From an uncultured Alphaproteobacteria bacterium (GTDB lineage: Bacteria; Pseudomonadota; Alphaproteobacteria; Caulobacterales; Hyphomonadaceae), in contig CAIKWZ010000042.1 of assembly GCA_903831255.1 (NCBI GenBank), positions 1 through 64,000 of the forward strand: a stretch of DNA of 64,000 bases, given 5' to 3'. Both the position numbers and the translations under genes were made by a program. Below are positions 1 through 64,000 of the stretch, piece by piece. Positions within the stretch are counted from its first letter, which is position 1; the number at the start of each line of letters is the position of its first letter. The notes beneath the pieces were generated by a model. The model made no database searches and was not told the origin of the DNA. It saw only the letters and a list, made by a program, of their open reading frames with translations.

Positions 1-260
1 GACCAGCTATGGATCGTCGCCTTGGTGGTCTCTTACACCGCCAACTAGCTAATCCAACGCGGGCCGATCCTTCGCCGATAAATCTTTCCCAATACGGCGT
101 ATCCGGTATTACACCCAGTTTCCCGGGGCTATTCCGAAGCGAAGGGCACGTTCCCACGCGTTACTCACCCGTCTGCCACTCCCCTTGCGGGGCGTTCGAC
201 TTGCATGTCTGAAGCCTGCCGCCAGCGTTCGTTCTGAGCCAGAATCAAACTCTCAGGTTG
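1..260 (-). rRNA. rrs: 16S ribosomal RNA, 5' portion (partial)
   Basis: Read on the minus strand, the region near 251-262 gives the conserved 5' start of bacterial 16S (GAGTTTGATTCTGGCTCAG), followed by the variable V1/V2 region. Near position 1 it reaches the conserved GGCGACGATCCATAGCTGGTC stretch in E. coli numbering about 270-300. Only the first 260 or so nucleotides lie in the window; the rest of the rrn operon extends to the left. The V1/V2 pattern (short helix 6, GCGTGGGAACGTGCC after ACGGGTGAGTAAC) is typical of Alphaproteobacteria. The exact mature 5' end is uncertain by a few bases. Confidence 0.95.
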
Positions 261-849
261 AGGTCTGATCCCGACGAAACTTCATCCGTAATGGACAAAG
301 TCGCTGCAAAGCATTTGCGTATATCTTGACGGGAAGCCCGTTCATGTCTGCGCTGAACCGAAGTTCAGCGATAGTACATAGAACTGGCTTTCCAGAAAAA
401 CGCAAACCGTCGAGTCAATTGTGCATCTTACGATGCCGGCAAGCAACACCGCCGTCCGCGTTTCTCTTCCATTCACAATGTCAAACATCTTCAGATCGGA
501 CCCTCAGGCCCACCTGACGTCCGCCTCAAAACCAGTTTCTGACCCGGTCTCTTCGGCGGCGAGGCGCGGGGTATATGCCGCGTCCCAAATCCCGTCAATC
601 GTCTTTTTTACCAAAATTTTCGGCCTCCTCGGAGACCGCTAATTCTGGCGAAACAGGGGCCCCTCTGTCCCCTTTGGAGACAGATGACGCACCGGCTTCG
701 ATCGGCGGAAGCGGCGTGTATATGCCCGGCCTGCGGACGTGGCAAGCCTTTTCTTCAGGCGACTGTTGGATTTTTGCGGTTTCGAGCCGCGGAGCGGGCC
801 GATTTGCTGAATTCTTGGCCCGCTACGCGCGGCGAACCGTCAAAAGAGA
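261..849. other. gene-free leader/promoter region of the rRNA operon
   Basis: About 590 bases between the 16S 5' end and the CBS-domain gene hold no convincing coding sequence; open frames here have no recognisable domain or ribosome-binding site. Since the rRNA gene is transcribed leftward, its promoters and processing leader should lie here. I found a TTGACT box on the minus strand at 418-413 but no good -10 partner at normal spacing, so no promoter is called. Confidence 0.5.
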
Positions 850-1278
850 CTAGTGCTGAATATAAGCCCGCATCGCGTCCACATCCGCATCGGCCTCGGC
901 GATGCGCCACTTCACCAGGTCTCCGATCGACACCACTCCGACGAGCTCCCGCTCGTTGATGACGGGAAGGTGGCGGACCCGCCGCTGGGTCATTATCTGC
1001 ATCGCCCGAAAGACGCTCTCATCCGGCCGGACGGCGGAGAAACACCCGCTGACAAACGAAGAGACACGAGCCTCCAGGGCGATCCCGCCACACTGCGCGA
1101 TGGCGCTCACAAGATCGCGCTCCGAAAACAGACCGTCGACGCCGCCGTCCGTTCCGCGGACAACAAGAGCGCCGACCTTATTGCCGGCAAGGGCCTTGGC
1201 CGCCTCCCGGAGACGAATTGAAGGTGAGGAGCACACCACGCCGCTCCCCTTAATCCGAAGTATCTGAGCGAGGATCAC
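850..1278 (-). CDS. CBS-domain-pair protein
   Basis: 142 residues made of two consecutive CBS motifs (a Bateman module). The first runs about residues 10-70 and contains GALVVRGTDGGVDGLFSERDLV; the second runs about 75-130 and contains VRHLPVINERELVGVVSIGDLVKW, the standard CBS signature. Such stand-alone modules bind adenosyl ligands (AMP, ATP, NAD) and sense energy status; no catalytic domain is attached. The GTG at 1278 is chosen because GGGAGGCGATC sits directly upstream and the family begins with a similar ILRIKG segment. The longer open frame upstream to 1485 lacks family similarity. The ligand and partner are unknown. Confidence 0.85.
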   Translation of the reverse strand: MILAQILRIKGSGVVCSSPSIRLREAAKALAGNKVGALVVRGTDGGVDGLFSERDLVSAIAQCGGIALEARVSSFVSGCFSAVRPDESVFRAMQIMTQRRVRHLPVINERELVGVVSIGDLVKWRIAEADADVDAMRAYIQH

Positions 1279-1511
1279 GATCGCCTCCCTTTCAACTCCC
1301 GGCCCTGGCGAACATGCCCCCGACAGGCGAGCGAAGCGACGCAATACCCCCGCAGGGGGAATGCCGCAGTCCGCCTTTCCCCTTCCGTAACGGAAGACTG
1401 GAGCGGCCGGGAGAGGCTGAGAGTCAGGAAGGGGCGTCGGACCTGTCGGCGAACGGTCGCAGATCGCTCGCCGACTTGAGAGCACGGCCGAAAGAAGAGT
1501 AGCGTCCAGCC

Positions 1512-2423
1512 ATGGATCCTTTGCCCTCCCCCACCACTCTGGCCATTCCGGCGTTCCTTGTCTCCCTCCTATGGGAGTGGTGGGCGGTTAAAACCGGTCG
1601 GGCGAAAGGTCGTTACGAAACTCGGGACGCGCTGACGTCGATCGCCATGGGCCTCGGGAACGTCGCCACGGGCGCGGTCACAGCGGGCCTGTCGGCATGG
1701 ATGATGATGGTGTTCTGGCCGATGCGCATATTCGAAATGCCGACGTCGGTCTGGAGCGGCGTTCTGCTCTTCGTCCTCTACGACTTCGCCTATTACTGGA
1801 AACATCGGTTCGCCCACCGCATCCGATGGTTCTGGACCGAACATGTCACTCATCACTCAAGCGAACGCTACAACCTGACCACGGCTCTGAGGCAGCCATG
1901 GTTCGGGCCGCTGACGGGACTGATCTGGATCGGATCCCCTCTTGTCGTGATGGGATTCCATCCAGCCTTTATCGCCTTCGTCGCGGGTTTGAACCTTCTC
2001 TACCAGTTCTGGATCCACACCGAAGCCATTGACCGAATGCCGAACTGGTTTGAGGCGGTGATGAACACCCCGTCACACCATCGGGTGCATCATGCAACCA
2101 ACCCCCGTTATCTGGACGCGAACTACGCTGGAGTGTTCATCATCTGGGACCGGCTCTTCGGCACCTTCGTGAAAGAAATCGAATCTGACCCGCCCACTTT
2201 CGGCATCGTCACGCCGGTGCGAAGCTATAATCCCCTGAAGGTCGCCTTCCATGAATTGGCGGCGTTGATCTCGGATTGCGCTCGCGACGGGCTGCGCCCG
2301 CTGACCTGGGCGAAGCGTTTCATATATCCCCCAGGGTGGTCGCCCGATGGTCGACATATGCGATCAGAGGATATCCGGAAACGCTGGCGGGAAACCGCGA
2401 TCTCGCCCAGGGAAACCGATTGA
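1512..2423 (+). CDS. sterol desaturase / fatty acid hydroxylase family membrane protein
   Basis: 303 residues, an integral membrane di-iron oxygenase of the fatty acid hydroxylase superfamily. The eight-histidine iron-binding pattern is visible: HRFAH at 98-102, HVTHH at 111-115 and HHRVHH at 189-194. Hydrophobic segments at about 8-25, 45-70, 80-95 and 130-170 would form the membrane core, with the His clusters on the cytoplasmic face. Family members hydroxylate or desaturate lipids such as sterols, hopanoids, carotenoids or fatty acids; the substrate cannot be read from sequence. It starts with ATG at 1512 and stands alone, divergent from the CBS gene. Confidence 0.85.
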   Translation: MDPLPSPTTLAIPAFLVSLLWEWWAVKTGRAKGRYETRDALTSIAMGLGNVATGAVTAGLSAWMMMVFWPMRIFEMPTSVWSGVLLFVLYDFAYYWKHRFAHRIRWFWTEHVTHHSSERYNLTTALRQPWFGPLTGLIWIGSPLVVMGFHPAFIAFVAGLNLLYQFWIHTEAIDRMPNWFEAVMNTPSHHRVHHATNPRYLDANYAGVFIIWDRLFGTFVKEIESDPPTFGIVTPVRSYNPLKVAFHELAALISDCARDGLRPLTWAKRFIYPPGWSPDGRHMRSEDIRKRWRETAISPRETD

Positions 2424-2675
2424 GTCGCAGACCGACGGCCTCGGACTTGTCTCAATGACAAGGGCGCTCATGTCTTAACGTGAAACACCTGACGCACACC
2501 CTCGACCAGTTTTCGTATTCGACGAAGAATCGAGAGATCGCCCCTCACGCGTGAGGCGAAATAGCTCCAATTTTAATTAACTTTAAACTATTGCCCCGTG
2601 GCCCGACCCTTGCGGAGCGTCTTGTATCGACGCCTTTGGGGGGGCGCATGGGCTGTTACTGATCGGACGGTTGTT

Positions 2676-3212
2676 ATGCTTGAAGTCAAGGCTCATCCCA
2701 ACACGCGCGCGGTGATCGACGCGTGGCGGAGCCTTGGGTCGGGAAAGCCCGCCGGGTCAGGCGCGAGCGCCGAAGACTATCCGGGACTCGTCGGTCGTCT
2801 CTTCGTGCTGCATCGTCTGAGCGAGGTGGATTTCTGCTTCCGCCGGGTCGGGGCGACCATAGATCAGCTCTTCGGTCGCGTTCTCGCCGATCATAACTTC
2901 CTGTCTTTGTGGAAAGAGCCCGACCTGTCTCTGGTGTCAGCAGCGCTCGAAGCAGCTCGCGCGGACCGCGGCCCGGCCCTCATCCAGGCGCGCGGGGAAA
3001 GCCTCGATGGCAAACGACTCAATCTGGAATTCGCTCTGGCTCCCCTTTTGGCAGGAACAGAACCCCCATCGAGGTTTCTGGGTCTTTGTCAGTCCCTGTC
3101 GCCTGAAAGGGCGCTCGGAGGCCGTCCGGTCCGAGCCTTGAAAGTCGTCAGCGTCTACCCCCCGGCTCCGGCGCCCGACTACGCCTCCATTCGGATCGTG
3201 AGCTCGCGCTAG
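2676..3212 (+). CDS. PAS-domain protein (PAS_5 / DUF1457 type)
   Basis: 178 residues from the ATG at 2676. The opening HPNTRAVIDAWRSLGSGK and the following GRLFVLHRLSEVDFCFRRVGATIDQLFGR resemble the PAS_5 family common in Alphaproteobacteria, where a single PAS fold makes up most of the protein. These are stand-alone sensory or scaffold proteins, often linked to polar or cell-cycle regulation. The open frame extends upstream to 2598, but the family normally begins at the HPNTR segment, so the internal ATG is preferred. The upstream 100 bases are AT-rich (TTAATTAACTTTAA near 2574-2587) and probably carry the promoter. Confidence 0.75.
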   Translation: MLEVKAHPNTRAVIDAWRSLGSGKPAGSGASAEDYPGLVGRLFVLHRLSEVDFCFRRVGATIDQLFGRVLADHNFLSLWKEPDLSLVSAALEAARADRGPALIQARGESLDGKRLNLEFALAPLLAGTEPPSRFLGLCQSLSPERALGGRPVRALKVVSVYPPAPAPDYASIRIVSSR

Positions 3213-3331
3213 GCCGGATTTAACGGCCCAAGCCCGGCGCACGCACGAAACGGGTTGTGAAGATATTTGCGTTAGGCTTACGCAGGATCCTGAGGACGAG
3301 CGCTCGGGCGAGGTTGGGAACTCCCGGACGA

Positions 3332-3940
3332 ATGAGTCTCGACAGCTTGATGATGAACGATCCGACTGAGCTCGGGCCTGGAGCGGAACGCCGACGGCAT
3401 CGCCGCGTGCCCTGGTCGGCGGGGATCAGAGGTGTCGCTCCGGGCGGGATGGAGTTCCATGGCCGGACCATCGAAGTCGGCGCCCGCGGGCTCAGCCTTC
3501 GTACGCGTCGCCGCCTGACCCCCGGCGACAGGGTGGTGCTTCATCTGGATGAAGTTGGTCGGATCGAGGCCGAGGTCGCCTGGGAGCTGAACGACACCGA
3601 CTACACGCTGATCTTCAGATCCACCCTGGAGGAGCAGGACCGGATTGCTGACCAGCTGACCTGGCTGATCAATCGCGACGGCCTCAGCCTGGAGGACGAA
3701 CGCTCAGATCCCCGAAGAACGACCCCTGCGGTGGTCGTGGCTTCTTTCGGCGACGGACTGGTCTCGAGCTGCACAGTCCTCGATCTCTCAGTATTCGGGG
3801 TCGCCCTGGCCACCACCGACAGGATCCCTGACCTGGGCGAAGCGGTTCGCATCGGAGATCGCCTCGGAGAATGTATCCGCCACATGGACAATGGCTTCGC
3901 CGTCGGCTTCCACAGCAGCGCCAGACCTGCGCGCCCTTGA
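3332..3940 (+). CDS. PilZ-domain protein
   Basis: 202 residues from the ATG at 3332. The segment ERRRHRRVPWSAGIRG, followed some 30 residues later by GARGLSLRT, matches the two c-di-GMP contact motifs of PilZ domains (RxxxR, then a D/N-x-S-x-x-G-like turn). The second half (about residues 115-195) looks like a weaker repeat of the same fold: CTVLDLSVFGVALAT resembles the second PilZ motif, so this may be a double-PilZ protein. In the first motif the usual D/N-x-S is replaced by VGARG, so c-di-GMP binding is uncertain. Another open frame start at 3257 is possible. Confidence 0.75.
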   Translation: MSLDSLMMNDPTELGPGAERRRHRRVPWSAGIRGVAPGGMEFHGRTIEVGARGLSLRTRRRLTPGDRVVLHLDEVGRIEAEVAWELNDTDYTLIFRSTLEEQDRIADQLTWLINRDGLSLEDERSDPRRTTPAVVVASFGDGLVSSCTVLDLSVFGVALATTDRIPDLGEAVRIGDRLGECIRHMDNGFAVGFHSSARPARP

Positions 3941-4039
3941 GTGAGGCGGGACGTGCTCACGCTCTCTGAGCGTCTTGCGCCTTTCCCTGCTGAGTGAGCG
4001 CATATAGGGTCCGGACGGTCTTCCGATCCGGAGCTCGAT

Positions 4040-4993
4040 GTGATCATGCCTGCTAACCGCGCCCTTCTCCCCTGGGCCTTCGCCCTTATTCTGTCAGCAG
4101 CCTGTACGCCGGCTCCGACAGAGCAGAGCCGCGCTGCGCCCGTGACGGCCATCCCCGCAGATCCGGGAACGCCCAGCCCCTCGGTCGCAGAGATTCTCGC
4201 CGCCTCGCCAGCGGATCACTGGCGGACGCCTGACCCCGGCAATCTGCTCTACATGGACTTTCCAAGCGGCCGCGTGATCATCGAAATGGCGCCGGCGTTC
4301 GCGCCCGCCCATGTCGAAAACGTCAGCGCCCTGACCCGGGAGGGGTATTTTCAGGGCGGCGCCGTCACCCGCGTTCAGGACAACTACGTTGTCCAGTGGG
4401 CGCAGGCGCTCGATCCGGCCCGACCGCCGAAAGTAGGCAAGGAAAAACTGAAGGCCGAGTTTACCCGACCCCGCGACGAAACCGTATCCTTCACCGTTTT
4501 GCCAGACCCGGACACCTATGCGCCCGAAGTGGGCTTTTCCGACGGCTTCCCGGCCGCTCGGGATGAAAAAGACATGTGGCTAGCACACTGTTACGGGACC
4601 GTCGGCGTCGGACGGGACAATGACGAAGACTCAGGCGGCGGCGGAGAACTTTACGCGGTGATCGGCCAATCTCCACGAGGACTGGATCGAAACATCACCG
4701 TCCTGGGGCGGGTCGTCCAGGGAATGGAGCTTCTCGCGGCGCTGCCGCGCGGCACGGCTGATCTCGGATTTTATGACGAACCTGGCAAGTTTGTGCGCTT
4801 CGCCGATATCCGTGTGGCGGCCGATGTCCCTGAAGCGGAGCGAACGCCCCTGGAAATCCTTCGCACCGACAGCGAAACATTCGAAACCCTGGTCAACTCA
4901 CGACGCTGGCGACGGGATGACTTCTACCATCGACCCGTTGGTCGTATCGGGCTTTGCAACATCAATATTCCGTCCCGCACGCCCTCGCCCTGA
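4040..4993 (+). CDS. cyclophilin-type peptidyl-prolyl isomerase, lipoprotein
   Basis: 317 residues. The N-terminus is a lipoprotein signal: hydrophobic core WAFALILSAAC with the lipobox cysteine at position 22. Next comes a Pro/Ala-rich linker and then a cyclophilin fold from about residue 70 (LYMDFPSGRVIIEMAPAFAPAHVENV, a beta-strand pair typical of Ppi, and GYFQGGAVTRVQDNYVVQWA). The domain carries an insertion (about 130-190) relative to short PpiA proteins. It probably assists periplasmic protein folding. The GTG at 4040 is used because GGAG lies six bases upstream; an ATG at 4046 is the alternative. Confidence 0.85.
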   Translation: MIMPANRALLPWAFALILSAACTPAPTEQSRAAPVTAIPADPGTPSPSVAEILAASPADHWRTPDPGNLLYMDFPSGRVIIEMAPAFAPAHVENVSALTREGYFQGGAVTRVQDNYVVQWAQALDPARPPKVGKEKLKAEFTRPRDETVSFTVLPDPDTYAPEVGFSDGFPAARDEKDMWLAHCYGTVGVGRDNDEDSGGGGELYAVIGQSPRGLDRNITVLGRVVQGMELLAALPRGTADLGFYDEPGKFVRFADIRVAADVPEAERTPLEILRTDSETFETLVNSRRWRRDDFYHRPVGRIGLCNINIPSRTPSP

Positions 4994-5073
4994 TGAGCTG
5001 GCTTGCCGTCAGCACGACTTGTCCCTACCCCCCCCTGACGCCCCTCAGAAGTCAAACAAAGGATACGCCTGAC

Positions 5074-5580
5074 GTGACCCAATCGCTCTCCGTTTTGCTG
5101 AAGACCTCCAGCGCCCAGATGCTGCCGGCTCTCGGAAACATCCTGCGCAAGGGCGCTGAATACGCCGCCGCGCGAAATGTCCCCGAAGAGGTTCTGCTCA
5201 ACAGCCGACTTTTTCCCGACATGTTCGCCCTGACGCGTCAGGTCCAGATCGCATGCGATCAGGTCACTCGCGGAGGAGCTCGGCTGGCCGGTCAGGACCT
5301 CCCCTCGTTTCCCGACATCGAGACCAGCTTCGCGGAGCTCATTGAGCGCACGGCGCGAGCGAACGAGTTCTGCCAGGGGCTGTCAGCTGAGGCAATCGAT
5401 GCGCGCGCCGACACCAGCATCACGATCCCGATCGGGGGAGGAAACGAGCTGACCCTTCCTTGCGGACGTTTCTGCGCAACCTTCCTTCTGCCGAACCTCT
5501 ATTTTCACTCGGCGACCGCCTACAACATCCTCCGACACAGCGGCGTGGCGCTGGGAAAAAAGGACTTCCTCCAGCCCTGA
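5074..5580 (+). CDS. DUF1993 family protein
   Basis: 168 residues. The segments SAQMLPALGNILRKGAEYA, LLNSRLFPDMFALTRQVQ and FAELIERTARANEF match the DUF1993 family, a helical-bundle fold related to the DinB/YfiT group; the C-terminal FLLPNLYFHSATAYNILRH is its typical end. Biochemical function is unknown. The open frame extends to 4954, overlapping the isomerase, but the GTG at 5074 has AAAGGA about 10 bases upstream and aligns with the family start. The gene lies 80 bases downstream of the isomerase in the same direction. Confidence 0.85.
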   Translation: MTQSLSVLLKTSSAQMLPALGNILRKGAEYAAARNVPEEVLLNSRLFPDMFALTRQVQIACDQVTRGGARLAGQDLPSFPDIETSFAELIERTARANEFCQGLSAEAIDARADTSITIPIGGGNELTLPCGRFCATFLLPNLYFHSATAYNILRHSGVALGKKDFLQP

Positions 5581-5593
5581 ACCGCTTCCTCGC

Positions 5594-6457
5594 TCAGCCG
5601 AACGGCACGATCTTGTTGTCGACATCGTGACCGATGTCGGCGCGACCAAGATAGGCAAGGCCTGATCTTCGACACCAGTGTGCTGCGATGTCGTCTTCGG
5701 TCAGGACGAAATCAGGATCGTTGGGCGGCACCGGGGCCAGGCGACCGAGCCTGATCCCGGCGCAGCGTCTCACCGCTGCGCTGGATGTGATGTGAAACAT
5801 CGCCCGGTCGATCCGGTACATGTACTCTCCCACATCCTCCAGCTGCAGAACGAGCCCGGTGAGATCCGGCTCCAGAGAAGTCCCCAGAAGGTGAGACAGG
5901 ACCGTGATGTTGAACGCAATCGAAGGACATCCTTCGGACGCGTTCGGCTCCAGACCGTGAGACTCATCATCCACGAGCCATGACAGCGCGCGCCGAACGG
6001 CCTCCTCTCCTCCCTCACGGATGAGATCAACCGGCATCGGTCCGTGGGCGAGACGGCGGAACCCCGCCCTGAACAACCCGGCGAGCAGAAAGCCCGCATC
6101 AGAGTACCCAAGCCATTTTTTCTGAAATGCATGGGCGCCAAGACCGGGAAGGACCGTCTCGGCAATCCGGCACGCTCCGTACCCCCCTCTGGCGAACCAG
6201 ATCGCATCGAGAGAGGGATCATTGGCGAGATCCAGAACCGCCCGCGCACGCTCATCGTCTGATCCGGCGAAATGACCGCTCGAGGCGAAGCACTGGGGGT
6301 GAAAGACGAGTTCGATCCGCCGACCATAGGTCTCATTGGCCACCCGGGACGCCCGCTCAGCCAGATCGGGGGTAAGTCTCCCTCCCGGAGCGCACAGGCC
6401 GATCCGAACCTTCTTTTCACTTGACCCGCGGGCCGGCGACACCAGATTGCCGTTCAT
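5594..6457 (-). CDS. ldcA: LD-carboxypeptidase (peptidase family S66)
   Basis: 287 residues, the usual length for S66 peptidases (LdcA/MccF). The catalytic triad is visible: nucleophile Ser119 in GYSDAG, Glu207 in LEDVGE and His277 in IGHDVDNK; the early RIGLCAPGG strand is also typical. The enzyme releases the terminal D-Ala from murein tetrapeptides in the cytoplasm, giving tripeptides for recycling. The start codon shares bases with the ATG of the divergent Mur ligase gene; AAGGA lies seven bases upstream. The pairing with a Mur ligase supports murein recycling over microcin immunity (MccF). Confidence 0.88.
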   Translation of the reverse strand: MNGNLVSPARGSSEKKVRIGLCAPGGRLTPDLAERASRVANETYGRRIELVFHPQCFASSGHFAGSDDERARAVLDLANDPSLDAIWFARGGYGACRIAETVLPGLGAHAFQKKWLGYSDAGFLLAGLFRAGFRRLAHGPMPVDLIREGGEEAVRRALSWLVDDESHGLEPNASEGCPSIAFNITVLSHLLGTSLEPDLTGLVLQLEDVGEYMYRIDRAMFHITSSAAVRRCAGIRLGRLAPVPPNDPDFVLTEDDIAAHWCRRSGLAYLGRADIGHDVDNKIVPFG

Positions 6458-7901
6458 GTCAGAGTCCTTGTCATCCGCGCTCCCCCCGCATCTGTCCCGA
6501 GCCTATTTTCTATGCGGCGTCGGCGGTAGCGGAATGTTGCCGCTCGCCCTGATTCTTCGCGCCCGGGGCCACGAGGTGGCGGGCTCAGACCGATCCCTCG
6601 ACGCGGGCCGGACCTCGGACAAGTTTTCCTTTCTTGAAAAGCGGGGCGTCCGGCTTCATCCTCAGGATGGCAGCGGACTGACCCGCGAGGACCAGATCCT
6701 CGTGACCTCAGCGGCCGTCGAGGACACTATCCCTGATGTGGTGGCGGCCCGAAAGCTCGGCTGCCGCCGCATGACCCGCGCAGAGCTCCTCGCAGAGCTT
6801 CTCAACGACGCGCCGCTCAGCATCGCAGTGGCGGGCACGTCGGGAAAGTCGACAACGACGGGCATGATCGGGTGGATCCTCTACGCGCTGAGGCAGGACC
6901 CGACAATCATGAACGGTGCGGTCATGAAGAACTTCGTCTCGGGAGATTCACCCTTCGCCTCGGCCCTCGTGGGCGAGGGAGAGATATTCGTGAGTGAGGT
7001 GGATGAAAGCGACGGATCTATCGCTCTCTACTCCCCGTCTGTCGCCGTTCTCAACAACATCTCCCTCGATCACAAAACCATGGACGAGCTGAGGGTGCTG
7101 TTCTCGGAGTTCCTGGGGCGCTCGGAAAAGGTCGTTCTCAATCTCGATAATGAAGAAACACGGGCGCTCGCAATCGGCCGGGACGCCTCACACTGCCTGA
7201 CCTACTCCCTCGAAGATCCCTCCGCCTCTCTTTACGGGCACGATATCGTTTCAGCCCCGGACGGCATGTCGTGCCTCGTGACCGAAGCCAGCTCCGGTCT
7301 TGTCGTTCGGGTGTGCCTGCAGACGCCGGGACGGCACAATCTCTCAAACGGCCTCGCCGCCCTCGCCGCCGCACGCGCCTGCGGATTCGGGCTTCGGGAT
7401 GCGGCGAACGCATTGATGAACTTCTCAGGCATTCGCCGCCGCCTGGAGATCGCAGGGGTGGCCCGCGACATTACCGTGATCGACGATTTCGCTCACAACC
7501 CGGACAAGATCGCCGCCACCCTCGCCACCCTTCGGACCTTCAGGGCCCGTCTGCTGATCATGTGGCAGCCGCACGGCTTTGGTCCTCTCAGACAGATGAA
7601 ATCAGCTTTCGTCGAAGGCTTCCTCCGGGATATGTCGCCTCGCGATATCCTGTTGATGCCCGAACCCGTCTATCACGGCGGAACAGTTGATCGCTCCGTC
7701 AGCAGTCGGGATGTGACGGACGCGATCTCGGCAGGCGGACGCACGGCCCATGCGATGCCCGATCGCGAGGCCTGCCGGCGAACGCTTCTCGAACTCGCTG
7801 AACCGGGAGACATCATTCTGATCATGGGCGCCCGCGACGACACCCTCAGCGAATTCGCCGCGTCGCTGGTCGCAGACCTGAGCGATCCGACCAGAAACTG
7901 A
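6456..7901 (+). CDS. Mur ligase family protein (MurC/Mpl type)
   Basis: 481 residues with the three-domain Mur ligase layout: N-terminal nucleotide fold (FLCGVGGSGMLPLAL), ATP loop GTSGKSTTTG at 127-136, a central stretch including SEVDESDGS and NNISLDHK, and a C-terminal domain with GIRRRLEIAG and DDFAHNPDKI. It resembles MurC and Mpl more than MurD/E/F. MurC adds L-Ala to UDP-MurNAc; Mpl adds recycled tripeptide. Because it is head-to-head with LD-carboxypeptidase, whose product is that tripeptide, an Mpl-like recycling role is favoured. The main murC would be expected in the dcw cluster elsewhere. No strong ribosome-binding site precedes this ATG. Confidence 0.8.
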   Translation: MSESLSSALPPHLSRAYFLCGVGGSGMLPLALILRARGHEVAGSDRSLDAGRTSDKFSFLEKRGVRLHPQDGSGLTREDQILVTSAAVEDTIPDVVAARKLGCRRMTRAELLAELLNDAPLSIAVAGTSGKSTTTGMIGWILYALRQDPTIMNGAVMKNFVSGDSPFASALVGEGEIFVSEVDESDGSIALYSPSVAVLNNISLDHKTMDELRVLFSEFLGRSEKVVLNLDNEETRALAIGRDASHCLTYSLEDPSASLYGHDIVSAPDGMSCLVTEASSGLVVRVCLQTPGRHNLSNGLAALAAARACGFGLRDAANALMNFSGIRRRLEIAGVARDITVIDDFAHNPDKIAATLATLRTFRARLLIMWQPHGFGPLRQMKSAFVEGFLRDMSPRDILLMPEPVYHGGTVDRSVSSRDVTDAISAGGRTAHAMPDREACRRTLLELAEPGDIILIMGARDDTLSEFAASLVADLSDPTRN

Positions 7902-7950
7902 CCTGACCGGCAGTCCGGCGGTCCAGCCACCGCGCGCGGCTGGAGGCGTC

Positions 7951-8562
7951 TCAACGCCTGTCCAGCTTCTTCTCGAGCTCTTCAAGCCGGGCGCGCAACG
8001 CTCTCAGCTCGTCCGCCTCGGAGGATTTCCCCTCCCCCGGGACCGGGGCCTCGGGCGCGGGAGGGACTGGTTCAGGTCCCGCCGGCGGACGCTGTGTCCA
8101 GGCCGCCGGTCCGGCGGCCTGGCCCCACAGGCTCGCGAGACGTTGCTGATGCTGGCGTTGCAGATCCTGCATCGCGGCAGGATCAAAGACCGACCAGGGT
8201 TGCGCAAAACTGTTCGTCACCTGACTTGCGATCTGCTCCTGCTGCGCCCGCATGAACGCCATGGACTGCTCGAACAGCCCCGTCATCATCTCCGAAGCCT
8301 TAGTTTGATTCATCCGGATCATGTCCATCATCAGATCAGACGACAGCATGGCCTGATCCGAACGGTTTTCCTGCTCCATGATGATCTGCAGAAGGACCTG
8401 TCGGGTGACATCCTCACCGGTTTCCGTGTCCTCCACACGGACCGTAGCGCCCTGACGAATGAGCTCCGCAACATCCGGCAAACGGACATAGCTGCTCGAC
8501 GACTTGTTGTAGAGCTTCCGGCTTGGATACCGCCTCAGCTCGATCGCGCTCTGGTTCGTCAT
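7951..8562 (-). CDS. phaR: polyhydroxyalkanoate synthesis repressor PhaR
   Basis: 203 residues. The N-terminal RRYPSRKLYNKSSSSYVRLPDVAELIRQG is the PhaR/PHB-accumulation DNA-binding domain (PHB_acc_N), followed by DVTRQVLLQIIMEQE (PHB_acc). The C-terminus is a Pro/Glu-rich linker ending in a charged coiled coil (ELRALRARLEELEKKL). PhaR binds both PHA granules and promoters of phasin genes and releases DNA when polymer accumulates. The ATG at 8562 begins MTNQSAIELRRYPSRK, matching the family; the longer frame to 8607 overlaps the upstream hydrolase. Inverted repeats upstream of phaP are its likely targets. Confidence 0.92.
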   Translation of the reverse strand: MTNQSAIELRRYPSRKLYNKSSSSYVRLPDVAELIRQGATVRVEDTETGEDVTRQVLLQIIMEQENRSDQAMLSSDLMMDMIRMNQTKASEMMTGLFEQSMAFMRAQQEQIASQVTNSFAQPWSVFDPAAMQDLQRQHQQRLASLWGQAAGPAAWTQRPPAGPEPVPPAPEAPVPGEGKSSEADELRALRARLEELEKKLDRR

Positions 8563-8596
8563 ATTTGCTTCTCCGCGCGCACGGCTGACGACCCGC

Positions 8597-9448
8597 TCAC
8601 CGCGCAAGCCAGTCGCCTACCGCTCCGTAAAACTGCCGGGGTTGATCTAGCATAAGATAGTGTCGGGCGTCATCGATCCTCAGCCGCCGGCAGTTTGGAT
8701 GCCTCGCGTAGGATGAGAGATAAGTCTGATCAAGCACCGCTCGCGGCACCGGCGCACGCCGATCATGCGCATAGACAACGTCAAGATCGGCTCTCATCGA
8801 TGCGAGGTCCGCACGAAGATCGGTGACCATCACCTCCGCCATCACATCCGCAACCATCGCTCGGTCGGACGCAAGGCTCCATCCCACAACGCGCTCCCTC
8901 ATCTCAGGGGCTGTCACCAGGCGCTCACATGTCCGTCGAAGTCCCTCGACAAACAGATCCTCATCAGCGGCCATAAAGCGTCTGCGGGCGGCATCCGCCA
9001 GCCCGAGAGCCGACCCGGCCGTAAGGAAGGGCGAGATCAGGGAGGAAAAAAAAGCCGGCGCATCCGCCACCATCACCCGTTCAACGGCATCCGGCTCGGC
9101 GATCGCCGTCATCATGGCCGCAAGTCCCCCCATGGAGTGACCGACGATCGCGGCGCGTCCCGCCGTCCGCTCACGAACATACCCCGCGAGCTCACCCGCC
9201 AGGGGTCGAAGAAACTGTCCGCGCCGCCGACCGGACGGGGGCGCGAGGCCCGAAAATCCCCGGATCTGAACCAGATGAACACGCACCCCTGCGCCGAGCA
9301 GCTCCAGTGCGCCCTCCCAGCACTCGGCTGAAGCCGCGAGGCCGTGGATGAAGACCACATCCCTGCCGCGCCCCTCTGTGCGCACGCGAAACAGCTGACC
9401 CTCACGCCAGTCCGGGTCAGGTTTTCGGAACCAGCTGAACAGCTTCAT
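8597..9448 (-). CDS. alpha/beta hydrolase
   Basis: 283 residues with an alpha/beta-hydrolase fold: strand VVFIHGLAAS with the oxyanion HG motif (about 31-40), nucleophile elbow GHSMGG (about 103-108), and C-terminal catalytic His in DDARHYLMLDQP. Asp in DVVYAHDRRAP is the probable acid. It sits between phaC and phaR and is transcribed with phaR (34-base gap), so a link to polyhydroxyalkanoate turnover (for example depolymerase or oligomer hydrolase) is plausible, but the substrate cannot be read from sequence. No signal peptide, so it is cytoplasmic. Confidence 0.8.
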   Translation of the reverse strand: MKLFSWFRKPDPDWREGQLFRVRTEGRGRDVVFIHGLAASAECWEGALELLGAGVRVHLVQIRGFSGLAPPSGRRRGQFLRPLAGELAGYVRERTAGRAAIVGHSMGGLAAMMTAIAEPDAVERVMVADAPAFFSSLISPFLTAGSALGLADAARRRFMAADEDLFVEGLRRTCERLVTAPEMRERVVGWSLASDRAMVADVMAEVMVTDLRADLASMRADLDVVYAHDRRAPVPRAVLDQTYLSSYARHPNCRRLRIDDARHYLMLDQPRQFYGAVGDWLAR

Positions 9449-9597
9449 CCTCTCGTCCCGCCTCAGCTCGGAGACGACCGCAGCGAAGGCGGCGTTGCCG
9501 GTTCTCCCCTTAAGTCATCGTCGATAACTTTGGTATAGTTCTTTGAGCCTGAGGCGGCGGATGGTACCATCGCCGCCTGACAGGGAGCGGGGCGTCC

Positions 9598-11373
9598 ATG
9601 GAGAACCAGGGGGGGATGAGCGCTTCGAACGCGTTCGAACTGGGACAGAACTTCCAGCGGATCAACCTCCTGCTTCAGCGCCTTGTGATGGCTCTGTCCC
9701 GCCGTGAGTTTCGCAATCCCGGCGTCGAAGGGCCGGGTCAGCCGTTCCTCATGAGGGCGGCGATGAGCCAGGCGGCCAGCCTGTGGTCGAACCCGATGAA
9801 GGCCCTCACCGCCCAGATGGAGTTCTGGCAGAACACCACGGAGCTCTACGCGGAACTGACCCAGGCCATGTTCGGAGGAGGCCGCCAGACCGGAGCTCAG
9901 CCGGAAAAGGATGCCCGCTTCAGAGACGAGGACTGGGAGCGTCATCCCTTTTTCTACTACCTGAAGCGCCAGTACCAGATCATGAGCGCCTATCTGGAGA
10001 CCCTCGCGGAGGGAGCGGAGGATGAGGACGACCCCCATCACTCTGAACAGGTACATTTCTTCACCCGACAACTGGTCGACATGTTCGCCCCGTCGAATTT
10101 TCTGGCGTCTAATCCGGTCGCCATTCGAAAAGCCGTTGAGACCAACGGGGCGTCGCTGGTGGAGGGCCTTGAAAACCTGGTGAAGGACCTCGAGCGCTCC
10201 GGAGGCGATCTGCTTGTCACGCTGTCAGATCCCGAGGCCTTCCGGATCGGAGAGACCCTCGCCGTTTCAGATGGCGCGGTCGTCTACGAGACCGATCTGT
10301 TCCAGCTGATCCGCTATGATGCGACAACAGAAAAAGTCTACTCGCGACCGATCCTCTTCATTCCCCCGTGGATAAACAAGTTCTACATCCTGGATCTGCA
10401 GCCCAAAACCTCGATGGTGAAATGGCTCACCTCGCAGGGCTTCACAGTCTACATGGTCAGCTGGCGCAATCCGGGTGAGGCCATGCGCGACTGGGGCCTC
10501 GACACCTATGTGTTCGACGGAGTGCTCAGCGCCGCCGAAACGGTCGACAGGATTTCAGGTGGAGAAGGCTGCAATATCGTCGGCTACTGCATCGGAGGCA
10601 CGACGCTGGCCATCGCCCTTGCCTGGATCGGCCGGCACTCCACCGCCTCCCCGATCAAGTCGGCGACCTTCTTCACAGCCCTCACCGACTTTGAGGACCC
10701 GGGTCCGCTCAAAGTGTTCATTGATGAGAGCTTTGTCGGCGGGATTCTTCTTGAAGCGAGCCGGAAGGGTTATCTCGATCAGCGCATCATGGCGCGGACG
10801 TTCAGCTATCTGCGTCCGAACGACCTGGTCTATGGACCGGCGGTCAAAGCCTATCTTCTTGGGGAGCCCCCTCCGAAATTCGATCTGCTGTTCTGGAATG
10901 AGGATTCCACCCGACTGCCGGAACGGATGGCGCGCGAATATCTGACGTATCTTTACCGGGACAATGACCTGGCGCTTGATCGCTTCCCGCTCAAGGAAAG
11001 CCGCGTCGGCCTGGGCGACATCAAGACGCCGCATTATGTGGTCGCGTGCGAAAAGGACCACATCGCTCCGTGGAGAGCCTCATTCAAGGGGTTGGCCCGG
11101 GCCGGCGGCGACGGTCGTTTCGTCCTCGCCCAGAGCGGACACATCGCCGGCATTGTGAACCATCCAGATCGCCGGAAGTATGGTTATTGGGTCAGTAACG
11201 ACAGACCGGGCGACCTCGACTCATGGAAAGCCGGCGCAGAGCCCCATGAAGGCTCGTGGTGGCCGGACTGGGCCCGATGGCTCTCCCGCAGGTCGGGTCG
11301 CAAGCAGCCAGCGGCGTGGCCTGAGACCCTGACCCGGATCGAACCCGCTCCAGGTCGCTACGTGACGGAATAG
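9598..11373 (+). CDS. phaC: class I polyhydroxyalkanoate synthase PhaC
   Basis: 591 residues, normal for class I synthases. The N-terminal PhaC_N domain covers about 50-225. The lipase-like box GYCIGGT holds the nucleophile Cys331; Asp487 (CEKDHIAPW) and His515 (SGHIAGI) complete the triad. It polymerises 3-hydroxyacyl-CoA into PHA granules in the cytoplasm. It is divergent from the hydrolase-phaR pair and followed by phaP. GGGAG lies upstream of the ATG. The family assignment is secure; the preferred monomer chain length (likely short, as for class I) is inferred. Confidence 0.95.
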   Translation: MENQGGMSASNAFELGQNFQRINLLLQRLVMALSRREFRNPGVEGPGQPFLMRAAMSQAASLWSNPMKALTAQMEFWQNTTELYAELTQAMFGGGRQTGAQPEKDARFRDEDWERHPFFYYLKRQYQIMSAYLETLAEGAEDEDDPHHSEQVHFFTRQLVDMFAPSNFLASNPVAIRKAVETNGASLVEGLENLVKDLERSGGDLLVTLSDPEAFRIGETLAVSDGAVVYETDLFQLIRYDATTEKVYSRPILFIPPWINKFYILDLQPKTSMVKWLTSQGFTVYMVSWRNPGEAMRDWGLDTYVFDGVLSAAETVDRISGGEGCNIVGYCIGGTTLAIALAWIGRHSTASPIKSATFFTALTDFEDPGPLKVFIDESFVGGILLEASRKGYLDQRIMARTFSYLRPNDLVYGPAVKAYLLGEPPPKFDLLFWNEDSTRLPERMAREYLTYLYRDNDLALDRFPLKESRVGLGDIKTPHYVVACEKDHIAPWRASFKGLARAGGDGRFVLAQSGHIAGIVNHPDRRKYGYWVSNDRPGDLDSWKAGAEPHEGSWWPDWARWLSRRSGRKQPAAWPETLTRIEPAPGRYVTE

Positions 11374-11407
11374 CCGCATAGGCCTTTCGGGAACGGGATT
11401 ATCGCAC

Positions 11408-11447
11408 TTGCGGCAAAATTTCACTTGCTTTTGCCGCGACGCGGCAA
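11408..11447. promoter_or_regulatory. inverted repeats before phaP, probable PhaR operator
   Basis: Two TTGC/GCAA palindromes lie 36-75 bases before the phaP start: TTGCGGCAA at 11408-11416 and the perfect TTGCCGC-GAC-GCGGCAA at 11431-11447, with a further TTGC half-site between them. PhaR proteins of related bacteria (Paracoccus, Rhodobacter) bind TGC-rich inverted repeats upstream of phasin genes, and phaR is encoded 3 kb away, so this is the expected operator. Binding itself is inferred. Confidence 0.7.
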
Positions 11448-11482
11448 TATACGTCGGTCAACGTCGCAAGAGGATCCTTCCC

Positions 11483-11908
11483 ATGAACCCGATGACCGAG
11501 ATGTTCGACTTCAATAAGAACATGGAAGCCTTCGCCAAATTCTATCCGGACATGGCGGTTGCGCCGCCGGTCAAGGCGATGACCGACATGGCGGAGAAAT
11601 ATCGCACGGTGACCCTTGAGGCCATGAACCGGAACATGGAGCTCACCACCGCCTGGATGCGTGACGCAGCCCGCGATGCGGCCACGCTCATGGTCGCAGA
11701 CGCCTCCCCTGACGCGTACGCCCGGAAGGCCGGAGAAATGGCGACCACCGCCATTCAGGACCTGCCCGGTCGTCTCATGGCTTACGCCGATGTCGCTCGC
11801 AAGGCGCAGGCGGATCTCATGGAAACCGTTCTGCCGGCGACCGCTCAGGCCGCCGCAACCGCGTCGGAAACCGCCAAAGCGGCTCGACCCGCCCGCAAGA
11901 CGGCTTAA
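11483..11908 (+). CDS. phaP: phasin family protein (PHA granule protein)
   Basis: 141 residues starting MNPMTEMFDFNKNMEAFAKF, almost entirely amphipathic helix, ending in an Ala/Lys/Arg-rich tail (AKAARPARKTA). This composition and the position downstream of phaC identify a phasin, which coats PHA granules and controls their number and size. GAGGA precedes the ATG at 11483; the open frame extending to 11408 runs through the operator palindromes and is not the real start. Confidence 0.85.
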   Translation: MNPMTEMFDFNKNMEAFAKFYPDMAVAPPVKAMTDMAEKYRTVTLEAMNRNMELTTAWMRDAARDAATLMVADASPDAYARKAGEMATTAIQDLPGRLMAYADVARKAQADLMETVLPATAQAAATASETAKAARPARKTA

Positions 11909-11968
11909 AGCAACCTGCGGAGCGTCGGCTCAGTCCCGCTGAGCCCCGGTCAGCTCCCTGCCCAACAT

Positions 11969-12004
11969 GAACCGCCCCGCGCCGAAACCGGCATGGGGCG
12001 GTTC
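11969..12004. terminator. hairpin between convergent phaP and moaC
   Basis: A perfect 10-bp stem, GAACCGCCCC (11969-11978) with GGGGCGGTTC (11995-12004), around a 16-base loop. No T-run follows on either side. It lies between the convergent ends of phaP and moaC and could serve both directions. Confidence 0.55.
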
Positions 12005-12032
12005 ATTCCGTTAAGAGAAACACATACGGCCT

Positions 12033-12509
12033 TCAGGGCGCGGAAAACGTCCCGCTTGCTCCTCCGGACTTCTCCACGAGACGAACATCATCAATCCGCA
12101 TGCCTCGATCGGCGGCCTTGAGCATGTCGTAGATGGTCAGACAGGCGATGGAAGCAGCGGTCAGCGCCTCCATCTCGACCCCCGTGGGGCCTGTCGTGGC
12201 GACCTCAGCCTCGACTGTGAACCCATCTCCCTCCGCACTCTCGTGAACGCGAACCTTGACGCTGGACAGCAGAATAGGATGACACATCGGAATAAGGTCC
12301 GACGTGCGCTTTCCCGCCATCACGCCGGCAATCTCAGCCACGGCCCGGACGTCTCCCTTTCCCTGGCCTGAGCGCGCAAGGTCAAAGGCCGCTGCACTCA
12401 TTCGGATGCGACCCATCGCACGAGCCCGACGATGAGTGGCGGGCTTGTCCGACACATCAACCATCTTCGCTCGGCCATCCGCATCGATATGCGTGAGTTG
12501 TCCTGTCAT
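12033..12509 (-). CDS. moaC: cyclic pyranopterin monophosphate synthase MoaC
   Basis: 158 residues, full length for MoaC. The opening LTHIDADGRAKMVDVSDKP, the core KRTSDLIPMCHPILLSSV and GPTGVEMEALTAAS, and the ending YDMLKAADRGMRIDDVRLVEKSGG are all family signatures. The enzyme converts the MoaA product (3',8-cH2GTP) to cyclic pyranopterin monophosphate in molybdenum cofactor synthesis. It is divergent from moeA, with about 130 bases between the starts that should hold both promoters. Confidence 0.95.
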   Translation of the reverse strand: MTGQLTHIDADGRAKMVDVSDKPATHRRARAMGRIRMSAAAFDLARSGQGKGDVRAVAEIAGVMAGKRTSDLIPMCHPILLSSVKVRVHESAEGDGFTVEAEVATTGPTGVEMEALTAASIACLTIYDMLKAADRGMRIDDVRLVEKSGGASGTFSAP

Positions 12510-12640
12510 CTCGTCAGCCCCTGTCCTCTTGAGCTAGCATGATCTGATCTTGCCCGGGGCGCCAGCCCCTCTGGCCCCAGCCTGACCAGGCAAACCCGTC
12601 CGGCGCCTCTGGAGCCGTTTCTTCGCGAGAGGATATCGAC

Positions 12641-13843
12641 ATGATCCGTATGGCTTCGCTCGATCAGGCTCAGACCCTGGCGATCGAACACGCGGCGTTG
12701 CGCAGGACCGCTGTAGAGACGATTCCCCTCGCGATGGCCGACGGACGACGCCTCGCCGATCCCGTTCGGGCGTCGCTCTTCCAGCCTCCGGCGTCCGTCT
12801 CCGCAATGGACGGCTACGCGGTCCGCTTTCAGGACATGCAGCTGGGAGCCCGATTGCACGTGATAGGGGAATCGAGAGCGGGAGCGCCCTATGAGGGGTC
12901 GATCAGCTCCGGACAGGCTGTCAGAATTTTCACAGGGGCCTGGACGCCCGAAGGCGCCGATCACATCCTTATACAGGAGGACGCCCATCGGGAGGGCGAT
13001 GTTCTGACCGTCGCCAGCCCCCAGGGATCTCCAGGGTCCATCCGTCGTCGCGGACGGGACTTCAGCGACGGAGACGAGCTCATTCCCGCAGGCTTCTTGA
13101 TGACGCCGGGCGCGATAGCCCTCGCGGCGGCAGGAAACGCCGCTGTCCTCAGAGCGCACGCCAGACCTGTCATCGCCGTACTCTCCACCGGAGATGAACT
13201 TGTGCCGGTCGGCCGGACCCCATTGCGAGGACAGATCATAAACTCCATCGCGCCGGCTCTGTGCGCGCTCATCGAACGCTGGGGAGGTCGCGCTTTGGAA
13301 CTGGAAACCGCGCGCGATGAAGACGGCGACGTACGCCAGCGCCTGAAAACGCCGTGCGATCTTGTAGTGTCGATCGGCGGCGCTTCTGTTGGAGATTATG
13401 ACATCGTAAGGCCTGCCTTCGCCGCCGAGGGATTCTCGCCGATCTTTGAAAAAGTCGCCGTGAAACCCGGAAAGCCGACCTGGTTCTCGGCACGAGAGGA
13501 TCGGCTCGCCCTCGGACTGCCGGGCAATCCCGCCGCCGCCATGGTGACCGCCCAGTTATTCCTTCGGCCGGTGATCGTGGCGATGACAGGCGGCCCTGAC
13601 CCACGCCCCCCCGTCGCTCACGCCATCCTCTCAGGCGACCTGCCATCAGCAGGCGGTCGAGAAGAACTGCTTCGGGCGGTGATGTCCTCAGACGCGGACG
13701 GAAGACTTCATGTCCGCCCGGCGGACGATCAGGATAGTTCCTTGCTCAATCCCTTCCTCGTTGCGGACGCCCTCATTCGTCGACACCCCGGCCAGAAGGC
13801 CGCCAAAGACGGCGATCGCGTCGAGATCATAAGACTACTCTGA
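12641..13843 (+). CDS. moeA: molybdopterin molybdotransferase MoeA
   Basis: 400 residues, standard for MoeA. Visible signatures: SAMDGYAV near residue 48, the GGASVGDYDIV loop of the MoCF/MogA-like domain, KVAVKPGKPTWF and GLPGNPAAAM. The enzyme inserts molybdate into adenylated molybdopterin, the last common step of Moco synthesis. GAGAGGA is correctly spaced before the ATG at 12641; a second ATG at 12650 is possible. It is divergent from moaC. Confidence 0.95.
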   Translation: MIRMASLDQAQTLAIEHAALRRTAVETIPLAMADGRRLADPVRASLFQPPASVSAMDGYAVRFQDMQLGARLHVIGESRAGAPYEGSISSGQAVRIFTGAWTPEGADHILIQEDAHREGDVLTVASPQGSPGSIRRRGRDFSDGDELIPAGFLMTPGAIALAAAGNAAVLRAHARPVIAVLSTGDELVPVGRTPLRGQIINSIAPALCALIERWGGRALELETARDEDGDVRQRLKTPCDLVVSIGGASVGDYDIVRPAFAAEGFSPIFEKVAVKPGKPTWFSAREDRLALGLPGNPAAAMVTAQLFLRPVIVAMTGGPDPRPPVAHAILSGDLPSAGGREELLRAVMSSDADGRLHVRPADDQDSSLLNPFLVADALIRRHPGQKAAKDGDRVEIIRLL

Positions 13844-13936
13844 GAACGGGAAGCCCATCCCAGGTCATCGCGAGCCTGCGGACCGATGCCGTCCGCCCTC
13901 AGAAGCGACAGTGTCTCATGTAACCGGAATTCGCAG

Positions 13937-13962
13937 GCGTCGTTGACGGCAGTCAACGTCGC
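13937..13962. repeat. 26-base near-perfect inverted repeat upstream of dodecin
   Basis: GCGTCGTTGAC, four-base spacer GGCA, then GTCAACGTCGC: ten of eleven arm positions pair. It ends 44 bases before the dodecin ATG and lies about 95 bases after moeA. It has the size and symmetry of a dimeric regulator's operator; without a T-run it is a poor terminator. Confidence 0.5.
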
Positions 13963-14006
13963 GAAGCCTCAAAGCGGCCATCCTCGCTTTTTATGAAGGA
14001 GCCGTC

Positions 14007-14207
14007 ATGTCTGTCGCCAAAGTGATCGAGATCTGCGCCGCATCCCCCAAGAGCATCGAGGACGCCGTACAGAAAGGTGTGAGCCGGGCGAGCGAGACCA
14101 TCGACGGAATACAGGGCGTCTGGGTTCAGGACATCAAGGCGGAAATTGAAAATGGGCGCATCGCGCAGTGGCGGGTCAATCTCAAGGTGACATTCATCCT
14201 GAACTAG
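14007..14207 (+). CDS. dodecin family flavin-binding protein
   Basis: 66 residues, the full length of dodecins. The order VAKVIEICAASPKSIEDAVQKGVSRASETIDGIQGVWVQDIKAEIENGRIAQWRVNLKVTFIL fits the family: one helix packed on a three-stranded sheet, with the conserved Trp (GVWVQD) that stacks on flavin. Dodecins form cytoplasmic dodecamers that store or buffer FMN/riboflavin. AAGGAG lies about five bases upstream of the ATG. A short AAAGCG/CGCTTT stem with following T residues lies in the leader at about 13971-13991. Confidence 0.92.
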   Translation: MSVAKVIEICAASPKSIEDAVQKGVSRASETIDGIQGVWVQDIKAEIENGRIAQWRVNLKVTFILN

Positions 14208-14250
14208 ATGTCGCGAATTCAACCGCGGGCGATCAGCATGGGGCTCCGCA

Positions 14251-15369
14251 TCATGAGGAAATGACCTCAGAGCCCGGAGCCCCTGATGGTTCGGCACGCG
14301 CCTCCTCCTGGGACGTCTTCCCGGCTGCGGCGGTTTCAGCCCAGATCTCGAGAGCCCGCATCATGGCTACCAGCCAGCTGATCACGTCGAGAAAGAGCGC
14401 GCTCGACCAGACGAAGATGATCACGATCAGGAGACTGGAAAGAATGATCGCCGTCATCGCCGTCAGACGGGATTTAAGCCACTTGCCGGTCCAGAAACCC
14501 TCAGCCTTTCGCTCTTCAAGCAGAGTATCGACCTCGGCTTTCCTGTCAGCCAGGATCTGTTCAGCCTGCTCACGAGCGCCCTCGACCGAAACCGCTTCCG
14601 CCTCTGCGAGCTGAGCCGCGTCCTCCGCGGAGAAGCTCGTCCGCGCAAGGTCGATATAGCGCCCCAGCACCCGACCATAGTCCTCGCAGTCCGAGAGCTC
14701 GAACCCGGTAAACTCAGGCCCGGGACAAAGAGAGAGCTCTCCTTCAACGGTGTCTGCGATCGCATTGACCTCTTCAAGGCTGACGACTTCCTGCAGTTTC
14801 TGGATGATCCCGCCGCTGTAGGCGGCGTTATCCGAAAACGTCTTGAGGGCGGCGCTGGCTGCATCGCTCTTGCGTCGAGCCTCTTCAGAGGCCTTGCGGG
14901 CCCGCTCCTGAAAGTCAGGCGCGGCCGTCTCAGCAACCTTGGCTTCAGCCTCAGTGATGGCGGTCTGAGCCGCCTTTATCTGTTCGCCTCGTTCCGCCTC
15001 CCTTTCGAGTTCTGATTTCGGATAAAGCGACATCGCTGCCGCCGAGGCCCCTGCAGCGACGATCAGGAGACAAACGACAAGAACAAGAAAGTAGTAAATG
15101 TCGCTGATCTTCTTGAGAGTGAAGACACGCGAACCTGCAAGTCGCGCATCATCCGCCTCAGCGCCCAGAATCACGTTCACGGCCCGCCGAAGAAAAATGA
15201 AAGGCGTCGTGAAGATGGCGGAGAAAACCCGCCAGAGGGCGCGCAGGACCTCAACAACCCTCCCCTGGCTCAGAAGCGCTACGAAAAGCCCCGCTGAGAC
15301 AAGGAACATGACGCCGGTCAACCACAGGTTTTCCTGCGCCAGTTCGAAGATATCCGTCACCATATCCAT
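14251..15369 (-). CDS. membrane protein with central coiled coil, unknown function
   Basis: 372 residues, not recognised. Hydrophobic segments: about 16-34 (LTGVMFLVSAGLFVALL), 48-62, 90-115 (IYYFLVLVVCLLIVAAGASAAAM), and a C-terminal pair around 300-340 (MTAIILSSLLIVIIFVWSSALFL). Between them lies a long Ala/Glu-rich helical stretch (about 120-290) that should form a coiled coil, with a small Cys pair (LCPGPEF...LSDCEDY). The layout suggests a periplasmic or cytoplasmic coiled-coil between membrane anchors. It is transcribed alone, convergent with dodecin. The start begins MDMVTDIFELAQENLWL. Confidence 0.7.
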   Translation of the reverse strand: MDMVTDIFELAQENLWLTGVMFLVSAGLFVALLSQGRVVEVLRALWRVFSAIFTTPFIFLRRAVNVILGAEADDARLAGSRVFTLKKISDIYYFLVLVVCLLIVAAGASAAAMSLYPKSELEREAERGEQIKAAQTAITEAEAKVAETAAPDFQERARKASEEARRKSDAASAALKTFSDNAAYSGGIIQKLQEVVSLEEVNAIADTVEGELSLCPGPEFTGFELSDCEDYGRVLGRYIDLARTSFSAEDAAQLAEAEAVSVEGAREQAEQILADRKAEVDTLLEERKAEGFWTGKWLKSRLTAMTAIILSSLLIVIIFVWSSALFLDVISWLVAMMRALEIWAETAAAGKTSQEEARAEPSGAPGSEVISS

Positions 15370-15668
15370 GACGCCGCCGCTCCCCTGCTCTGAGCGCCTG
15401 TCGTCGGCGCTTCAGTTCTCGTCACACTAGCGGGAACCCTTGCGCCGGGTCCAGAAGCGATCCCGCCTCATGGCGCCCGGAAGAGACCATCGGCGACCGC
15501 CCGCCCCAGCCTCGCCCAGACCGGGTCGCCATCCGTGTGAACGTCGAAACTGGTTCATGACCGCCGACATCACGGTCAGCCCTCCGGACGATGGTCGAAT
15601 ATCCTCGGAATGACCCAAACCTGAGGCTCAGCGGATCCCTGACCAATCGGTGAACGTGCGACCCGCTT
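15370..15668. other. gene-free interval
   Basis: About 300 bases between the start of the membrane protein gene and the 3' end of tRNA-Leu. Open frames on the minus strand here run straight through the tRNA and intron and show no domain, so they are not called. I see no clear terminator or promoter motif. Confidence 0.4.
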
Positions 15669-15990
15669 TGGTGCGGGCGGCCGGAATCGAACCGGCACGG
15701 GTCGCCCCTACGGATTTTCGTACCACTTCGACTTTCGTCGCCCCTGTCGCCGGTTATAGGGCCCGGCGGCCGGTTCGTGGTCTGGACTATCCCTTCGCCG
15801 TAGTCGTGTCCGACCTTAGGCGCTGCCCGTCTAGTCTCTACACCTTCCCCTCGGCTCAGGAGCGAAGGGCTTGGCTCGGGATCGCCATCTGACAGGGTTC
15901 CCCGAATTTGAGCAGTTCTGCACCGGATGTTTCCAGCCGGGCACTCAAGTCGTTCAAGTCCGTTGCGTCTACCAGTTTCGCCACGCCCGC
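15669..15990 (-). tRNA. tRNA-Leu(UAA) interrupted by a group I intron
   Basis: On the minus strand the 5' exon (15990-15956) reads GCGGGCGTGGCGAAACTGG..., ending ...CGGACTT; the 3' exon (15718-15669) reads AAAATCCGTAGGGG... and ends CGCCCGCACCA. Joined, they give an 85-base class II tRNA. The 7-bp acceptor stem pairs GCGGGCG with CGCCCGC. The anticodon arm is ACGGA-CTTAAAA-TCCGT with anticodon TAA; the variable arm is long, the T-arm is GCCGGTTCGATTCCGGC, and CCA is encoded. The 237-base insert falls exactly after U34. The tRNA can only be functional if the insert is spliced. Confidence 0.92.
15719..15955 (-). ncRNA. group I intron (IC3-like) in the tRNA-Leu(UAA) anticodon loop
   Basis: 237 bases between U34 and A35. 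The insert ends in G as group I introns do. P1 forms between exon ACUU and intron GAGU, with the conserved U-G wobble at the splice site. Core blocks read on the minus strand resemble the cyanobacterial tRNA-Leu intron as I remember it: ATCCCGAGCCAAGCC, GGAAGGTGTAGAGACTAGACGG, GCCTAAGGTC, then GGGATAGTCCAGACC. P7 is visible as GACTA near 15835 pairing with TAGTC near 15790. There is no open frame for a homing endonuclease, so it is a minimal ribozyme. Confidence 0.88.
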
Positions 15991-16103
15991 ACGCCTGCGT
16001 GTATACCTGCACCCGGCTCCTGCGCCAATGGCGAGACCAGAGGAGGATGGAACCCGGGCGGAAGAAGGGTTTTCCGCCGTCGGCGGCGGCGCTATGATGA
16101 CCC

Positions 16104-16520
16104 ATGTTCACCTCGCAACTCCGTCAAGTTCGTTGGGCCGCCCTCGCCGCAGTCGCCTTCCTCGCGCCCCGCGAAAGCTACGGCCAGCAGCCATCGACGG
16201 TACAAGCCGAGCCAAGGCCGGCGCCCCCGTTTGAAAGCCTTGTTGAACTGGCGGGCGTCCTCGGCGAAGCCCACGCGGCTCGGTCCGCCTGCGCGGGAGA
16301 AGATGATCAGACCTGGCGAGGATACATGCAGCAGATGCTCGACCTCGAAGGGCCGTCCGGATCAGGTCGGGGAGCTCTCACGAGCGCATTCAATCAGGGC
16401 TACCGGCGCCAGATCCGAATCACCCCCTCGTGCACGCCGGATACCCGCGCTCAGGAAGCCGAGATCGCAGCGCGCGGACGGGCGCTCTCCGATCGGATCG
16501 CACGGGACTATCTGGGCTGA
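16104..16520 (+). CDS. TIGR02301 family periplasmic protein
   Basis: 138 residues. An N-terminal signal-like segment (WAALAAVAFLAPRESYGQQ) is followed by LVELAGVLGEAHAARSACAGEDDQTWRGYMQQMLDLEG and LTSAFNQGYRRQ, the arrangement of the alphaproteobacterial TIGR02301 family. Two cysteines (SACAG and TPSCTP) may form a disulfide. Function is unknown. The ATG at 16104 opens MFTSQLRQVRW, giving a short basic n-region before the hydrophobic stretch. It is convergent with the TPP enzyme gene. Confidence 0.75.
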   Translation: MFTSQLRQVRWAALAAVAFLAPRESYGQQPSTVQAEPRPAPPFESLVELAGVLGEAHAARSACAGEDDQTWRGYMQQMLDLEGPSGSGRGALTSAFNQGYRRQIRITPSCTPDTRAQEAEIAARGRALSDRIARDYLG

Positions 16521-16538
16521 CACCCAGGCGCGAGACGC

Positions 16539-18107
16539 TCACCCCGGAACCAGAGCCGCGATCAGCCGCGGGCCCCGTGTCTCCATGGCTCGCCGGAAAG
16601 CGTCGTCAAACGCCTCGGCCGTGGCCGCCTCCTCAGCGGGAACGCCCATGCCCTCCGCAAGCTTCACCCAATCGATCTCCGGTGCGTCGAGACTCAGCAT
16701 TCCCGACGCGGCCGGTCCAGGCGCGCCCGCGCCTGTTCGGGCAAGTTCGATCTTCAGAATCCGATAGGCGTGGTTGACGCACACGACGGTGACGATATCC
16801 AGCGCCTCCCGGGCCATCGTCCAGAGCGACTGGACCGTGTACATCCCGGCGCCATCACCGGTCAGACAGACTGTCTTCGCCTCGGGGCGAGCGATCGCCG
16901 CGCCGATGGCGACCGGCATGCCCTGACCGATCGCGCCGCCTGTCTGAGCCAGCCAGTCATGGCGCGCCGCCCCTGCGGTAGCGAGATAGACCGGAAGGCC
17001 CGCGGTCACGCCATCGTCAGATATCACGGCGTTCTCGGGCAAATGCCTCGCAATACTGGCGCCGATAGTGTGAGCGTTCAGCTTTCCCGAGGGCTGAGGG
17101 AGCTCTGAACGAACGGACGCTGGCGCAGCTGTATAAGCGCCGAGCGCATCGGCGAGACGCTCAAGTGTGTCCGCACTGTCCGTATCGGGGCCGCCAAGAT
17201 CAATGATCATCGCACCTTCAGGGGACAACACGCCTGGAGTGTTGGGATAGGCGAAGAAGGCGACAGGGGGCTTCGTGCCGCTGATCAGGAGGAGATCGAC
17301 CCCTGAAAGATCCTCGATAGCCGCTTCCGCGAAATAGGGCAGCCGTGACGGGGCAAAACGCCCCGCACCCCGGGCCTGTCTCCCGACAAAGGTGTCGCAA
17401 ATCACCCGTACGCCCGCCCCCTGCAGACGCGCAAGGGCCGGCAGACCCCCGTCCAGCAGCGCGGAACCGTTGACCAGCAGAGCGGGCTGCTTCGCCCTGC
17501 GAAGGGCGTCAGCCGCGCGGGCGATTGCGCTCTCCTCGACCCGATGCAGGGACGCAGGCGCACGGGGCGCGGCAAGGTGCGCTCCGCGGGTCCAGGCGAT
17601 ATCGGCCGGCAGGATAAGAGAAACCGGTCCGGGCGCAGGGCCGTAACTCTCGGCAAAGGCCTCGGCCGCGAGTTCGCCTGCATCCTCAAGCCGATCGGCG
17701 GATCGCAGCCAGCGCGAATTCGGGGCCGCGAGAGCGGCGATATCCGAAGCCAGCGGCGCGTCGAGGGAGCGATGACCGAGAGCATGGTCGCCGATCAGGT
17801 TGATCATCGGGGTAAAAGCGCGGCGCGCATTGTGAATGTTCGCCCCGCCATTGAGGTAGCCTGGCCCAAGGTGAAGGAGCGTGACCGCAGGGCGGCCGCT
17901 CACCCGTGCGAAACCGTCGGCAGCGCCGGTTGCCACCCCCTCGAAGAGACACAGCACCGACCGGATGTTCGGCTCACGGTCGAGCGCCGTCACAAGATGC
18001 ATCTCGCTGGTGCCGGGATTGGCGAAACATGCGGTCACGCCGCATGCGGCGAGAGTTCCAACAATCGCCTCGGCTCCCGTAAGCTCTCCCATGTCCGTTG
18101 CGCTCAC
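16539..18107 (-). CDS. thiamine diphosphate-dependent enzyme, acetolactate synthase large-subunit-like
   Basis: 522 residues with the three domains of the TPP decarboxylase/ALS superfamily. The catalytic Glu56 lies in LFEGVATGAADG (PYR domain), a central nucleotide-like domain covers about 190-320, and the PP domain carries the GDG...N metal/TPP motif (LTGDGAGMYTVQSL...VCVNHAY). It lacks the FAD-binding features I would expect of biosynthetic AHAS and no ilvN small subunit is adjacent, so it is probably a catabolic or specialised 2-keto acid enzyme of the group often labelled acetolactate synthase or benzoylformate decarboxylase-like. It starts at GTG 18107, with GGGAGGACGCT just upstream; an in-frame ATG at 18092 is the alternative. 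Confidence 0.8.
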   Translation of the reverse strand: MSATDMGELTGAEAIVGTLAACGVTACFANPGTSEMHLVTALDREPNIRSVLCLFEGVATGAADGFARVSGRPAVTLLHLGPGYLNGGANIHNARRAFTPMINLIGDHALGHRSLDAPLASDIAALAAPNSRWLRSADRLEDAGELAAEAFAESYGPAPGPVSLILPADIAWTRGAHLAAPRAPASLHRVEESAIARAADALRRAKQPALLVNGSALLDGGLPALARLQGAGVRVICDTFVGRQARGAGRFAPSRLPYFAEAAIEDLSGVDLLLISGTKPPVAFFAYPNTPGVLSPEGAMIIDLGGPDTDSADTLERLADALGAYTAAPASVRSELPQPSGKLNAHTIGASIARHLPENAVISDDGVTAGLPVYLATAGAARHDWLAQTGGAIGQGMPVAIGAAIARPEAKTVCLTGDGAGMYTVQSLWTMAREALDIVTVVCVNHAYRILKIELARTGAGAPGPAASGMLSLDAPEIDWVKLAEGMGVPAEEAATAEAFDDAFRRAMETRGPRLIAALVPG

Positions 18108-18301
18108 AGCGTCCTCCCGAAGTTGTTTCGAACGGTCGGGAGGGTATACGCCGTGGATCAGGGCGCAAGCGACCAGCAGAGAGCTCGCGAAGGGTGATGA
18201 TCGGCCCGGGTGCGAGGCGGTCCCGGCCCGCCTCTGCGCCTCAATCGTCTTTGCGGTTTACGAAACGAAGCAGGCTTGCCCGTAAGTCCCGCCAGACAAA
18301 A

Positions 18302-18328
18302 AAAGGGCGGCCTCATCGGCCGCCCTTT
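18302..18328 (-). terminator. intrinsic terminator of the 49-residue protein gene
   Basis: A perfect 11-bp stem AAAGGGCGGCC / GGCCGCCCTTT around a five-base loop. On the plus strand it is preceded by a run of A, so the minus-strand transcript has GC-rich hairpin followed by a U tract: a textbook terminator for leftward transcription, about 95 bases after the small gene at 18423-18572. Confidence 0.85.
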
Positions 18329-18422
18329 CCCATCACCCGCGCCCTTGCAGAGCGTCTCTTTTAAACTTTGAACCGCCGGATGATCCCTGCGTATCCTGCA
18401 CCTCCAGGATAAGACCGGACGA

Positions 18423-18572
18423 TCAGACGTCGAACTCGTCGCCGTACATATCCCCCATCAGGAACCCTTCAGCGGACGTGAACAGCTTGCAGACATAGAC
18501 CAGCACAGCCCCCACGATCACGCTCCAGTGAAGGGTCGGCGAACTGGCCGCTTCAACCATCATGTCCCACAT
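18423..18572 (-). CDS. 49-residue small membrane protein, unknown function
   Basis: The minus strand reads MWDMMVEAASSPTLHW..., then the hydrophobic stretch SVIVGAVLVYVCKLF (about 17-31), and an acidic tail ending MYGDEFDV. GAGGAGAG sits seven bases before the ATG, which is a strong ribosome-binding site, and a textbook terminator follows the stop. A single transmembrane helix with a short N-terminal segment and an acidic C-terminus is typical of small regulatory or stabilising membrane proteins. I recognise no family. The presence of a strong SD, one TM helix and a dedicated terminator together argue that it is real. Confidence 0.7.
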   Translation of the reverse strand: MWDMMVEAASSPTLHWSVIVGAVLVYVCKLFTSAEGFLMGDMYGDEFDV

Positions 18573-18774
18573 GTCCAGCTCTCCTCCCGCGGACTTGAGC
18601 TAGGTCTAACCTAAGGCGTTTAAGAAACCCTGACCCAAACCTTTCCAAGATATGACCTGAGACGATTTTGTGGAGCGATGACGACAGATTCCTGACGACT
18701 TCGCCTGATTTTCGTATCCGGCGGCGCTAAGGATCGTCCGCAGACGGTGAAGACTTGCGAGGGCCTGCCGAACA

Positions 18775-19476
18775 GTGGCAGTGGAAGAATGCCGCAAGAG
18801 GAAGGTGAAACCCTTGGCCAGCGCTCCGGGAAGCCGCACGCGACCGACACGGACCGCCCCAGGGGCTCCGCCGCGGGCGTGGCAGCGCATGCTCTCAGGA
18901 CGACGCCTCGACCTCCTCAATCCCTCGCCCCTCGATATTGAAATCGCGGACATCGCACACGGACTGGCGCGGGTGGCCCGATGGAACGGACAGACGAATG
19001 GCGATCATGCCTTTTCGGTCGCCCAGCATTCAGTTGTCGTTGAAAGCCTTCTGCCGGCGTTCTGGCCACGCGCGAACCTGTACGATCGTCTGGGCGCCCT
19101 GCTGCACGACGCGCCCGAATATGTGATCGGAGACATGATTTCTCCGTTCAAGACCGCACTTGGGGTGGATTACAGAAGATTCGAAGATCGCCTGTCTGGC
19201 GCCATTCGACTGCGCTTTGGCCTCGCGGCGGACATGTCGGCGGAAGCTCACCTCCGGATTAAAAAGGCTGACCGGGCTTCAGCCTACTACGAGGCGACCT
19301 CCCTCGCCGGTTTCAACCCGCATGAAGCGGTTGAGTTATTCGGCGCTCCGCCAGCCGGGCCCGTCCCCGACATGACGCCGCTCTCGCCGGTCGAGGCTCA
19401 ATCAGCCTTTCTCACACGATTTAATGAGTTGATGGGCGCCATCGACGCCGCAGGACAAGAAGGCTCACGGCCATGA
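18775..19476 (+). CDS. HD-domain phosphohydrolase (YfbR-like)
   Basis: 233 residues. The central RAWQRMLSGRRLDLLNPSPLDIEI and DIAHGLARVARWNG are typical of a family of HD hydrolases. Metal ligands: His85 (SVAQHS), His111-Asp112 (LLHDAPEY) and probably Asp120. Relatives such as YfbR hydrolyse nucleoside monophosphates; the substrate here is not known. Stop overlaps the next gene by four bases (ATGA), giving a three-gene operon with a phosphatase and NadQ. The start is uncertain: GTG at 18775 is used because the conserved RAWQRM segment precedes the first in-frame ATG. Confidence 0.75.
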   Translation: MAVEECRKRKVKPLASAPGSRTRPTRTAPGAPPRAWQRMLSGRRLDLLNPSPLDIEIADIAHGLARVARWNGQTNGDHAFSVAQHSVVVESLLPAFWPRANLYDRLGALLHDAPEYVIGDMISPFKTALGVDYRRFEDRLSGAIRLRFGLAADMSAEAHLRIKKADRASAYYEATSLAGFNPHEAVELFGAPPAGPVPDMTPLSPVEAQSAFLTRFNELMGAIDAAGQEGSRP

Positions 19477-20009
19477 CGATTTGGGTGTCCTCGCTCGCCA
19501 AAGTTCATGGCCTGGCGGAACGTCACGCTCCATCGATGATCGTGAGCCTGCTCAGCCCTTATGACGCCTTTCCGTCCTTCCCCGATCACGCGCCCGAGCG
19601 CCATCTCAAGGTGGCGGTCCATGATATCGCCTCGGATATCGGCGACTGGAAGGCGCCCGGTCGGAGCGATGCTGAGCAGCTGGTGAGGTTTCTTGAGGCC
19701 TGGGATCTGCAATCCCCCCTCCTCGTGCATTGCTGGGCCGGCATAAGCCGCTCCAGCGCGACGGCGTTTATCGCCGCCTGCCTTCACAATCCGGGCGTCG
19801 ACGAAGCGGATATCGCAAGGGCGGTTCGCACCGCTTCGCCGACCGCTTCTCCCAACGTTCGTCTGGTTGGACACGCAGACGACATCCTGGGACGTCAGGG
19901 GCGGATGTCCGCCGCCGTGACCTCTATCGGCAAAGGTCTGGCGGCCGAGGAGGCTCATCCTTTCTCCATTCCCTCAATCTTCTCCGATCCTTCGACCAGT
20001 CGTCCATGA
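19473..20009 (+). CDS. protein tyrosine phosphatase-like protein
   Basis: 178 residues with the phosphatase signature HCWAGISRSS (Cys87 nucleophile, Arg93), preceded by LLVHC strand features and an upstream Asp-rich loop (VHDIASDIGDW) that may supply the general acid. The protein is small, without extra domains, like dual-specificity phosphatases. It overlaps the HD gene by four bases and NadQ by four bases (20006-20009), so its expression is coupled to both. The physiological substrate is unknown; linkage to NadQ hints at a nucleotide or NAD-related role, which is inference. Confidence 0.8.
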   Translation: MTIWVSSLAKVHGLAERHAPSMIVSLLSPYDAFPSFPDHAPERHLKVAVHDIASDIGDWKAPGRSDAEQLVRFLEAWDLQSPLLVHCWAGISRSSATAFIAACLHNPGVDEADIARAVRTASPTASPNVRLVGHADDILGRQGRMSAAVTSIGKGLAAEEAHPFSIPSIFSDPSTSRP

Positions 20010-20953
20010 CCGCACCTCTCGCCGTCGGCCTCAATGCAGTCATCGTGGCGGCCGATACCGAAGCGCCCTACGCGCTGATCACGCAAAACGCCCACGGGAG
20101 CCCCGGCCTGCCCCACGGACGCTTTGATCCGGCAGGTCATCGAACCTTTGAACGCGCGCTTCGCGAATGGGTTCAGGCGCAGACGGGGTTTGAACTTGGC
20201 TATGTGGAACAGCTCTACACATTTGGAGATTACGGACGCGAGCTTCCCCAGGCGGACCTCGAAGACGCCCCCCCGAACGCGCGCCTGGTCTCCGTGGGCT
20301 ATCTGGGCCTGACGCCCGAACGCACTGATATTTCAGCTTTCCGGGCGGTCTGGCGGGACTGGTATCGTTTTTTTCCATGGGAAGACCATCGCAGGGGCCG
20401 GCCGACGCTGATCGCGGACGCGATCGAGCCGGCCCTCGAAGCCTGGGCGGGAACCGACGACCAGCGGATCGACCGGATGCGTCTCGCATTCGGCCTCCAC
20501 GGCCGCCCGTGGATCGAAGAAAACGCCCTTGAACGATATGAGCTCCTTTATGAAGCCGGCCTCGCCGGAGAAGCGGTGCGCGACCGCTCGGCGCTCGAGA
20601 GCGTCTCTGGGCCGTCGCCGTCGGTTTTCGGAGAGCCGATGATCTCAGACCATCGCCGGATACTCGCAACGGCGATCGGACGGCTTCGCGGCAAGATCAA
20701 GTATCGTCCGGTCGCCTTCGAGCTTACACCGGAGACCTTCACCCTGTCCGAACTGCAAAGGACGGTCGAAGCCCTCCTCGGCCAGCCTCTACACAAGCAG
20801 AACTTTCGCCGCGCCCTCGACCGCTCAGATCTGGTGGAAGGGCTCGGCCGGCAATCCACGACCACCGGCGGGCGCCCCGCAGAACTCTTTCGGTTCAGAC
20901 GCGAGACTGTACGTCGGGGCCTCGCTCTGGGCGTGCCCACCCCGCGCGCCTGA
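20006..20953 (+). CDS. nadQ: NadQ/NrtR-type transcriptional regulator of NAD synthesis
   Basis: 315 residues. The N-terminal part (about 1-150) has a Nudix fold (LNAVIVAADTEAPYALIT...) but the Nudix box region GRFDPAGHRTFERALREWVQAQTGFE lacks the catalytic glutamate pair, so it is a ligand sensor rather than a hydrolase. The C-terminal part (about 215-305) is the NrtR winged helix: GRLRGKIKYRPVAFELTPETFTLSELQRTVEALLGQPLHKQNFRRAL...RPAELFRF. Such regulators control nad genes in Alphaproteobacteria. It sits directly upstream of nadA, whose leader has two matching palindromes. The ATG at 20006 overlaps the phosphatase stop. Confidence 0.85.
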   Translation: MTAPLAVGLNAVIVAADTEAPYALITQNAHGSPGLPHGRFDPAGHRTFERALREWVQAQTGFELGYVEQLYTFGDYGRELPQADLEDAPPNARLVSVGYLGLTPERTDISAFRAVWRDWYRFFPWEDHRRGRPTLIADAIEPALEAWAGTDDQRIDRMRLAFGLHGRPWIEENALERYELLYEAGLAGEAVRDRSALESVSGPSPSVFGEPMISDHRRILATAIGRLRGKIKYRPVAFELTPETFTLSELQRTVEALLGQPLHKQNFRRALDRSDLVEGLGRQSTTTGGRPAELFRFRRETVRRGLALGVPTPRA

Positions 20954-21045
20954 GGGGCCGGTACGAACCTCATCCATGACACACAGATGGGAGCGATAAG
21001 CAGTCTGTCGGGCAGGCCTTGACGCCGACGGAGTTTTGTGGCGTG

Positions 21046-21066
21046 TTATGCTCATTATGAGTTTAA
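21046..21066. promoter_or_regulatory. predicted NadQ operator 1
   Basis: A 21-base imperfect palindrome: left arm TTATGCTCAT, right arm ATGAGTTTAA (inverted TTAAACTCAT), two mismatches. It lies 124 bases before the nadA ATG, just downstream of a TTGACG -35-like box at 21019-21024. Its sequence closely matches operator 2. Confidence 0.65.
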
Positions 21067-21104
21067 CAGGTGATCGGCTGTGCCGTCGCCTGCGGGAGAA
21101 GCGA

Positions 21105-21130
21105 GCCCCTCGCAGGTGGGGCGTTTTTTT
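21105..21130 (+). terminator. terminator or attenuator hairpin in the nadA leader
   Basis: GCCCC (21105-21109) pairs with GGGGC (21118-21122) and is followed by G then seven T. An alternative stem, CCTGCG (21089-21094) with CGCAGG (21111-21116), cannot form at the same time. It may simply end the NadQ operon, or act as a leader switch for transcripts starting near operator 1. Confidence 0.6.
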
Positions 21131-21139
21131 AGGCCCCAT

Positions 21140-21160
21140 TTATACTCAAATTGAGCATAA
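21140..21160. promoter_or_regulatory. predicted NadQ operator 2
   Basis: A 21-base palindrome with arms TTATACTCAA and TTGAGCATAA (inverted TTATGCTCAA), one mismatch around a central A. It lies 29 bases before the nadA start, a position suited to repression. The TATACT at 21141-21146 within it could be a -10 element. Confidence 0.7.
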
Positions 21161-21189
21161 TTGGCGCCTCAAGGCACGGAGACACGCTC

Positions 21190-22305
21190 ATGTCCCTGAT
21201 CCTCGGCACACGTCCGGACCGCCTCAATCCTTCCGATGAACGGGGCCTTGTTTACGATGACGCAGTGCGTCAGCGCACTGAGGCGCTCTATCCGCTTGTC
21301 CGCGATCTCGTGACCCCGATGGAATGGCCCGCTCTGGCGCCGCTGATCGACGGCGTCCGCAGGCTGAAGGCCGAACGCGGCGCCGTGATCCTCGCACACA
21401 ACTATATGACCCCTGACATTTTCCGGCTCATTGGCGACTTTCGCGGCGACAGCCTGCAGCTTGCGATGGAAGCAGCCGCGACCGACGCCCCGGTGATCGT
21501 CCAGGCCGGCGTTCATTTCATGGCGGAGACATCAAAGATTCTCTCCCCAGAGAAGACAGTTCTGATCCCCGACATGCGCGCAGGGTGCTCCCTCGCCGCC
21601 TCCATCACCGGCGCGGACGTGCGGCTGATCCGACAGGCCTGGCCCGGAGTGCCGATATGCACCTATGTCAACACGTCGGCCGAGGTGAAGGCGGAAAGCG
21701 ACATCACCTGCACATCCTCAAACGCCATTCAGGCGGCCGAGCACATCGCTCGCGAATGGGGGGTGAAGCGGGTGATCATGATCCCGGACGAGTTCCTCGC
21801 CCGGAACGTCGCGGCGAACACGGATCTCTCGATCATCGCCTGGCGCGGGCGCTGCGAGGTGCACGAAAGCTTCTCGGGGCGAGACATCGCCGAAATCCGG
21901 GCCGCCCATCCGGGGGTCACGATTCTCGCACATCCCGAGTGCCCGCCCGATGTGCTCGAAGAAGCCGACTTTGCAGGATCGACCTCTGCAATCGCGCACT
22001 TTGTGAGAGAGCGCTCGCCACGTAAGGTGGTGTTGCTCACCGAATGTTCGATGAGCGACAACATCGCCGCGGATAACCCCGGCGTGGAGTTCCTCAAGCC
22101 ATGCAACCTTTGCCCACACATGAAACGGATTACGGTCGCGAACATCTACGACGCGCTGCGCGACATGAAGCATGTCGTGGAGGTGGACGAGGACATCCGC
22201 ATCCGGGCGCAGCGCGCGATCGAGGCGATGCTGGCCCTGCCGCGTCCGACACGGCCGGCAACCTTTCTCAGAGGTCGCCCCCCGGTTCCCGTGGAACTGA
22301 TATGA
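21190..22305 (+). CDS. nadA: quinolinate synthase NadA
   Basis: 371 residues. Quinolinate synthase condenses iminoaspartate with dihydroxyacetone phosphate using a [4Fe-4S] cluster. The three conserved ligand cysteines are apparent as Cys133 (RAGCSLA), Cys222 (GRCEVHE) and Cys308 (CNLCPHM). Other signatures: AVILAHNYM, GDSLQLAMEA, NTSAEVKAESDITCTSSNA and LTECSMSDNI. The ATG at 21190 has GGAG at suitable distance; the upstream extension to 21151 lies inside operator 2. The stop overlaps the next gene's ATG (22302-22305). First enzyme gene of the NAD de novo operon. Confidence 0.96.
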   Translation: MSLILGTRPDRLNPSDERGLVYDDAVRQRTEALYPLVRDLVTPMEWPALAPLIDGVRRLKAERGAVILAHNYMTPDIFRLIGDFRGDSLQLAMEAAATDAPVIVQAGVHFMAETSKILSPEKTVLIPDMRAGCSLAASITGADVRLIRQAWPGVPICTYVNTSAEVKAESDITCTSSNAIQAAEHIAREWGVKRVIMIPDEFLARNVAANTDLSIIAWRGRCEVHESFSGRDIAEIRAAHPGVTILAHPECPPDVLEEADFAGSTSAIAHFVRERSPRKVVLLTECSMSDNIAADNPGVEFLKPCNLCPHMKRITVANIYDALRDMKHVVEVDEDIRIRAQRAIEAMLALPRPTRPATFLRGRPPVPVELI

Positions 22306-22820
22306 GACGGAGCCGCCCCCGCAGGGGCCTCGATCCGAGGCGCATTCTCAGAACCATCGCTCTCGCGGTCGGCCTGAGCGTCTCAGCCGCCGCGTTGTCG
22401 CCGGCGCTGGCTGCTGACGACATCGCCGGAGACTGGCTTTTCGACACCAGCAATTTCAATGGCGACTGCAAGATCAAGGGCTTCATGACCTTTCGTCCGA
22501 CAGGCCTGCGCAACACTTACACCTGCACCTTCGAATCCGAACAGATCTGCGGGAAGGACAGTTATGTGCAGTACATCAGAGTGCGCCAGTCCTGCACCGC
22601 TCAGCGCGTCGGCAGTCGGGTTGCGATCAAGAGCGAGGTGATCAAGGTCCTCGAGCACAAGCCCCCCCTGCCAGCGGGCGTTCCGGCCGAGAACGTCTAT
22701 CTCGCCGATAACTTCATCGTCTCCCTTTCCAAGAACCTGAAAGAGATGCTCGGCGGCCACTACGACGCCCAGCGTCAGCTGGCGGCGCGCTTCTGGCGCG
22801 ACATCGACCTCATTTCCTGA
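22302..22820 (+). CDS. secreted protein of unknown function within the nad operon
   Basis: 172 residues from the ATG overlapping the nadA stop. A basic n-region (RRSRPRRGLDPRRILR) and hydrophobic core (TIALAVGLSVSAAALS) end in a likely signal peptidase site at ALAADD. The mature part starts DIAGDWLFDTSNFNGDCKIKGFMTF and has four to five cysteines (GDCK, YTCT, QICG, QSCT) suited to disulfide bonds; a compact beta-rich fold is likely. I recognise no family. Translational coupling between nadA and nadB places it under the same control, though export makes a direct role in NAD synthesis unlikely. Confidence 0.7.
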   Translation: MRRSRPRRGLDPRRILRTIALAVGLSVSAAALSPALAADDIAGDWLFDTSNFNGDCKIKGFMTFRPTGLRNTYTCTFESEQICGKDSYVQYIRVRQSCTAQRVGSRVAIKSEVIKVLEHKPPLPAGVPAENVYLADNFIVSLSKNLKEMLGGHYDAQRQLAARFWRDIDLIS

Positions 22821-22863
22821 TCCGGACAGCCGTCATGCCCTTCCCCCGCCATATCGTTTCATC

Positions 22864-24402
22864 ATGACCGGAGAGCCGGACATCCTGATCTGCGGCGGCG
22901 GCCTCGCCGGGCTTTTCCTGGCCTTGCGCCTCGCGCCCCGGCGTTGCCGGCTGATCGCTCTCGCGCCTCTGGGCGAAGCCGCCGCAACCGCTTGGGCTCA
23001 GGGCGGCCTCGCCGCAGCTCTGGCGCAGGAGGATCATCCCTCCCGCCATGCGCGCGACACCGTCGCCGCCGGTGCGGGACTTGTCGACCCCATCGTCGCC
23101 AGACTGATCGCAGAGAGCGGACCCGATCGCGTGCGCGACCTCCTCGCCCTCGGGGTGCCGTTCGATCGAACAGCCGATGGGGAGCTGGCCCTGTCTCTGG
23201 AGGCCGCGCATTCATGCGCCCGGGTGGCCCGCGTGTCGGGGGATCTTGCCGGACGCGCGATCATCGAGGCGCTGATTTACGCCGCCGAGGCGGCCTCTCA
23301 CATTGAAATCCTCGCCCCTATGAAGGCGCTGAGCCTGCTTCAGGACGACGCTGGCCGAATCTGCGGCGTCCTCGCCCAGGCGCCGGGCGCTGAGCCGGTA
23401 TCCCTGCAGGCCGCCGAGACGGTTCTGTGCGCCGGCGGATCAGGCGGACTTTACTCCATCACCACCAACCCGCGCACTGCGCGGGGGGACGCGCTCGCCA
23501 TGGCCTACGACGCCGGAGCGCTGATCCTTGATCCGGAGTTTGTCCAGTTTCATCCCACGGCAATCGACATCGGCCGCGATCCGGCGCCGCTGGCCACCGA
23601 AGCGCTGCGCGGCGACGGCGCCCGTCTGATCCGCGCCTCAGGCCGACCGCTCATGGAGGGGATCGACGAACGCGGAGATCTCGCGCCTCGCGACATCCTC
23701 GCGCGCGCCATTCATTCCGCACGGTCTGAGGGTGAAAAGGTTTTTCTCGATTGCCGCACGACGGTCGGCTCTCATTTCCCGGAGAGGTTTCCGACCGTCT
23801 TTAAGTCCTGCATGAGCGCCGGCCTGGATCCCAGGATCGAACCCATCCCCGTCGCGCCGGCCATGCACTACCATATGGGCGGCGTTTCGTCTGATCTGTG
23901 GGGACGCTCCAGCCTGGAAGGGCTCTCAGTCTGCGGAGAGTGCGCCTCGACCGGCGCCCATGGCGCCAATCGTCTCGCCTCCAATTCCCTCCTTGAGGCG
24001 GTCGCCTTCGCAGAACGGATCGCGCAGCGCCTGAAGAACAGCGCCCTGAAACTGCCTGGCCCCGGACGCGCCTTCGCCCGGACGGAGCTTCCCTCAGTCG
24101 AACTCGAAACCCTTCGTCGGCGCATGTCCGCCGACGCTGGCGTCGTGCGGAATGAAGCAGGCCTGTCGAACACCCTGGACTGGATAGCGGACACGCAAAG
24201 GACGTCCGGTCACGCAACCGCCCTCACCGCCGCGCGGTTGATCGCCGAGGCGGCTCTCCATCGCCGGGAAAGTCGCGGCGGACACTTCCGAAGCGACCAT
24301 CCCGCCTCGACGACGCCGTTCCGGACCGCTGTGATCCGGGGGGCCGGGGGCGCGCCGATCATCAACCGTCTGCCTCAGACCGAGACCGGAGATTCCGCAT
24401 GA
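22864..24402 (+). CDS. nadB: L-aspartate oxidase NadB
   Basis: 512 residues. The FAD-binding motif GGGLAGLFLALRLA opens the protein; TAWAQGGLAAAL, EAAHSCARVARVSGD, GGSGGLYSITTNP, FVQFHPTA and YHMGGVSSDLWGRSSLEGLSVCGECASTGAHGANRLASNSLLEA follow in the order of NadB. It oxidises L-aspartate to iminoaspartate, the substrate of NadA. It stops four bases into nadC (ATGA), so the two are coupled. The C-terminal region (about 400-500) is the helical cap. Confidence 0.96.
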   Translation: MTGEPDILICGGGLAGLFLALRLAPRRCRLIALAPLGEAAATAWAQGGLAAALAQEDHPSRHARDTVAAGAGLVDPIVARLIAESGPDRVRDLLALGVPFDRTADGELALSLEAAHSCARVARVSGDLAGRAIIEALIYAAEAASHIEILAPMKALSLLQDDAGRICGVLAQAPGAEPVSLQAAETVLCAGGSGGLYSITTNPRTARGDALAMAYDAGALILDPEFVQFHPTAIDIGRDPAPLATEALRGDGARLIRASGRPLMEGIDERGDLAPRDILARAIHSARSEGEKVFLDCRTTVGSHFPERFPTVFKSCMSAGLDPRIEPIPVAPAMHYHMGGVSSDLWGRSSLEGLSVCGECASTGAHGANRLASNSLLEAVAFAERIAQRLKNSALKLPGPGRAFARTELPSVELETLRRRMSADAGVVRNEAGLSNTLDWIADTQRTSGHATALTAARLIAEAALHRRESRGGHFRSDHPASTTPFRTAVIRGAGGAPIINRLPQTETGDSA

Positions 24403-25271
24403 GCGAGCTCAACGTCGCCCCGGCGCATATCCCCCCCCTTCCTGACGTTGTCATTGAACCCATTGTTCGCCTGGCCCTTCTGGAGGATCTGGGACGCGGG
24501 GGCGACATCACGTCCGACGCCGTGGTGGACCCGGGCGCGCATATGAAGGCGATCATCCGGAGCCGCCAGGAGGGCTGCTCGGCAGGATATGACGCCGCTC
24601 TCCTGGCGCTGCGCCTCATCGACCCGACAGCGACCTGGACAACTCTGCAGCCTGAAGGGGTCGCCTTTCCTGCCGGAACCCAGCTCGTGCGCCTGGAGGG
24701 GCGCGCCGCCTCCCTCCTCGCATGCGAGCGCGTCGCGCTGAACTTCACGGGGCGCCTGTCGGGCGTCGCGACCCTCACCCGGGCCTATGTCGGGGCGATC
24801 GAAGGCTATCGCGCCCGGATCGTGTGCACACGAAAGACCACACCGGGTCATCGCGCGCTTGAAAAGCGCGCGGTGCGCCTTGGAGGCGGGGTCAATCACA
24901 GGCTCGGCCTCGACGACGCCATACTGATCAAGGACAATCACATCGCGTCAGCCGGAGGCGTGCGTCAGGCCCTTGAACGCGCACGCAGGCACGTCGGACA
25001 TCTCAGGGCTGTCGAGATCGAGGTAGACACCCTTGATCAGCTGGAAGAGGTCCTCGCCAGTCCGCCGGATGCAGTGCTCCTGGACAACATGTCTCCGGAA
25101 ACCCTCCAGAAGGCGGTCGCCATGACCGCAGGCCGATGCAAGACAGAAGCGTCCGGAGGCGTGACCCTCGAAACTGTGCGCAGAATCGCTGCCGCAGGGG
25201 TCGACTTCATATCGGTCGGCGCTCTGACTCACTCGGCCGCATGCCTGGACATCGGTCTCGACATCGACTGA
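24399..25271 (+). CDS. nadC: nicotinate-nucleotide diphosphorylase NadC
   Basis: 290 residues, the full length of quinolinate phosphoribosyltransferase. Signatures: LLEDLGRGGDITSDAV near residue 28, ARIVCTRKTTPGHRALEKRAVRLGGGVNHRLGLDDAILIKDNH, EIEVDTLDQLEE and VLLDNMSPETLQKAV, EASGGVTLETVRRIAAAGVDFISVGALTHS. It converts quinolinate and PRPP to nicotinate mononucleotide, the third step of NAD synthesis. It is the last gene of the operon; the convergent SleB gene ends 30 bases later. Confidence 0.97.
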   Translation: MSELNVAPAHIPPLPDVVIEPIVRLALLEDLGRGGDITSDAVVDPGAHMKAIIRSRQEGCSAGYDAALLALRLIDPTATWTTLQPEGVAFPAGTQLVRLEGRAASLLACERVALNFTGRLSGVATLTRAYVGAIEGYRARIVCTRKTTPGHRALEKRAVRLGGGVNHRLGLDDAILIKDNHIASAGGVRQALERARRHVGHLRAVEIEVDTLDQLEEVLASPPDAVLLDNMSPETLQKAVAMTAGRCKTEASGGVTLETVRRIAAAGVDFISVGALTHSAACLDIGLDID

Positions 25272-25301
25272 AGACGCGAGGCCAGGAACGCCCGGAGAGC
25301 C

Positions 25302-26336
25302 TCAGAGGGTCTTTCCGGCGACCGACGTCTCAGTCTCGATCTCAGCGGCAACGGCGAACACAGGCAGCGACTTCAGGAGATCGGTGTCGTCCACCGTCTC
25401 GTCCGGAAGATCGTCGGCATAACTGTCCTCGAGCTCTCTGAGGATGGAATCGTGCTCGTGACGGGCGTCGAGCGCCAGACGGGCTCGCGACCACTCGGCG
25501 CCGCCCCTCGGAAACCTGTAGAAAATGTGAGTTCCGACCACGATCGTTTCGACCATTCCGGCCGACCAGTAGGGATTCACATAATCCGTATGATAATGCG
25601 TCGCATCACGCGTGACCGGCGTGTTGAGACCGAGCTGGACGTGCAGAGCGACATCCCGCGCCCTGTCCCAGGCCGCGCCTCGCGGGCGATGACGAAGCGA
25701 TCCGTCGCAGGTGAAGGTGAACTGACAGCCCGTCGCCCGGTAATGGCCCTGGTAAACCACGTCGCAAATAGTCTTCGGGAACCTCGGGTCACGAACGCGG
25801 TTCATGACCACCTCTGCGACCGCCACCTGACCGCGGACGTCCTCCGAGCGGGCCTCATAATAGACCGCCTGAGCCAGGCAATCGATCTCCGAGGTCTCCT
25901 GTTCCGCAAGATCGAGATGACGGGCTCCGAACGAGGCGAGATTGACCAGCGCCAGATCATCCCGGGCGCGCAGCCTGAGCCCGTCTATCCCCTTCGGTCC
26001 AGCTGCCCCGGGATCATAGGAGACCTGCTGCATCCAGCCTCTCGGATCGCCGGGGGCCGAAATCTCGCGCCAGTCAGCTTCTCCCGCCGCGAGGCGGTCG
26101 GCAAGCTCCTGAGCTTCAGCTCGATAAGTCTCATCGGATTTCTGGACCTCGAACCGGTAACCGATCAGGGGACCGCCGACGGTCAGGGCCGCAGCGCACG
26201 CAGCCAGACTGACCGCCCTCTGCTGCGCCTGACGCTTTTCAACGTCCGACATGCCGCTCCACCAGTTCGCGACGACACTCAGCGTCGCCCGGAAGCGGAG
26301 AACGATAGGGCTTATTTCTTTATAGGAAGCTAACAC
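25302..26336 (-). CDS. cell wall hydrolase, SleB/CwlJ family
   Basis: 344 residues. An N-terminal hydrophobic stretch (AVSLAACAAALTVGGPLIGYRF, about 45-66) anchors or exports the protein. The Hydrolase_2 (SleB) domain spans about 155-280: EIDCLAQAVYYEARSE with the catalytic Glu, GQVAVAEVVMNRVRDPRFP, and CQFTFTCDG...ATHYHTDYVNPYWSAGM. Such enzymes are lytic transglycosylases acting on peptidoglycan. GTG at 26336 has AAGGA eight bases upstream; an in-frame ATG at 26252 would still keep the membrane segment. Single gene, convergent with nadC. Confidence 0.88.
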   Translation of the reverse strand: MLASYKEISPIVLRFRATLSVVANWWSGMSDVEKRQAQQRAVSLAACAAALTVGGPLIGYRFEVQKSDETYRAEAQELADRLAAGEADWREISAPGDPRGWMQQVSYDPGAAGPKGIDGLRLRARDDLALVNLASFGARHLDLAEQETSEIDCLAQAVYYEARSEDVRGQVAVAEVVMNRVRDPRFPKTICDVVYQGHYRATGCQFTFTCDGSLRHRPRGAAWDRARDVALHVQLGLNTPVTRDATHYHTDYVNPYWSAGMVETIVVGTHIFYRFPRGGAEWSRARLALDARHEHDSILRELEDSYADDLPDETVDDTDLLKSLPVFAVAAEIETETSVAGKTL

Positions 26337-26710
26337 CCAGGGTTTCCTTAACGTGTATTAACGACTGGACGCCCGCGCGCGTCCAAAAGACACCTTCCGC
26401 TCACACCACTCTCGGACCTCTGCGGGTCCTGATTTTTGCGCCCTAAGCCGCCCGAAACGGGCGTACAAGCCTTGACCTCGGGCAGCTTTTAGGACTCGAA
26501 GGTCAGGCCAAGCGCCCCGAAATGGAACGCGATTCGCCCTCAGGGCGAGCCGAGCGCCTTTATTCCCGGTCAAAACGACCTAGTTTCAGTGATGTGGAAG
26601 AAAGGCGGCAGAGGAGCGCGCGCCCCAAAAGACCACGCTCATGCCTTTTATGAAAAAGCAGCAAGAAAGACGAAAAATGCAGTTGCCCCTACGTCAACAA
26701 GGGCGGCTCA
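26337..26710. other. gene-free interval between sleB-type gene and ppdK
   Basis: About 370 bases with no supported gene. The right part (26640-26710) is comparatively AT-rich with runs of A, which on the minus strand are U tracts downstream of ppdK, but no strong hairpin precedes them. A TTAA-N6-TTAA pair at 26349-26362 has the wrong spacing for a CtrA site. Confidence 0.4.
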
Positions 26711-29395
26711 TTATCGCTTTCGCTTGAGGACGGCGTGGGCGGCGGCCAGACGCGCGACAGGCACCCGGTACGGAGAACAGGACACGTAATCAAGACCCGC
26801 TTCTTCAAAGAACAGGATCGAGGCGGGATCCCCGCCATGTTCCCCGCATACGCCCAGCTTGAGGCCGGGCTTGGCTTTGCGTCCGCGTTCGCAGCCCATT
26901 CGCACCAGCTCGCCGACACCGTCCCGGTCAATGGTCGCGAACGGATCACGATCATAGATCCCCCGCTCCTCGTAGACCCGCAGGAAACGAGCCGCATCAT
27001 CGCGGCTGATGCCAAGCGCAGTCTGTGTCAGATCGTTGGTGCCGAAAGAGAAGAAATCAGCCTCCTCCGCGATCTCAGCTGCGCGCAACGCCGCTCGGGG
27101 AAGCTCGATCATGGTGCCGACGAGATACTCGACCTGCGCGCGGCGCTCCTGAAACACCCGTTCAGCCACGTGAACCACGCGCTCGCGCATCAGCTGAAGC
27201 TCACGGCGTGTGGCGACGAGCGGGATCATCACTTCAGGAACGGGAGCCGCGCCCGTCTCGCGCGCCACGTCGAGAGCCGCCTCGAAGATCGCTCTGGCCT
27301 GCATCTCGTAGATCTCCGGGTAGGTGATCCCGAGACGGCATCCGCGATGACCCAGCATCGGGTTGCTTTCAGAAAGCTCCGCGATACGGGCGCGCAGGCG
27401 CCCGGGAGCGATACCCACCTGTCCCGCCAGGTCCGCAATGTCCTCTTCGGTATGCGGCAGGAATTCATGCAGCGGCGGATCGAGGAGCCGGATCGTGACG
27501 GGAAGTCCTGACATGATGCGAAAGATCTGAGAAAAATCAGATCTCTGCATCGGCAGAAGCTTGTCCAGAGCCCTCCGCCTGTCCTTCTCCGTTTCTGCAA
27601 GGATCATCTCACGAACGACGTTGATCCGGTCCGCATCAAAGAACATGTGTTCGGTTCGGCAGAGGCCGATCCCCTGGGCGCCGAACCGTCGGGCGGTTTC
27701 GGCATCAAGCGGCGTCTCCGCATTGGCGCGCACATCGAGCCGGCGAACGCGATCGGCCCACGTCATCAGGTCGTCGAAATCCCCGGTCATCAGAGGCTCG
27801 ACCATCTTCACCGAACCGACCAGGACCTGCCCCTTGCCCCCATCGACGGTGACGATATCCCCGCGCCGGAGCTCACGGGCCCCTACCCGAACCACACCCT
27901 TTTCCATATCGATCTGGAGCGAGCCGGCGCCGCACACGCAGGGTCGCCCCATTCCCCGGGCGACCACCGCGGCGTGAGACGTCATCCCCCCCCGCGCAGT
28001 CACGATCGCCCGCGCCGCATGCATGCCCCGAATATCCTCAGGGCTCGTCTCGACCCGAACCAGAATGACAGGAAGACCCGATTGAGCCAGCTGAACGGCC
28101 TCTGCGCTGTCGAACACGATCTGCCCGACCGCCGCTCCCGGGCTCGCCGGCAGTCCCTTCACGAACACGTCCCGGACCGCATCCTCTGCAATCGCCGGAT
28201 GCAGGAGCTGATCCAGCTGCGAGGGATCAAGACGCAGAACCGCCTCGTCCCGGGAGATGAGGCCCTCCCGGCACATCTCCACCGCCATCTTCATGGCCGC
28301 CTGAGCGGTGCGCTTTCCGGATCGGGTCTGAAGGACGAACAGCGCGCCCCTCTCCACCGTGAACTCGATATCCTGCATGTCCCGGTAATGGGTCTCAAGC
28401 CGACCCGCGAGCTCCGTCAGACGAGTGTAGATTTCAGGCATCGCCTCTTCGAGAGAGGGTTCATCCGAGCGCAGCTGCAGCCTGCGGTCTTTCGAGATCG
28501 AGGCAGGAGTGCGGATGCCGGCCACCACATCCTCCCCCTGTGCGTTGACCAGAAACTCGCCGTAGAACCGGCGCTCGCCCGTGGACGGATCGCGCGTGAA
28601 CGCCACCCCCGTCGCCGAGGTCTCGCCCATGTTTCCGAACACCATCGCCTGCACGTTGACCGCAGTGCCCCAGCTCTGCGGAATGTCGTTGAGACGCCGA
28701 TAGGCCACCGCCCGGTCATTCATCCAGCTTGAAAAGACCGCGCCGATCGCCCCCCAGAGCTGATCCTTCGGGTTGTCGGGGAACGGCGCTCCCCGCCTGT
28801 GCTTCGCCACGGCGGCCTTATAGAGGGTGATCACCTCTCTCCAGCCGTCTGCCCCAAGCTCGGTGTCGAGAATAAGGTCGTGACTTTCCTTGTAGTCGTC
28901 CAGAATGTGCTCGAATACGGCGTGGGGCACTTCGAGCACCACATTGGAATACATCTGGATGAAGCGGCGATAGCTGTCATAGGCGAACCGCCGGTCTCCG
29001 GACAGGGCGGCGAGACCTTCGGCCGTCTCTTCATTCAGACCAAGATTGAGGACCGTGTCCATCATCCCCGGCATTGAAGCCCGGCTGCCCGAGCGCACGG
29101 ACACCAGAAGGGGATTGGCCGGATCGCCGAAGCGCTTCCCGGTCTTTGCCTCGAGGGTCTGCAACGCTGTCTCGACCTGCGCCTCGAGACCATTGGGATA
29201 CTTGCGCCTGAGGTCGTAAAAGACGGTGCAAACCTCGGTTGTCAGGGTGAACCCCGGGGGCACAGGAAGTCCAAGTCGCGCCATCTCGGCAAGATTGGCC
29301 CCCTTGCCTCCAAGAAGGTTCTTCATGGAGGCGTCGCCGTCCGACGCGCCGCCGCCGAAGTCATACACCCACTTGTTCGACGCCTGAGGGGCCAT
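26711..29395 (-). CDS. ppdK: pyruvate, phosphate dikinase
   Basis: 894 residues, normal for PPDK. N-terminal ATP-grasp domain opens KWVYDFGGGASDGDASMKNLLGGKGANLAEMARLGLPVPPGFT. The swivelling phosphohistidine domain contains GGMTSHAAVVARGMGRPCVCG with the catalytic His. The C-terminal PEP/pyruvate TIM barrel has GIGLCRTEHMFF, LGHRGCRLGITYPEIYEMQ and CGEHGGDPASI. It interconverts pyruvate, ATP and Pi with PEP, AMP and PPi, feeding gluconeogenesis. The ATG at 29395 begins MAPQASNKW with AGGA upstream; a TTG at 29404 is possible. It follows glyS by 11 bases, a gene order common in Alphaproteobacteria. Confidence 0.95.
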   Translation of the reverse strand: MAPQASNKWVYDFGGGASDGDASMKNLLGGKGANLAEMARLGLPVPPGFTLTTEVCTVFYDLRRKYPNGLEAQVETALQTLEAKTGKRFGDPANPLLVSVRSGSRASMPGMMDTVLNLGLNEETAEGLAALSGDRRFAYDSYRRFIQMYSNVVLEVPHAVFEHILDDYKESHDLILDTELGADGWREVITLYKAAVAKHRRGAPFPDNPKDQLWGAIGAVFSSWMNDRAVAYRRLNDIPQSWGTAVNVQAMVFGNMGETSATGVAFTRDPSTGERRFYGEFLVNAQGEDVVAGIRTPASISKDRRLQLRSDEPSLEEAMPEIYTRLTELAGRLETHYRDMQDIEFTVERGALFVLQTRSGKRTAQAAMKMAVEMCREGLISRDEAVLRLDPSQLDQLLHPAIAEDAVRDVFVKGLPASPGAAVGQIVFDSAEAVQLAQSGLPVILVRVETSPEDIRGMHAARAIVTARGGMTSHAAVVARGMGRPCVCGAGSLQIDMEKGVVRVGARELRRGDIVTVDGGKGQVLVGSVKMVEPLMTGDFDDLMTWADRVRRLDVRANAETPLDAETARRFGAQGIGLCRTEHMFFDADRINVVREMILAETEKDRRRALDKLLPMQRSDFSQIFRIMSGLPVTIRLLDPPLHEFLPHTEEDIADLAGQVGIAPGRLRARIAELSESNPMLGHRGCRLGITYPEIYEMQARAIFEAALDVARETGAAPVPEVMIPLVATRRELQLMRERVVHVAERVFQERRAQVEYLVGTMIELPRAALRAAEIAEEADFFSFGTNDLTQTALGISRDDAARFLRVYEERGIYDRDPFATIDRDGVGELVRMGCERGRKAKPGLKLGVCGEHGGDPASILFFEEAGLDYVSCSPYRVPVARLAAAHAVLKRKR

Positions 29396-29406
29396 GGAGG
29401 GCAATC

Positions 29407-31497
29407 CTAACCTTCAATCTTGGAAAAATCAGCCACCCGGCCCAGCGCATCCCGGATCTGCGAGAGGAGCTTCAGGCGCTCCGCTCGGGAGGAGAGGTCC
29501 TCCACATTGACCGTCACCCTGGCGAAGAAGGCGTCGACTGGCCCCCTGAGGCCCGACAGCGCCTGCATCGCCCCCGAATAGTCCTCCGCTTCGAGAGCGC
29601 CCCCCGCCGCCGCCACAGCGGCGCCAAGAGCCTCGGACAGGATGCGGGCTTCCGGCGGATCATCTGCGCTCACCTGCCCGATGCCCGAATAACTTCGTCC
29701 GTCCTTCTTCTCTTCAGCCTTGAGAATATTGGCGGCCCGTCGATACCCGGCAAGAAGATTGACCCCGTCCTCAGTGTCGAGAAAGCGGCCCAGCGCCTCC
29801 ACACGGCGGACGACCGAGACCAGATCATCCCCACCCAGGGAGAAGACCGCATCAATCAGGTCGTGACGCACACCCTGTTCTCGCAGGTAGACCTTCAGAC
29901 GATCTGCAAGGAAGGCCAGAAGGGCCGATTGCCTGTCGCCCATGGACGACGCGTCTGCTCCCGCAACCGTCGAAAAGGCGCGCAAAGCCGTCGCCAGCGC
30001 CTCGCCGAGCGACAGGCGAAAGCCGCCCTCGAGGATGATCCGGATTACCCCGAGAGCCGCCCGCCTGAGCGCATATGGGTCCTTGGAGCCCGTAGGGGTC
30101 TCATCGATCGCCCAGAACCCGGCGAGCGTATCCAGCTTGTCCGCCAGCGCGATCGTGGCGCTGAGCGGAGCAACCGGCGGGCTCTCGCCAGGACCTTTTG
30201 GACGATAATGATCTCTGATCGCATCCGCCACAGCCTCAGGCGCGCCCTGAAGGCGGGCGTAATACCGGCCCATGACGCCTTCCAGCTCAGGAAACTCGCC
30301 AACCATGTCCGAAACAAGATCGCACTTCGCCAGACGCGCAGCCCTTGCCGCTGCCTCCGGGTCGACGCCTGTGCGAGCCGCGAGCGCCTGAGCAAGCCCG
30401 GCGGTGCGCTCAACCTTATCTCGAACGGACCCAAGACGTTCATGGTAGACCAGATCGCCCAGTCGGTCGAAGCGATCCTCGAGCCGGATCCGACGGTCAT
30501 TGTCCCAGAAAAAGCGAGCGTCATTAAGACGAGCAGAGAGAACACGGGCGTTGCCCTGAGCGATCCTCGCTCCTCCATCGGAGGCCAGCAGATTTGCGGT
30601 CACGATGAATTTGGGCGCGAGGCCTCCATCGCTTCGCCTGGGATCGCGGACCGCGAAATACTTCTGATGGGTCCTCATCGAGAGCCTGATGACTTCAGGC
30701 GGCAGATCGAGAAAGGCAGGGTCCATGTCCCCGATGAGAACAACCGGGTGTTCGGCAAGACCTGCAACCTCCTCAAGAAGGCCTGGGTCCTCGACCCACT
30801 CGAGCGCCTGCGCCTGACAAAGCGTCCGGGCCTCATGGGCGATCATCTCCTTGCGCTCCTCGCGGTCAAGAATGACCTGCCCGCGATTGCGCAGCGTTTC
30901 CTCGTAATCCTCAAAACGCCTGACGCGGAACGGCCCGCGGCCCATTACCCGGTGCCCCTCGGTCAGGTCCCCCGACACGATGCCTCCCACCTCGAACGGC
31001 GTCACCTCTCCGTCAAACGTGCACAGGATACGGCTGATGGGCCGGACCCACCTCAGGTCGCCATCTCCCCAGCGCATGGACTTGGGCCAATGAAAGTCCC
31101 GAATGATGGCGGGGATCATCTCCGCGATCAGATCTGTGGTCGCCCGCCCCGGACGCCGGACATGGGCGACATAGATCCGGCCCTTCTTTGGAACATCATG
31201 AATATGGGCCTGATCGATCGACGTCAGTCCGGCCTTCCGAAGGAAGCCCTGGATCGCCGCCTCGGGCGCACCCTCCCGGGGACCGGGAATATCCTCGGAC
31301 ACATCCGGCGTGCGAACAGCGAGGCCCTCGACAACGGCTGTCAGACGCCTCGGGCCCGAAAAGCCTTTGACCCCAGCCGGCAAGAGACCTGCGGCTGTAA
31401 AGCCGTCCATCAGCGCCCGCTCCAGGTCGGCCTGGGCTCTCGCCTGCATACGAGCTGGAATTTCTTCGCTTAAGATCTCGAGAAGGAGCTGGGGCAT
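29407..31497 (-). CDS. glyS: glycine--tRNA ligase beta subunit
   Basis: 696 residues, full length. It opens [26 protein letters not shown], the GlyS signature, followed by [20 protein letters not shown] and [38 protein letters not shown]. The C-terminal third is the DALR-type anticodon-binding helical domain. It forms an alpha2beta2 enzyme with GlyQ. The partner glyQ lies 1.6 kb upstream on the same strand, separated by two unrelated genes. The opposite strand carries a 536-codon open frame that is a shadow. Confidence 0.97.
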
Positions 31498-31603
31498 GGC
31501 GTCTTTCGCATTCCGATGAGCAGGCAGTGCAGCGGAACGCAGGAGATTTCAAGTGCGTCGCAGGTCCCTTTCACCTCCCCACCCATGCCCGCCCCCTCAG
31601 GGT

Positions 31604-32452
31604 TCACGGGCGCGCCGCAGGCGGCGCCGGACGAGGGCCGGACGGGGCGTGACGCGGCAGGGGCGTCAGGGATCCCACCATGCCATCCGGACGAGCCTTG
31701 GACAGCATGCGCTGATAAGCCGGGCGGGCCTCGATCCGCGCCCGCCACTCCGCGATCCTCGGGAACTGCTCCCTGTCGACGATGTTCAGCTGCGTGGCGA
31801 AATTGAGAGGAAAGAGCATCATGATGTCGGCGGCGGAAAACGCCGCCCCGCCGAAGTATGGGTGACGGGACAGAAAATCCTCTGCGAACTGGACAACCGC
31901 CTCGCTGTCGACGAGCGGGGAGCGGGCGCTTGGAGGCTGGATCATCCAGACGCGGTAATCGGCAATCGCCCTCGACGCCAGGGATCCCTCCGAATAGTGC
32001 ATCCAGAGGAGATGATAGGGATAATCCCTGCTCGCAACGGGCGGCGCCAGGCGCCCCCCGCCATGTCGGGCGAGGATCATTTCGATAATCGCCCCCGATT
32101 CGACCAGGACCTGATCGCCGTAGGCGACCGTAGGCGCGACCGGCATACCCGGATTGATCGCCCGGATGGACGCCATCGAGCCGGCAAGATCTCCGCGCTT
32201 GAACTCAAGGCGATACGGAAGGCCAAGCTCCTCCATCAGCCAGACAAGGCGTTCGGAACGCCGGCCCTCGAGATGATAGATCACGATCTCCGGAACCGGC
32301 GTCGTCGCCTCAACGGGTCTGGCCGGGCCAGGACCGGGAACCGAGACCGAAACGCAGGCGCTCAAACCGAGAACAGCTGCACAGCAAAGCGCCCTTAGAG
32401 CGCCGGTAATCTGAAAACGCCCCGCCTGCGCAGGAACAGAGACTTGATTCAT
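31604..32452 (-). CDS. glutathione S-transferase-like lipoprotein
   Basis: 282 residues from the ATG at 32452. The N-terminus carries an apparent lipoprotein signal: GALRALCCAAVLGLSAC, with the lipobox cysteine near residue 33. The mature part starts with a thioredoxin-like GST N-domain (EIVIYHLEGRRSERLVWLMEELGLPYRLEFKRGDL and VAPTVAYGDQVLVESGAIIEMI), then a GST C-domain (about 120-245, with HPYFGGAAFSAADIMMLFPL), and a Pro-rich tail. GSTs are normally cytoplasmic, so an exported lipid-anchored form is unusual. It lies between the glyQ-DUF2314 pair and glyS. The longer open frame upstream to 32782 overlaps the DUF2314 gene. Confidence 0.8.
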   Translation of the reverse strand: MNQVSVPAQAGRFQITGALRALCCAAVLGLSACVSVSVPGPGPARPVEATTPVPEIVIYHLEGRRSERLVWLMEELGLPYRLEFKRGDLAGSMASIRAINPGMPVAPTVAYGDQVLVESGAIIEMILARHGGGRLAPPVASRDYPYHLLWMHYSEGSLASRAIADYRVWMIQPPSARSPLVDSEAVVQFAEDFLSRHPYFGGAAFSAADIMMLFPLNFATQLNIVDREQFPRIAEWRARIEARPAYQRMLSKARPDGMVGSLTPLPRHAPSGPRPAPPAARP

Positions 32453-32543
32453 AACGCCGCCCTCACCCCGAGATCCTGATCGTCCTGGTCGGTTATCCGG
32501 AACGACCGTACCTTCGTCTCCTAACATACCTGGTGCAAGTCGC

Positions 32544-33089
32544 CTAACCGACGACCTCCGCCTGGGCGCTCTCATCGCCCAGCGGGTCATCCGACAGAAC
32601 GGATCGCAGGACCTCGGCCTGATCCGACGGAAGACGGGGCAGAAGGACGCGGGTGGTGTAGTGGCCGAGGAGGTCCTCCTTCCGGAAAAATCCCCAGTCC
32701 GTAATCGCGGTCTCCTCGAAAACGACCTCATCGCCCCCTTGAAGAGGAGCGAGGTCTGGCGAGGTCTGGGCCAGACGCGCACTCACGGCGCCGTCCCCCT
32801 TGCGGTCAATTTCCTCCACCCAGACCTCAGCGGTTTCGCCCGGCCCGGATGTCGTCTTCAGCCTGACTTTGAGACGAAAATCGAACTCCTGCTCGGAAGG
32901 GGCGCTCAGATGCTCCCAGAACAGAGGCAAACGCCGGCGCGCCTCCCGACTCGCCTGAGCAAGCTCCCGTCTCAGCTGAGCCTCATCGTCAGGTCGCCAG
33001 TCGCACGCGCCAACCGCCGCACTCCCCATCAGTGCGACCAGTCCCAAGCCTGCAGCGGCCAGAGCCTTACCGGCGCGCCTCCAGGTCAT
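32544..33089 (-). CDS. DUF2314 domain protein with signal peptide
   Basis: 181 residues beginning [21 protein letters not shown], a signal peptide ending near AVGACDW; the Cys suggests either a lipoprotein or an ordinary cleavage. The C-terminal half (about 70-165) matches DUF2314: [36 protein letters not shown] and [33 protein letters not shown]. Function is unknown. The ATG overlaps the glyQ stop by four bases (33086-33089), so it is translated with the synthetase subunit. Confidence 0.75.
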
Positions 33090-34015
33090 CCCGTCGCAGG
33101 CGACTGGCTGCGCTCCCATGCTTCCGCACTGCCCTTCGCCAGATCGCGGACACGAGCGATAAAGCTCTGCCGTTCGGTAGGAGAAATCACGCCCCGGGCG
33201 TCAAGCAGATTAAAGATATGACTGGCCTTGAGCGCCTGCTCGTAGGCGGGCAGCGGCAATGGAGGGTGCAGTCCCAGAAGGCGGCGACAGGAGACTTCGC
33301 AATCTGAGAACCAGCGCTGAAGAGCCTCAGTATCGGCGTGCTCGAAATTATACGCTGACTGCTGCTTCTCATTTTCGAGAAACACATCTCCATAAGTCAG
33401 CGGATGAGGACTGTCCGGATCGTTGAACGGCAGATCATAGACGCGATCAACCCCGAACACATACATTGCCAGTCTCTCAAGACCATACGTCAGCTCGCCC
33501 GAAACCGGTCGGACATCCAGCCCGCCGACCTGCTGGAAATACGTGAACTGCGAGACCTCCATTCCGTCGCACCACACCTCCCAGCCGAGCCCCCAGGCGC
33601 CCACTGTGGGGTTCTCCCAGTCGTCCTCGACAAAACGGATATCGTGAAGACCGGGGTCGATCCCGATCCTGTAGAGGCTCTCCAGATAGAGATCCTGGAT
33701 ATCCGGCGGGTTCGGCTTAAGGATCACCTGATACTGATAATAATGCTGCAGCCGGTTGGGATTATCCCCATAACGCCCATCCCGCGGCCGTCGGGAGGGC
33801 TGAGGATACGCGGCTCGCCAGGGTCGCGGCCCGAGCGCCCGAAGCGTCGTGGCGGGATGAAGGGTGCCTGCGCCGACCTCCATGTCGTAGGGCTGAAGAA
33901 TTGCGCAGCCCTGGCTGGCCCAATAGGCCGAGAGATTGAGTATGATCTCCTGAAAGGACCGGGGCCGGTCAGCCTCACGGCGCGCAGCCTTAGATCGGGC
34001 GGGAGCGCGGGTCAT
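33086..34015 (-). CDS. glyQ: glycine--tRNA ligase alpha subunit
   Basis: 309 residues. [47 protein letters not shown] is the GlyQ opening (class II motif region), followed by [32 protein letters not shown]-type sequence and [24 protein letters not shown]. The ATG at 34015 is preceded by GAGGAG, making it the best start although the frame is open to 34072. It carries the aminoacylation site; GlyS supplies the rest of the tetramer. The gene heads the leftward block glyQ-DUF2314-GST-glyS-ppdK. Confidence 0.97.
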
Positions 34016-34167
34016 GACGTCATACTCCTCAGACGATTCAGACGAACGAAGGAACGAGGACGTCGTCCGCACGTCCCGCTCCGGCAGGTCTGCGTCGCCG
34101 CAACGGACGGACAGACCCTCAACCTCTTACGAATATCAGCCCTCGAACGCCAGCCTGCGAGGCGCAA

Positions 34168-34356
34168 TCACTCAGCCTTCGGCGGCCCATCGCACGGAGG
34201 GGGAGAGGAACTCCGGTCCTCAAGCCGCTTGACCACAGCCTCGGCCGCCGCATCGGAGATCTCATCCCGGCTCCGCCGAGCCCGCTCCCGCATCGCGGGG
34301 GAAAGAAGGACAAGGATCGCAATGATCACCAGTCCGATGAAGATAACCCCACCCAT
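34168..34356 (-). CDS. small single-pass membrane protein
   Basis: 62 residues: one N-terminal hydrophobic helix (GGVIFIGLVIIAILVLLSPAM, about 2-22) followed by a charged Arg/Glu-rich helix (RERARRSRDEISDAAAEAVVKRLED) and a Pro-rich end. It starts six bases after the methyltransferase stop and is therefore probably co-transcribed with it. Members of this kind are common upstream of glyQ in related genomes in my recollection, but I know no function. Confidence 0.65.
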   Translation of the reverse strand: MGGVIFIGLVIIAILVLLSPAMRERARRSRDEISDAAAEAVVKRLEDRSSSPPPCDGPPKAE

Positions 34357-34362
34357 GCTCTC

Positions 34363-35106
34363 TCACCTCCAGTCCAGAGCGGCGCCGGTCATGATCCCCT
34401 CGGCGCGGTCAGTCAGCGCCCCGCCCGGCGACCGATGCAGTATGAGCCCTTCATACAGCCTGACCGGCCCCCTGCGCAGCCCTTTTCGGGCCCTTATAAG
34501 AATCCTGTTGGCGATCTCCCCCGGAGCGGGTCTCACGGGAAGGACCTCAATTTCACCCGCGCGACGATCGAAAAGCTCGAGCACCTCGGCGAGGGCCGCA
34601 GCCCGGTGGATCATGGTCACGCGCCCGCCCGGACGCGTCGCGTGCAGGAGGAAGAGCGCCCAGGCTTTCAGAGGCGTATGGGCCAGAAAAGCCCCCTCCT
34701 TTCCGGCCGCCGGCCGGCGCGTCTCGCCCGGCGCGTAAAAGGGAGGGTTGGCGAACGCCTGATCGAACGCGTTTTCCAGATCCGCAGGACGCTCGGCGAT
34801 ATCAGAGCGGACGACCTTCACCCTGCCGGACATGCCATTGAGCACGATGCTCGCCCTGGCGAATTCAAGCATCGCCTCATCACGCTCAAAACCTGAAAAA
34901 GACGCCCCTTCCAGCCTTGAAGCGGCACACAGAAGCGCCCCGCCGGCCCCGCTGCCGGCCTCGGCAAAGGCACCCCCGTCGCCCGCCGACAGACTGGCGG
35001 CGAGAAGCACGGCGTCCAGACCCGCGCGATAGCCGGTCGAGGGCTGGAAAAGCCGGAGACGTCCTCCAAGGAACCCGTCAGCTTCAGTCCCGTCGAACGC
35101 CGTCAC
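34363..35106 (-). CDS. tRNA1(Val) adenine N6-methyltransferase-like (TrmN6 family)
   Basis: 247 residues. A Rossmann SAM-binding fold: FAEAGSGAGGALLCAASRL (motif I, about 47-65), SGFERDEAMLEFARAS (acidic residue for the ribose), and the N6-adenine/glutamine methyltransferase motif FANPPFYAPG (NPPF near 118-121). The opening GRLRLFQPSTGYRAGLDAVLLAAS is characteristic of the YfiC/TrmN6 group, which methylates A37 of tRNA1(Val). GTG at 35106 is preceded by GGAGG. It is divergent from the polyprenyl synthase gene. Confidence 0.8.
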   Translation of the reverse strand: MTAFDGTEADGFLGGRLRLFQPSTGYRAGLDAVLLAASLSAGDGGAFAEAGSGAGGALLCAASRLEGASFSGFERDEAMLEFARASIVLNGMSGRVKVVRSDIAERPADLENAFDQAFANPPFYAPGETRRPAAGKEGAFLAHTPLKAWALFLLHATRPGGRVTMIHRAAALAEVLELFDRRAGEIEVLPVRPAPGEIANRILIRARKGLRRGPVRLYEGLILHRSPGGALTDRAEGIMTGAALDWR

Positions 35107-35266
35107 CTGAGCCCGCCTCCGACGGATCTGGAGGACGCGGATCGCGACAACTTGCCGCGAAGCCCGATTGAAGCGGGATTTCTCATTCTTGACCGTGTTC
35201 TCACGCGGTGAATATCGTATGAATTGCCGTCGGCGTGAAGCGCGTCGGAGTGCCGGACCTGAGGGG

Positions 35267-36295
35267 ATGAACGTGGCTCTTCATGCTGAAGCCCTGCCGC
35301 CGTCGGCCCCCGCCGGCAATCCGGTGGACCGGCTGACCACCATGCTGCGCGCCGATATGCGCCAGGTGGAGACGCTGCTCGCGGAGCGGGCGGCGAGCCC
35401 TGTGGCGACGATTCCGGATCTTTCTGGCTATCTCATATCGGCAGGAGGCAAGCGTCTGCGGCCTCTGATCACCCTCGCCTCGGCGCGCGCCGTCGGAGGA
35501 CACGGGGAGGCGGCGACCCACTGCCTTGCAGCCGCCGTCGAGTTTATCCACAGCGCAACCCTTCTGCATGACGATGTGGTCGACGACAGCGATCTCAGAC
35601 GGGGCAAGCCGGCGGCCAAGAATGTCTGGGGAGCGTCCGCGAGCATTCTGGTGGGAGATTTTCTGTTCGCGCGAGCCTTCACCCTGATGGTGGACACCCG
35701 CGATATCCGCGTTCTCGACATACTTTCGAGAGCCTCGTGCGTCATCGCTGAGGGCGAGGTCCGTCAATTGGCGGCTCTCGGACGGGCGGACCTGTCGGTT
35801 GCAGAGTACATGGCGATCGCCGAGGCGAAGACCGCAGCTCTCTTCGAAGCGGCGGCGCGAGCCGGCGCGCTGACCGGATGCGACAACGTCTCGATCGCCA
35901 ACAGTCTTGGCGAATACGGGCGCCGCCTGGGTCTCGCCTTTCAGATCGTCGACGACCTGCTGGACTATGGCGGAATGACGAGCGTGATTGGAAAATCCGT
36001 CGGGGACGACTTCAGGGAAGGCAAACTCACCCTCCCGGTTCTCTTCGCACGCGACCTCGGAGACGCCTCCGATCGCGCCTTCTGGCGCAGGACAATGAGT
36101 GATCGGGACCAGACGGACGCCGATCTCGCGACAGCGATCCGTCTGATCCGCACCTCAGGCGCCGCCGAACGAACCCTCGAGGCCGCCCGCGCTGAAGCGG
36201 ACGCAGCACGCGCCGCACTGGCGCAGGCCGCGAGCGGCCCCTTCGCCGATGAGTTGGCGCGACTGGCGGATTTCTGCGTTAATCGCGCCTGGTGA
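35267..36295 (+). CDS. polyprenyl diphosphate synthase (IspB type)
   Basis: 342 residues. The two Asp-rich motifs are visible: LLHDDVVDDSDLRRGKPAAKN (first aspartate-rich motif, DDVVD) and FQIVDDLLDYGG (second, DDLLD), with GGKRLRPLITL before the first. Residues between and the length fit long-chain synthases making octa- or decaprenyl diphosphate for ubiquinone. The product chain length is inferred. The ATG at 35267 starts MNVALHAEALPP; the open frame begins at 35168 but that part has no similarity. Gene is alone, divergent from the methyltransferase. Confidence 0.85.
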   Translation: MNVALHAEALPPSAPAGNPVDRLTTMLRADMRQVETLLAERAASPVATIPDLSGYLISAGGKRLRPLITLASARAVGGHGEAATHCLAAAVEFIHSATLLHDDVVDDSDLRRGKPAAKNVWGASASILVGDFLFARAFTLMVDTRDIRVLDILSRASCVIAEGEVRQLAALGRADLSVAEYMAIAEAKTAALFEAAARAGALTGCDNVSIANSLGEYGRRLGLAFQIVDDLLDYGGMTSVIGKSVGDDFREGKLTLPVLFARDLGDASDRAFWRRTMSDRDQTDADLATAIRLIRTSGAAERTLEAARAEADAARAALAQAASGPFADELARLADFCVNRAW

Positions 36296-36315
36296 GCGCG
36301 GCTTCCCCGAAGCGA

Positions 36316-37362
36316 TCACGCAAGACCGCGGCCGACCAGTCCGGCGCGGACGCCTGAAATCCGCACGCGGACGTGAACCCAGATGCTGGCGCCTGCGAGG
36401 GTCAGAAAAGCCATCAGTGGAAACCAGCCTCCGGCGATGCCGGCGACGAGCGACAGCGCCGCTGCGTTGATGGCCCAGACCGCGTGGACCGCCGACACCT
36501 GCCAGTGTCTCAGACCCGCCTTGATGGCGATCTGATAGCCGTGGTCGCGATGGGCCGACAGAAGGTTCTTTCCATTCAGCAAACGCCAGCCGAGCGTCAG
36601 GATAACGTCGGTCAGGAAAGGCAGCATCAGCGTCGGCGCAAGACAAAGCCAGTCCGGTCGCCTTTCCACCAGCAGCAGGCACAACCCCGCCAGCAGGCAT
36701 CCGGTCATCAGCGCCCCGGCATCCCCCGCGAACAGTCGACCGGGCACGTTCCAGACCAGGAACCCGGCCAGAGCCCCGCAAAGCGCCCCGGCGCAGAGAG
36801 CGATATCCGGCGCTCCAGCGACGATCGCACAGGCGCAAAGCCCGGCAGCGGCAATCGCAGCCATCCCCATCGACAGACCATTCGCCCCATCCATGAAATT
36901 GACCGCATTCATCATCAGGACGATCCAGGCCAGAGCCCCCAGCGCGGCCAGGAGCGGCGGCAGGGATAACTGTGCCCCCGGCCAGGGCGACAGGACATCC
37001 GGCCCGATCCCCGAAGCAGAAATCCAGATCCCGACACCAATCAGCAGAACGAGCTTCAGCGCGGCCCGCATCCCTCGCAAATCGTCGATAAGCCCGATGA
37101 GAAGAGCCAAAGCAGACGCGAAAAGTAAGGTCATCACGCCCTGTGACAAAGGCTGATCTCCGAGGAGGCCCGCTATCGTCAGCGCCAGGGCGACCGCGAG
37201 AAAAAAGCCGGCGCCCCCCATCGTTGGCACGGCCGTCAGCTGGGTCTTTCTCGGTTCGTCAGGCGCGTCTCTGACCCCGAAGGCCATAACCACCCGGCAC
37301 AGGCCCACCGCGACGGCGAACGCGATCAGGCATGCCGTCAGAAGCCATAAGCCGCTGGTCAT
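36316..37362 (-). CDS. MraY/WecA-family glycosyl-1-phosphate transferase (membrane)
   Basis: 348 residues, about ten hydrophobic segments. Family signatures: VPTMGGAGFFLAVALAL near 45-60, LLIGLIDDLRGM (DD motif), NAVNFMDGANGLSMGMA (NxxNxxDGxxxL, substrate/metal loop) and FAGDAGALMTGCLLA. AHRDHGYQ near the end matches the HxxH-type loop of WecA/WbcO rather than MraY. Such enzymes transfer sugar-1-phosphate to undecaprenyl phosphate, initiating O-antigen, teichuronic or other envelope glycans. GAGGAG precedes the ATG at 37362. It follows ispE by 13 bases. Confidence 0.85.
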   Translation of the reverse strand: MTSGLWLLTACLIAFAVAVGLCRVVMAFGVRDAPDEPRKTQLTAVPTMGGAGFFLAVALALTIAGLLGDQPLSQGVMTLLFASALALLIGLIDDLRGMRAALKLVLLIGVGIWISASGIGPDVLSPWPGAQLSLPPLLAALGALAWIVLMMNAVNFMDGANGLSMGMAAIAAAGLCACAIVAGAPDIALCAGALCGALAGFLVWNVPGRLFAGDAGALMTGCLLAGLCLLLVERRPDWLCLAPTLMLPFLTDVILTLGWRLLNGKNLLSAHRDHGYQIAIKAGLRHWQVSAVHAVWAINAAALSLVAGIAGGWFPLMAFLTLAGASIWVHVRVRISGVRAGLVGRGLA

Positions 37363-37375
37363 CGCCGGGGGCTCC

Positions 37376-38302
37376 TCATGACGCCCGCATTCCCGGGCCG
37401 GACGTCGACGAGCCCCGAAGGACGGTCGGACGCACCCAGTAACGGGGCTCTTCCGCGGACAATCGGGCCGCCGCCTCGATGGCTTCGCTCTCGGTATCAT
37501 AAAGAGCGAAACATGTCGGCCCGCTCCCCGACATCCTCGCCAGCCGACAGCCGGGCGTCGCAGATAGCGCAGTCAGAACGCGGCCGATTTCAGGACGCAG
37601 CGCCCGCGCCGCCTCCTCAAGATCGTTGCGATAGCTTGCGACCGCCAGAGCGAAGCTGGCGGCGTCGCTCCCCTCGGGAGGGGCGCGATGCTCGAACGCA
37701 TGAACGGCGGCCAGCTTATCGAAACGCCTGAAGACCTTCCGGGTTTCAAGGGGAACGCCGGGATTGACCAGAACCGCGGGCAGATCAGGCGCGATCGCCT
37801 CAATCAGCTGCTCACCGGCCCCACGCATGACAAGGGGGCGCGATCGAACACACGCCGGAACATCCGAACCGATCTGAGCCCCCATCGTCTCGAGGGCTTC
37901 CAGTGAAAAACCAACCTCCCACATGGCGTTGAGCAGCCTGAGCGTCGCGGCTGCATCTGCCGATCCGCCTCCGACACCGCCTGCAGTCGGCAGATCCTTA
38001 TGCAGGACAAGAGACGCCCCGATCATCGTGCGTCCGCACGCTTCACGCAGAAGCTGAGCCGCCTCCAGAACGAGATTTCCCTTTGGAGATTTCAGGGCGC
38101 GGGCCCCAGGCCCGGTGAGATGCAGCTTCAGGTGAGGCGCCTGACGCGCTCCGACACGGTCAGAGGCCCGCTTGTCGGCGAACATCACGAAGCTGTCGAG
38201 GGGATGGAACCCCCCTTGTCCCGCCGGACCGACATGCAGATACAGATTGACCTTGGCCGGCGCCCACTCAGTCACCAGCGTGGGAGAGGCGAAATCGTTC
38301 AC
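37376..38302 (-). CDS. ispE: 4-diphosphocytidyl-2-C-methyl-D-erythritol kinase IspE
   Basis: 308 residues. GHMP kinase fold: AKVNLYLHVGP near residue 16, the ATP loop PTAGGVGGGSADAAATLRLLN near 106-126 and the C-terminal MSGSGPTCFALYD. It phosphorylates CDP-methylerythritol in the MEP isoprenoid pathway. The GTG start overlaps the TPR gene stop (GTGA at 38299-38302). The neighbouring TPR-ispE order is common in Alphaproteobacteria. Confidence 0.92.
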   Translation of the reverse strand: MNDFASPTLVTEWAPAKVNLYLHVGPAGQGGFHPLDSFVMFADKRASDRVGARQAPHLKLHLTGPGARALKSPKGNLVLEAAQLLREACGRTMIGASLVLHKDLPTAGGVGGGSADAAATLRLLNAMWEVGFSLEALETMGAQIGSDVPACVRSRPLVMRGAGEQLIEAIAPDLPAVLVNPGVPLETRKVFRRFDKLAAVHAFEHRAPPEGSDAASFALAVASYRNDLEEAARALRPEIGRVLTALSATPGCRLARMSGSGPTCFALYDTESEAIEAAARLSAEEPRYWVRPTVLRGSSTSGPGMRAS

Positions 38303-40101
38303 CGAAGCCTCCGCAATCCAGTCGTCGCCGCAGCGCCTGCTTCAGGAAGGCCGCTCTCGATACGCTGGCGCAGATCCGCCTCAAGAGACGCCGATGGAGA
38401 CAGGGTCAGCGCCCGTCGCCACTCGTGATCGGCTTCTCGCCGACGATCAGACCGCCAATAAGCGTCGCCGAGATGGGCGCTGATGACGCTGTCGGCCGGG
38501 GCCAACTCGCTCGCCCGTTCAAGCTGCTCGATCGCCTCCTCAAGCGCCCCGAGGCGATAGAGGGCCCAGCCAAGACTATCGACGATGTGGGGAGCCTCAG
38601 GATCACGCGCGAGCGCACGACGAATGAGTCGAATGCCTTCTTCAGGATTGAACCCTCGATCCACCCAGAAAAAGCCCAGAAAATTGAGCAGTTCAGGCTG
38701 ATCGGGAGCAAACTCGACCGCCCTGAGAAGATCCTTTTCAGCGTCGCTCCATAGTCCCTGTCTCTCCCTCACCCGGGCGCGTTCGAACAATGCCTTCCAG
38801 TCCGCCCGCCCTCCCGCCTCGTCTCCGGCGATCATCCTGGAGAGGACCTCCTCCGCCTGAGCAGGCCGCTCAAGGGTCATGTAAAGGTCCGCCAGACGGA
38901 ACGTGAGCGTGCGTCCGATCCGCATTGAGGCCAGTGTGGCGGCTACGCTCATGGCGTCGGGATTGCGTCCCAGCCGGTGAAGGAGAAAGCCCCCTTCGGC
39001 CTGCGCGGCTGCATAATACGGAGACCCGGGACCAATCGCAGCAATCTGCATGAGCGCATCTTCAACGCGTTCCTGCTCAGCCAGAGCCGCGGCGAGATCC
39101 ATTCGAGCCGCATCAAGCCCCGGATGCAATCGCAGAGAGAGATGAAGATAGATTCGAGCGAGCTGAGGATTGACGCCTCGAAGAGCGCCCGCCGACAAAG
39201 CGTACAGAGCAACCCCCGCCCCCTGGCGCGTCGTCAGGCGCGGCGGAGGAGACGTCTTTCCGGAAGCGAGTTCAGCGGCAAACGCCTCCGTCTCGATCGC
39301 GGGACCTGTATCCGCCGAGTAAGCGGCGAGGATCGCCCCCGCTCTGTCGAAATCCCCTGACATGGCCAGCAGACGCAGGTGCGCATCCGTGATCACCCCG
39401 AGACGAACCCCGAGCCGCCAGGCCTCTTCAAAAGCCGCAAGCGCCTGATCCCCGCGTCCTGCTGAGAGGTGAATGAACGCCTGAATGGCGATGTCGTCAC
39501 CCGCAAACAGTCGTCGGCCTGCGACCGGCGAGAGGCGGTCGATGCCGGCGTCCGGATTCGCTTCGGCGAGAACATAGGCGCCGAGATATCGCACCGCTGA
39601 AGCGTTCAGAACATCAGCCGCCAGGGCCTGCAATCGAACGCTGGCGCGTCGGTTGCGCGCCTCCGCGATTTCCTCCACCGCCAGCACGAGACCGGCGAAG
39701 CCCGACGCGGCCGCGACCGAAGGATCCGCTCCGACGGCGAGCTTCTGAGCCGTCGAGAGGTCGCCTTCAATCAGGGCGCTCGCCACTGCGCGATCAAGAG
39801 CAAGAGCATCCTCCGGCGTTCGGTCGAAGGCCTGCCGGTAATACGAGGCGGCCGCGCGCGTGTCTCCGACGAGGCCCGCATACCGCGCAGCCAGATAATC
39901 GCCATAGGCTTCCGGCGGGGTGGCTGTCGGGGTCGGCAAATCGGCGATGTCGAACGTCACCGGAGATGAGCTGTCAGGCGCGCTCGCACATCCCGCAGAG
40001 ATGAGCGCGACGCCCACGCCCAGCGCCATCCCGGCCCCGATACGAAGCCGTTTCGGGGACCGCGGAAGCGGACGGACGTCAGATGTCGCTGGCAGGGCCA
40101 C
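38299..40101 (-). CDS. TPR-repeat lipoprotein (second of a tandem pair)
   Basis: 600 residues from a GTG at 40101, which overlaps the upstream gene by 23 bases. The n-region SDVRPLPRSPKRLRIGAG and core MALGVGVALISAGC give a lipobox cysteine near 38. The rest is alpha-helical TPR repeats, densest near the C-terminus (LLNFLGFFWVDRGFNPEEG, DSLGWALYRLGALEEAIEQLERA, HLGDAYWRSDRRREADHEW). Its C-terminal repeats resemble those of the neighbour at 40079-42085. Such outer-membrane TPR lipoproteins act as scaffolds; a specific role is not known. The start is the least certain part. Confidence 0.75.
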   Translation of the reverse strand: MALPATSDVRPLPRSPKRLRIGAGMALGVGVALISAGCASAPDSSSPVTFDIADLPTPTATPPEAYGDYLAARYAGLVGDTRAAASYYRQAFDRTPEDALALDRAVASALIEGDLSTAQKLAVGADPSVAAASGFAGLVLAVEEIAEARNRRASVRLQALAADVLNASAVRYLGAYVLAEANPDAGIDRLSPVAGRRLFAGDDIAIQAFIHLSAGRGDQALAAFEEAWRLGVRLGVITDAHLRLLAMSGDFDRAGAILAAYSADTGPAIETEAFAAELASGKTSPPPRLTTRQGAGVALYALSAGALRGVNPQLARIYLHLSLRLHPGLDAARMDLAAALAEQERVEDALMQIAAIGPGSPYYAAAQAEGGFLLHRLGRNPDAMSVAATLASMRIGRTLTFRLADLYMTLERPAQAEEVLSRMIAGDEAGGRADWKALFERARVRERQGLWSDAEKDLLRAVEFAPDQPELLNFLGFFWVDRGFNPEEGIRLIRRALARDPEAPHIVDSLGWALYRLGALEEAIEQLERASELAPADSVISAHLGDAYWRSDRRREADHEWRRALTLSPSASLEADLRQRIESGLPEAGAAATTGLRRLR

Positions 40102-42085
40102 GACGACGCTCAAGAGGCACTTCGGGCGTATCACGCCGCACAGGGGCAGGCTTTGTAAGGCCTGAGGCGATCTTGGAGGATATGGCTGGGAGCTCATGCG
40201 CAGGCGGCCGAGCCCTGACAGCCTCCTGCCAGCTCGCGCGAGCGGCCTCCTCCTCGCCCAGACGCCAGCGAATGTCGCCCATGTGATCATGCAGTTCCCA
40301 GTGGTCGAAGGGCTCATAGGCGGCAATGGCGAGGGTCAGATACCGCTCCGCCTCCTTGAAATCCCCATACTGGTAATAAGCCCATCCAAGGCTGTCGAGC
40401 AGATTGGGTTCATCTGGAGACAGACGACTGGCCTGCTTGAGCATCTTGAAGCCTTCCTCAAGCTCCTCCTCACTCGCATAACCGTCGATGAGGGAGTATC
40501 CGAAATTGTTCATCAACCCGACATCGCCGGGAGAATCGACCATCATCTCCCTCATGATCTGCAGCCCCTCCGGTCGCTGAGGCGACTTCACCAGCATCGA
40601 TGAAAGAAACTGCTGGGTGGTCGCATTGTCTGCGAGGGTGCGGGCCTCCCGGGCCGAAACGATGGCGGCCTGCACATTCCCGCCCTGAAAGTGCGTCTGC
40701 CCCCGCGTCAGCAGGGCCGCCAGCTTTCGATCCTCGTCCAGACCGCCTCGCAGAGCCTGATCGATCAGCTGGAGCGCCCGATCGGTTCGTCCCGCCTCCG
40801 ACAACGCCGAAGCTGCGGACAATTTGGACTGAGGATCAGCCTCCAGCGACAGCGAGCGCTCCACCATCGCGTTCAGCGCCTCCGGGGAGCCTAGCTGGAG
40901 AGCCGCGAGCCCGCCCGATATAGCCAGCTGCGCCGCCTGCTCCCGACGCGGCGAACCGGACTGCGCGACCCGGAGAGCCGCCTCGAAATATCCGTTCCGA
41001 TACAGCGACCCCACCTCTTCCAGACGGATATCGCCATTGTCCGGATCGAGCAGCAGCGCGCTCTGCCTCAGAGACGAAAGAAGCTGATTGAACGGCGCCT
41101 TGGCGCCGCGACCGACCATCATACCCATGATGGTCTGTCTTTGCTCGACCACGTCCGCTTCATCGGCAATCGCCAGAGCCATCGCCTGACGGAGCGTCCG
41201 GGGCTTCGGCGCACTCTTGCTGGAACGGGCGTCGGCTAGCCTCTGGGCGACAAAGCCGTCATCAGGAGCGGCGGCTGCAAGGCGTTCCAGAAGCGCCACA
41301 GCGTCGGGGCCCCGGCCGGCAGCCCGCAGCAACTCAGCCTGACGCAGCGCCAGAAGTCTCTGACCGTTGAACGCAATCGCGGACGCAAGAAACGCGGGTG
41401 TCCCGGCGGTTCGCGGATCCGGCGGCGCAAACTCATCAGGCGCCTCCTCATAAACCGCCAGAGCTCCGTCGATATCCCCCATCCCTTCAGCAAGCAGAGC
41501 CCGGTGACCCAGAAGCGTCGCTCCGGGAAGGAGACGGCCCAGTTTCGCCATATCCGATCTCGCGGTTTCCGCCCGACCTGCGAACGCCATCACCCAGGGT
41601 CGAAGGTGGTCAGCACTCAGGATCTCAGGCGCCGGTTTCTCGGCCATTCGGTCCAGAATATCCTGGGCGCGCGGGATCTGGTCCCCGGAAAGGGCGTCCA
41701 CGATCGCATACCCCCAGGCCCCGGAGTTCTTGTCTTCAGAGTAGTCCGACGCCACCCGCTCCATGAACGCTGCCATATCCGCCCGGGCGAGCATCTCAGA
41801 GGGCCCCGGATAGGGACTTTCCGGCGGGCTGGAGGGACGTGTCGCCTCCGCTGCAGGCGAAACCCTTCCCGGGGTCGCGGCGGCCGTGAGGGTCGTCTGA
41901 AGCTGCTCTCGCGGCAGGCCGCCGCAGGTTGATACAGGCTGCACCACGCCTCCGCCTCCGGCGGATGGCGCATATATGAACACCGTTCGGCACCCTCCGG
42001 ATCCCGAAAGACCGTCCGCGGCGCAGCCGCCAAGGACGCCCAGGGCGGCGACGCCGCCAAGCAGGGTACGGATATGTGACGTCAT
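40079..42085 (-). CDS. TPR-repeat lipoprotein (first of a tandem pair)
   Basis: 668 residues. MTSHIRTLLGGVAALGVLGGC is a lipoprotein signal with lipobox VLGGC. A Ser/Gly/Pro-rich linker follows, then TPR repeats across about 100-640, including LMNNFGYSLIDGYASEEELEEG, DSLGWAYYQYGDFKEAERYL and HMGDIRWRLGEEEAARASW. These C-terminal units align with the downstream gene, showing a local duplication. AGGATAGAGAGC precedes the ATG at 42085. Both lie between ETF-QO and ispE. Confidence 0.8.
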   Translation of the reverse strand: MTSHIRTLLGGVAALGVLGGCAADGLSGSGGCRTVFIYAPSAGGGGVVQPVSTCGGLPREQLQTTLTAAATPGRVSPAAEATRPSSPPESPYPGPSEMLARADMAAFMERVASDYSEDKNSGAWGYAIVDALSGDQIPRAQDILDRMAEKPAPEILSADHLRPWVMAFAGRAETARSDMAKLGRLLPGATLLGHRALLAEGMGDIDGALAVYEEAPDEFAPPDPRTAGTPAFLASAIAFNGQRLLALRQAELLRAAGRGPDAVALLERLAAAAPDDGFVAQRLADARSSKSAPKPRTLRQAMALAIADEADVVEQRQTIMGMMVGRGAKAPFNQLLSSLRQSALLLDPDNGDIRLEEVGSLYRNGYFEAALRVAQSGSPRREQAAQLAISGGLAALQLGSPEALNAMVERSLSLEADPQSKLSAASALSEAGRTDRALQLIDQALRGGLDEDRKLAALLTRGQTHFQGGNVQAAIVSAREARTLADNATTQQFLSSMLVKSPQRPEGLQIMREMMVDSPGDVGLMNNFGYSLIDGYASEEELEEGFKMLKQASRLSPDEPNLLDSLGWAYYQYGDFKEAERYLTLAIAAYEPFDHWELHDHMGDIRWRLGEEEAARASWQEAVRARPPAHELPAISSKIASGLTKPAPVRRDTPEVPLERRRGPASDI

Positions 42086-42154
42086 GCTCTCTATCCTCAT
42101 GGACCAGCTTCACCTGATCTCGGGACCGACCTTAACCGACCCCGAGGGGAAAAC

Positions 42155-43828
42155 CTACATGTTCGGATAGTTTGGCCCCCCTCCGCCCACCGGCGTCGTC
42201 CAGTTAATGTTCTGGTTGGGATCCTTGATATCACACGTCTTGCAGTGGACGCAGTTCTGCGAGTTGATCTGGAGCCGGTGCTTGCCGGGACTGTCCTCGA
42301 CCCACTCGTAAACGCCCGCCGGACAGTATCGATTGGATGGACCGCCGAACACGCCAAGCTCGCTCGAAGCCTGAAGATCGAGATTCTGGACCTTCAGATG
42401 GATCGGCTGCCCCTCCTCATGATTGGTGAACGAGTAAGCAACGCTCGTCAGACGATCAAAGGAGATGACCCCGTCGGGCTTGGGGTAGGCGATCTTGCGA
42501 TGCTTGGAGGCCGGCTCAAGGGAGGCCGCGTCCGTCTTGCCGTGCTTGAGCGTTCCAAAAAGTGAAAAGCCGCCCAGAAGGGTCGTGCACCAGAGATCGA
42601 AGCCAGTCATCATCACGCCAAGCGCCGTGCCCCAGCGGGACCAGAGGGGTTTCGCGTTGCGGACCGCCTTGAGCTCCCGGGCGACCCAGCTGGCTTCGAA
42701 CGCCTCGGGATAAGCGCGCAGCTCGTCGCCCTGACGCCCCTCGGCCACCGCCTCATAGGCGGCCTCAGCCGCCAGCATGCCGGTCTTCATGGCGTTGTGG
42801 CTGCCCTTGATCCGCGGGAGGTTCACGAAGCCTGCCGAACAGCCGATCAGGGCCCCGCCCGGGAAGATCAGCTTCGGGATGGACTGCCATCCGCCCTCGG
42901 TGATGGCGCGTGATCCGTAGGAGATGCGGGTGCCCCCTTCGAGGAACTTCGACACCTCAGGATGATGCTTGAACCTCTGGAACTCCTCAAACGGAGACAG
43001 CCACGGGTTCTTGTAGTTCAGATGCACGACGAGGCCGATCGAGACGTAGTTGTCTCCAAAGTGGTAAAGGAACGTGCCGCCGCCGGTCTTGTTGTCGAGA
43101 GGCCAGCCGAAAGTATGCTGCACATACCCGGAACGGAAATTCTCCGGGCGGATCTGCCACAGCTCCTTGATCCCGATCCCGAACTTCTGGGGCTGCCGTC
43201 CCTCGCTGAGCTTAAACTCGCTGATCAGCCTCTTGGCGATCGACCCGCGAACGCCCTCTGCGATCAGAACGTACTTGCCGTTAAGCTCCATGCCCGGCTG
43301 ATAATCCGGACCTGGCTGGCCGTCCCGATCAAGACCAATCACTCCGGCGACAACCCCTTTGACCGAGCCGTCCTCCCGGTAGGTGAGATCGGAGCATGAA
43401 AAGCCCGGATAAATCTCGACCCCCATAGCCTCCGCCTGCTGGGCGAGCCAGCGGCAGACATTGGCCAGAGAGGCGATGTACATCCCGTGATTCTTCAGCA
43501 TTGGCGGCAGGGGAAAGGACGGCAGGGTCACCGAGCCCTCGGGCCCCAGCACCAGGAACCGATCCTCCGTCACTTCCGTCTCAAGCGGACATCCCAGCGC
43601 CTTCCAGTCCGGAATGAGCTCATTAAGGGCGCGGGGATCAATGACCGCGCCGGAGAGGATATGAGCCCCAACTTCCGAGCCTTTTTCGAGCACCACAACC
43701 GAAAGGTCACGTCCATCGCGCGCCGCCAGCTGCTTCAGGCGAATCGCCGCTGACAGCCCCGCAGGCCCGCCGCCGACGATAACGACGTCAAAATCCATGG
43801 ACTCCCGTTCCACCGCTTCCGCTGTCAT
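42155..43828 (-). CDS. electron transfer flavoprotein-ubiquinone oxidoreductase
   Basis: 557 residues, full length. FAD-binding DVVIVGGGPAGLSAAIRL at about 14-31; DKTGGGTFLYHFGDNYVSIGLVVHL and the C-terminal [4Fe-4S] cysteines CPAGVYEW and CVHCKTCDIKDPNQNINWTTP. It accepts electrons from ETF at the membrane surface and reduces ubiquinone, linking acyl-CoA and amino acid dehydrogenases to respiration. etfB begins at the right edge of the window and an acyl-CoA dehydrogenase lies at 48184. Single gene upstream of the TPR pair, divergent from the glycosylase. Confidence 0.96.
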   Translation of the reverse strand: MTAEAVERESMDFDVVIVGGGPAGLSAAIRLKQLAARDGRDLSVVVLEKGSEVGAHILSGAVIDPRALNELIPDWKALGCPLETEVTEDRFLVLGPEGSVTLPSFPLPPMLKNHGMYIASLANVCRWLAQQAEAMGVEIYPGFSCSDLTYREDGSVKGVVAGVIGLDRDGQPGPDYQPGMELNGKYVLIAEGVRGSIAKRLISEFKLSEGRQPQKFGIGIKELWQIRPENFRSGYVQHTFGWPLDNKTGGGTFLYHFGDNYVSIGLVVHLNYKNPWLSPFEEFQRFKHHPEVSKFLEGGTRISYGSRAITEGGWQSIPKLIFPGGALIGCSAGFVNLPRIKGSHNAMKTGMLAAEAAYEAVAEGRQGDELRAYPEAFEASWVARELKAVRNAKPLWSRWGTALGVMMTGFDLWCTTLLGGFSLFGTLKHGKTDAASLEPASKHRKIAYPKPDGVISFDRLTSVAYSFTNHEEGQPIHLKVQNLDLQASSELGVFGGPSNRYCPAGVYEWVEDSPGKHRLQINSQNCVHCKTCDIKDPNQNINWTTPVGGGGPNYPNM

Positions 43829-43935
43829 TGTACCTCTCTCCAGACCGGCCCGGGCTCGGGGGCTGATTTTTCGCGCGTTCCGCGTTACTTAGACCACAGC
43901 CGGCGCAGTCAACAAGGTTGAGACCAGAGACTGTC

Positions 43936-44805
43936 ATGACGCACCCCCGCCAGGACCGCCTCGCCAAGTCCCTGATCGATTTCTGGGCCGACATGCTTGG
44001 TCCCGACCCCGACCTGCCCGAAACGCCGGCCCGGCTGGCGCCGGCCGAGGCGCATCCCGCCACGCCGCGCCCGGCCGAACCGAAGCCCTCCCAGTCGCTT
44101 AGCCCGTCCTCTCCCCCGTCCGCTCCGCCATCCGCTCCGCCGTCGCGGCCCGAACCGCGGCGGCTCCAGACAGACCCCGCGGCGGAGGCCCGGGCCCTGG
44201 CCCGGGCTGCCGGATCCCTTCCCGAACTGCGGGCGGCGGTCGAAGCGTTCACCGGCTGCCCCCTGCGCGCAGCGGCACGCTCCACGGTCGTCTGGGACGG
44301 GGCCGCGAACAGCTCAATCCTTGTGATCGACACCGGGCCAGGAGACGATGAGGACGTGTCGGGACAACCGGTCTCGGGACGGGCCGGGCGACTGTTCGAC
44401 CGGATGCTTGCCAGCATAGGGCTCAGTCGCGAACGCCAGGTCTGCGTGACCGGACTGGTGTACTGGAGACGCCCCGGCAACCGTCCCCCAACCGCTGCGG
44501 AGCTGGAGCTCTGCTCTCCGTTTCTGGCGAGGCATCTCGAACTTCTTCGTCCGAGGATGATTCTGACCCTTGGCGCCTTCGCCGCTAAGTCCATGGAAGC
44601 CTCGGGAGATGACCTCATGCAGGCCCATGGACGACGGACAGTCGTGTCCCCCCCGGGATCGGACGCTCCGATCGCGTGCATCCCCCTCCTCCATCCGGCC
44701 TATCTTCTCCGTCGCCCGCAGGACAAGGAAAAGGCGTGGCGGGACATGCTGGCCGTGGCCGATCTGTGCGAAGACCTGCGCCTGGTCCGCGATCGCGGGC
44801 TCTGA
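43936..44805 (+). CDS. uracil-DNA glycosylase superfamily protein (family 4-like)
   Basis: 289 residues. A Pro-rich disordered N-terminal stretch (about 30-80) precedes the UDG fold: ILVIDTGPGDDEDVSGQPVSGRAGRLFDRMLASIGL (motif A region), VCVTGLVYWRRPGNRPPTAAELELCSPFL, and the catalytic-loop region IPLLHPAYLLRRPQDK (HPAYLLR). Family-4 enzymes use four Cys for a 4Fe-4S cluster; here the first Cys of the CxxC pair is Phe and the RPPxNR-associated Cys is Trp, so cluster binding is doubtful. Alphaproteobacterial relatives (for example the Bradyrhizobium BdiUng class) differ similarly. ATG at 43936 is preferred to a TTG at 43918. Confidence 0.8.
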   Translation: MTHPRQDRLAKSLIDFWADMLGPDPDLPETPARLAPAEAHPATPRPAEPKPSQSLSPSSPPSAPPSAPPSRPEPRRLQTDPAAEARALARAAGSLPELRAAVEAFTGCPLRAAARSTVVWDGAANSSILVIDTGPGDDEDVSGQPVSGRAGRLFDRMLASIGLSRERQVCVTGLVYWRRPGNRPPTAAELELCSPFLARHLELLRPRMILTLGAFAAKSMEASGDDLMQAHGRRTVVSPPGSDAPIACIPLLHPAYLLRRPQDKEKAWRDMLAVADLCEDLRLVRDRGL

Positions 44806-44915
44806 GGGGAGACTGAGCCTGATCGGGCCGACCGGCTGGCCTTGTCAGGATCGGTCGGACAGCCTCATACTCGGGCCGAAAGTCTGTCGCACCAGCGATA
44901 TGAAAGTGATGCCTC

Positions 44916-45410
44916 ATGGTCCCGCTCGCCCGTCTGCGACTTTTGCACATCCTCGTGGCGGCGCTCGCCATGTTCCTGGTCGGCTTCCTCACCTATGGAG
45001 TGGCGTTCAGGGAGCTGTGGTCGCAACAGACCCTGATCGACCGGGGACTGGTGTCGCCGGCGGACGCCGTCGGACTGACCGGCGAGGCCCTGGCGGCGGA
45101 GCTCGCCCGGATCCCCAACCAGCTGCCCCAGCTGCAGTCGATCGTCCTGGGGTTTGGCGTATACCTTCTGACCGCTGCAGGTCTCTCGACCATGCTTCGG
45201 CTGGCACGACCCGCCAGCCTCTCCGGAGCTCTTCGCCTCAGTTTTGTGATCTGGGCGGCGTTTGCGGCCACAACGCTGGCATATAATGTCGTCTATTCCT
45301 CAGAGAGCCGGATCCTGTTCCTGCTGGACCTTGGACATCTGCTGGTCGGCTATCTTCTCGCCGGCCTGATCCTGTTCAGTCTCGACAAACAGGGCCGGAA
45401 GTCGACCTGA
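44916..45410 (+). CDS. DUF1761 family membrane protein
   Basis: 164 residues with four hydrophobic segments: about 8-27 (LHILVAALAMFLVGFLTYGV), 70-92, 103-125 and 133-157. The first segment with FLVGFLTYGVAFRELW resembles the DUF1761 opening, whose family is of unknown function. The middle holds a soluble loop (about 40-70). It is transcribed in the same direction as ccrM but ends 145 bases before it, with a hairpin between. Confidence 0.7.
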   Translation: MVPLARLRLLHILVAALAMFLVGFLTYGVAFRELWSQQTLIDRGLVSPADAVGLTGEALAAELARIPNQLPQLQSIVLGFGVYLLTAAGLSTMLRLARPASLSGALRLSFVIWAAFAATTLAYNVVYSSESRILFLLDLGHLLVGYLLAGLILFSLDKQGRKST

Positions 45411-46731
<1,321 letters not shown>

Positions 46732-46748
46732 ATCGGCTCAGGGTCGCG

Positions 46749-47900
46749 TCAGCGTCCCTCTTCATCGGCGTTAGCCGCGACGATCTTGCCTTCACGCTCC
46801 TGCTTGCGGGCGCCTGCGAGGATGCCCGGCATCGAATAGTTGCCTTCGTGACAGGCGTACTCGTAGAGGGGCTCCTTCGAGAGATTGAGCGCCATCTCGC
46901 CCTTCCACGGCTGGGTATAAAGCGTCTCGTCCTCGACGGTGAACTCATATGTGATCTGCGTGTCGGACCATCGGGTGAAACGCTCTGTCAGCTTGCCTTT
47001 CGGGGAGAGATAGCCTCGTTGCATCGGATGGACATTTCGGGTCTCGACAACGAGCGTATCGCCCTCATACCAGCCGATTGAGTCCCCCAGCCATGGCTTG
47101 ATGACCTCAGGACGAACACGCTCGCGGCTGATCGGAATAATCCGCGCATCGTGAACCATCTCGACCAGGATCATGACATGGTCCGGGGCCTGAACGATCT
47201 GATAATGGTTGTTGTAGAGCACATTCGTCATCACGGGTCCGCCGGTATTCCCGAACCCGATAAGACATCTGTCCCCCAGCGGTCGCGTCTCGGGGCCATT
47301 ATAGCTTCCATACCCCCCGCCGGCGTTTCGATCGACCGCACCGGGTCCCTGAACGGAAATCCTGCCCGGAGCCGTCGCGGACGGCTTGGGCGTCGGCGAC
47401 GATGGGCTGGCTGTCGTCACCGGGGCCGGAGCCGGTCGCCCGGGAGCTGACTTGTAGGGAATACGGCCATTGGCGGGCTCCACAATCCACGAGGATCTCA
47501 GTTGACCTTTGACGGCGGCCACCTTGGTGCCCTGGTCGACCCAGAATGCGTTATAACCGCCCCCTGAGAGAAGATCCGTGCCGTCCAGAAGTCGCGTGTC
47601 GTTGGGGTCGTTGGGCTTTGCGTCTTCCCGGGTCCGGTTGTTGTAATAATCCGTCCCTTCCTCTTCGGCGGCCTCCTGCTCGGTCAACACCAGGTTCGGA
47701 CGCTTTGCGTCCCGTTGCATGTTGGTGATCGAGGCGTTCGTCCAGGTTCCCTCAAGGTCCGGGCGTCCGTCATTCAGGCGAGGCGGGGCATATCCCGGCG
47801 CCGACTGCCCGAGCGCAACCGGCGCCAGGGCGCTCACGCCCGCAACCAGGATTGCACACGCCGCCGTCGTGCGGCGCAATTGCTCCAGAACACGTTTCAT
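46749..47900 (-). CDS. secreted protein of a large uncharacterised family (paralogue 1)
   Basis: 383 residues. Signal peptide TTAACAILVAGVSALAPVALGQ follows a basic n-region. Mature sequence has conserved blocks shared with the gene at 49976: PDLEGTWTNAS, CLIGFGNTGGP, YQIVQAPDHVMILVEMVHDARIIPI, PWLGDSIGWYEGDTLVVETRN, TERFTR, YTQPWKGE and YEYACHEGNY...ILAGAR. A Pro/Ser/Thr-rich insertion (about 165-200) is special to this copy. The family is widespread in environmental bacteria, without assigned activity that I know. GAGGGAGAG precedes the ATG at 47900. Confidence 0.8.
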   Translation of the reverse strand: MKRVLEQLRRTTAACAILVAGVSALAPVALGQSAPGYAPPRLNDGRPDLEGTWTNASITNMQRDAKRPNLVLTEQEAAEEEGTDYYNNRTREDAKPNDPNDTRLLDGTDLLSGGGYNAFWVDQGTKVAAVKGQLRSSWIVEPANGRIPYKSAPGRPAPAPVTTASPSSPTPKPSATAPGRISVQGPGAVDRNAGGGYGSYNGPETRPLGDRCLIGFGNTGGPVMTNVLYNNHYQIVQAPDHVMILVEMVHDARIIPISRERVRPEVIKPWLGDSIGWYEGDTLVVETRNVHPMQRGYLSPKGKLTERFTRWSDTQITYEFTVEDETLYTQPWKGEMALNLSKEPLYEYACHEGNYSMPGILAGARKQEREGKIVAANADEEGR

Positions 47901-48183
47901 TGCATTCTCTCCCTCAATTCTGTGCTCGGGGGCGTCAGCTGGCTGCGCCGCCTCTTTGATCATCCTTTGTGCAGGCGATCGCTCGGCTCGGCAAGTCGAG
48001 GCGGAGCAGTCTCAATGTGTTCGCGCGACACCCGGCTGGACCTGACGAAAACGTCAACCTGTCGCAGATCGAACCTGTCCCATCCTGCGTACAGACGAGG
48101 CAAAATTCAGCGAAGCGCCTTTGCTGCGCTGCGCAATAGGAATAATCAGGGGAGATCGCGCCCCTCACAGGAGACAGACCGCC

Positions 48184-49878
48184 ATGGACGGCATGACCAC
48201 GGGTGTTGACGGCCTCTCCTCAGACCTGAGGGACACCCTGCGACAGGCCGCCGCAGATGCTGAGGCCTATTTCCACGCCCTCAGGGCGTCCGTGGCGTCC
48301 CGTGTCGCCCCCGGGGGGAAAGTCGACCGCAAGCTCATCGATGCAGAGCAGAGAGCCACCCACGGCCTCGCCTGGGTGTTGACCTATGTCGAAACTCTCA
48401 AGGAGACCGCAAACTGGGCCGAACGACTGTCCGCCGATGATCGCTTCGGTGAAATCGAAGAACTCCTGTCGAAGGTCCTGTTCGGCGAATACCTCTCCCA
48501 GCTGATCGGCGGCCTGCCGATGACGCAGCTTGAGATCGTTCGTCCCGCAGATATGACGCAGGACCAGTCGGTGATGGAGAAACTCTTTACACCCGCCATC
48601 ACAGCCCTCGTCACCGGCGGCAACACGCCTGAGGTCCGCCAGCGCGCGGCCGCCCTGATGCGCGATATGCAGGGGCGGGCGACGATCGAAAACACCGGCC
48701 TCGACGAAACGTTTGAAATGATCCGCGACCAGTTCCGTAAGTTCGGAGACGAAAAGGTCGTGCCGTTTGCCCATCAGTGGCACCTGAATGACGATCTCAT
48801 TCCCATGAACGTGGTTCGGGAAATGGGAGAGATGGGTGTATTCGGCCTCACCATCCCGGAAGACTTTGGCGGCCTGGGCCTCGGCAAGACCGCCATGTGC
48901 GTGGTCTCCGAAGAATTGTCCCGGGCCTATATCGGCGTGGGCTCCCTGGGCACACGCTCCGAGATTGCGGCGGAACTTCTCCTGACCGGCGGCACGCAGG
49001 CGCAGAAGGATCGATATCTGCCCGGGATCGCTTCCGGAGAAATCCTTCCCACAGCAGTGTTCACCGAACCCAACACCGGCTCGGATCTCGGGAGCCTGCG
49101 TACCCGCGCCGTCCTCGACGGGGAGACCTGGAAGATCACCGGCTCAAAGACCTGGATCACTCATGCGGCGCGAGCCGACCTGATGACGGTGCTGGCGCGT
49201 TCAGTGCCCGGAACCGACAATTTCTCAGGCCTCTCGATGTTTCTCTGCGAAAAGCCACGAGGAACCGACGAGGTCCCCTTCCCGGCCGAGGGCATGACCG
49301 GAGGAGAAATCGAAGTTCTCGGCTACCGGGGCATGAAGGAATACGAACTGGCCTTCGACGGCTTCGAAACGCCGAAGGGGAACCTGCTCGGTGAGGTCGA
49401 GGGTCAGGGCTTCAAACATCTTATGGCGACGTTTGAGGGCGCGCGCATCCAGACCGCCGCCCGTGCAATCGGGGTGGCTCAGAACGCCCTTGAACTCGGC
49501 CTTCGCTATTCCCTGGAGCGGACACAGTTCGGCCGGCAGATTTTTGACTTCCCAAGAACCTCCGACAAGCTTGTGATGATGGCGGCTGAACTGATCGGCG
49601 TCCGTCAGCTGACCTACTTCTCGGCACGACAGAAAGACGCCGGAAAGCGGTGTGATCTCGAAGCCGGCCTCGCCAAGATGCTGGCGGCCCGCATCGCCTG
49701 GGGCGCCGCCGATAACGCGCTGCAGGTTCACGGTGGAAACGGCTTTGCCCTGGAGTATCCGATCAGCCGGGTGCTATGCGACGCCCGCATCCTGAACATC
49801 TTCGAAGGCGCCGGCGAAGTTCAGGCGATGGTCATCGCGCGCAGGACGATCGACGAGTACATCGGCGCAAAAAACTGA
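48184..49878 (+). CDS. mcd: acyl-CoA dehydrogenase, probable (2S)-methylsuccinyl-CoA dehydrogenase
   Basis: 564 residues, about 170 longer than ordinary acyl-CoA dehydrogenases because of an N-terminal helical extension ([28 protein letters not shown]). The core ACAD fold has [42 protein letters not shown]-type FAD contacts, and the C-terminal [34 protein letters not shown]. This long architecture and the [24 protein letters not shown] block match methylsuccinyl-CoA dehydrogenase of the ethylmalonyl-CoA pathway as I remember it. GGAGA precedes the ATG. Electrons would go to ETF. Substrate remains an inference. Confidence 0.75.
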   Translation: [564 protein letters not shown]

Positions 49879-49926
49879 CCGCCGGACTTGGTATAGGCGC
49901 GCAGCGCTGACGCGCTCGACGTAACA

Positions 49927-49958
49927 GCCAGACCGACCACGTGAACGGTCGGTCTGGC
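49927..49958. terminator. 12-bp hairpin between the dehydrogenase and convergent secreted-protein gene
   Basis: GCCAGACCGACC (49927-49938) pairs perfectly with GGTCGGTCTGGC (49947-49958) around an eight-base loop. It lies between convergent gene ends, 49 bases after the dehydrogenase stop and 18 before the paralogue's stop. No T-run. Confidence 0.65.
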
Positions 49959-49975
49959 CTAATCCTGTCTTTGGG

Positions 49976-51034
49976 TCAGCGGGACGCTTTCACCTGCTTA
50001 GCTTCGCGTTCCTTCTGACGCGCGCCAGCCAGAATCCCGGACAATCCGTAATTCCCCTCATGGCAGGCATACTCGTACACACGCCCGCTTGTCGGATGGA
50101 AGCTGAGCTCCGCCTTCCATGGCTGGGTGTAGCTGTCGGGGTCCTCAACCCGGAACTCGTAGAATATCTCATTGTCGGCCGCGCGGGTGAAACGTTCAGT
50201 CACCTTGGCCTTCGCTGAGAGAGGAAAAGGATTGGCTTCGGCCTGCAGCGGATTGACGTTGATCGTCTCCACCATCAGGGCCTCTCCCTCCCACCAACCG
50301 ACGCTGTCTCCCAGCCATGGTTTGATGACGTCAGGCTTGTGACTGGCCTTCGCCGTCCCTGCATCCTTGAAGATGGGTATGACGCGAGCATCGTGCGCCA
50401 TCTCCACAAGGATCATCAGGTGATCGTCCGTCTGCACGAACTGATAGGTATTGTTGTAAAGAACGCTCAGCATGCCCGGACCGCCGGTCCCGCCAAACCC
50501 GATCAGGCATCGCTCCGAAAGTTCGGTGGCTTCCGGTCCCTCATAAGGGTCGTTGCCCGTGACATAGCGAATGAAACCCGCAGTCTGCGCCTTAGCCACC
50601 GCGGCAGGATCCCTGTGAGGCAATTGTCCGTTGGGCGGATCGACGATGTTCGAGGTTCTGTACTGCCCCTTCACGAGCGCCAGCGTCTCACCCGGAGCGA
50701 CCCAGAACGAGTTATACCCTTTGAGACCGAAGTCCCGACCGCCCTTCTCCGGCGCTCCAAGATTAGGATCCACATAGTCTTCATTGCCGGCCTCTTCGGG
50801 CGCCACCCCCGCAACCGCGGTCGCCTTGGCGATGCGATCGGCCTCCTCCTTGGAGACAACCAGGCCGGACACCCCGCGCGCGCGGCTCAGAGGCGTCAGG
50901 GACGCGTTCGTCCAGACCCCGGTGAAGTCGGGCCGAACGATGGCGGGCGACGGGACATCATCCGCCAGTGCGCCAGGCGCCAGAAACGCAAGACAAAGAG
51001 CGGTCGCAGCCGCCCCCGAAAGTAAACGTCGCAT
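49976..51034 (-). CDS. secreted protein of a large uncharacterised family (paralogue 2)
   Basis: 352 residues with signal peptide RRLLSGAAATALCLAFLAPGALAD. Shares all main blocks with the gene at 46749: PDFTGVWTNASL, CLIGFGGTGGPG, YQFVQTDDHLMILVEMAHDARVIPI, PWLGDSVGWWEGEALMVETINV, TERFTR, YTQPWKAEL and YEYACHEGNYGLSGILAGAR. It lacks the Pro/Ser/Thr insertion of its paralogue. Both point toward the dehydrogenase gene between them. Function is unknown. Confidence 0.8.
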   Translation of the reverse strand: MRRLLSGAAATALCLAFLAPGALADDVPSPAIVRPDFTGVWTNASLTPLSRARGVSGLVVSKEEADRIAKATAVAGVAPEEAGNEDYVDPNLGAPEKGGRDFGLKGYNSFWVAPGETLALVKGQYRTSNIVDPPNGQLPHRDPAAVAKAQTAGFIRYVTGNDPYEGPEATELSERCLIGFGGTGGPGMLSVLYNNTYQFVQTDDHLMILVEMAHDARVIPIFKDAGTAKASHKPDVIKPWLGDSVGWWEGEALMVETINVNPLQAEANPFPLSAKAKVTERFTRAADNEIFYEFRVEDPDSYTQPWKAELSFHPTSGRVYEYACHEGNYGLSGILAGARQKEREAKQVKASR

Positions 51035-51172
51035 GGTCGCATCTCCATCCCAAATCCAGAGGCTTATTTCGAAGCCGTCCCGTTACCGGAACACTAACCG
51101 ATAATAGACGACGGGCAATCGGCCCCGGCTCGACAATGGATCACAACGATGGAATCGCGCTCCGCCGCGGGA

Positions 51173-52221
51173 TCAGCAGGCCGAACGCATGATCTCGACA
51201 TGCGCCGACGTCTTCGACCCGCTGGGCCGTTCAGCCCCTCCGATCGTCCAGATCTCGGAACCGACTGCGACCGCGCCGAGGCCATGCCGGGGTGTCGGCA
51301 TGTCGCCCGCCATCTCCCAGCGATCCGAACCCGGATCATAAGCCCAGACGGTTTGCAGGACCCGCCCGGGGGCCGGATCGAACACCTCCCCCCGAAAACA
51401 TAAATCCGGCCCGCGAGAACCGCGGCGGCCAGCCCGCCTGCCGCCGCCTCGCGGGGTAGCGGCGCCGCCAGCCTCCAGCGATCCTCACGCGGATCATAGA
51501 CCTCGTGAGAAACGGACGGACCCGCTGTCACGCTGCGCCCGCCGACGACATGAAGGCGCCCGGAAAGCGAGACGCCGGCCGCACTGTTGCGGGCGGTCAG
51601 AGCGGGCGCCGCCGTCGACCAGGCGCCGCTCGCAGGGTCAAAGACGAGATGATCGGTCGTATCGACATGGTCGCGATAGGCCATATTCGCGGCGCCTGAG
51701 GGTCTTCGCCCTCCCACAAGGTGCGCGAGATCGTTCGACACGATGCAGACACACTCCGCATGAGGGGCCAGGGCCTTCGGGCCGGCGAGCCACTGTCCGC
51801 CTGTCGGATCAAGCCGCCAGGACGCATCGCTCATCTGCCAGATGACGCCGGGACCAGGAGATTGAAAACCGCCGAGAAGCCAGAGTGAGCCGCCAACGCT
51901 CGCCAGCTGCGGATGATGAACGGGCCCTGGAAGAGATACCTCCCGACGCCAGCCTGCCGCAGAGGGTTCGCGAGACACAAGACGGTCGGAGGCCCCGATG
52001 ACCCGTCCGCTTTCCCCTATAAGACCGCCGCCGACCCAAACCCGACCATCGTGGACGCACGGGTAGATTTCCTGAACAGCGAACGGAAGGCTTCCCCCGT
52101 CTCGCCAGCAGACCGCCCCCGACATGGGGGCCTGCGCAAGTGACGATCCCGGCAGAGCGCCCGCCGAAGCGGCGGCAAGGACGCCGCGTCGGGTCACGTT
52201 GAACCGTCCCGCCTTGGTCAT
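51173..52221 (-). pseudogene. Kelch-repeat protein with Tat signal, frameshifted
   Basis: The N-terminal frame (start ATG 52221, with AGGA upstream) reads MTKAGRFNVTRRGVLAAASAGALPGSSLAQA, a twin-arginine-like signal, then Kelch blades such as LASVGGSLWLLGGFQSPG, DLAHLVGGRRPSG, SLSGRLHVVGGRSV and LAGRIYVFGG. At a run of six G on the minus strand (plus-strand C at 51388-51393) the frame breaks; reading one base on gives EVFDPAPGRVLQTVWAYDPGSDRW...AVGSEIWTIGGAERPSG and a stop at 51173. One extra G would restore a roughly 349-residue beta-propeller. It is either a real inactivating slip, a phase-variable tract, or a sequencing error. Confidence 0.75.
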
Positions 52222-52381
52222 GTGACAATCCTCATGGTCCCGAGCCCCGAGGAGAAATCTCGCGCGATCAGCCTTGCCTGTCGAGACCCGGGATACGCCT
52301 CCTCCGGGCGTCATGGGGACCCCACCGGCGCCTCCGGGCGACGCTGAACGGCGGGGCGATCCTGATGGCGGACAATTGCGT

Positions 52382-53371
52382 ATGACGCCCATGGCAAATA
52401 CAGCGATCATCGGCGCAGGAATTTCGGGACTGGCGTGCGCAAGACGCCTGTCCGAGGCTGGACGGACCGTCCGGCTCTTTGACAAGGGCCGGGGGGTTGG
52501 AGGCCGAATGGCGACCCGCCGCGTCGAGACGCCGTCCGGCGTCGCTCAGTTCGACCACGGCGCTCAGTATGTGGCGACGCGCGACGATCGCTTTCGCTCG
52601 GCTCTGAACGCGACCGGATCGGCCGTCGCTCCGTGGGAGGCGGCTCGCACGGGCCTCTCAACGAGGGGCGCGGCGGCCGGCTCGGGGGATCCTCCCCTGG
52701 TCGGATCGCCCACAATGAGCGCCATTCCACGCGCCCTCGCAGCAGGCCTCGACACGCAGGTCTCGACCCGCATCATGTCCATCCTTCGCACCCCGAAAGG
52801 ATGGAGTCTGACGAAGGAAGACGGCGCCAGCGAGGGACCCTTCGAATCTGTGGTGGTCGCAACCCCCGCCGAACAGGCCGGGTCGCTCTTGTCCGAGCAT
52901 AGCAAACGACTTGCAGACGAGGCGGCCGAAGCGACCACAGCCCCGTGCTGGGCAGGTCTTTTCGCCTACGCCGCCGCTCCTGGAACAGATCTGCAGGCGA
53001 TAAAGCCCGTCGATCATCCGGCCATATCCTGGGTTGCCTGCGACAGCGCCAAGCCCGGGCGGCCGAACGCCCTTTCCTGCTGGGTCGTCCATGCACGGCC
53101 GGACTGGACTGTGGCCCATCTCGAGCGCCCAGCCGACGAAATAATCTCCCTCCTCCGGAAAGATCTTGAAGCGATGATCGGAACCGGCCCGGAGCTGGTT
53201 CTGGCTCAGGCGCATCGCTGGCGATACGCTCTGGTGGAGAAGGCGGCGCCCTCCCCCTTCGGATGGGACGCGGATCTCGGTCTGGGATCATGCGGCGACT
53301 GGCGGATCGGAGCGCGCGTCGAGGCGGCCTGGTTATCCGGCCATGAGCTCGCAGGCGCGATGCTGGCATGA
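52382..53371 (+). CDS. FAD-dependent amine oxidase/renalase-like oxidoreductase
   Basis: 329 residues. FAD-binding dinucleotide motif IIGAGISGLACARRLSEAGRTVRLFDKGRGVGGRMATRR at about 7-45, with the GG-R-MATRR motif typical of renalase-like flavoproteins, then FDHGAQYVATRD. The C-terminus has LGSCGDWRIGARVEAAWLSG, the FAD-contact ending. Substrate unknown. Start taken at ATG 52382 (another ATG at 52391). The stop overlaps the photolyase ATG by four bases. It is part of a co-directional cluster with photolyase and SDR. Confidence 0.85.
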   Translation: MTPMANTAIIGAGISGLACARRLSEAGRTVRLFDKGRGVGGRMATRRVETPSGVAQFDHGAQYVATRDDRFRSALNATGSAVAPWEAARTGLSTRGAAAGSGDPPLVGSPTMSAIPRALAAGLDTQVSTRIMSILRTPKGWSLTKEDGASEGPFESVVVATPAEQAGSLLSEHSKRLADEAAEATTAPCWAGLFAYAAAPGTDLQAIKPVDHPAISWVACDSAKPGRPNALSCWVVHARPDWTVAHLERPADEIISLLRKDLEAMIGTGPELVLAQAHRWRYALVEKAAPSPFGWDADLGLGSCGDWRIGARVEAAWLSGHELAGAMLA

Positions 53372-54915
53372 CGATCGGCGCGCTTCGCATTGTTCTTGGC
53401 GATCAGCTGACCCCCGGCCTGTCCGCTCTCCGGCACGCGGATCCCTCTCAGGACATGGTCCTGATGATGGAGGTCATGGATGAAGCGGTCCATGTCCGTC
53501 ATCACAAGAAAAAAATCGCGCTGATTCTCAGCGCCATGAGAGCATTCGCAGATGAACTGCAGGATGCAGGCTGGCGCGTCCTCTATGTCCAGCTCGACGA
53601 CCCTGACAACACAGGATCATTCACCGGAGAAGTGGAGCGAGCCGTCAGACGGCTCAAACCTGACAGAGTGATCACGACAGAGGCCTCCGAGCATCGCGTT
53701 CTTGAAACTCAGCGGCTCTGGCGGGATCGTCTGGGGGTTGATGTGGAGATCCTGCCCGACGATCGGTTCATCTGTTCGAAGATAGACTTCCTCGCCTGGG
53801 CAGAGGACCGCAAGACGCTGAGGATGGAGTTCTTCTACCGCTGGATGCGTCAGCGGACCGGACTTCTCATGGACGGCAGGGAGCCTGCCGGCGGACAGTG
53901 GAACTTTGATCAAGACAATCGCAAGCCGGGAAAATCGGGCCTCTGCGCTCCGGCGCAGTTTGAAGCGGCCCCGAATGAACGAACGATCGAGGTCCTCGAC
54001 CTGGTCCGGTCTCGTTTCTCCGGCCACTTCGGAGATCTCGATCCGTTTACCTTCCCAGTCACGCGCAGCGAGGCGCAGCGCGCCGCCGAGCGTTTCATGC
54101 AGACAAGCCTTCCGAGGTTTGGAGACTTTCAGGACGCAATGGTGAAGGGGCAGCGCTTTTTGTTTCACAGCGTTCTGTCGCCCCTGATCAATATCGGACT
54201 TCTCGATCCCCTCGAGCTGTGCCGGCGCGCGGAAGAGGAGTACCGGTCCGGCCGGGCGCCTCTGAACGCGGTCGAGGGCTTCATCCGTCAGATACTGGGC
54301 TGGCGCGAGTTTGTGAGGGGCGTCTACTGGCGGGAGGGTCCGGACTACATGAGGCGTAACCGCCTCGGCGCGACGCGCCCGCTGCCGGCGATGTACTGGA
54401 CCGGCGCGACCAGCATGACCTGTATGGCCGAAGCGCTCTCGGCGACGCGCGAGGACGCCTACGCCCATCATATTCAACGACTGATGATAACAGGAAACTT
54501 CGCCCTTCTTGCAGGAATTGATCCGTTCGAGACACACGAATGGTACCTCGCCGTTTATGCCGACGCGTTTGAGTGGGTGGAGGCGCCGAACACGATCGGC
54601 ATGAGCCAGTTCGCCGATGGGGGCGTCGTCGGCTCGAAGCCCTACTCAGCGAGCGGCGCCTATGTCGACCGCATGAGCGATTACTGTCGCGGATGCCGGT
54701 ACGACGTGAAGCAGAAGACAGGCCCGGACGCATGCCCGCTCAATGCGCTCTATTGGGATTTTCTCGCGCGTCATAGACCGACATTCCAGACCAATCCCCG
54801 AATGGCGCAGATGTACCGGACCTATGACAGGCTTTCCCCCGATCATCAGAAAGCCCTTCACGACAGCGCGCGGGCATTTCTGGATCGTCTCGATACGAAC
54901 GGAACCGACCAATGA
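53368..54915 (+). CDS. iron-sulfur bacterial cryptochrome/photolyase (FeS-BCP, (6-4) photolyase type)
   Basis: 515 residues. It opens LRIVLGDQLTPGLSAL and shows the DUF-type photolyase blocks RMEFFYRWMRQRTGLLMDG, GGQWNFDQDNRKPG, GWREFVRGVYWREGPDYMRRN and HHIQRLMITGNFALLAGIDPFETHEWYLAVYADAFEWVEAPNTIGMSQFADGG. The 4Fe-4S cysteines are seen in YCRGCRYDV and DACPLNALYW. These enzymes repair (6-4) photoproducts or act as cryptochromes with FAD and a ribolumazine antenna. Overlaps both neighbours by four bases (ATGA), so the three genes are translationally coupled. Confidence 0.93.
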   Translation: MTIGALRIVLGDQLTPGLSALRHADPSQDMVLMMEVMDEAVHVRHHKKKIALILSAMRAFADELQDAGWRVLYVQLDDPDNTGSFTGEVERAVRRLKPDRVITTEASEHRVLETQRLWRDRLGVDVEILPDDRFICSKIDFLAWAEDRKTLRMEFFYRWMRQRTGLLMDGREPAGGQWNFDQDNRKPGKSGLCAPAQFEAAPNERTIEVLDLVRSRFSGHFGDLDPFTFPVTRSEAQRAAERFMQTSLPRFGDFQDAMVKGQRFLFHSVLSPLINIGLLDPLELCRRAEEEYRSGRAPLNAVEGFIRQILGWREFVRGVYWREGPDYMRRNRLGATRPLPAMYWTGATSMTCMAEALSATREDAYAHHIQRLMITGNFALLAGIDPFETHEWYLAVYADAFEWVEAPNTIGMSQFADGGVVGSKPYSASGAYVDRMSDYCRGCRYDVKQKTGPDACPLNALYWDFLARHRPTFQTNPRMAQMYRTYDRLSPDHQKALHDSARAFLDRLDTNGTDQ

Positions 54916-55652
54916 TCACTCTGACCAGCCTCACGGAGGGATATCGCGCCTGGATCTTTGGAGCGGGAGGAGGGATCGGATCAGCGTTGGCCTCTCGGCT
55001 TGAGGCCGACCCGAGATGCGCAGCCGTTCATGCCGGGGCCCGCAGACCATTGCCGGAAGATGGGAAGAAACAGCCTTTTGCCTTCACTCTGGAAGACGAG
55101 GCCTCCATCAGGAGCGCCGTTGACACAGCGATCCTCGACGGCGCCCCGGACATTGTGATCGTCGCCACAGGCCGTCTGCACGGATATGGGCTACAGCCTG
55201 AAAAGTCGATGCGCGCCCTCGAAGCAGACGCTCTCATGGAATCCTACAGGATCAATGCGATCGGTCCTGCTCTCATCGCCAAGCATGTCCTCCCGAAACT
55301 GCCGCGGGACCGAAAATCTGTGTTTGCGGCCCTCTCAGCTCGGGTAAGCTCCATCAGCGACAACCGATCAGGAGGCTGGCACGCGTATCGGGCGTCAAAG
55401 GCAGCTCTCAACATGCTGATCCGCAACGGTGCCATCGAGCTCGCCGTGAGAAACCCCAAGGCCGTCTGTGTGACGCTTCATCCCGGAACCGTCGACACGG
55501 ACATGTCGAAGCCCTTTCTGTCGAATGTGCCGAATGAGAAACTGTTCTCACCTGACGTCAGCGCCCGCCATCTCCTTGGCGTGATCAATGACCTCACCCC
55601 GGAGCAGACGGGCCGCCTGATCGCATGGGACGGCCGGATCATCGATTACTGA
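54912..55652 (+). CDS. short-chain dehydrogenase/reductase (CsgA-like)
   Basis: 246 residues. The Rossmann motif [19 protein letters not shown], the region [14 protein letters not shown], and the catalytic pair Tyr-x-x-x-Lys in YRASKAAL ([11 protein letters not shown]) with upstream Ser in [12 protein letters not shown] fit a classical [17 protein letters not shown] is the typical C-terminal segment. It belongs to the SDR subset found beside photolyase genes. The substrate is not known. The 3' end overlaps the convergent DUF2256 gene by seven bases. Confidence 0.85.
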
Positions 55653-55825
55653 CGGGCCGCTCCGGACGCTCTGCACCGGTCGGAGCAATACCTGACCTGT
55701 TCCCAGTCCCTCGCCCACTTCTTTCGCCATGCAAACGGACGTCCGCACGCAATGCAGATCTTCTCCGGAAGATTGTCCTTCCGGTAGCGTACCGGTTGCG
55801 ACGGTTTGTTTGAGCTGCGAGCCAT
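55646..55825 (-). CDS. DUF2256 protein (photolyase-associated zinc-finger-like)
   Basis: 59 residues in a frame just short of common length limits. The minus strand gives [14 protein letters not shown]... then [32 protein letters not shown]. The cysteine pattern CxxC...CxxxC, with RPFxWRKKWxRxWxxVRYCSxRCR, is the DUF2256 signature and should bind zinc. In many genomes DUF2256 lies next to photolyase/cryptochrome genes; here it is convergent with the SDR gene. Function unknown. No good ribosome-binding site is visible upstream. Confidence 0.85.
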
Positions 55826-55929
55826 GAGGGATCAAACCAGGTTCAGGGATTTTTTGGACCCGGAACTGTTTACGCCAGGAAATGCGACCCGATCACACGA
55901 CACCAAAGGAATTTCTCCGCCGCAGAGGA

Positions 55930-56079
55930 AACCCGACCGACAAGATGATTTCGACCAGAACCGTCCGCGCTCGGCGTAATCCGCCAAGACAGAGCATTGG
56001 ACAGGAAAAAACTGGGATTGCGAACGTACTTCCTATCTCACCGCATTTCTGATCGAATGACTGAATAGGCCCTCAAGCG
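55930..56079. repeat. imperfect direct repeat, copy A
   Basis: About 150 bases that resemble 56995-57161. Best blocks: GCGCTCGGCGTAAT (55967), AGGAAAAAACTGGGA (56003-56017) and TCGAATGACTGAATAGGCCC. Its right end overlaps the stop of the membrane protein gene at 56073. Confidence 0.6.
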
Positions 56080-56423
56080 TTTGCTCGTGTCGGTCCGAGA
56101 AGCAAGGCCCTGGCGTCACCTCTCACCTGATAGCTTGCCGCTAGAAGATACACGGTCAGGAACGCCATTCCGCCGAAGAGAGCGACCACGCTGAGCGCGA
56201 GACCCAGTAGCGAGAAGTGATGCCGCCATGCCGTCCACAAAGCCGACAGAACGAGAAAGCCCGAGAAGTCCAGGTTGAACTGCCCCGGCCACACCATTTC
56301 AGCTATGTCGCCGAAAAACACCGGGAGCAGGTTCCATCCATGATTTGTAATGACGATGGTCGTATATGCCGAAAGCACAACGAGCATCGTTGCCAAAAGC
56401 ACCCGCAACAGAACCATGTTCAT
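56073..56423 (-). CDS. small multi-pass membrane protein, unknown
   Basis: 116 residues with three hydrophobic segments: about 5-26 (LLRVLLATMLVVLSAYTTIVIT), 52-68 (FSGFLVLSALWTAW) and 72-96 (LLGLALSVVALFGGMAFLTVYLLAA). Its base composition is lower in G+C than the neighbouring cluster. It looks like a short integral membrane protein, family not recognised. It lies between the DUF2256 gene and an epoxide hydrolase-like gene and is bounded by the repeat copies, suggesting an accessory segment. Confidence 0.6.
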   Translation of the reverse strand: MNMVLLRVLLATMLVVLSAYTTIVITNHGWNLLPVFFGDIAEMVWPGQFNLDFSGFLVLSALWTAWRHHFSLLGLALSVVALFGGMAFLTVYLLAASYQVRGDARALLLGPTRANA

Positions 56424-56585
56424 CTTCTCCGAGATTGGAAAGCGAGGTAACTTCCCCGCCGAGCTCGACTAGGCCACAGCACATGAAACATGCTTCGCCT
56501 TGATCGTGCGTATGTCGATTACCTCCCTGGTTATTGAACGCAAGCACGCAAGCCGCCACGCTCGCTGAAACATAGGAGACGGCGA

Positions 56586-56963
56586 ATGACACCCTTGGAG
56601 ACAGTTCGGGCGTTCCTGGCCGCGGCTGAGCGGAAGGACTTTGATGCGGCGCTTAAGTTCGTAACGCCCGGATGCGAATACACCAATTTGCCGATGGGGA
56701 CGGTGCGCGGCCCGCAGGGGATTCGACAGACGCTGGAACCTTTCTTCGCGCCCATCGAAGTGAATGAGTTCAGAGTGCTGCGGGTGGCCGCAGACGGCCC
56801 CCTCGTCTTCGTCGAGCGACTGGATCGCCATTGCGCGGCGCACGGCTGGTGGGAACTCCCGGTGACGGGCGTGTTCGAAGTGCATGACGGCCGCATCACA
56901 GTCTGGCGCGAATACTTCGATGTTCAGACGATGCAGAAGGGAATGTCCGGCGCGGCCTCGTGA
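56586..56963 (+). CDS. limonene-1,2-epoxide hydrolase / SnoaL-like protein
   Basis: 125 residues with an NTF2-like cone fold. Opening TPLETVRAFLAAAERKDFDAALKFVTPGCEYTNLP is typical of the limonene epoxide hydrolase branch, as is VFVERLDRHCAAHGWWELPVTGVFEVHDGRITVWREYFDVQT. The LEH active site Asp-Arg-Asp triad could be Arg (ERLDR), Asp (HDGRIT) and Asp (YFDVQT); not all can be assigned. The substrate is unknown; many SnoaL-like members are non-catalytic. It is followed by repeat copy B. Confidence 0.8.
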   Translation: MTPLETVRAFLAAAERKDFDAALKFVTPGCEYTNLPMGTVRGPQGIRQTLEPFFAPIEVNEFRVLRVAADGPLVFVERLDRHCAAHGWWELPVTGVFEVHDGRITVWREYFDVQTMQKGMSGAAS

Positions 56964-56994
56964 AGTCGCCGCTGGCTCAACTTGCTCGCCTGGT

Positions 56995-57161
56995 TTAGGC
57001 GACCAAGTCGTACCGAGGACCCTGCGCGCTCGGCGTGATTATCTGAAAATGGAGCGCCGGCGAGGATAAAACTGGGAACTCGTACGTCCCTCTTTTTTCT
57101 TATGTTCTCAAATTGTGTCAGGAACCCAAGCTACACTCGATGACCGAGTAAGGCCTAAACG
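56995..57161. repeat. imperfect direct repeat, copy B
   Basis: About 165 bases that resemble copy A: GCGCTCGGCGTGAT (57026), AGGATAAAACTGGGA (57064-57078) and TCGATGACCGAGTAAGGCC. It is bounded by inverted GTTTAGGC (56993-57000) and GCCTAAAC (57153-57160). It contains no gene. Confidence 0.6.
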
Positions 57162-57339
57162 TGGGCTTTCGATCTCCGGCGTCCGCTGGCTGAGTTTGAC
57201 CCGAAGCGGGTAATCGTATTGCTCCCCCAGACCGCTCGCAATAACGTCTCCTGAGCCGGCCCCCTGCCGCTGTCGCTGATCTCGACAAGTCTATGCCGGC
57301 AGCTAGCCATTGGGTGGCGCTGGCTACGGGAGCAATGCC

Positions 57340-57708
57340 ATGTTCAGAGCTGTTCACCCAATCATTGGCTCACGGGATGTCGATCGCTCGATCGAATTTT
57401 ATACCGGCCAGCTGGGCTTCAAGATCGCCTTCAGAGACCGTCCGATTGACACGAATTACCTCGGGTTTCGGCGCGGCTCGGTTGAAGTGCACATGCAGTT
57501 CCAATTCGAGTATGAAATGGCCGCAATTCGCCTCCGCTTCCTGGTCGAAGACCCGGATGTCCTTTTCGCCGAGTATCAGGAACGCAGCGTGGAATGCACG
57601 GAGGCCCGCATACGAAACACGCCATGGGGCACACGCGAATTTGCACTCTACGATCCCGATCGGAATGCACTCGAGTTCTACTGCGGTCTAAGGGGTCGGG
57701 ACGCCTGA
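57340..57708 (+). CDS. glyoxalase/bleomycin resistance/dioxygenase family protein
   Basis: 122 residues. Vicinal-oxygen-chelate fold: FRAVHPIIGSRDVDRSIEFYTGQLGFKIAFRD, then VEVHMQFQF, and the C-terminal TREFALYDPDRNALEFYCG, where the Glu in the terminal strand would be a metal ligand. His6 near the N-terminus and His in VEVHMQF may be further ligands. Many such proteins bind small antibiotics or act as lyases; nothing here selects one. GGGAGC precedes the ATG at 57340. Confidence 0.85.
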   Translation: MFRAVHPIIGSRDVDRSIEFYTGQLGFKIAFRDRPIDTNYLGFRRGSVEVHMQFQFEYEMAAIRLRFLVEDPDVLFAEYQERSVECTEARIRNTPWGTREFALYDPDRNALEFYCGLRGRDA

Positions 57709-57946
57709 TTCGAGGTCTCAAAGGCGCTCACACCACAATCATCAGTAACCACTTTCGGTGACTTGCTGTTATCCCATCCAAAGGTGTCGAGCGGCGCTTT
57801 GAAACAACCCGGGCACTTGAGCCGACGACGCCCGGATGGCGCTTGTTACTGAGCCTGTGGACTGCCGAACGAGCTATTCCAAAGACCAGCCCCCCGTAAC
57901 CAGCTCGTGGCCACGACCGTCCACGCTAGATAGGTTAAGACGGAAC

Positions 57947-58023
57947 TGGCGCGCCCGAAGAGATTCGAACTCCTGACCCCCAGATTCGAAGTCTGGTGCT
58001 CTATCCAGCTGAGCTACGGGCGC
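57947..58023 (-). tRNA. tRNA-Arg(UCG)
   Basis: The minus strand gives a 77-base cloverleaf: acceptor GCGCCCG with CGGGCGC, D-arm GCTCAGCTGGATAGAGC, anticodon arm CCAGA-CTTCGAA-TCTGG (anticodon TCG), T-arm with TTCGAAT, and encoded CCA. Its 3' end faces the accessory-looking segment to the left; I found no direct repeat of the tRNA end in that segment. Confidence 0.93.
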
Positions 58024-58163
58024 CGACGAAGAAGACGAAACTGCCTACCGCCCATGATCATGAGACGCAAGTCATGTCATCAGGGTCGACGCGACCAACT
58101 TCCCATCCCTGGGAGATGGCGTAAGATCCTTAATTCCTGAGCCCCAGCCCCTGGAGATCATTG

Positions 58164-58967
58164 ATGAAGCCGCGGTTCATCCTCGCCTCGATCGCCGCAA
58201 TGATTGCAGGGTGCGCCCCTGCACCATCTCCTGCAGCGCCGACAGCTCCCGCGCCGGATGCGGTTGTCCTGGCGCCACTTCCTCCGAATGTCTCGTCGTG
58301 GCCCCGCCCTTCGGCGGATCTCTCTCGCGACGCTGTTCGAAGGCCGGACGAAATTCTAACCTTTTCAGGAGTGCAGCCAGGATTGACTATTCTGGAGCTC
58401 GAAGCGGGAGACGGCTATTTTTCCGAGTTGTTCTCTCATGCGGTCGGCCCAGGCGGTCGGGTTCTCATGCAGAATCCGCCTGAATTCCGTTCCCTTGTCA
58501 GTGAGACCGTCAGCGCACGTCTGGCAGGAAACCGACTGGCGAACGTCGTTGAGGTCTGGACCCCCTTCTCCGCGCTTTCAGCGCCCCCTGGTTCAGTCGA
58601 CCTGGTGACCTGGCTTCAGGGTCCTCACGAGCTCTTCTATCGTCCGGACGGAGCCACTTCAGCGCTTGGCGCCCCTGAACAGGTCTACCCTGTCATCTTC
58701 CAGACACTGAAACCCGGCGGCTACTTCGTGGTCCTCGACCATGCCGCGGCGCAGGGCGCGCCCGCTGAAACAGGTCACACGCTTCATCGGATCGATCCCG
58801 CCCGCGTCCGGGCGAGTGCAGCAGCGGCCGGTTTCATCATGGAAGAGGAAAGCGCCGTGTTCTCAAACCCGGCGGATTCTCATGATCTATCCGTCTTCGA
58901 CGACGCCATCAGGGGACGGACAGACCAGTTCCTGTTCCGGTTCGTGAAGCCCGGATCGCCTCCCTGA
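58164..58967 (+). CDS. exported class I SAM methyltransferase-fold lipoprotein (copy 1)
   Basis: 267 residues. Lipoprotein signal FILASIAAMIAGC, then a Pro/Ala linker. The Rossmann domain spans about 70-260: LTILELEAGDGYFSELFSHAVGPGGRVLMQNPPEF (motif I), the D-V-T-W-L-Q-G-PHELFYRP segment, LKPGGYFVVLDHAAAQGAPAETGHTLHRID and a C-terminal TDQFLFRFVKP. It is about half identical by eye with the next gene. Location outside the cytoplasm is odd for a methyltransferase. GGAG is seven bases before ATG 58164. Confidence 0.8.
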   Translation: MKPRFILASIAAMIAGCAPAPSPAAPTAPAPDAVVLAPLPPNVSSWPRPSADLSRDAVRRPDEILTFSGVQPGLTILELEAGDGYFSELFSHAVGPGGRVLMQNPPEFRSLVSETVSARLAGNRLANVVEVWTPFSALSAPPGSVDLVTWLQGPHELFYRPDGATSALGAPEQVYPVIFQTLKPGGYFVVLDHAAAQGAPAETGHTLHRIDPARVRASAAAAGFIMEEESAVFSNPADSHDLSVFDDAIRGRTDQFLFRFVKPGSPP

Positions 58968-59065
58968 CCCCGTCCGCAGACTGAAATCAGCGCCCCCTTG
59001 TGCCCTTCAATCAATAGTCGCAGGATCCCCAAATCACCGGCGCAGACCGGCCAGGGAGACGTCCT

Positions 59066-59842
59066 ATGAAATCTGGATTTCGGCTGACCCTTTCAGCGCT
59101 GGCGCTGGCCCTTGCAGGGGCATGCGCCACGACCCCCGCAGCTCCCCCTGCCCTGAAGGCGGCGGACTATGCGGCGATCCTTTCGGATCCAGCCCGAAGC
59201 GAAGCCGATAAAAAGGATGACGCCGCCCGAAAGCCGGCCGAAGTGCTCGACTTCGTCCAGGTGCGTCCCGGCGATGTCATTCTGGAGATGGAGGTCGGTC
59301 GCGGATGGTTCACCGATATCCTCTCGACCGCCGTGGGAACCACCGGCCGGATCATCACTCAGAATCCGAAGGAGTTCGCCTATTCCGGACCGGCCATGGC
59401 CGCCCGGAAAGCGGCAGGCCGGCTGACGAATGTGACGGAAACCACGACCCCGTTCGATCGGCTGGAAGCCGCGGATGGGTCGGTTGACAAAGTTCTCTGG
59501 ATGCTCGGCCCGCACGAACTCTACTACACGCCCAAGGACTCTCCGGGTCTGGGAGATCCGGCCCGGTCCTATGCGGAGATCGCACGGGTCCTGAAGCCGG
59601 GAGGCGTCTTCATCGCCATGGACCACGCCGCCGCAGCGGGAGCGCCGACAACGACAGGCGGAACGATCCACCGGATAGACCCTGCCGTCGTCCTCGCCTC
59701 AGCGGCGTCCGCGGGTCTCGTGCTGGAGGCCAGGAGCGATATCCTGGCCAACCCCGAGGACGATCGCAGCAAGATGGTCTTTGACGCAACGATCCGTCGT
59801 CATACGGACCAGTTCCTGTTCCGCTTCCGTAAGTCGAAGTGA
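59066..59842 (+). CDS. exported class I SAM methyltransferase-fold lipoprotein (copy 2)
   Basis: 258 residues. Signal TLSALALALAGAC with lipobox cysteine near 20. Motif I region: DVILEMEVGRGWFTDILSTAVGTTGRIITQNPKEF; then WMLGPHELYYTPKD, LKPGGVFIAMDHAAAAGAPTTTGGTIHRIDP and HTDQFLFRFRK. Same order as copy 1, about 100 bases downstream, so a tandem duplication. The acidic/Gly motif is altered (EVGRG instead of GxGxG), raising doubt about SAM binding. Confidence 0.8.
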   Translation: MKSGFRLTLSALALALAGACATTPAAPPALKAADYAAILSDPARSEADKKDDAARKPAEVLDFVQVRPGDVILEMEVGRGWFTDILSTAVGTTGRIITQNPKEFAYSGPAMAARKAAGRLTNVTETTTPFDRLEAADGSVDKVLWMLGPHELYYTPKDSPGLGDPARSYAEIARVLKPGGVFIAMDHAAAAGAPTTTGGTIHRIDPAVVLASAASAGLVLEARSDILANPEDDRSKMVFDATIRRHTDQFLFRFRKSK

Positions 59843-59929
59843 TCCTTGCCCCCCGGGGCGCGGACAATCGACCCACCGGGGGAACGGGACGCTTATTGAA
59901 AGCCGACGCCAACTCTGGGAGGTGAAGTC

Positions 59930-60469
59930 ATGACGAAGAGACATCCTCGCCGCGAGGCGATGATTGCAGCCGTAGCGGGCCTTGGGCTGATGATGTCGGC
60001 CTGCGCGGAAAAAGAGACCGGTGTTGTCCAGGGCGAACCCGGAGATCCCGTTCTGATCCTTGCGGAAGGCCCTTGCGAGGGCACGTGTCCGGTCTACGAC
60101 CTGACGCTGCATCCGGACGGCGGCTACATGCTCAACGCGGAAAAGTTCGTCAAACTCCAGGGCTTCAGTGAGGGAAACGTTGGGGAAGACAGCTGGTCGC
60201 TCGCCGAAGCCGTGCTTGAGGAGGTGAAGTTCTGGAACCTCAAGGAGACCCAGACAGCCGATACGCTCCCGAACTGTCAGCCGGGAGCCCCAACCGTCAG
60301 GATCACCTATCGGAATGAGGAGGGTCGGGAGAAGACCCTGACCTACGACGCCGGATGCGGCGTGCCGAAGGTTCGCGCTCTGGTCACCAGCCTCAGAGGG
60401 GCGATGGGATTTGATACGCTCGTATGGACGGATCAGCAGTTCGATCCGGTGACAGGCGAACCGAGATAA
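59930..60469 (+). CDS. DUF6438-like lipoprotein
   Basis: 179 residues. REAMIAAVAGLGLMMSAC is a lipoprotein signal, lipobox SAC. The DUF6438-like core has EGPCEGTCPVYDLTLHPDGGYML; CEGTCPVY is the typical motif. Two further cysteines (PNCQPG and DAGCGVP) could form disulfides. Function is unknown. It follows copy 2 of the methyltransferase-like genes by 87 bases, in the same direction. Confidence 0.7.
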   Translation: MTKRHPRREAMIAAVAGLGLMMSACAEKETGVVQGEPGDPVLILAEGPCEGTCPVYDLTLHPDGGYMLNAEKFVKLQGFSEGNVGEDSWSLAEAVLEEVKFWNLKETQTADTLPNCQPGAPTVRITYRNEEGREKTLTYDAGCGVPKVRALVTSLRGAMGFDTLVWTDQQFDPVTGEPR

Positions 60470-60531
60470 CGCCCCCAACCGGGCAATCTGTCCCATGGCG
60501 CGGGGCGTATAGACCGCATAGGGGCAGAAAA

Positions 60532-60735
60532 ATGCAGTCGGTTCTGATTTATTCGTTATACGCCGTGATCGCCGCGCTGGCGGTTGTGCTGGCGATCGGC
60601 GTGCTCAATCTCCTGAAAACGGACAGCAAGGCCAGATCGCGATCCAACCACCTGATGCGGTTGCGAGTGGCGGTGCAGTTTGCAGCCGTTCTGATCATTG
60701 TGGCGATCGGCTGGGCGGCGGGCGCATTCCGCTAA
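60532..60735 (+). CDS. twin transmembrane protein
   Basis: 67 residues: two hydrophobic helices, about 4-24 (VLIYSLYAVIAALAVVLAIGVL) and 45-63 (VAVQFAAVLIIVAIGWAAGAF), joined by a basic loop (KTDSKARSRSNHLMRLR). This is the alphaproteobacterial twin-TM / HIG1-like small protein often found upstream of cobalamin adenosyltransferase and etf genes, which fits here. AGGGGCAG precedes the ATG at 60532. The open frame upstream lacks similarity. Confidence 0.75.
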   Translation: MQSVLIYSLYAVIAALAVVLAIGVLNLLKTDSKARSRSNHLMRLRVAVQFAAVLIIVAIGWAAGAFR

Positions 60736-60780
60736 GCGGTGATCCCTGGAAATCCGCACAAAAAGCCGCCTCGATTGAGA

Positions 60781-60802
60781 GATCGATGAAATTTCATCGA
60801 TC
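60781..60802. repeat. 22-base perfect palindrome
   Basis: GATCGATGAAA followed by its exact complement TTTCATCGATC. It lies 45 bases after the twin-TM stop and about 100 before the next gene. It could be an operator or a hairpin; no T-run follows. Confidence 0.6.
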
Positions 60803-60904
60803 CCGTTGGCCAATCCTGAAGCTGCTTCCCGCACACTTGAGAGACGTCAACCGCGCCATCCATTCGACATGGCAGTTGCAGGGCTCAGTTCAGGGATCTC
60901 GGGT

Positions 60905-61315
60905 ATGTTCGAGCGACGGGCGGGCGATCGAAACGCCAGGAAGTTCTGGTCGTGGTTTTCAACAAGAAGCCAGGGTCTGGCCAATGCGCTCGAAGCCCTT
61001 TGCCGGGGAGAGGCCGACGCCTCGAAGCTGATCGCAGAGCTGAACGCACGGATCCGTCGTTTCGACCCGGGCCTGGAAGCGGACATCATGCGAACGCCGG
61101 ACGGAGCCTGTCAGCTGCTGGTGTCGGGACCCTCGCACCTTTCCGGCATCGAGCTCATCGGTCAGGCGCCCCAGATCAGGGGATGGAAAGTCGCGCTCGC
61201 TGAGTCGGACGACTGGCCGGCGCGGATCCCCTTCCGGCGGGCGCCAGGGGCCTCCATGGATCGTCTGTCGTCGGTTGAAGCCAGATATGAGGCCTACGTC
61301 TCGCTGGGCGTATGA
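60905..61315 (+). CDS. conserved hypothetical protein
   Basis: 136 residues from ATG 60905. It begins FERRAGDRNARKFWSWFSTRSQGLANAL and contains VSGPSHLSGIELIGQAPQIRGWKVALAESDDWPARIPF. The FWxWF opening and the 'AP.i.gW' segment recall a widespread family of unknown function, but I cannot name it. No signal or membrane segments. It lies 66 bases before the adenosyltransferase gene and is probably in the same unit. The start is uncertain (ATG at 60806 is another option). Confidence 0.6.
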   Translation: MFERRAGDRNARKFWSWFSTRSQGLANALEALCRGEADASKLIAELNARIRRFDPGLEADIMRTPDGACQLLVSGPSHLSGIELIGQAPQIRGWKVALAESDDWPARIPFRRAPGASMDRLSSVEARYEAYVSLGV

Positions 61316-61381
61316 GGCTATCGTCGGGCGCGGTGTCTTCCTGGCGTATTGACGTCAGGGCCGCCCGACGCAACATAGCTC

Positions 61382-61960
61382 ATGGTCACGCTCAACAAGA
61401 TTTACACCCGCACCGGAGACGACGGAACCACGGGCCTCGCAACCGGGCAGCGAGTCTCGAAATGGCATACGCGTGTCGACGCTTACGGGTCCATTGACGA
61501 AACCAACGCCGCGCTCGGCCTCGCCCGTCTTCACACGGGCGAGGATAAGGAGCTCGATGCGATGCTGATGCGCATACAGAATGATCTTTTCGATCTTGGC
61601 GCAGACCTCGCAACGCCGGAAACCAACCCGCCGCCCTCCTGGGAGGCTTTACGAATTCTCCCGGATCAGGTTCAGCGCCTGGAGCGGGAGATCGACGCGA
61701 TGAACGCCGCGATTCCCCCCCTGGACAGTTTCGTCCTGCCAGGCGGCAGCCCCCTCGCCGCCTACCTGCACCTCGCCCGAACAATCTCGCGACGGGCTGA
61801 ACGACAGATCGCGCTGCTGGCCTCTACGCCAGGAGAAACGGTCTCCGAACACGCCCTCGCCTTCGCCAACCGCCTGTCGGATTTTCTGTTTGTGGCCGGC
61901 CGTCGGGCGAACGCCAACGGCGCCGCCGATGTAAAATGGGTCCCGGGCGCGAACCGTTAG
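61382..61960 (+). CDS. cob(I)alamin adenosyltransferase, PduO type
   Basis: 192 residues. The PduO-type signatures are clear: NKIYTRTGDDGTTGLATGQRVSKWHTRVDAYGSIDETNAALGLAR, IQNDLFDLGADLATPE, FVLPGGSPLAAYLHLARTISRRAER and SDFLFVAGRRANANG. The enzyme transfers the adenosyl group from ATP to cob(I)alamin, making the coenzyme B12 used by methylmalonyl- and ethylmalonyl-CoA mutases. Convergent with the TerB gene five bases later. Confidence 0.93.
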   Translation: MVTLNKIYTRTGDDGTTGLATGQRVSKWHTRVDAYGSIDETNAALGLARLHTGEDKELDAMLMRIQNDLFDLGADLATPETNPPPSWEALRILPDQVQRLEREIDAMNAAIPPLDSFVLPGGSPLAAYLHLARTISRRAERQIALLASTPGETVSEHALAFANRLSDFLFVAGRRANANGAADVKWVPGANR

Positions 61961-61964
61961 GCGG

Positions 61965-62423
61965 TCACAGACCAGGCATCGATCCGCCTGCCGCGACGCG
62001 TTGGCGGGCTAGCGCCGAATCCATCGGAGACAGTCCCAGGCGCTCGACCAGCTGCCTCATCAGGGAATCTTCATGCGGGTCCCGGGAGGCGTCAGCCAGC
62101 ACGACCTTCCACAAAGCTTCGACAATCGCCGTTCGGTCTTCGAGGGTAACCGCCTGACGAATGCTTCGCGTGAACTGGTAATGATCGATCGCCTCGGCCT
62201 CAGCCAGCTCCCCCTCCGCCCTGAGACGGGCGGCTGCTGACAGATCCAGTCCGTAACGGTCCGCAAGGACCTGATCGATGAGGCGCTGCTCCCGGCCCTC
62301 ATAAGCCCCGTCCGCCCGCGCCGCCATCACCAGAACAGCAGCGATCGCCGCACGGGCGTCCTCCGCAGGTAGCGGGCGAACATCGGCGCCGCTCAGAAGT
62401 TTCTTCAGTCTGTCAAAAGGCAT
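61965..62423 (-). CDS. TerB-like protein
   Basis: 152 residues of TerB type: PAEDARAAIAAVLVMAARADGAYEGREQRLIDQVL (acidic/His-rich metal-binding helix with ADGAY), and later EALWKVVLADASRDPHEDSLMRQLVERLGLS. The family folds as two helical repeats and binds divalent metal; the name comes from tellurite resistance, but most members have unknown roles. Sits between the adenosyltransferase and esterase, on the minus strand. Confidence 0.82.
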   Translation of the reverse strand: MPFDRLKKLLSGADVRPLPAEDARAAIAAVLVMAARADGAYEGREQRLIDQVLADRYGLDLSAAARLRAEGELAEAEAIDHYQFTRSIRQAVTLEDRTAIVEALWKVVLADASRDPHEDSLMRQLVERLGLSPMDSALARQRVAAGGSMPGL

Positions 62424-62456
62424 CGGTTTGGTCCTTCACCGGTCAGCCGGACGATG

Positions 62457-63545
62457 TCAGTTGCGCGCAGGCGGCGCCACGATCATGTCGTCCGTAATGG
62501 GCCCCCGGTTCGTCGATCTTGAGACCGTGTTGAAGAACATGAAGACCTTCTCGAGATTCTCCCGACCCCGCCGGATCCAGAATTCGTGCTCCCGACCGGG
62601 AAACTCAAGATAGATATGCTGCGCCCCGACCTTCTGAAGCTCCATAGCCGCACGTCGGGACGTGTTGGGACTGACCACCACATCCTCCGATCCGTGAAGA
62701 ATGAGAAGAGGAATGGACTTCAGGGCCTCGGCTGACGCATTGGGCCCGATGCCCCCACCCGCAATCGGAGCAATACCCGCCCATATCCGGTTGTGCCGCG
62801 CCCCGAGATAGAACGCGCCGAATGCCCCCATGGAATGTCCCATCAGATAGATCCGGTCATCATCGATCGAATAAGTCCTGCGAACCCGGGCCAGAACCTC
62901 GAGTGCGTCCGCCTCAGAAAGCTCATGAACTGCATAGGGCGATCCTGTCGCCGGATTGATGTCGGCGGTCTCAACCGGTCGCGGCGCTCCTCGCAAAGGC
63001 CCCCAGCCGCCCGTTGTGGAGTAACCCAACGGCGCGACGACGATGTAACCGTCCCGCTCCGCGAAATCCGTCGTGCCGTCAAACAGCATCTGCTGGAGGG
63101 GCTGAACCCCCGCTCCATGAAGATTGACGATCAGGGGATAGCTCCGCCCTGGCTCATACCCCTTCGGAACGAAAAGAACGTAGCTCATGGGCTGGTTCGC
63201 CAGATCAAACTCGTAAGAGCACACCAGAATACGTTTCTGGCTCGCCGTGAGAGGCGGCTGCGCCGACCGGGGAATGTTGGCTCGCACAGCGATGGCGTCA
63301 TTAGGATCCGTCGAAGGAGCCGGTTGCGGATCGAGCCGGACGCCCGAATGGGTGACGTTTGGGATCCCGGCGCTGGCGGCGGCCTCCTCCCCCGTGATGA
63401 AGCGACAATCCTGACCGCGAGCGATCGCGGCGGCGGTCTCCTCCCCGGCGGCCGACGAACCAGGCGCCCCGTCTGCGAGACACCCTCCAAGCATCGCCGC
63501 AGAGAGCAGACAGATCGCGGACACGAGCCTCTTGCGAACGAACAT
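62457..63545 (-). CDS. alpha/beta hydrolase lipoprotein (esterase / poly-3-hydroxybutyrate depolymerase-like)
   Basis: 362 residues. Lipobox: SAICLLSAAMLGGC, Cys22. Domain about 120-350: LIVNLHGAGVQPL (oxyanion), DRIYLMGHSMGAFGAFYLG (nucleophile Ser in GHSMG), ILHGSEDVVVSPNTS (Asp), and FPGREHEFWIRRG (His). This is the prolyl-oligopeptidase/PHB-depolymerase-type esterase layout. The substrate is unknown; exported and lipid-anchored, it could act on extracellular esters. Its ATG at 63545 has GGGAG upstream. Confidence 0.82.
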   Translation of the reverse strand: MFVRKRLVSAICLLSAAMLGGCLADGAPGSSAAGEETAAAIARGQDCRFITGEEAAASAGIPNVTHSGVRLDPQPAPSTDPNDAIAVRANIPRSAQPPLTASQKRILVCSYEFDLANQPMSYVLFVPKGYEPGRSYPLIVNLHGAGVQPLQQMLFDGTTDFAERDGYIVVAPLGYSTTGGWGPLRGAPRPVETADINPATGSPYAVHELSEADALEVLARVRRTYSIDDDRIYLMGHSMGAFGAFYLGARHNRIWAGIAPIAGGGIGPNASAEALKSIPLLILHGSEDVVVSPNTSRRAAMELQKVGAQHIYLEFPGREHEFWIRRGRENLEKVFMFFNTVSRSTNRGPITDDMIVAPPARN

Positions 63546-63810
63546 GACGCCACTCCCTGAGGATCGAACGCCTGTTCGCCCCAGACCCCACAAGAGAGCC
63601 CGGACGTGCGCACGTCAATGCGTCCTGCGCCCCCGGAAGGCCGTCCCCCAATGGGTCTGCGCGCTAAAATGACGCGAGGAGGCCTCCGAAACTTGATTCT
63701 GCGTCCTGGGCTGCATAACAGGATCACGAGATCTCCATAGCCACCGGCCGGGGGGGTCGTGTAGGGATGAACGAACTGTTTTCGTGATCCGAACCGGAGA
63801 TGTCTCAGAT

Positions 63811-64000
63811 GAAGGTGCTCGTACCCGTCAAGCGGGTGATCGATTACAACGTCAGGCCCCGTGTGAAACCTGACCAGACCGGGGTCGACCTCGCCAACGT
63901 AAAGATGGCGATGAACCCGTTCTGCGAGATCGCGATCGAGGAAGCCGTTCGCCTCAAGGAAAAGGGCATCGCGACGGAAATCGTCGTGGTTTCAATCGGG
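63811..64000 (+). CDS. etfB: electron transfer flavoprotein beta subunit (partial, 5' end)
   Basis: 63 residues to the window edge: [53 protein letters not shown], the EtfB opening. It forms ETF with EtfA, which should follow to the right. ETF carries electrons from acyl-CoA dehydrogenases (such as that at 48184) to ETF-QO (42155). An in-frame ATG at 63802 is less likely since GGAG spacing favours 63811. Confidence 0.95.

Follow-up and report, generated by a model that had tools for sequence, protein, structure and literature searches.

A group I intron in the tRNA-Leu(UAA) gene of an alphaproteobacterium and the patchy distribution of its relatives

The stretch of 64,000 nucleotides analyzed here (the window) carries on its minus strand, at 15669-15990, a tRNA-Leu(UAA) gene with an encoded CCA end that is interrupted by 237 nt after U34. 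From its sequence, the insert is very probably a working, self-splicing group I intron of an IC3-like kind, and we consider it likely that it belongs to a proteobacterial lineage of Leu(UAA) introns that moved repeatedly between bacterial lineages. A single intron of this sort is ordinary; the survey around it shows that tRNA-Leu(UAA) introns are widespread yet patchy in Proteobacteria, with further matches on plasmids and phage contigs.

The interrupted gene and its intron

Based on the sequence and on ARAGORN runs allowing introns, the gene comprises a 5' exon of 35 nt ending in U34 (15956..15990, minus strand), an intron of 237 nt ending in G (15719..15955, minus strand; also matched by Rfam RF00028) and a 3' exon that extends from A35 through the encoded CCA (15669..15718, minus strand). 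A complete tRNA-Leu(UAA) of 85 bases was called by ARAGORN on the joined exons, or with introns allowed. The coordinates of the preliminary description, which had a complete tRNA-Leu(UAA) split by 237 bases directly after U34, proved exact, as did its statement that the intron contains no homing endonuclease gene, since the insert is only 237 nt long. The insertion point is what we take to be the position of the cyanobacterial tRNA-Leu(UAA) intron.

Default searches passed over this gene. Without introns allowed, ARAGORN reported no tRNA at 15669-15990, its sole call in the window being a tRNA-Arg elsewhere, and an Rfam scan at curated cut-offs returned nothing at the intron site, giving only a 16S fragment and a tRNA-Arg in the window. 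The group I covariance search proposed beforehand nevertheless gave a full-length match to Intron_gpI (RF00028; model positions 1-253 of 253, E 1e-9), though its 42.8 bits lie below the gathering score of 50, which is why the default Rfam scan misses the intron. This constitutes an annotation trap: because default tRNA and Rfam scans missed the gene, such genomes can be annotated without a tRNA-Leu(UAA). A passage of the tRNAscan-SE 2.0 paper (PMC8450103) reports 36 genomes in which group I introns had concealed tRNA genes for fMet or Ile2.

The hallmarks noted at the outset, namely P1 with a U.G at the splice site, the P7 pairing GACUA/UAGUC and the terminal G, are all present in the window sequence. 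The internal guide GAGU (15943..15946, minus strand) pairs with exon ACUU to form P1, and the two P7 strands lie at 15832..15836 (GACUA, 5' strand) and 15785..15789 (UAGUC, 3' strand), both on the minus strand. Helices P1, P2, P3, P4, P5, P6, P6a, P7, P8, P9 and P9.2 could be drawn on the window intron. We drew them by hand on the window row, guided by the Azoarcus intron, and scored them on an alignment of 64 tRNA-Leu(UAA) introns, left from 69 after removals for N, length or duplicates. Standard pairs filled 97.6% of the 3008 cells, compared with 27-43% when partners were slid by 1 to 3 columns as a control. Cells changed on both sides numbered 221, a count that none of 500 shuffles reached (shuffled mean 62.7), and two-sided change was seen in 23 of 47 pairs, against a shuffled mean of 11.7. 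The U.G was found in 64 of 64 introns; our splice scan demanded the splice-site U and the terminal G and left the pairing G free. P7, invariant on both strands in all 64 rows, and four of the six P4 pairs never vary in this set. For P7, the lack of covariation is in part a product of row selection, as the core block required of each row contains the P7 5' strand; five plasmid copies outside the set carry a compensated P7, GACTG with CAGTC. The core block is common to the window intron and the Azoarcus IC3 intron.

In the proposed mechanism, the pre-tRNA would be transcribed with the intron in place, and pairing of guide GAGU with exon ACUU would present the U.G of P1 at the 5' splice site. In the next step, a guanosine seated in P7 would cleave after U34, and the freed 5' exon would attack after the terminal G, joining U34 to A35. 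From this anatomy, which is plain in the DNA, we infer splicing to a normal tRNA-Leu(UAA) and its charging.

The content of the genome bears on this prediction. The assembly (3,321,201 bases in 76 contigs, completeness 99.99%) contains 40 other tRNA matches, all of which decode; the other Leu tRNAs among them are UAG, CAA, CAG and GAG. A second tRNA-Leu(UAA) was found neither among these 40 nor with a strict pattern for the uninterrupted gene, which had 0 matches in the assembly. The earlier concern that the gene might be a dead spare copy is not borne out in this assembly, and UUA appears to be read in this genome by the interrupted gene alone; therefore, the intron should splice. That it is instead a degenerate, non-splicing intron in a dead tRNA gene is barely credible: splicing is deduced from sequence and the Rfam score is under its cut-off, but no other Leu(UAA) gene was found, exons and core are intact, and the intron of a congener (G014) is 98% identical, as against about 82-87% identity in the aligned surroundings.

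Distribution and history of Leu(UAA) introns

Within the genus, the intron is present in two of 15 genomes (G000 and G014), and the other 13 match the pattern of an uninterrupted tRNA-Leu(UAA). ARAGORN called a complete uninterrupted gene in 12 of the 13 intronless congener loci, with that of G007 at another place. The window encodes a moeA-like gene (12641..13843, plus strand; Pfam MoeA_N, MoCF_biosynth and MoeA_C), and since a moeA homologue adjoins the uninterrupted tRNA-Leu(UAA) in 12 of 13 congener loci (tblastn), as well as in one more genome of the family, intron-bearing and intronless genes appear to occupy the same locus. The gene that flanks the tRNA on its opposite side has a homologue in two of these moeA-bearing loci. 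Between the moeA-like gene and the tRNA, both intron-bearing genomes share a 372-aa open reading frame (14251-15369 in the window) that had no Pfam or NCBIfam match. We prefer gain of the intron in these two genomes over its loss in the 13 congeners, a direction that we infer.

The exons offer a further clue. Those of the window share 91.8% identity with an intron-bearing gene of Caulobacter and no more than 85.9% with the 12 intronless congeners, which is suggestive of transfer of the intron together with its exons. It is only suggestive because mean identity favors the intronless congeners (81.5% to these 12 versus 77.9% to 67 other intron-bearing genes). In G052 (L032:1415-1936), an intronless, truncated tRNA-Leu(UAA) is accompanied by a complete one with an intron, the two starts lying about 190 bp apart.

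On a broader scale, RF00028 matched five of 61 genomes under stricter filters, the window's own genome included, and all five matches lie in tRNA-Leu(UAA). Across the class, a Leu-intron pattern matched 19 of 385 genomes; six of these hits were uninterrupted genes, leaving 13 genomes in 13 families (own genome included), a count from a strict pattern that the true share may exceed. The core block occurs in 11 of these 13 loci, and ARAGORN called five as interrupted Leu(UAA), misnamed seven and gave no call for one. We also scanned GTDB genomes with a 19-base core block, obtaining at least 119 stretches that, with the window and four relatives, make 125 elements, a sample that covers introns with that block only. 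Among the elements listed, 69 are in tRNA-Leu(UAA) at 34/35, 12 in Arg(CCU), 18 in CAU tRNAs at two positions and 12 in others, and 14 received no host call. Taxonomically, the 69 Leu(UAA) elements comprise 47 from named Alphaproteobacteria, five from Betaproteobacteria, one from a gammaproteobacterium, four from Acidobacteriota and one from a Bacteroidota MAG, the remaining 11 being without a class, including five from the window's own search. The 47 alphaproteobacterial elements listed fall into Caulobacterales (11), Hyphomicrobiales (11), Rhodobacterales (10), Sphingomonadales (7), Parvularculales (2) and Acetobacterales (1), with five unplaced. The preliminary reading of Leu(UAA) introns as foreign to Alphaproteobacteria is not supported, given these 47 of 69 listed elements and the 13 of 385 class genomes that match the pattern. 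An alphaproteobacterial host fits the nearest named introns and exons.

Host tRNAs were assigned with our own splice scan, as ARAGORN with introns misnames a share; ARAGORN was run on one strand. For the 138 calls of Leu at 34/35 made by the scan (69 bacterial, 69 viral), ARAGORN agreed on Leu(UAA) in 129 and differed in nine; conversely, six of 135 ARAGORN Leu(UAA) calls were given another anticodon by the scan. The scan left 14 of the 125 bacterial elements and 29 of the 120 viral ones listed without a host call, and the minor hosts that it names, meaning those of single elements and CAU at 33/34, are uncertain. Separately, a Parvularculaceae MAG (G070, the genome of L066) has six Intron_gpI matches, of which five crowd into a stretch of about 4 kb on a single contig.

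We then placed the intron in a tree of 145 introns over 208 columns, in which the bootstrap was unsettled and 64 of 141 inner branches stayed open. Six rows with introns >290 nt (two of them bacterial Leu), eight long-branch rows and near-duplicate viral rows were left out. The window intron pairs with that of G014 (100/89), the next to join being Sphingomonas sp. Y57 (94/91, marginally short of the starred level), inside a mostly proteobacterial clade of 87 rows (99/97) that holds 65 of 67 bacterial Leu introns, 10 of 12 Arg(CCU) introns, both plasmid introns and three viral rows. The ten Arg(CCU) introns form one clade (99/100) drawn among the Leu introns. The remaining two of the 67, which come from Betaproteobacteria, cluster with CAU introns instead; a single origin of the Leu insertion in bacteria is therefore unlikely, and it probably arose more than once. 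The Anabaena reference sequence used here, the sole cyanobacterial row, falls outside the 87-row clade, among phage rows and on a long branch. As a side observation, the intron of a plasmid carrying aac(3)-II (L338:3001-3299) groups with alphaproteobacterial introns with weak support (94/49).

A topology uniting the five introns from the order of the window, as delimited by the RF00028 genome search, was rejected (p-AU 0.006). That these order-mates do not form one clade suggests repeated horizontal arrival, and the case for transfer, as read from the sequences, leans mainly on this one test. Because the intron has no endonuclease of its own, we propose as its probable route the transfer and recombination of either the complete tRNA gene or the intron plus adjacent exon sequence.

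The strongest competing account is vertical descent, with an ancestral alphaproteobacterial intron retained here and lost in most relatives. This would accommodate its presence in several alphaproteobacterial orders and the locus shared with intronless genes. We nonetheless regard it as unlikely, given the rejection of a single clade for the five order-mates, the occurrence of the strict pattern in just 13 of 385 genomes, each in a different family, and the existence of carriers. Movement of a proteobacterial Leu(UAA) lineage between bacteria stays our favored history. Far less probable is an independent insertion into tRNA-Leu(UAA), for instance from a tRNA-Arg(CCU) intron. The ten Arg(CCU) introns do share the 87-row clade, and holding the 65 bacterial Leu and two plasmid introns apart from Arg and the rest was not rejected (p-AU 0.183), so that either Arg or Leu could be the source of the other; the two betaproteobacterial Leu(UAA) introns among CAU introns also speak for such events. 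Against this, it is Leu introns that lie closest to the window intron in the tree, and the clade of ten Arg introns is drawn among Leu introns. That the intron passed straight from cyanobacteria or plastids to this lineage is highly improbable: tRNA and 34/35 position are identical to those of the cyanobacterial intron, but the window intron lies in the 87-row clade with Anabaena outside it (one long-branched reference), and its P7 is unlike that of the Anabaena reference sequence. In place of the choice originally offered between cyanobacterial or plastid transfer and independent insertion, an established proteobacterial Leu(UAA) lineage moving between bacteria is the better account. In the phylogeny, the window intron groups with proteobacterial Leu and Arg(CCU) introns, and the cyanobacterial side consists of a single long-branched row.

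Plasmid and phage carriers

Searching 72,556 plasmid records with the window pre-tRNA (blastn), we found matches in 1284; they extend over at least 80% of the query in 1243, and nearly all have 60-80% identity. Of the matching records, 925 are typed conjugative. In five of six plasmids that we opened, from Enterobacterales, Aeromonas and Acinetobacter, the match has a predicted aac(3)-II gene as its neighbor and no listed gene overlaps it; the weakly supported grouping of the intron noted above hints at an alphaproteobacterial source for this segment. The sixth is a Bradyrhizobium conjugative plasmid with the match near trbI.

In IMG/VR contigs, 69 of at least 120 elements are in tRNA-Leu(UAA) at 34/35, in 24 sequence clusters, and 8 of 10 nearby proteins from nine of these contigs matched PHROGs families. 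The first member of the largest cluster, which numbers 29 (L170:7297-7576), is some 0.4 kb away from a gene for a tail fibre protein (PHROGs). A cyanobacterial core pattern had 0 matches in the viral contigs. Pelagibacter phage HTVC120P was set aside as a phage tRNA intron, its match sitting between two pieces annotated as capsid protein. In a sequence that is probably the isolated Gordonia phage Daredevil (L214:3213-3522; NC_048021.1, near 41.9 kb), we observed an unannotated tRNA-Lys(UUU)-like element interrupted after position 34, about 0.7 kb from an integrase gene. A passage of a 2014 review states that the phage introns observed until then were all in protein-coding genes (PMC3984707), and we found no report of phage tRNA-Leu introns in the open-access literature searched.

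Together, these matches make plasmids and phage contigs possible carriers of intron-bearing tRNA-Leu(UAA) genes. By extension, we tentatively propose an endonuclease-free mobile pool, in which intron-bearing tRNA genes on phages or conjugative plasmids might replace the resident gene, and in which the Leu lineage might have been acquired many times and have seeded other tRNA introns, including those of alphaproteobacterial Arg(CCU); we hold this as a conjecture less likely than its alternatives taken together. With such elements in hand, the spread of endonuclease-free tRNA introns becomes directly testable.

Comparison with known tRNA introns

The cyanobacterial tRNA-Leu intron resembles that of the window in its tRNA, its site after U34, its core helices and its lack of an endonuclease. 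It differs in P7, which is GACUC/GAGUC in the Anabaena reference sequence and GACUA/UAGUC in the window, and in its part of the tree. The initial impression of a core close to the cyanobacterial one gives way to a core like that of Azoarcus, with P7 GACUA/UAGUC.

The CAU-anticodon intron of Azoarcus and other Betaproteobacteria resides in tRNA-Ile. Its core block, AGGTGTAGAGACTAGACGG, is common to the window intron, but it is inserted at 36/37 (nine of the 125 listed elements) instead of 34/35, and the CAU introns fall in a 19-row set (99/90) that excludes the window intron and includes the two betaproteobacterial Leu introns. The tRNA-Arg(CCU) intron of Alphaproteobacteria, the Agrobacterium type, likewise has the same core block as the window intron, and 10 of 12 share its 87-row clade; tRNA and site (36/37) differ from the Leu 34/35 of the window. 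A precedent in kind is reportedly that of Vepritskiy et al., who in 2002 are said to have described a tRNA-Leu(UAA) intron in a deep-subsurface gammaproteobacterium, the same tRNA and likewise in a proteobacterium. Proteobacterial Leu(UAA) introns are already known as a kind, to which the element in the window adds one.
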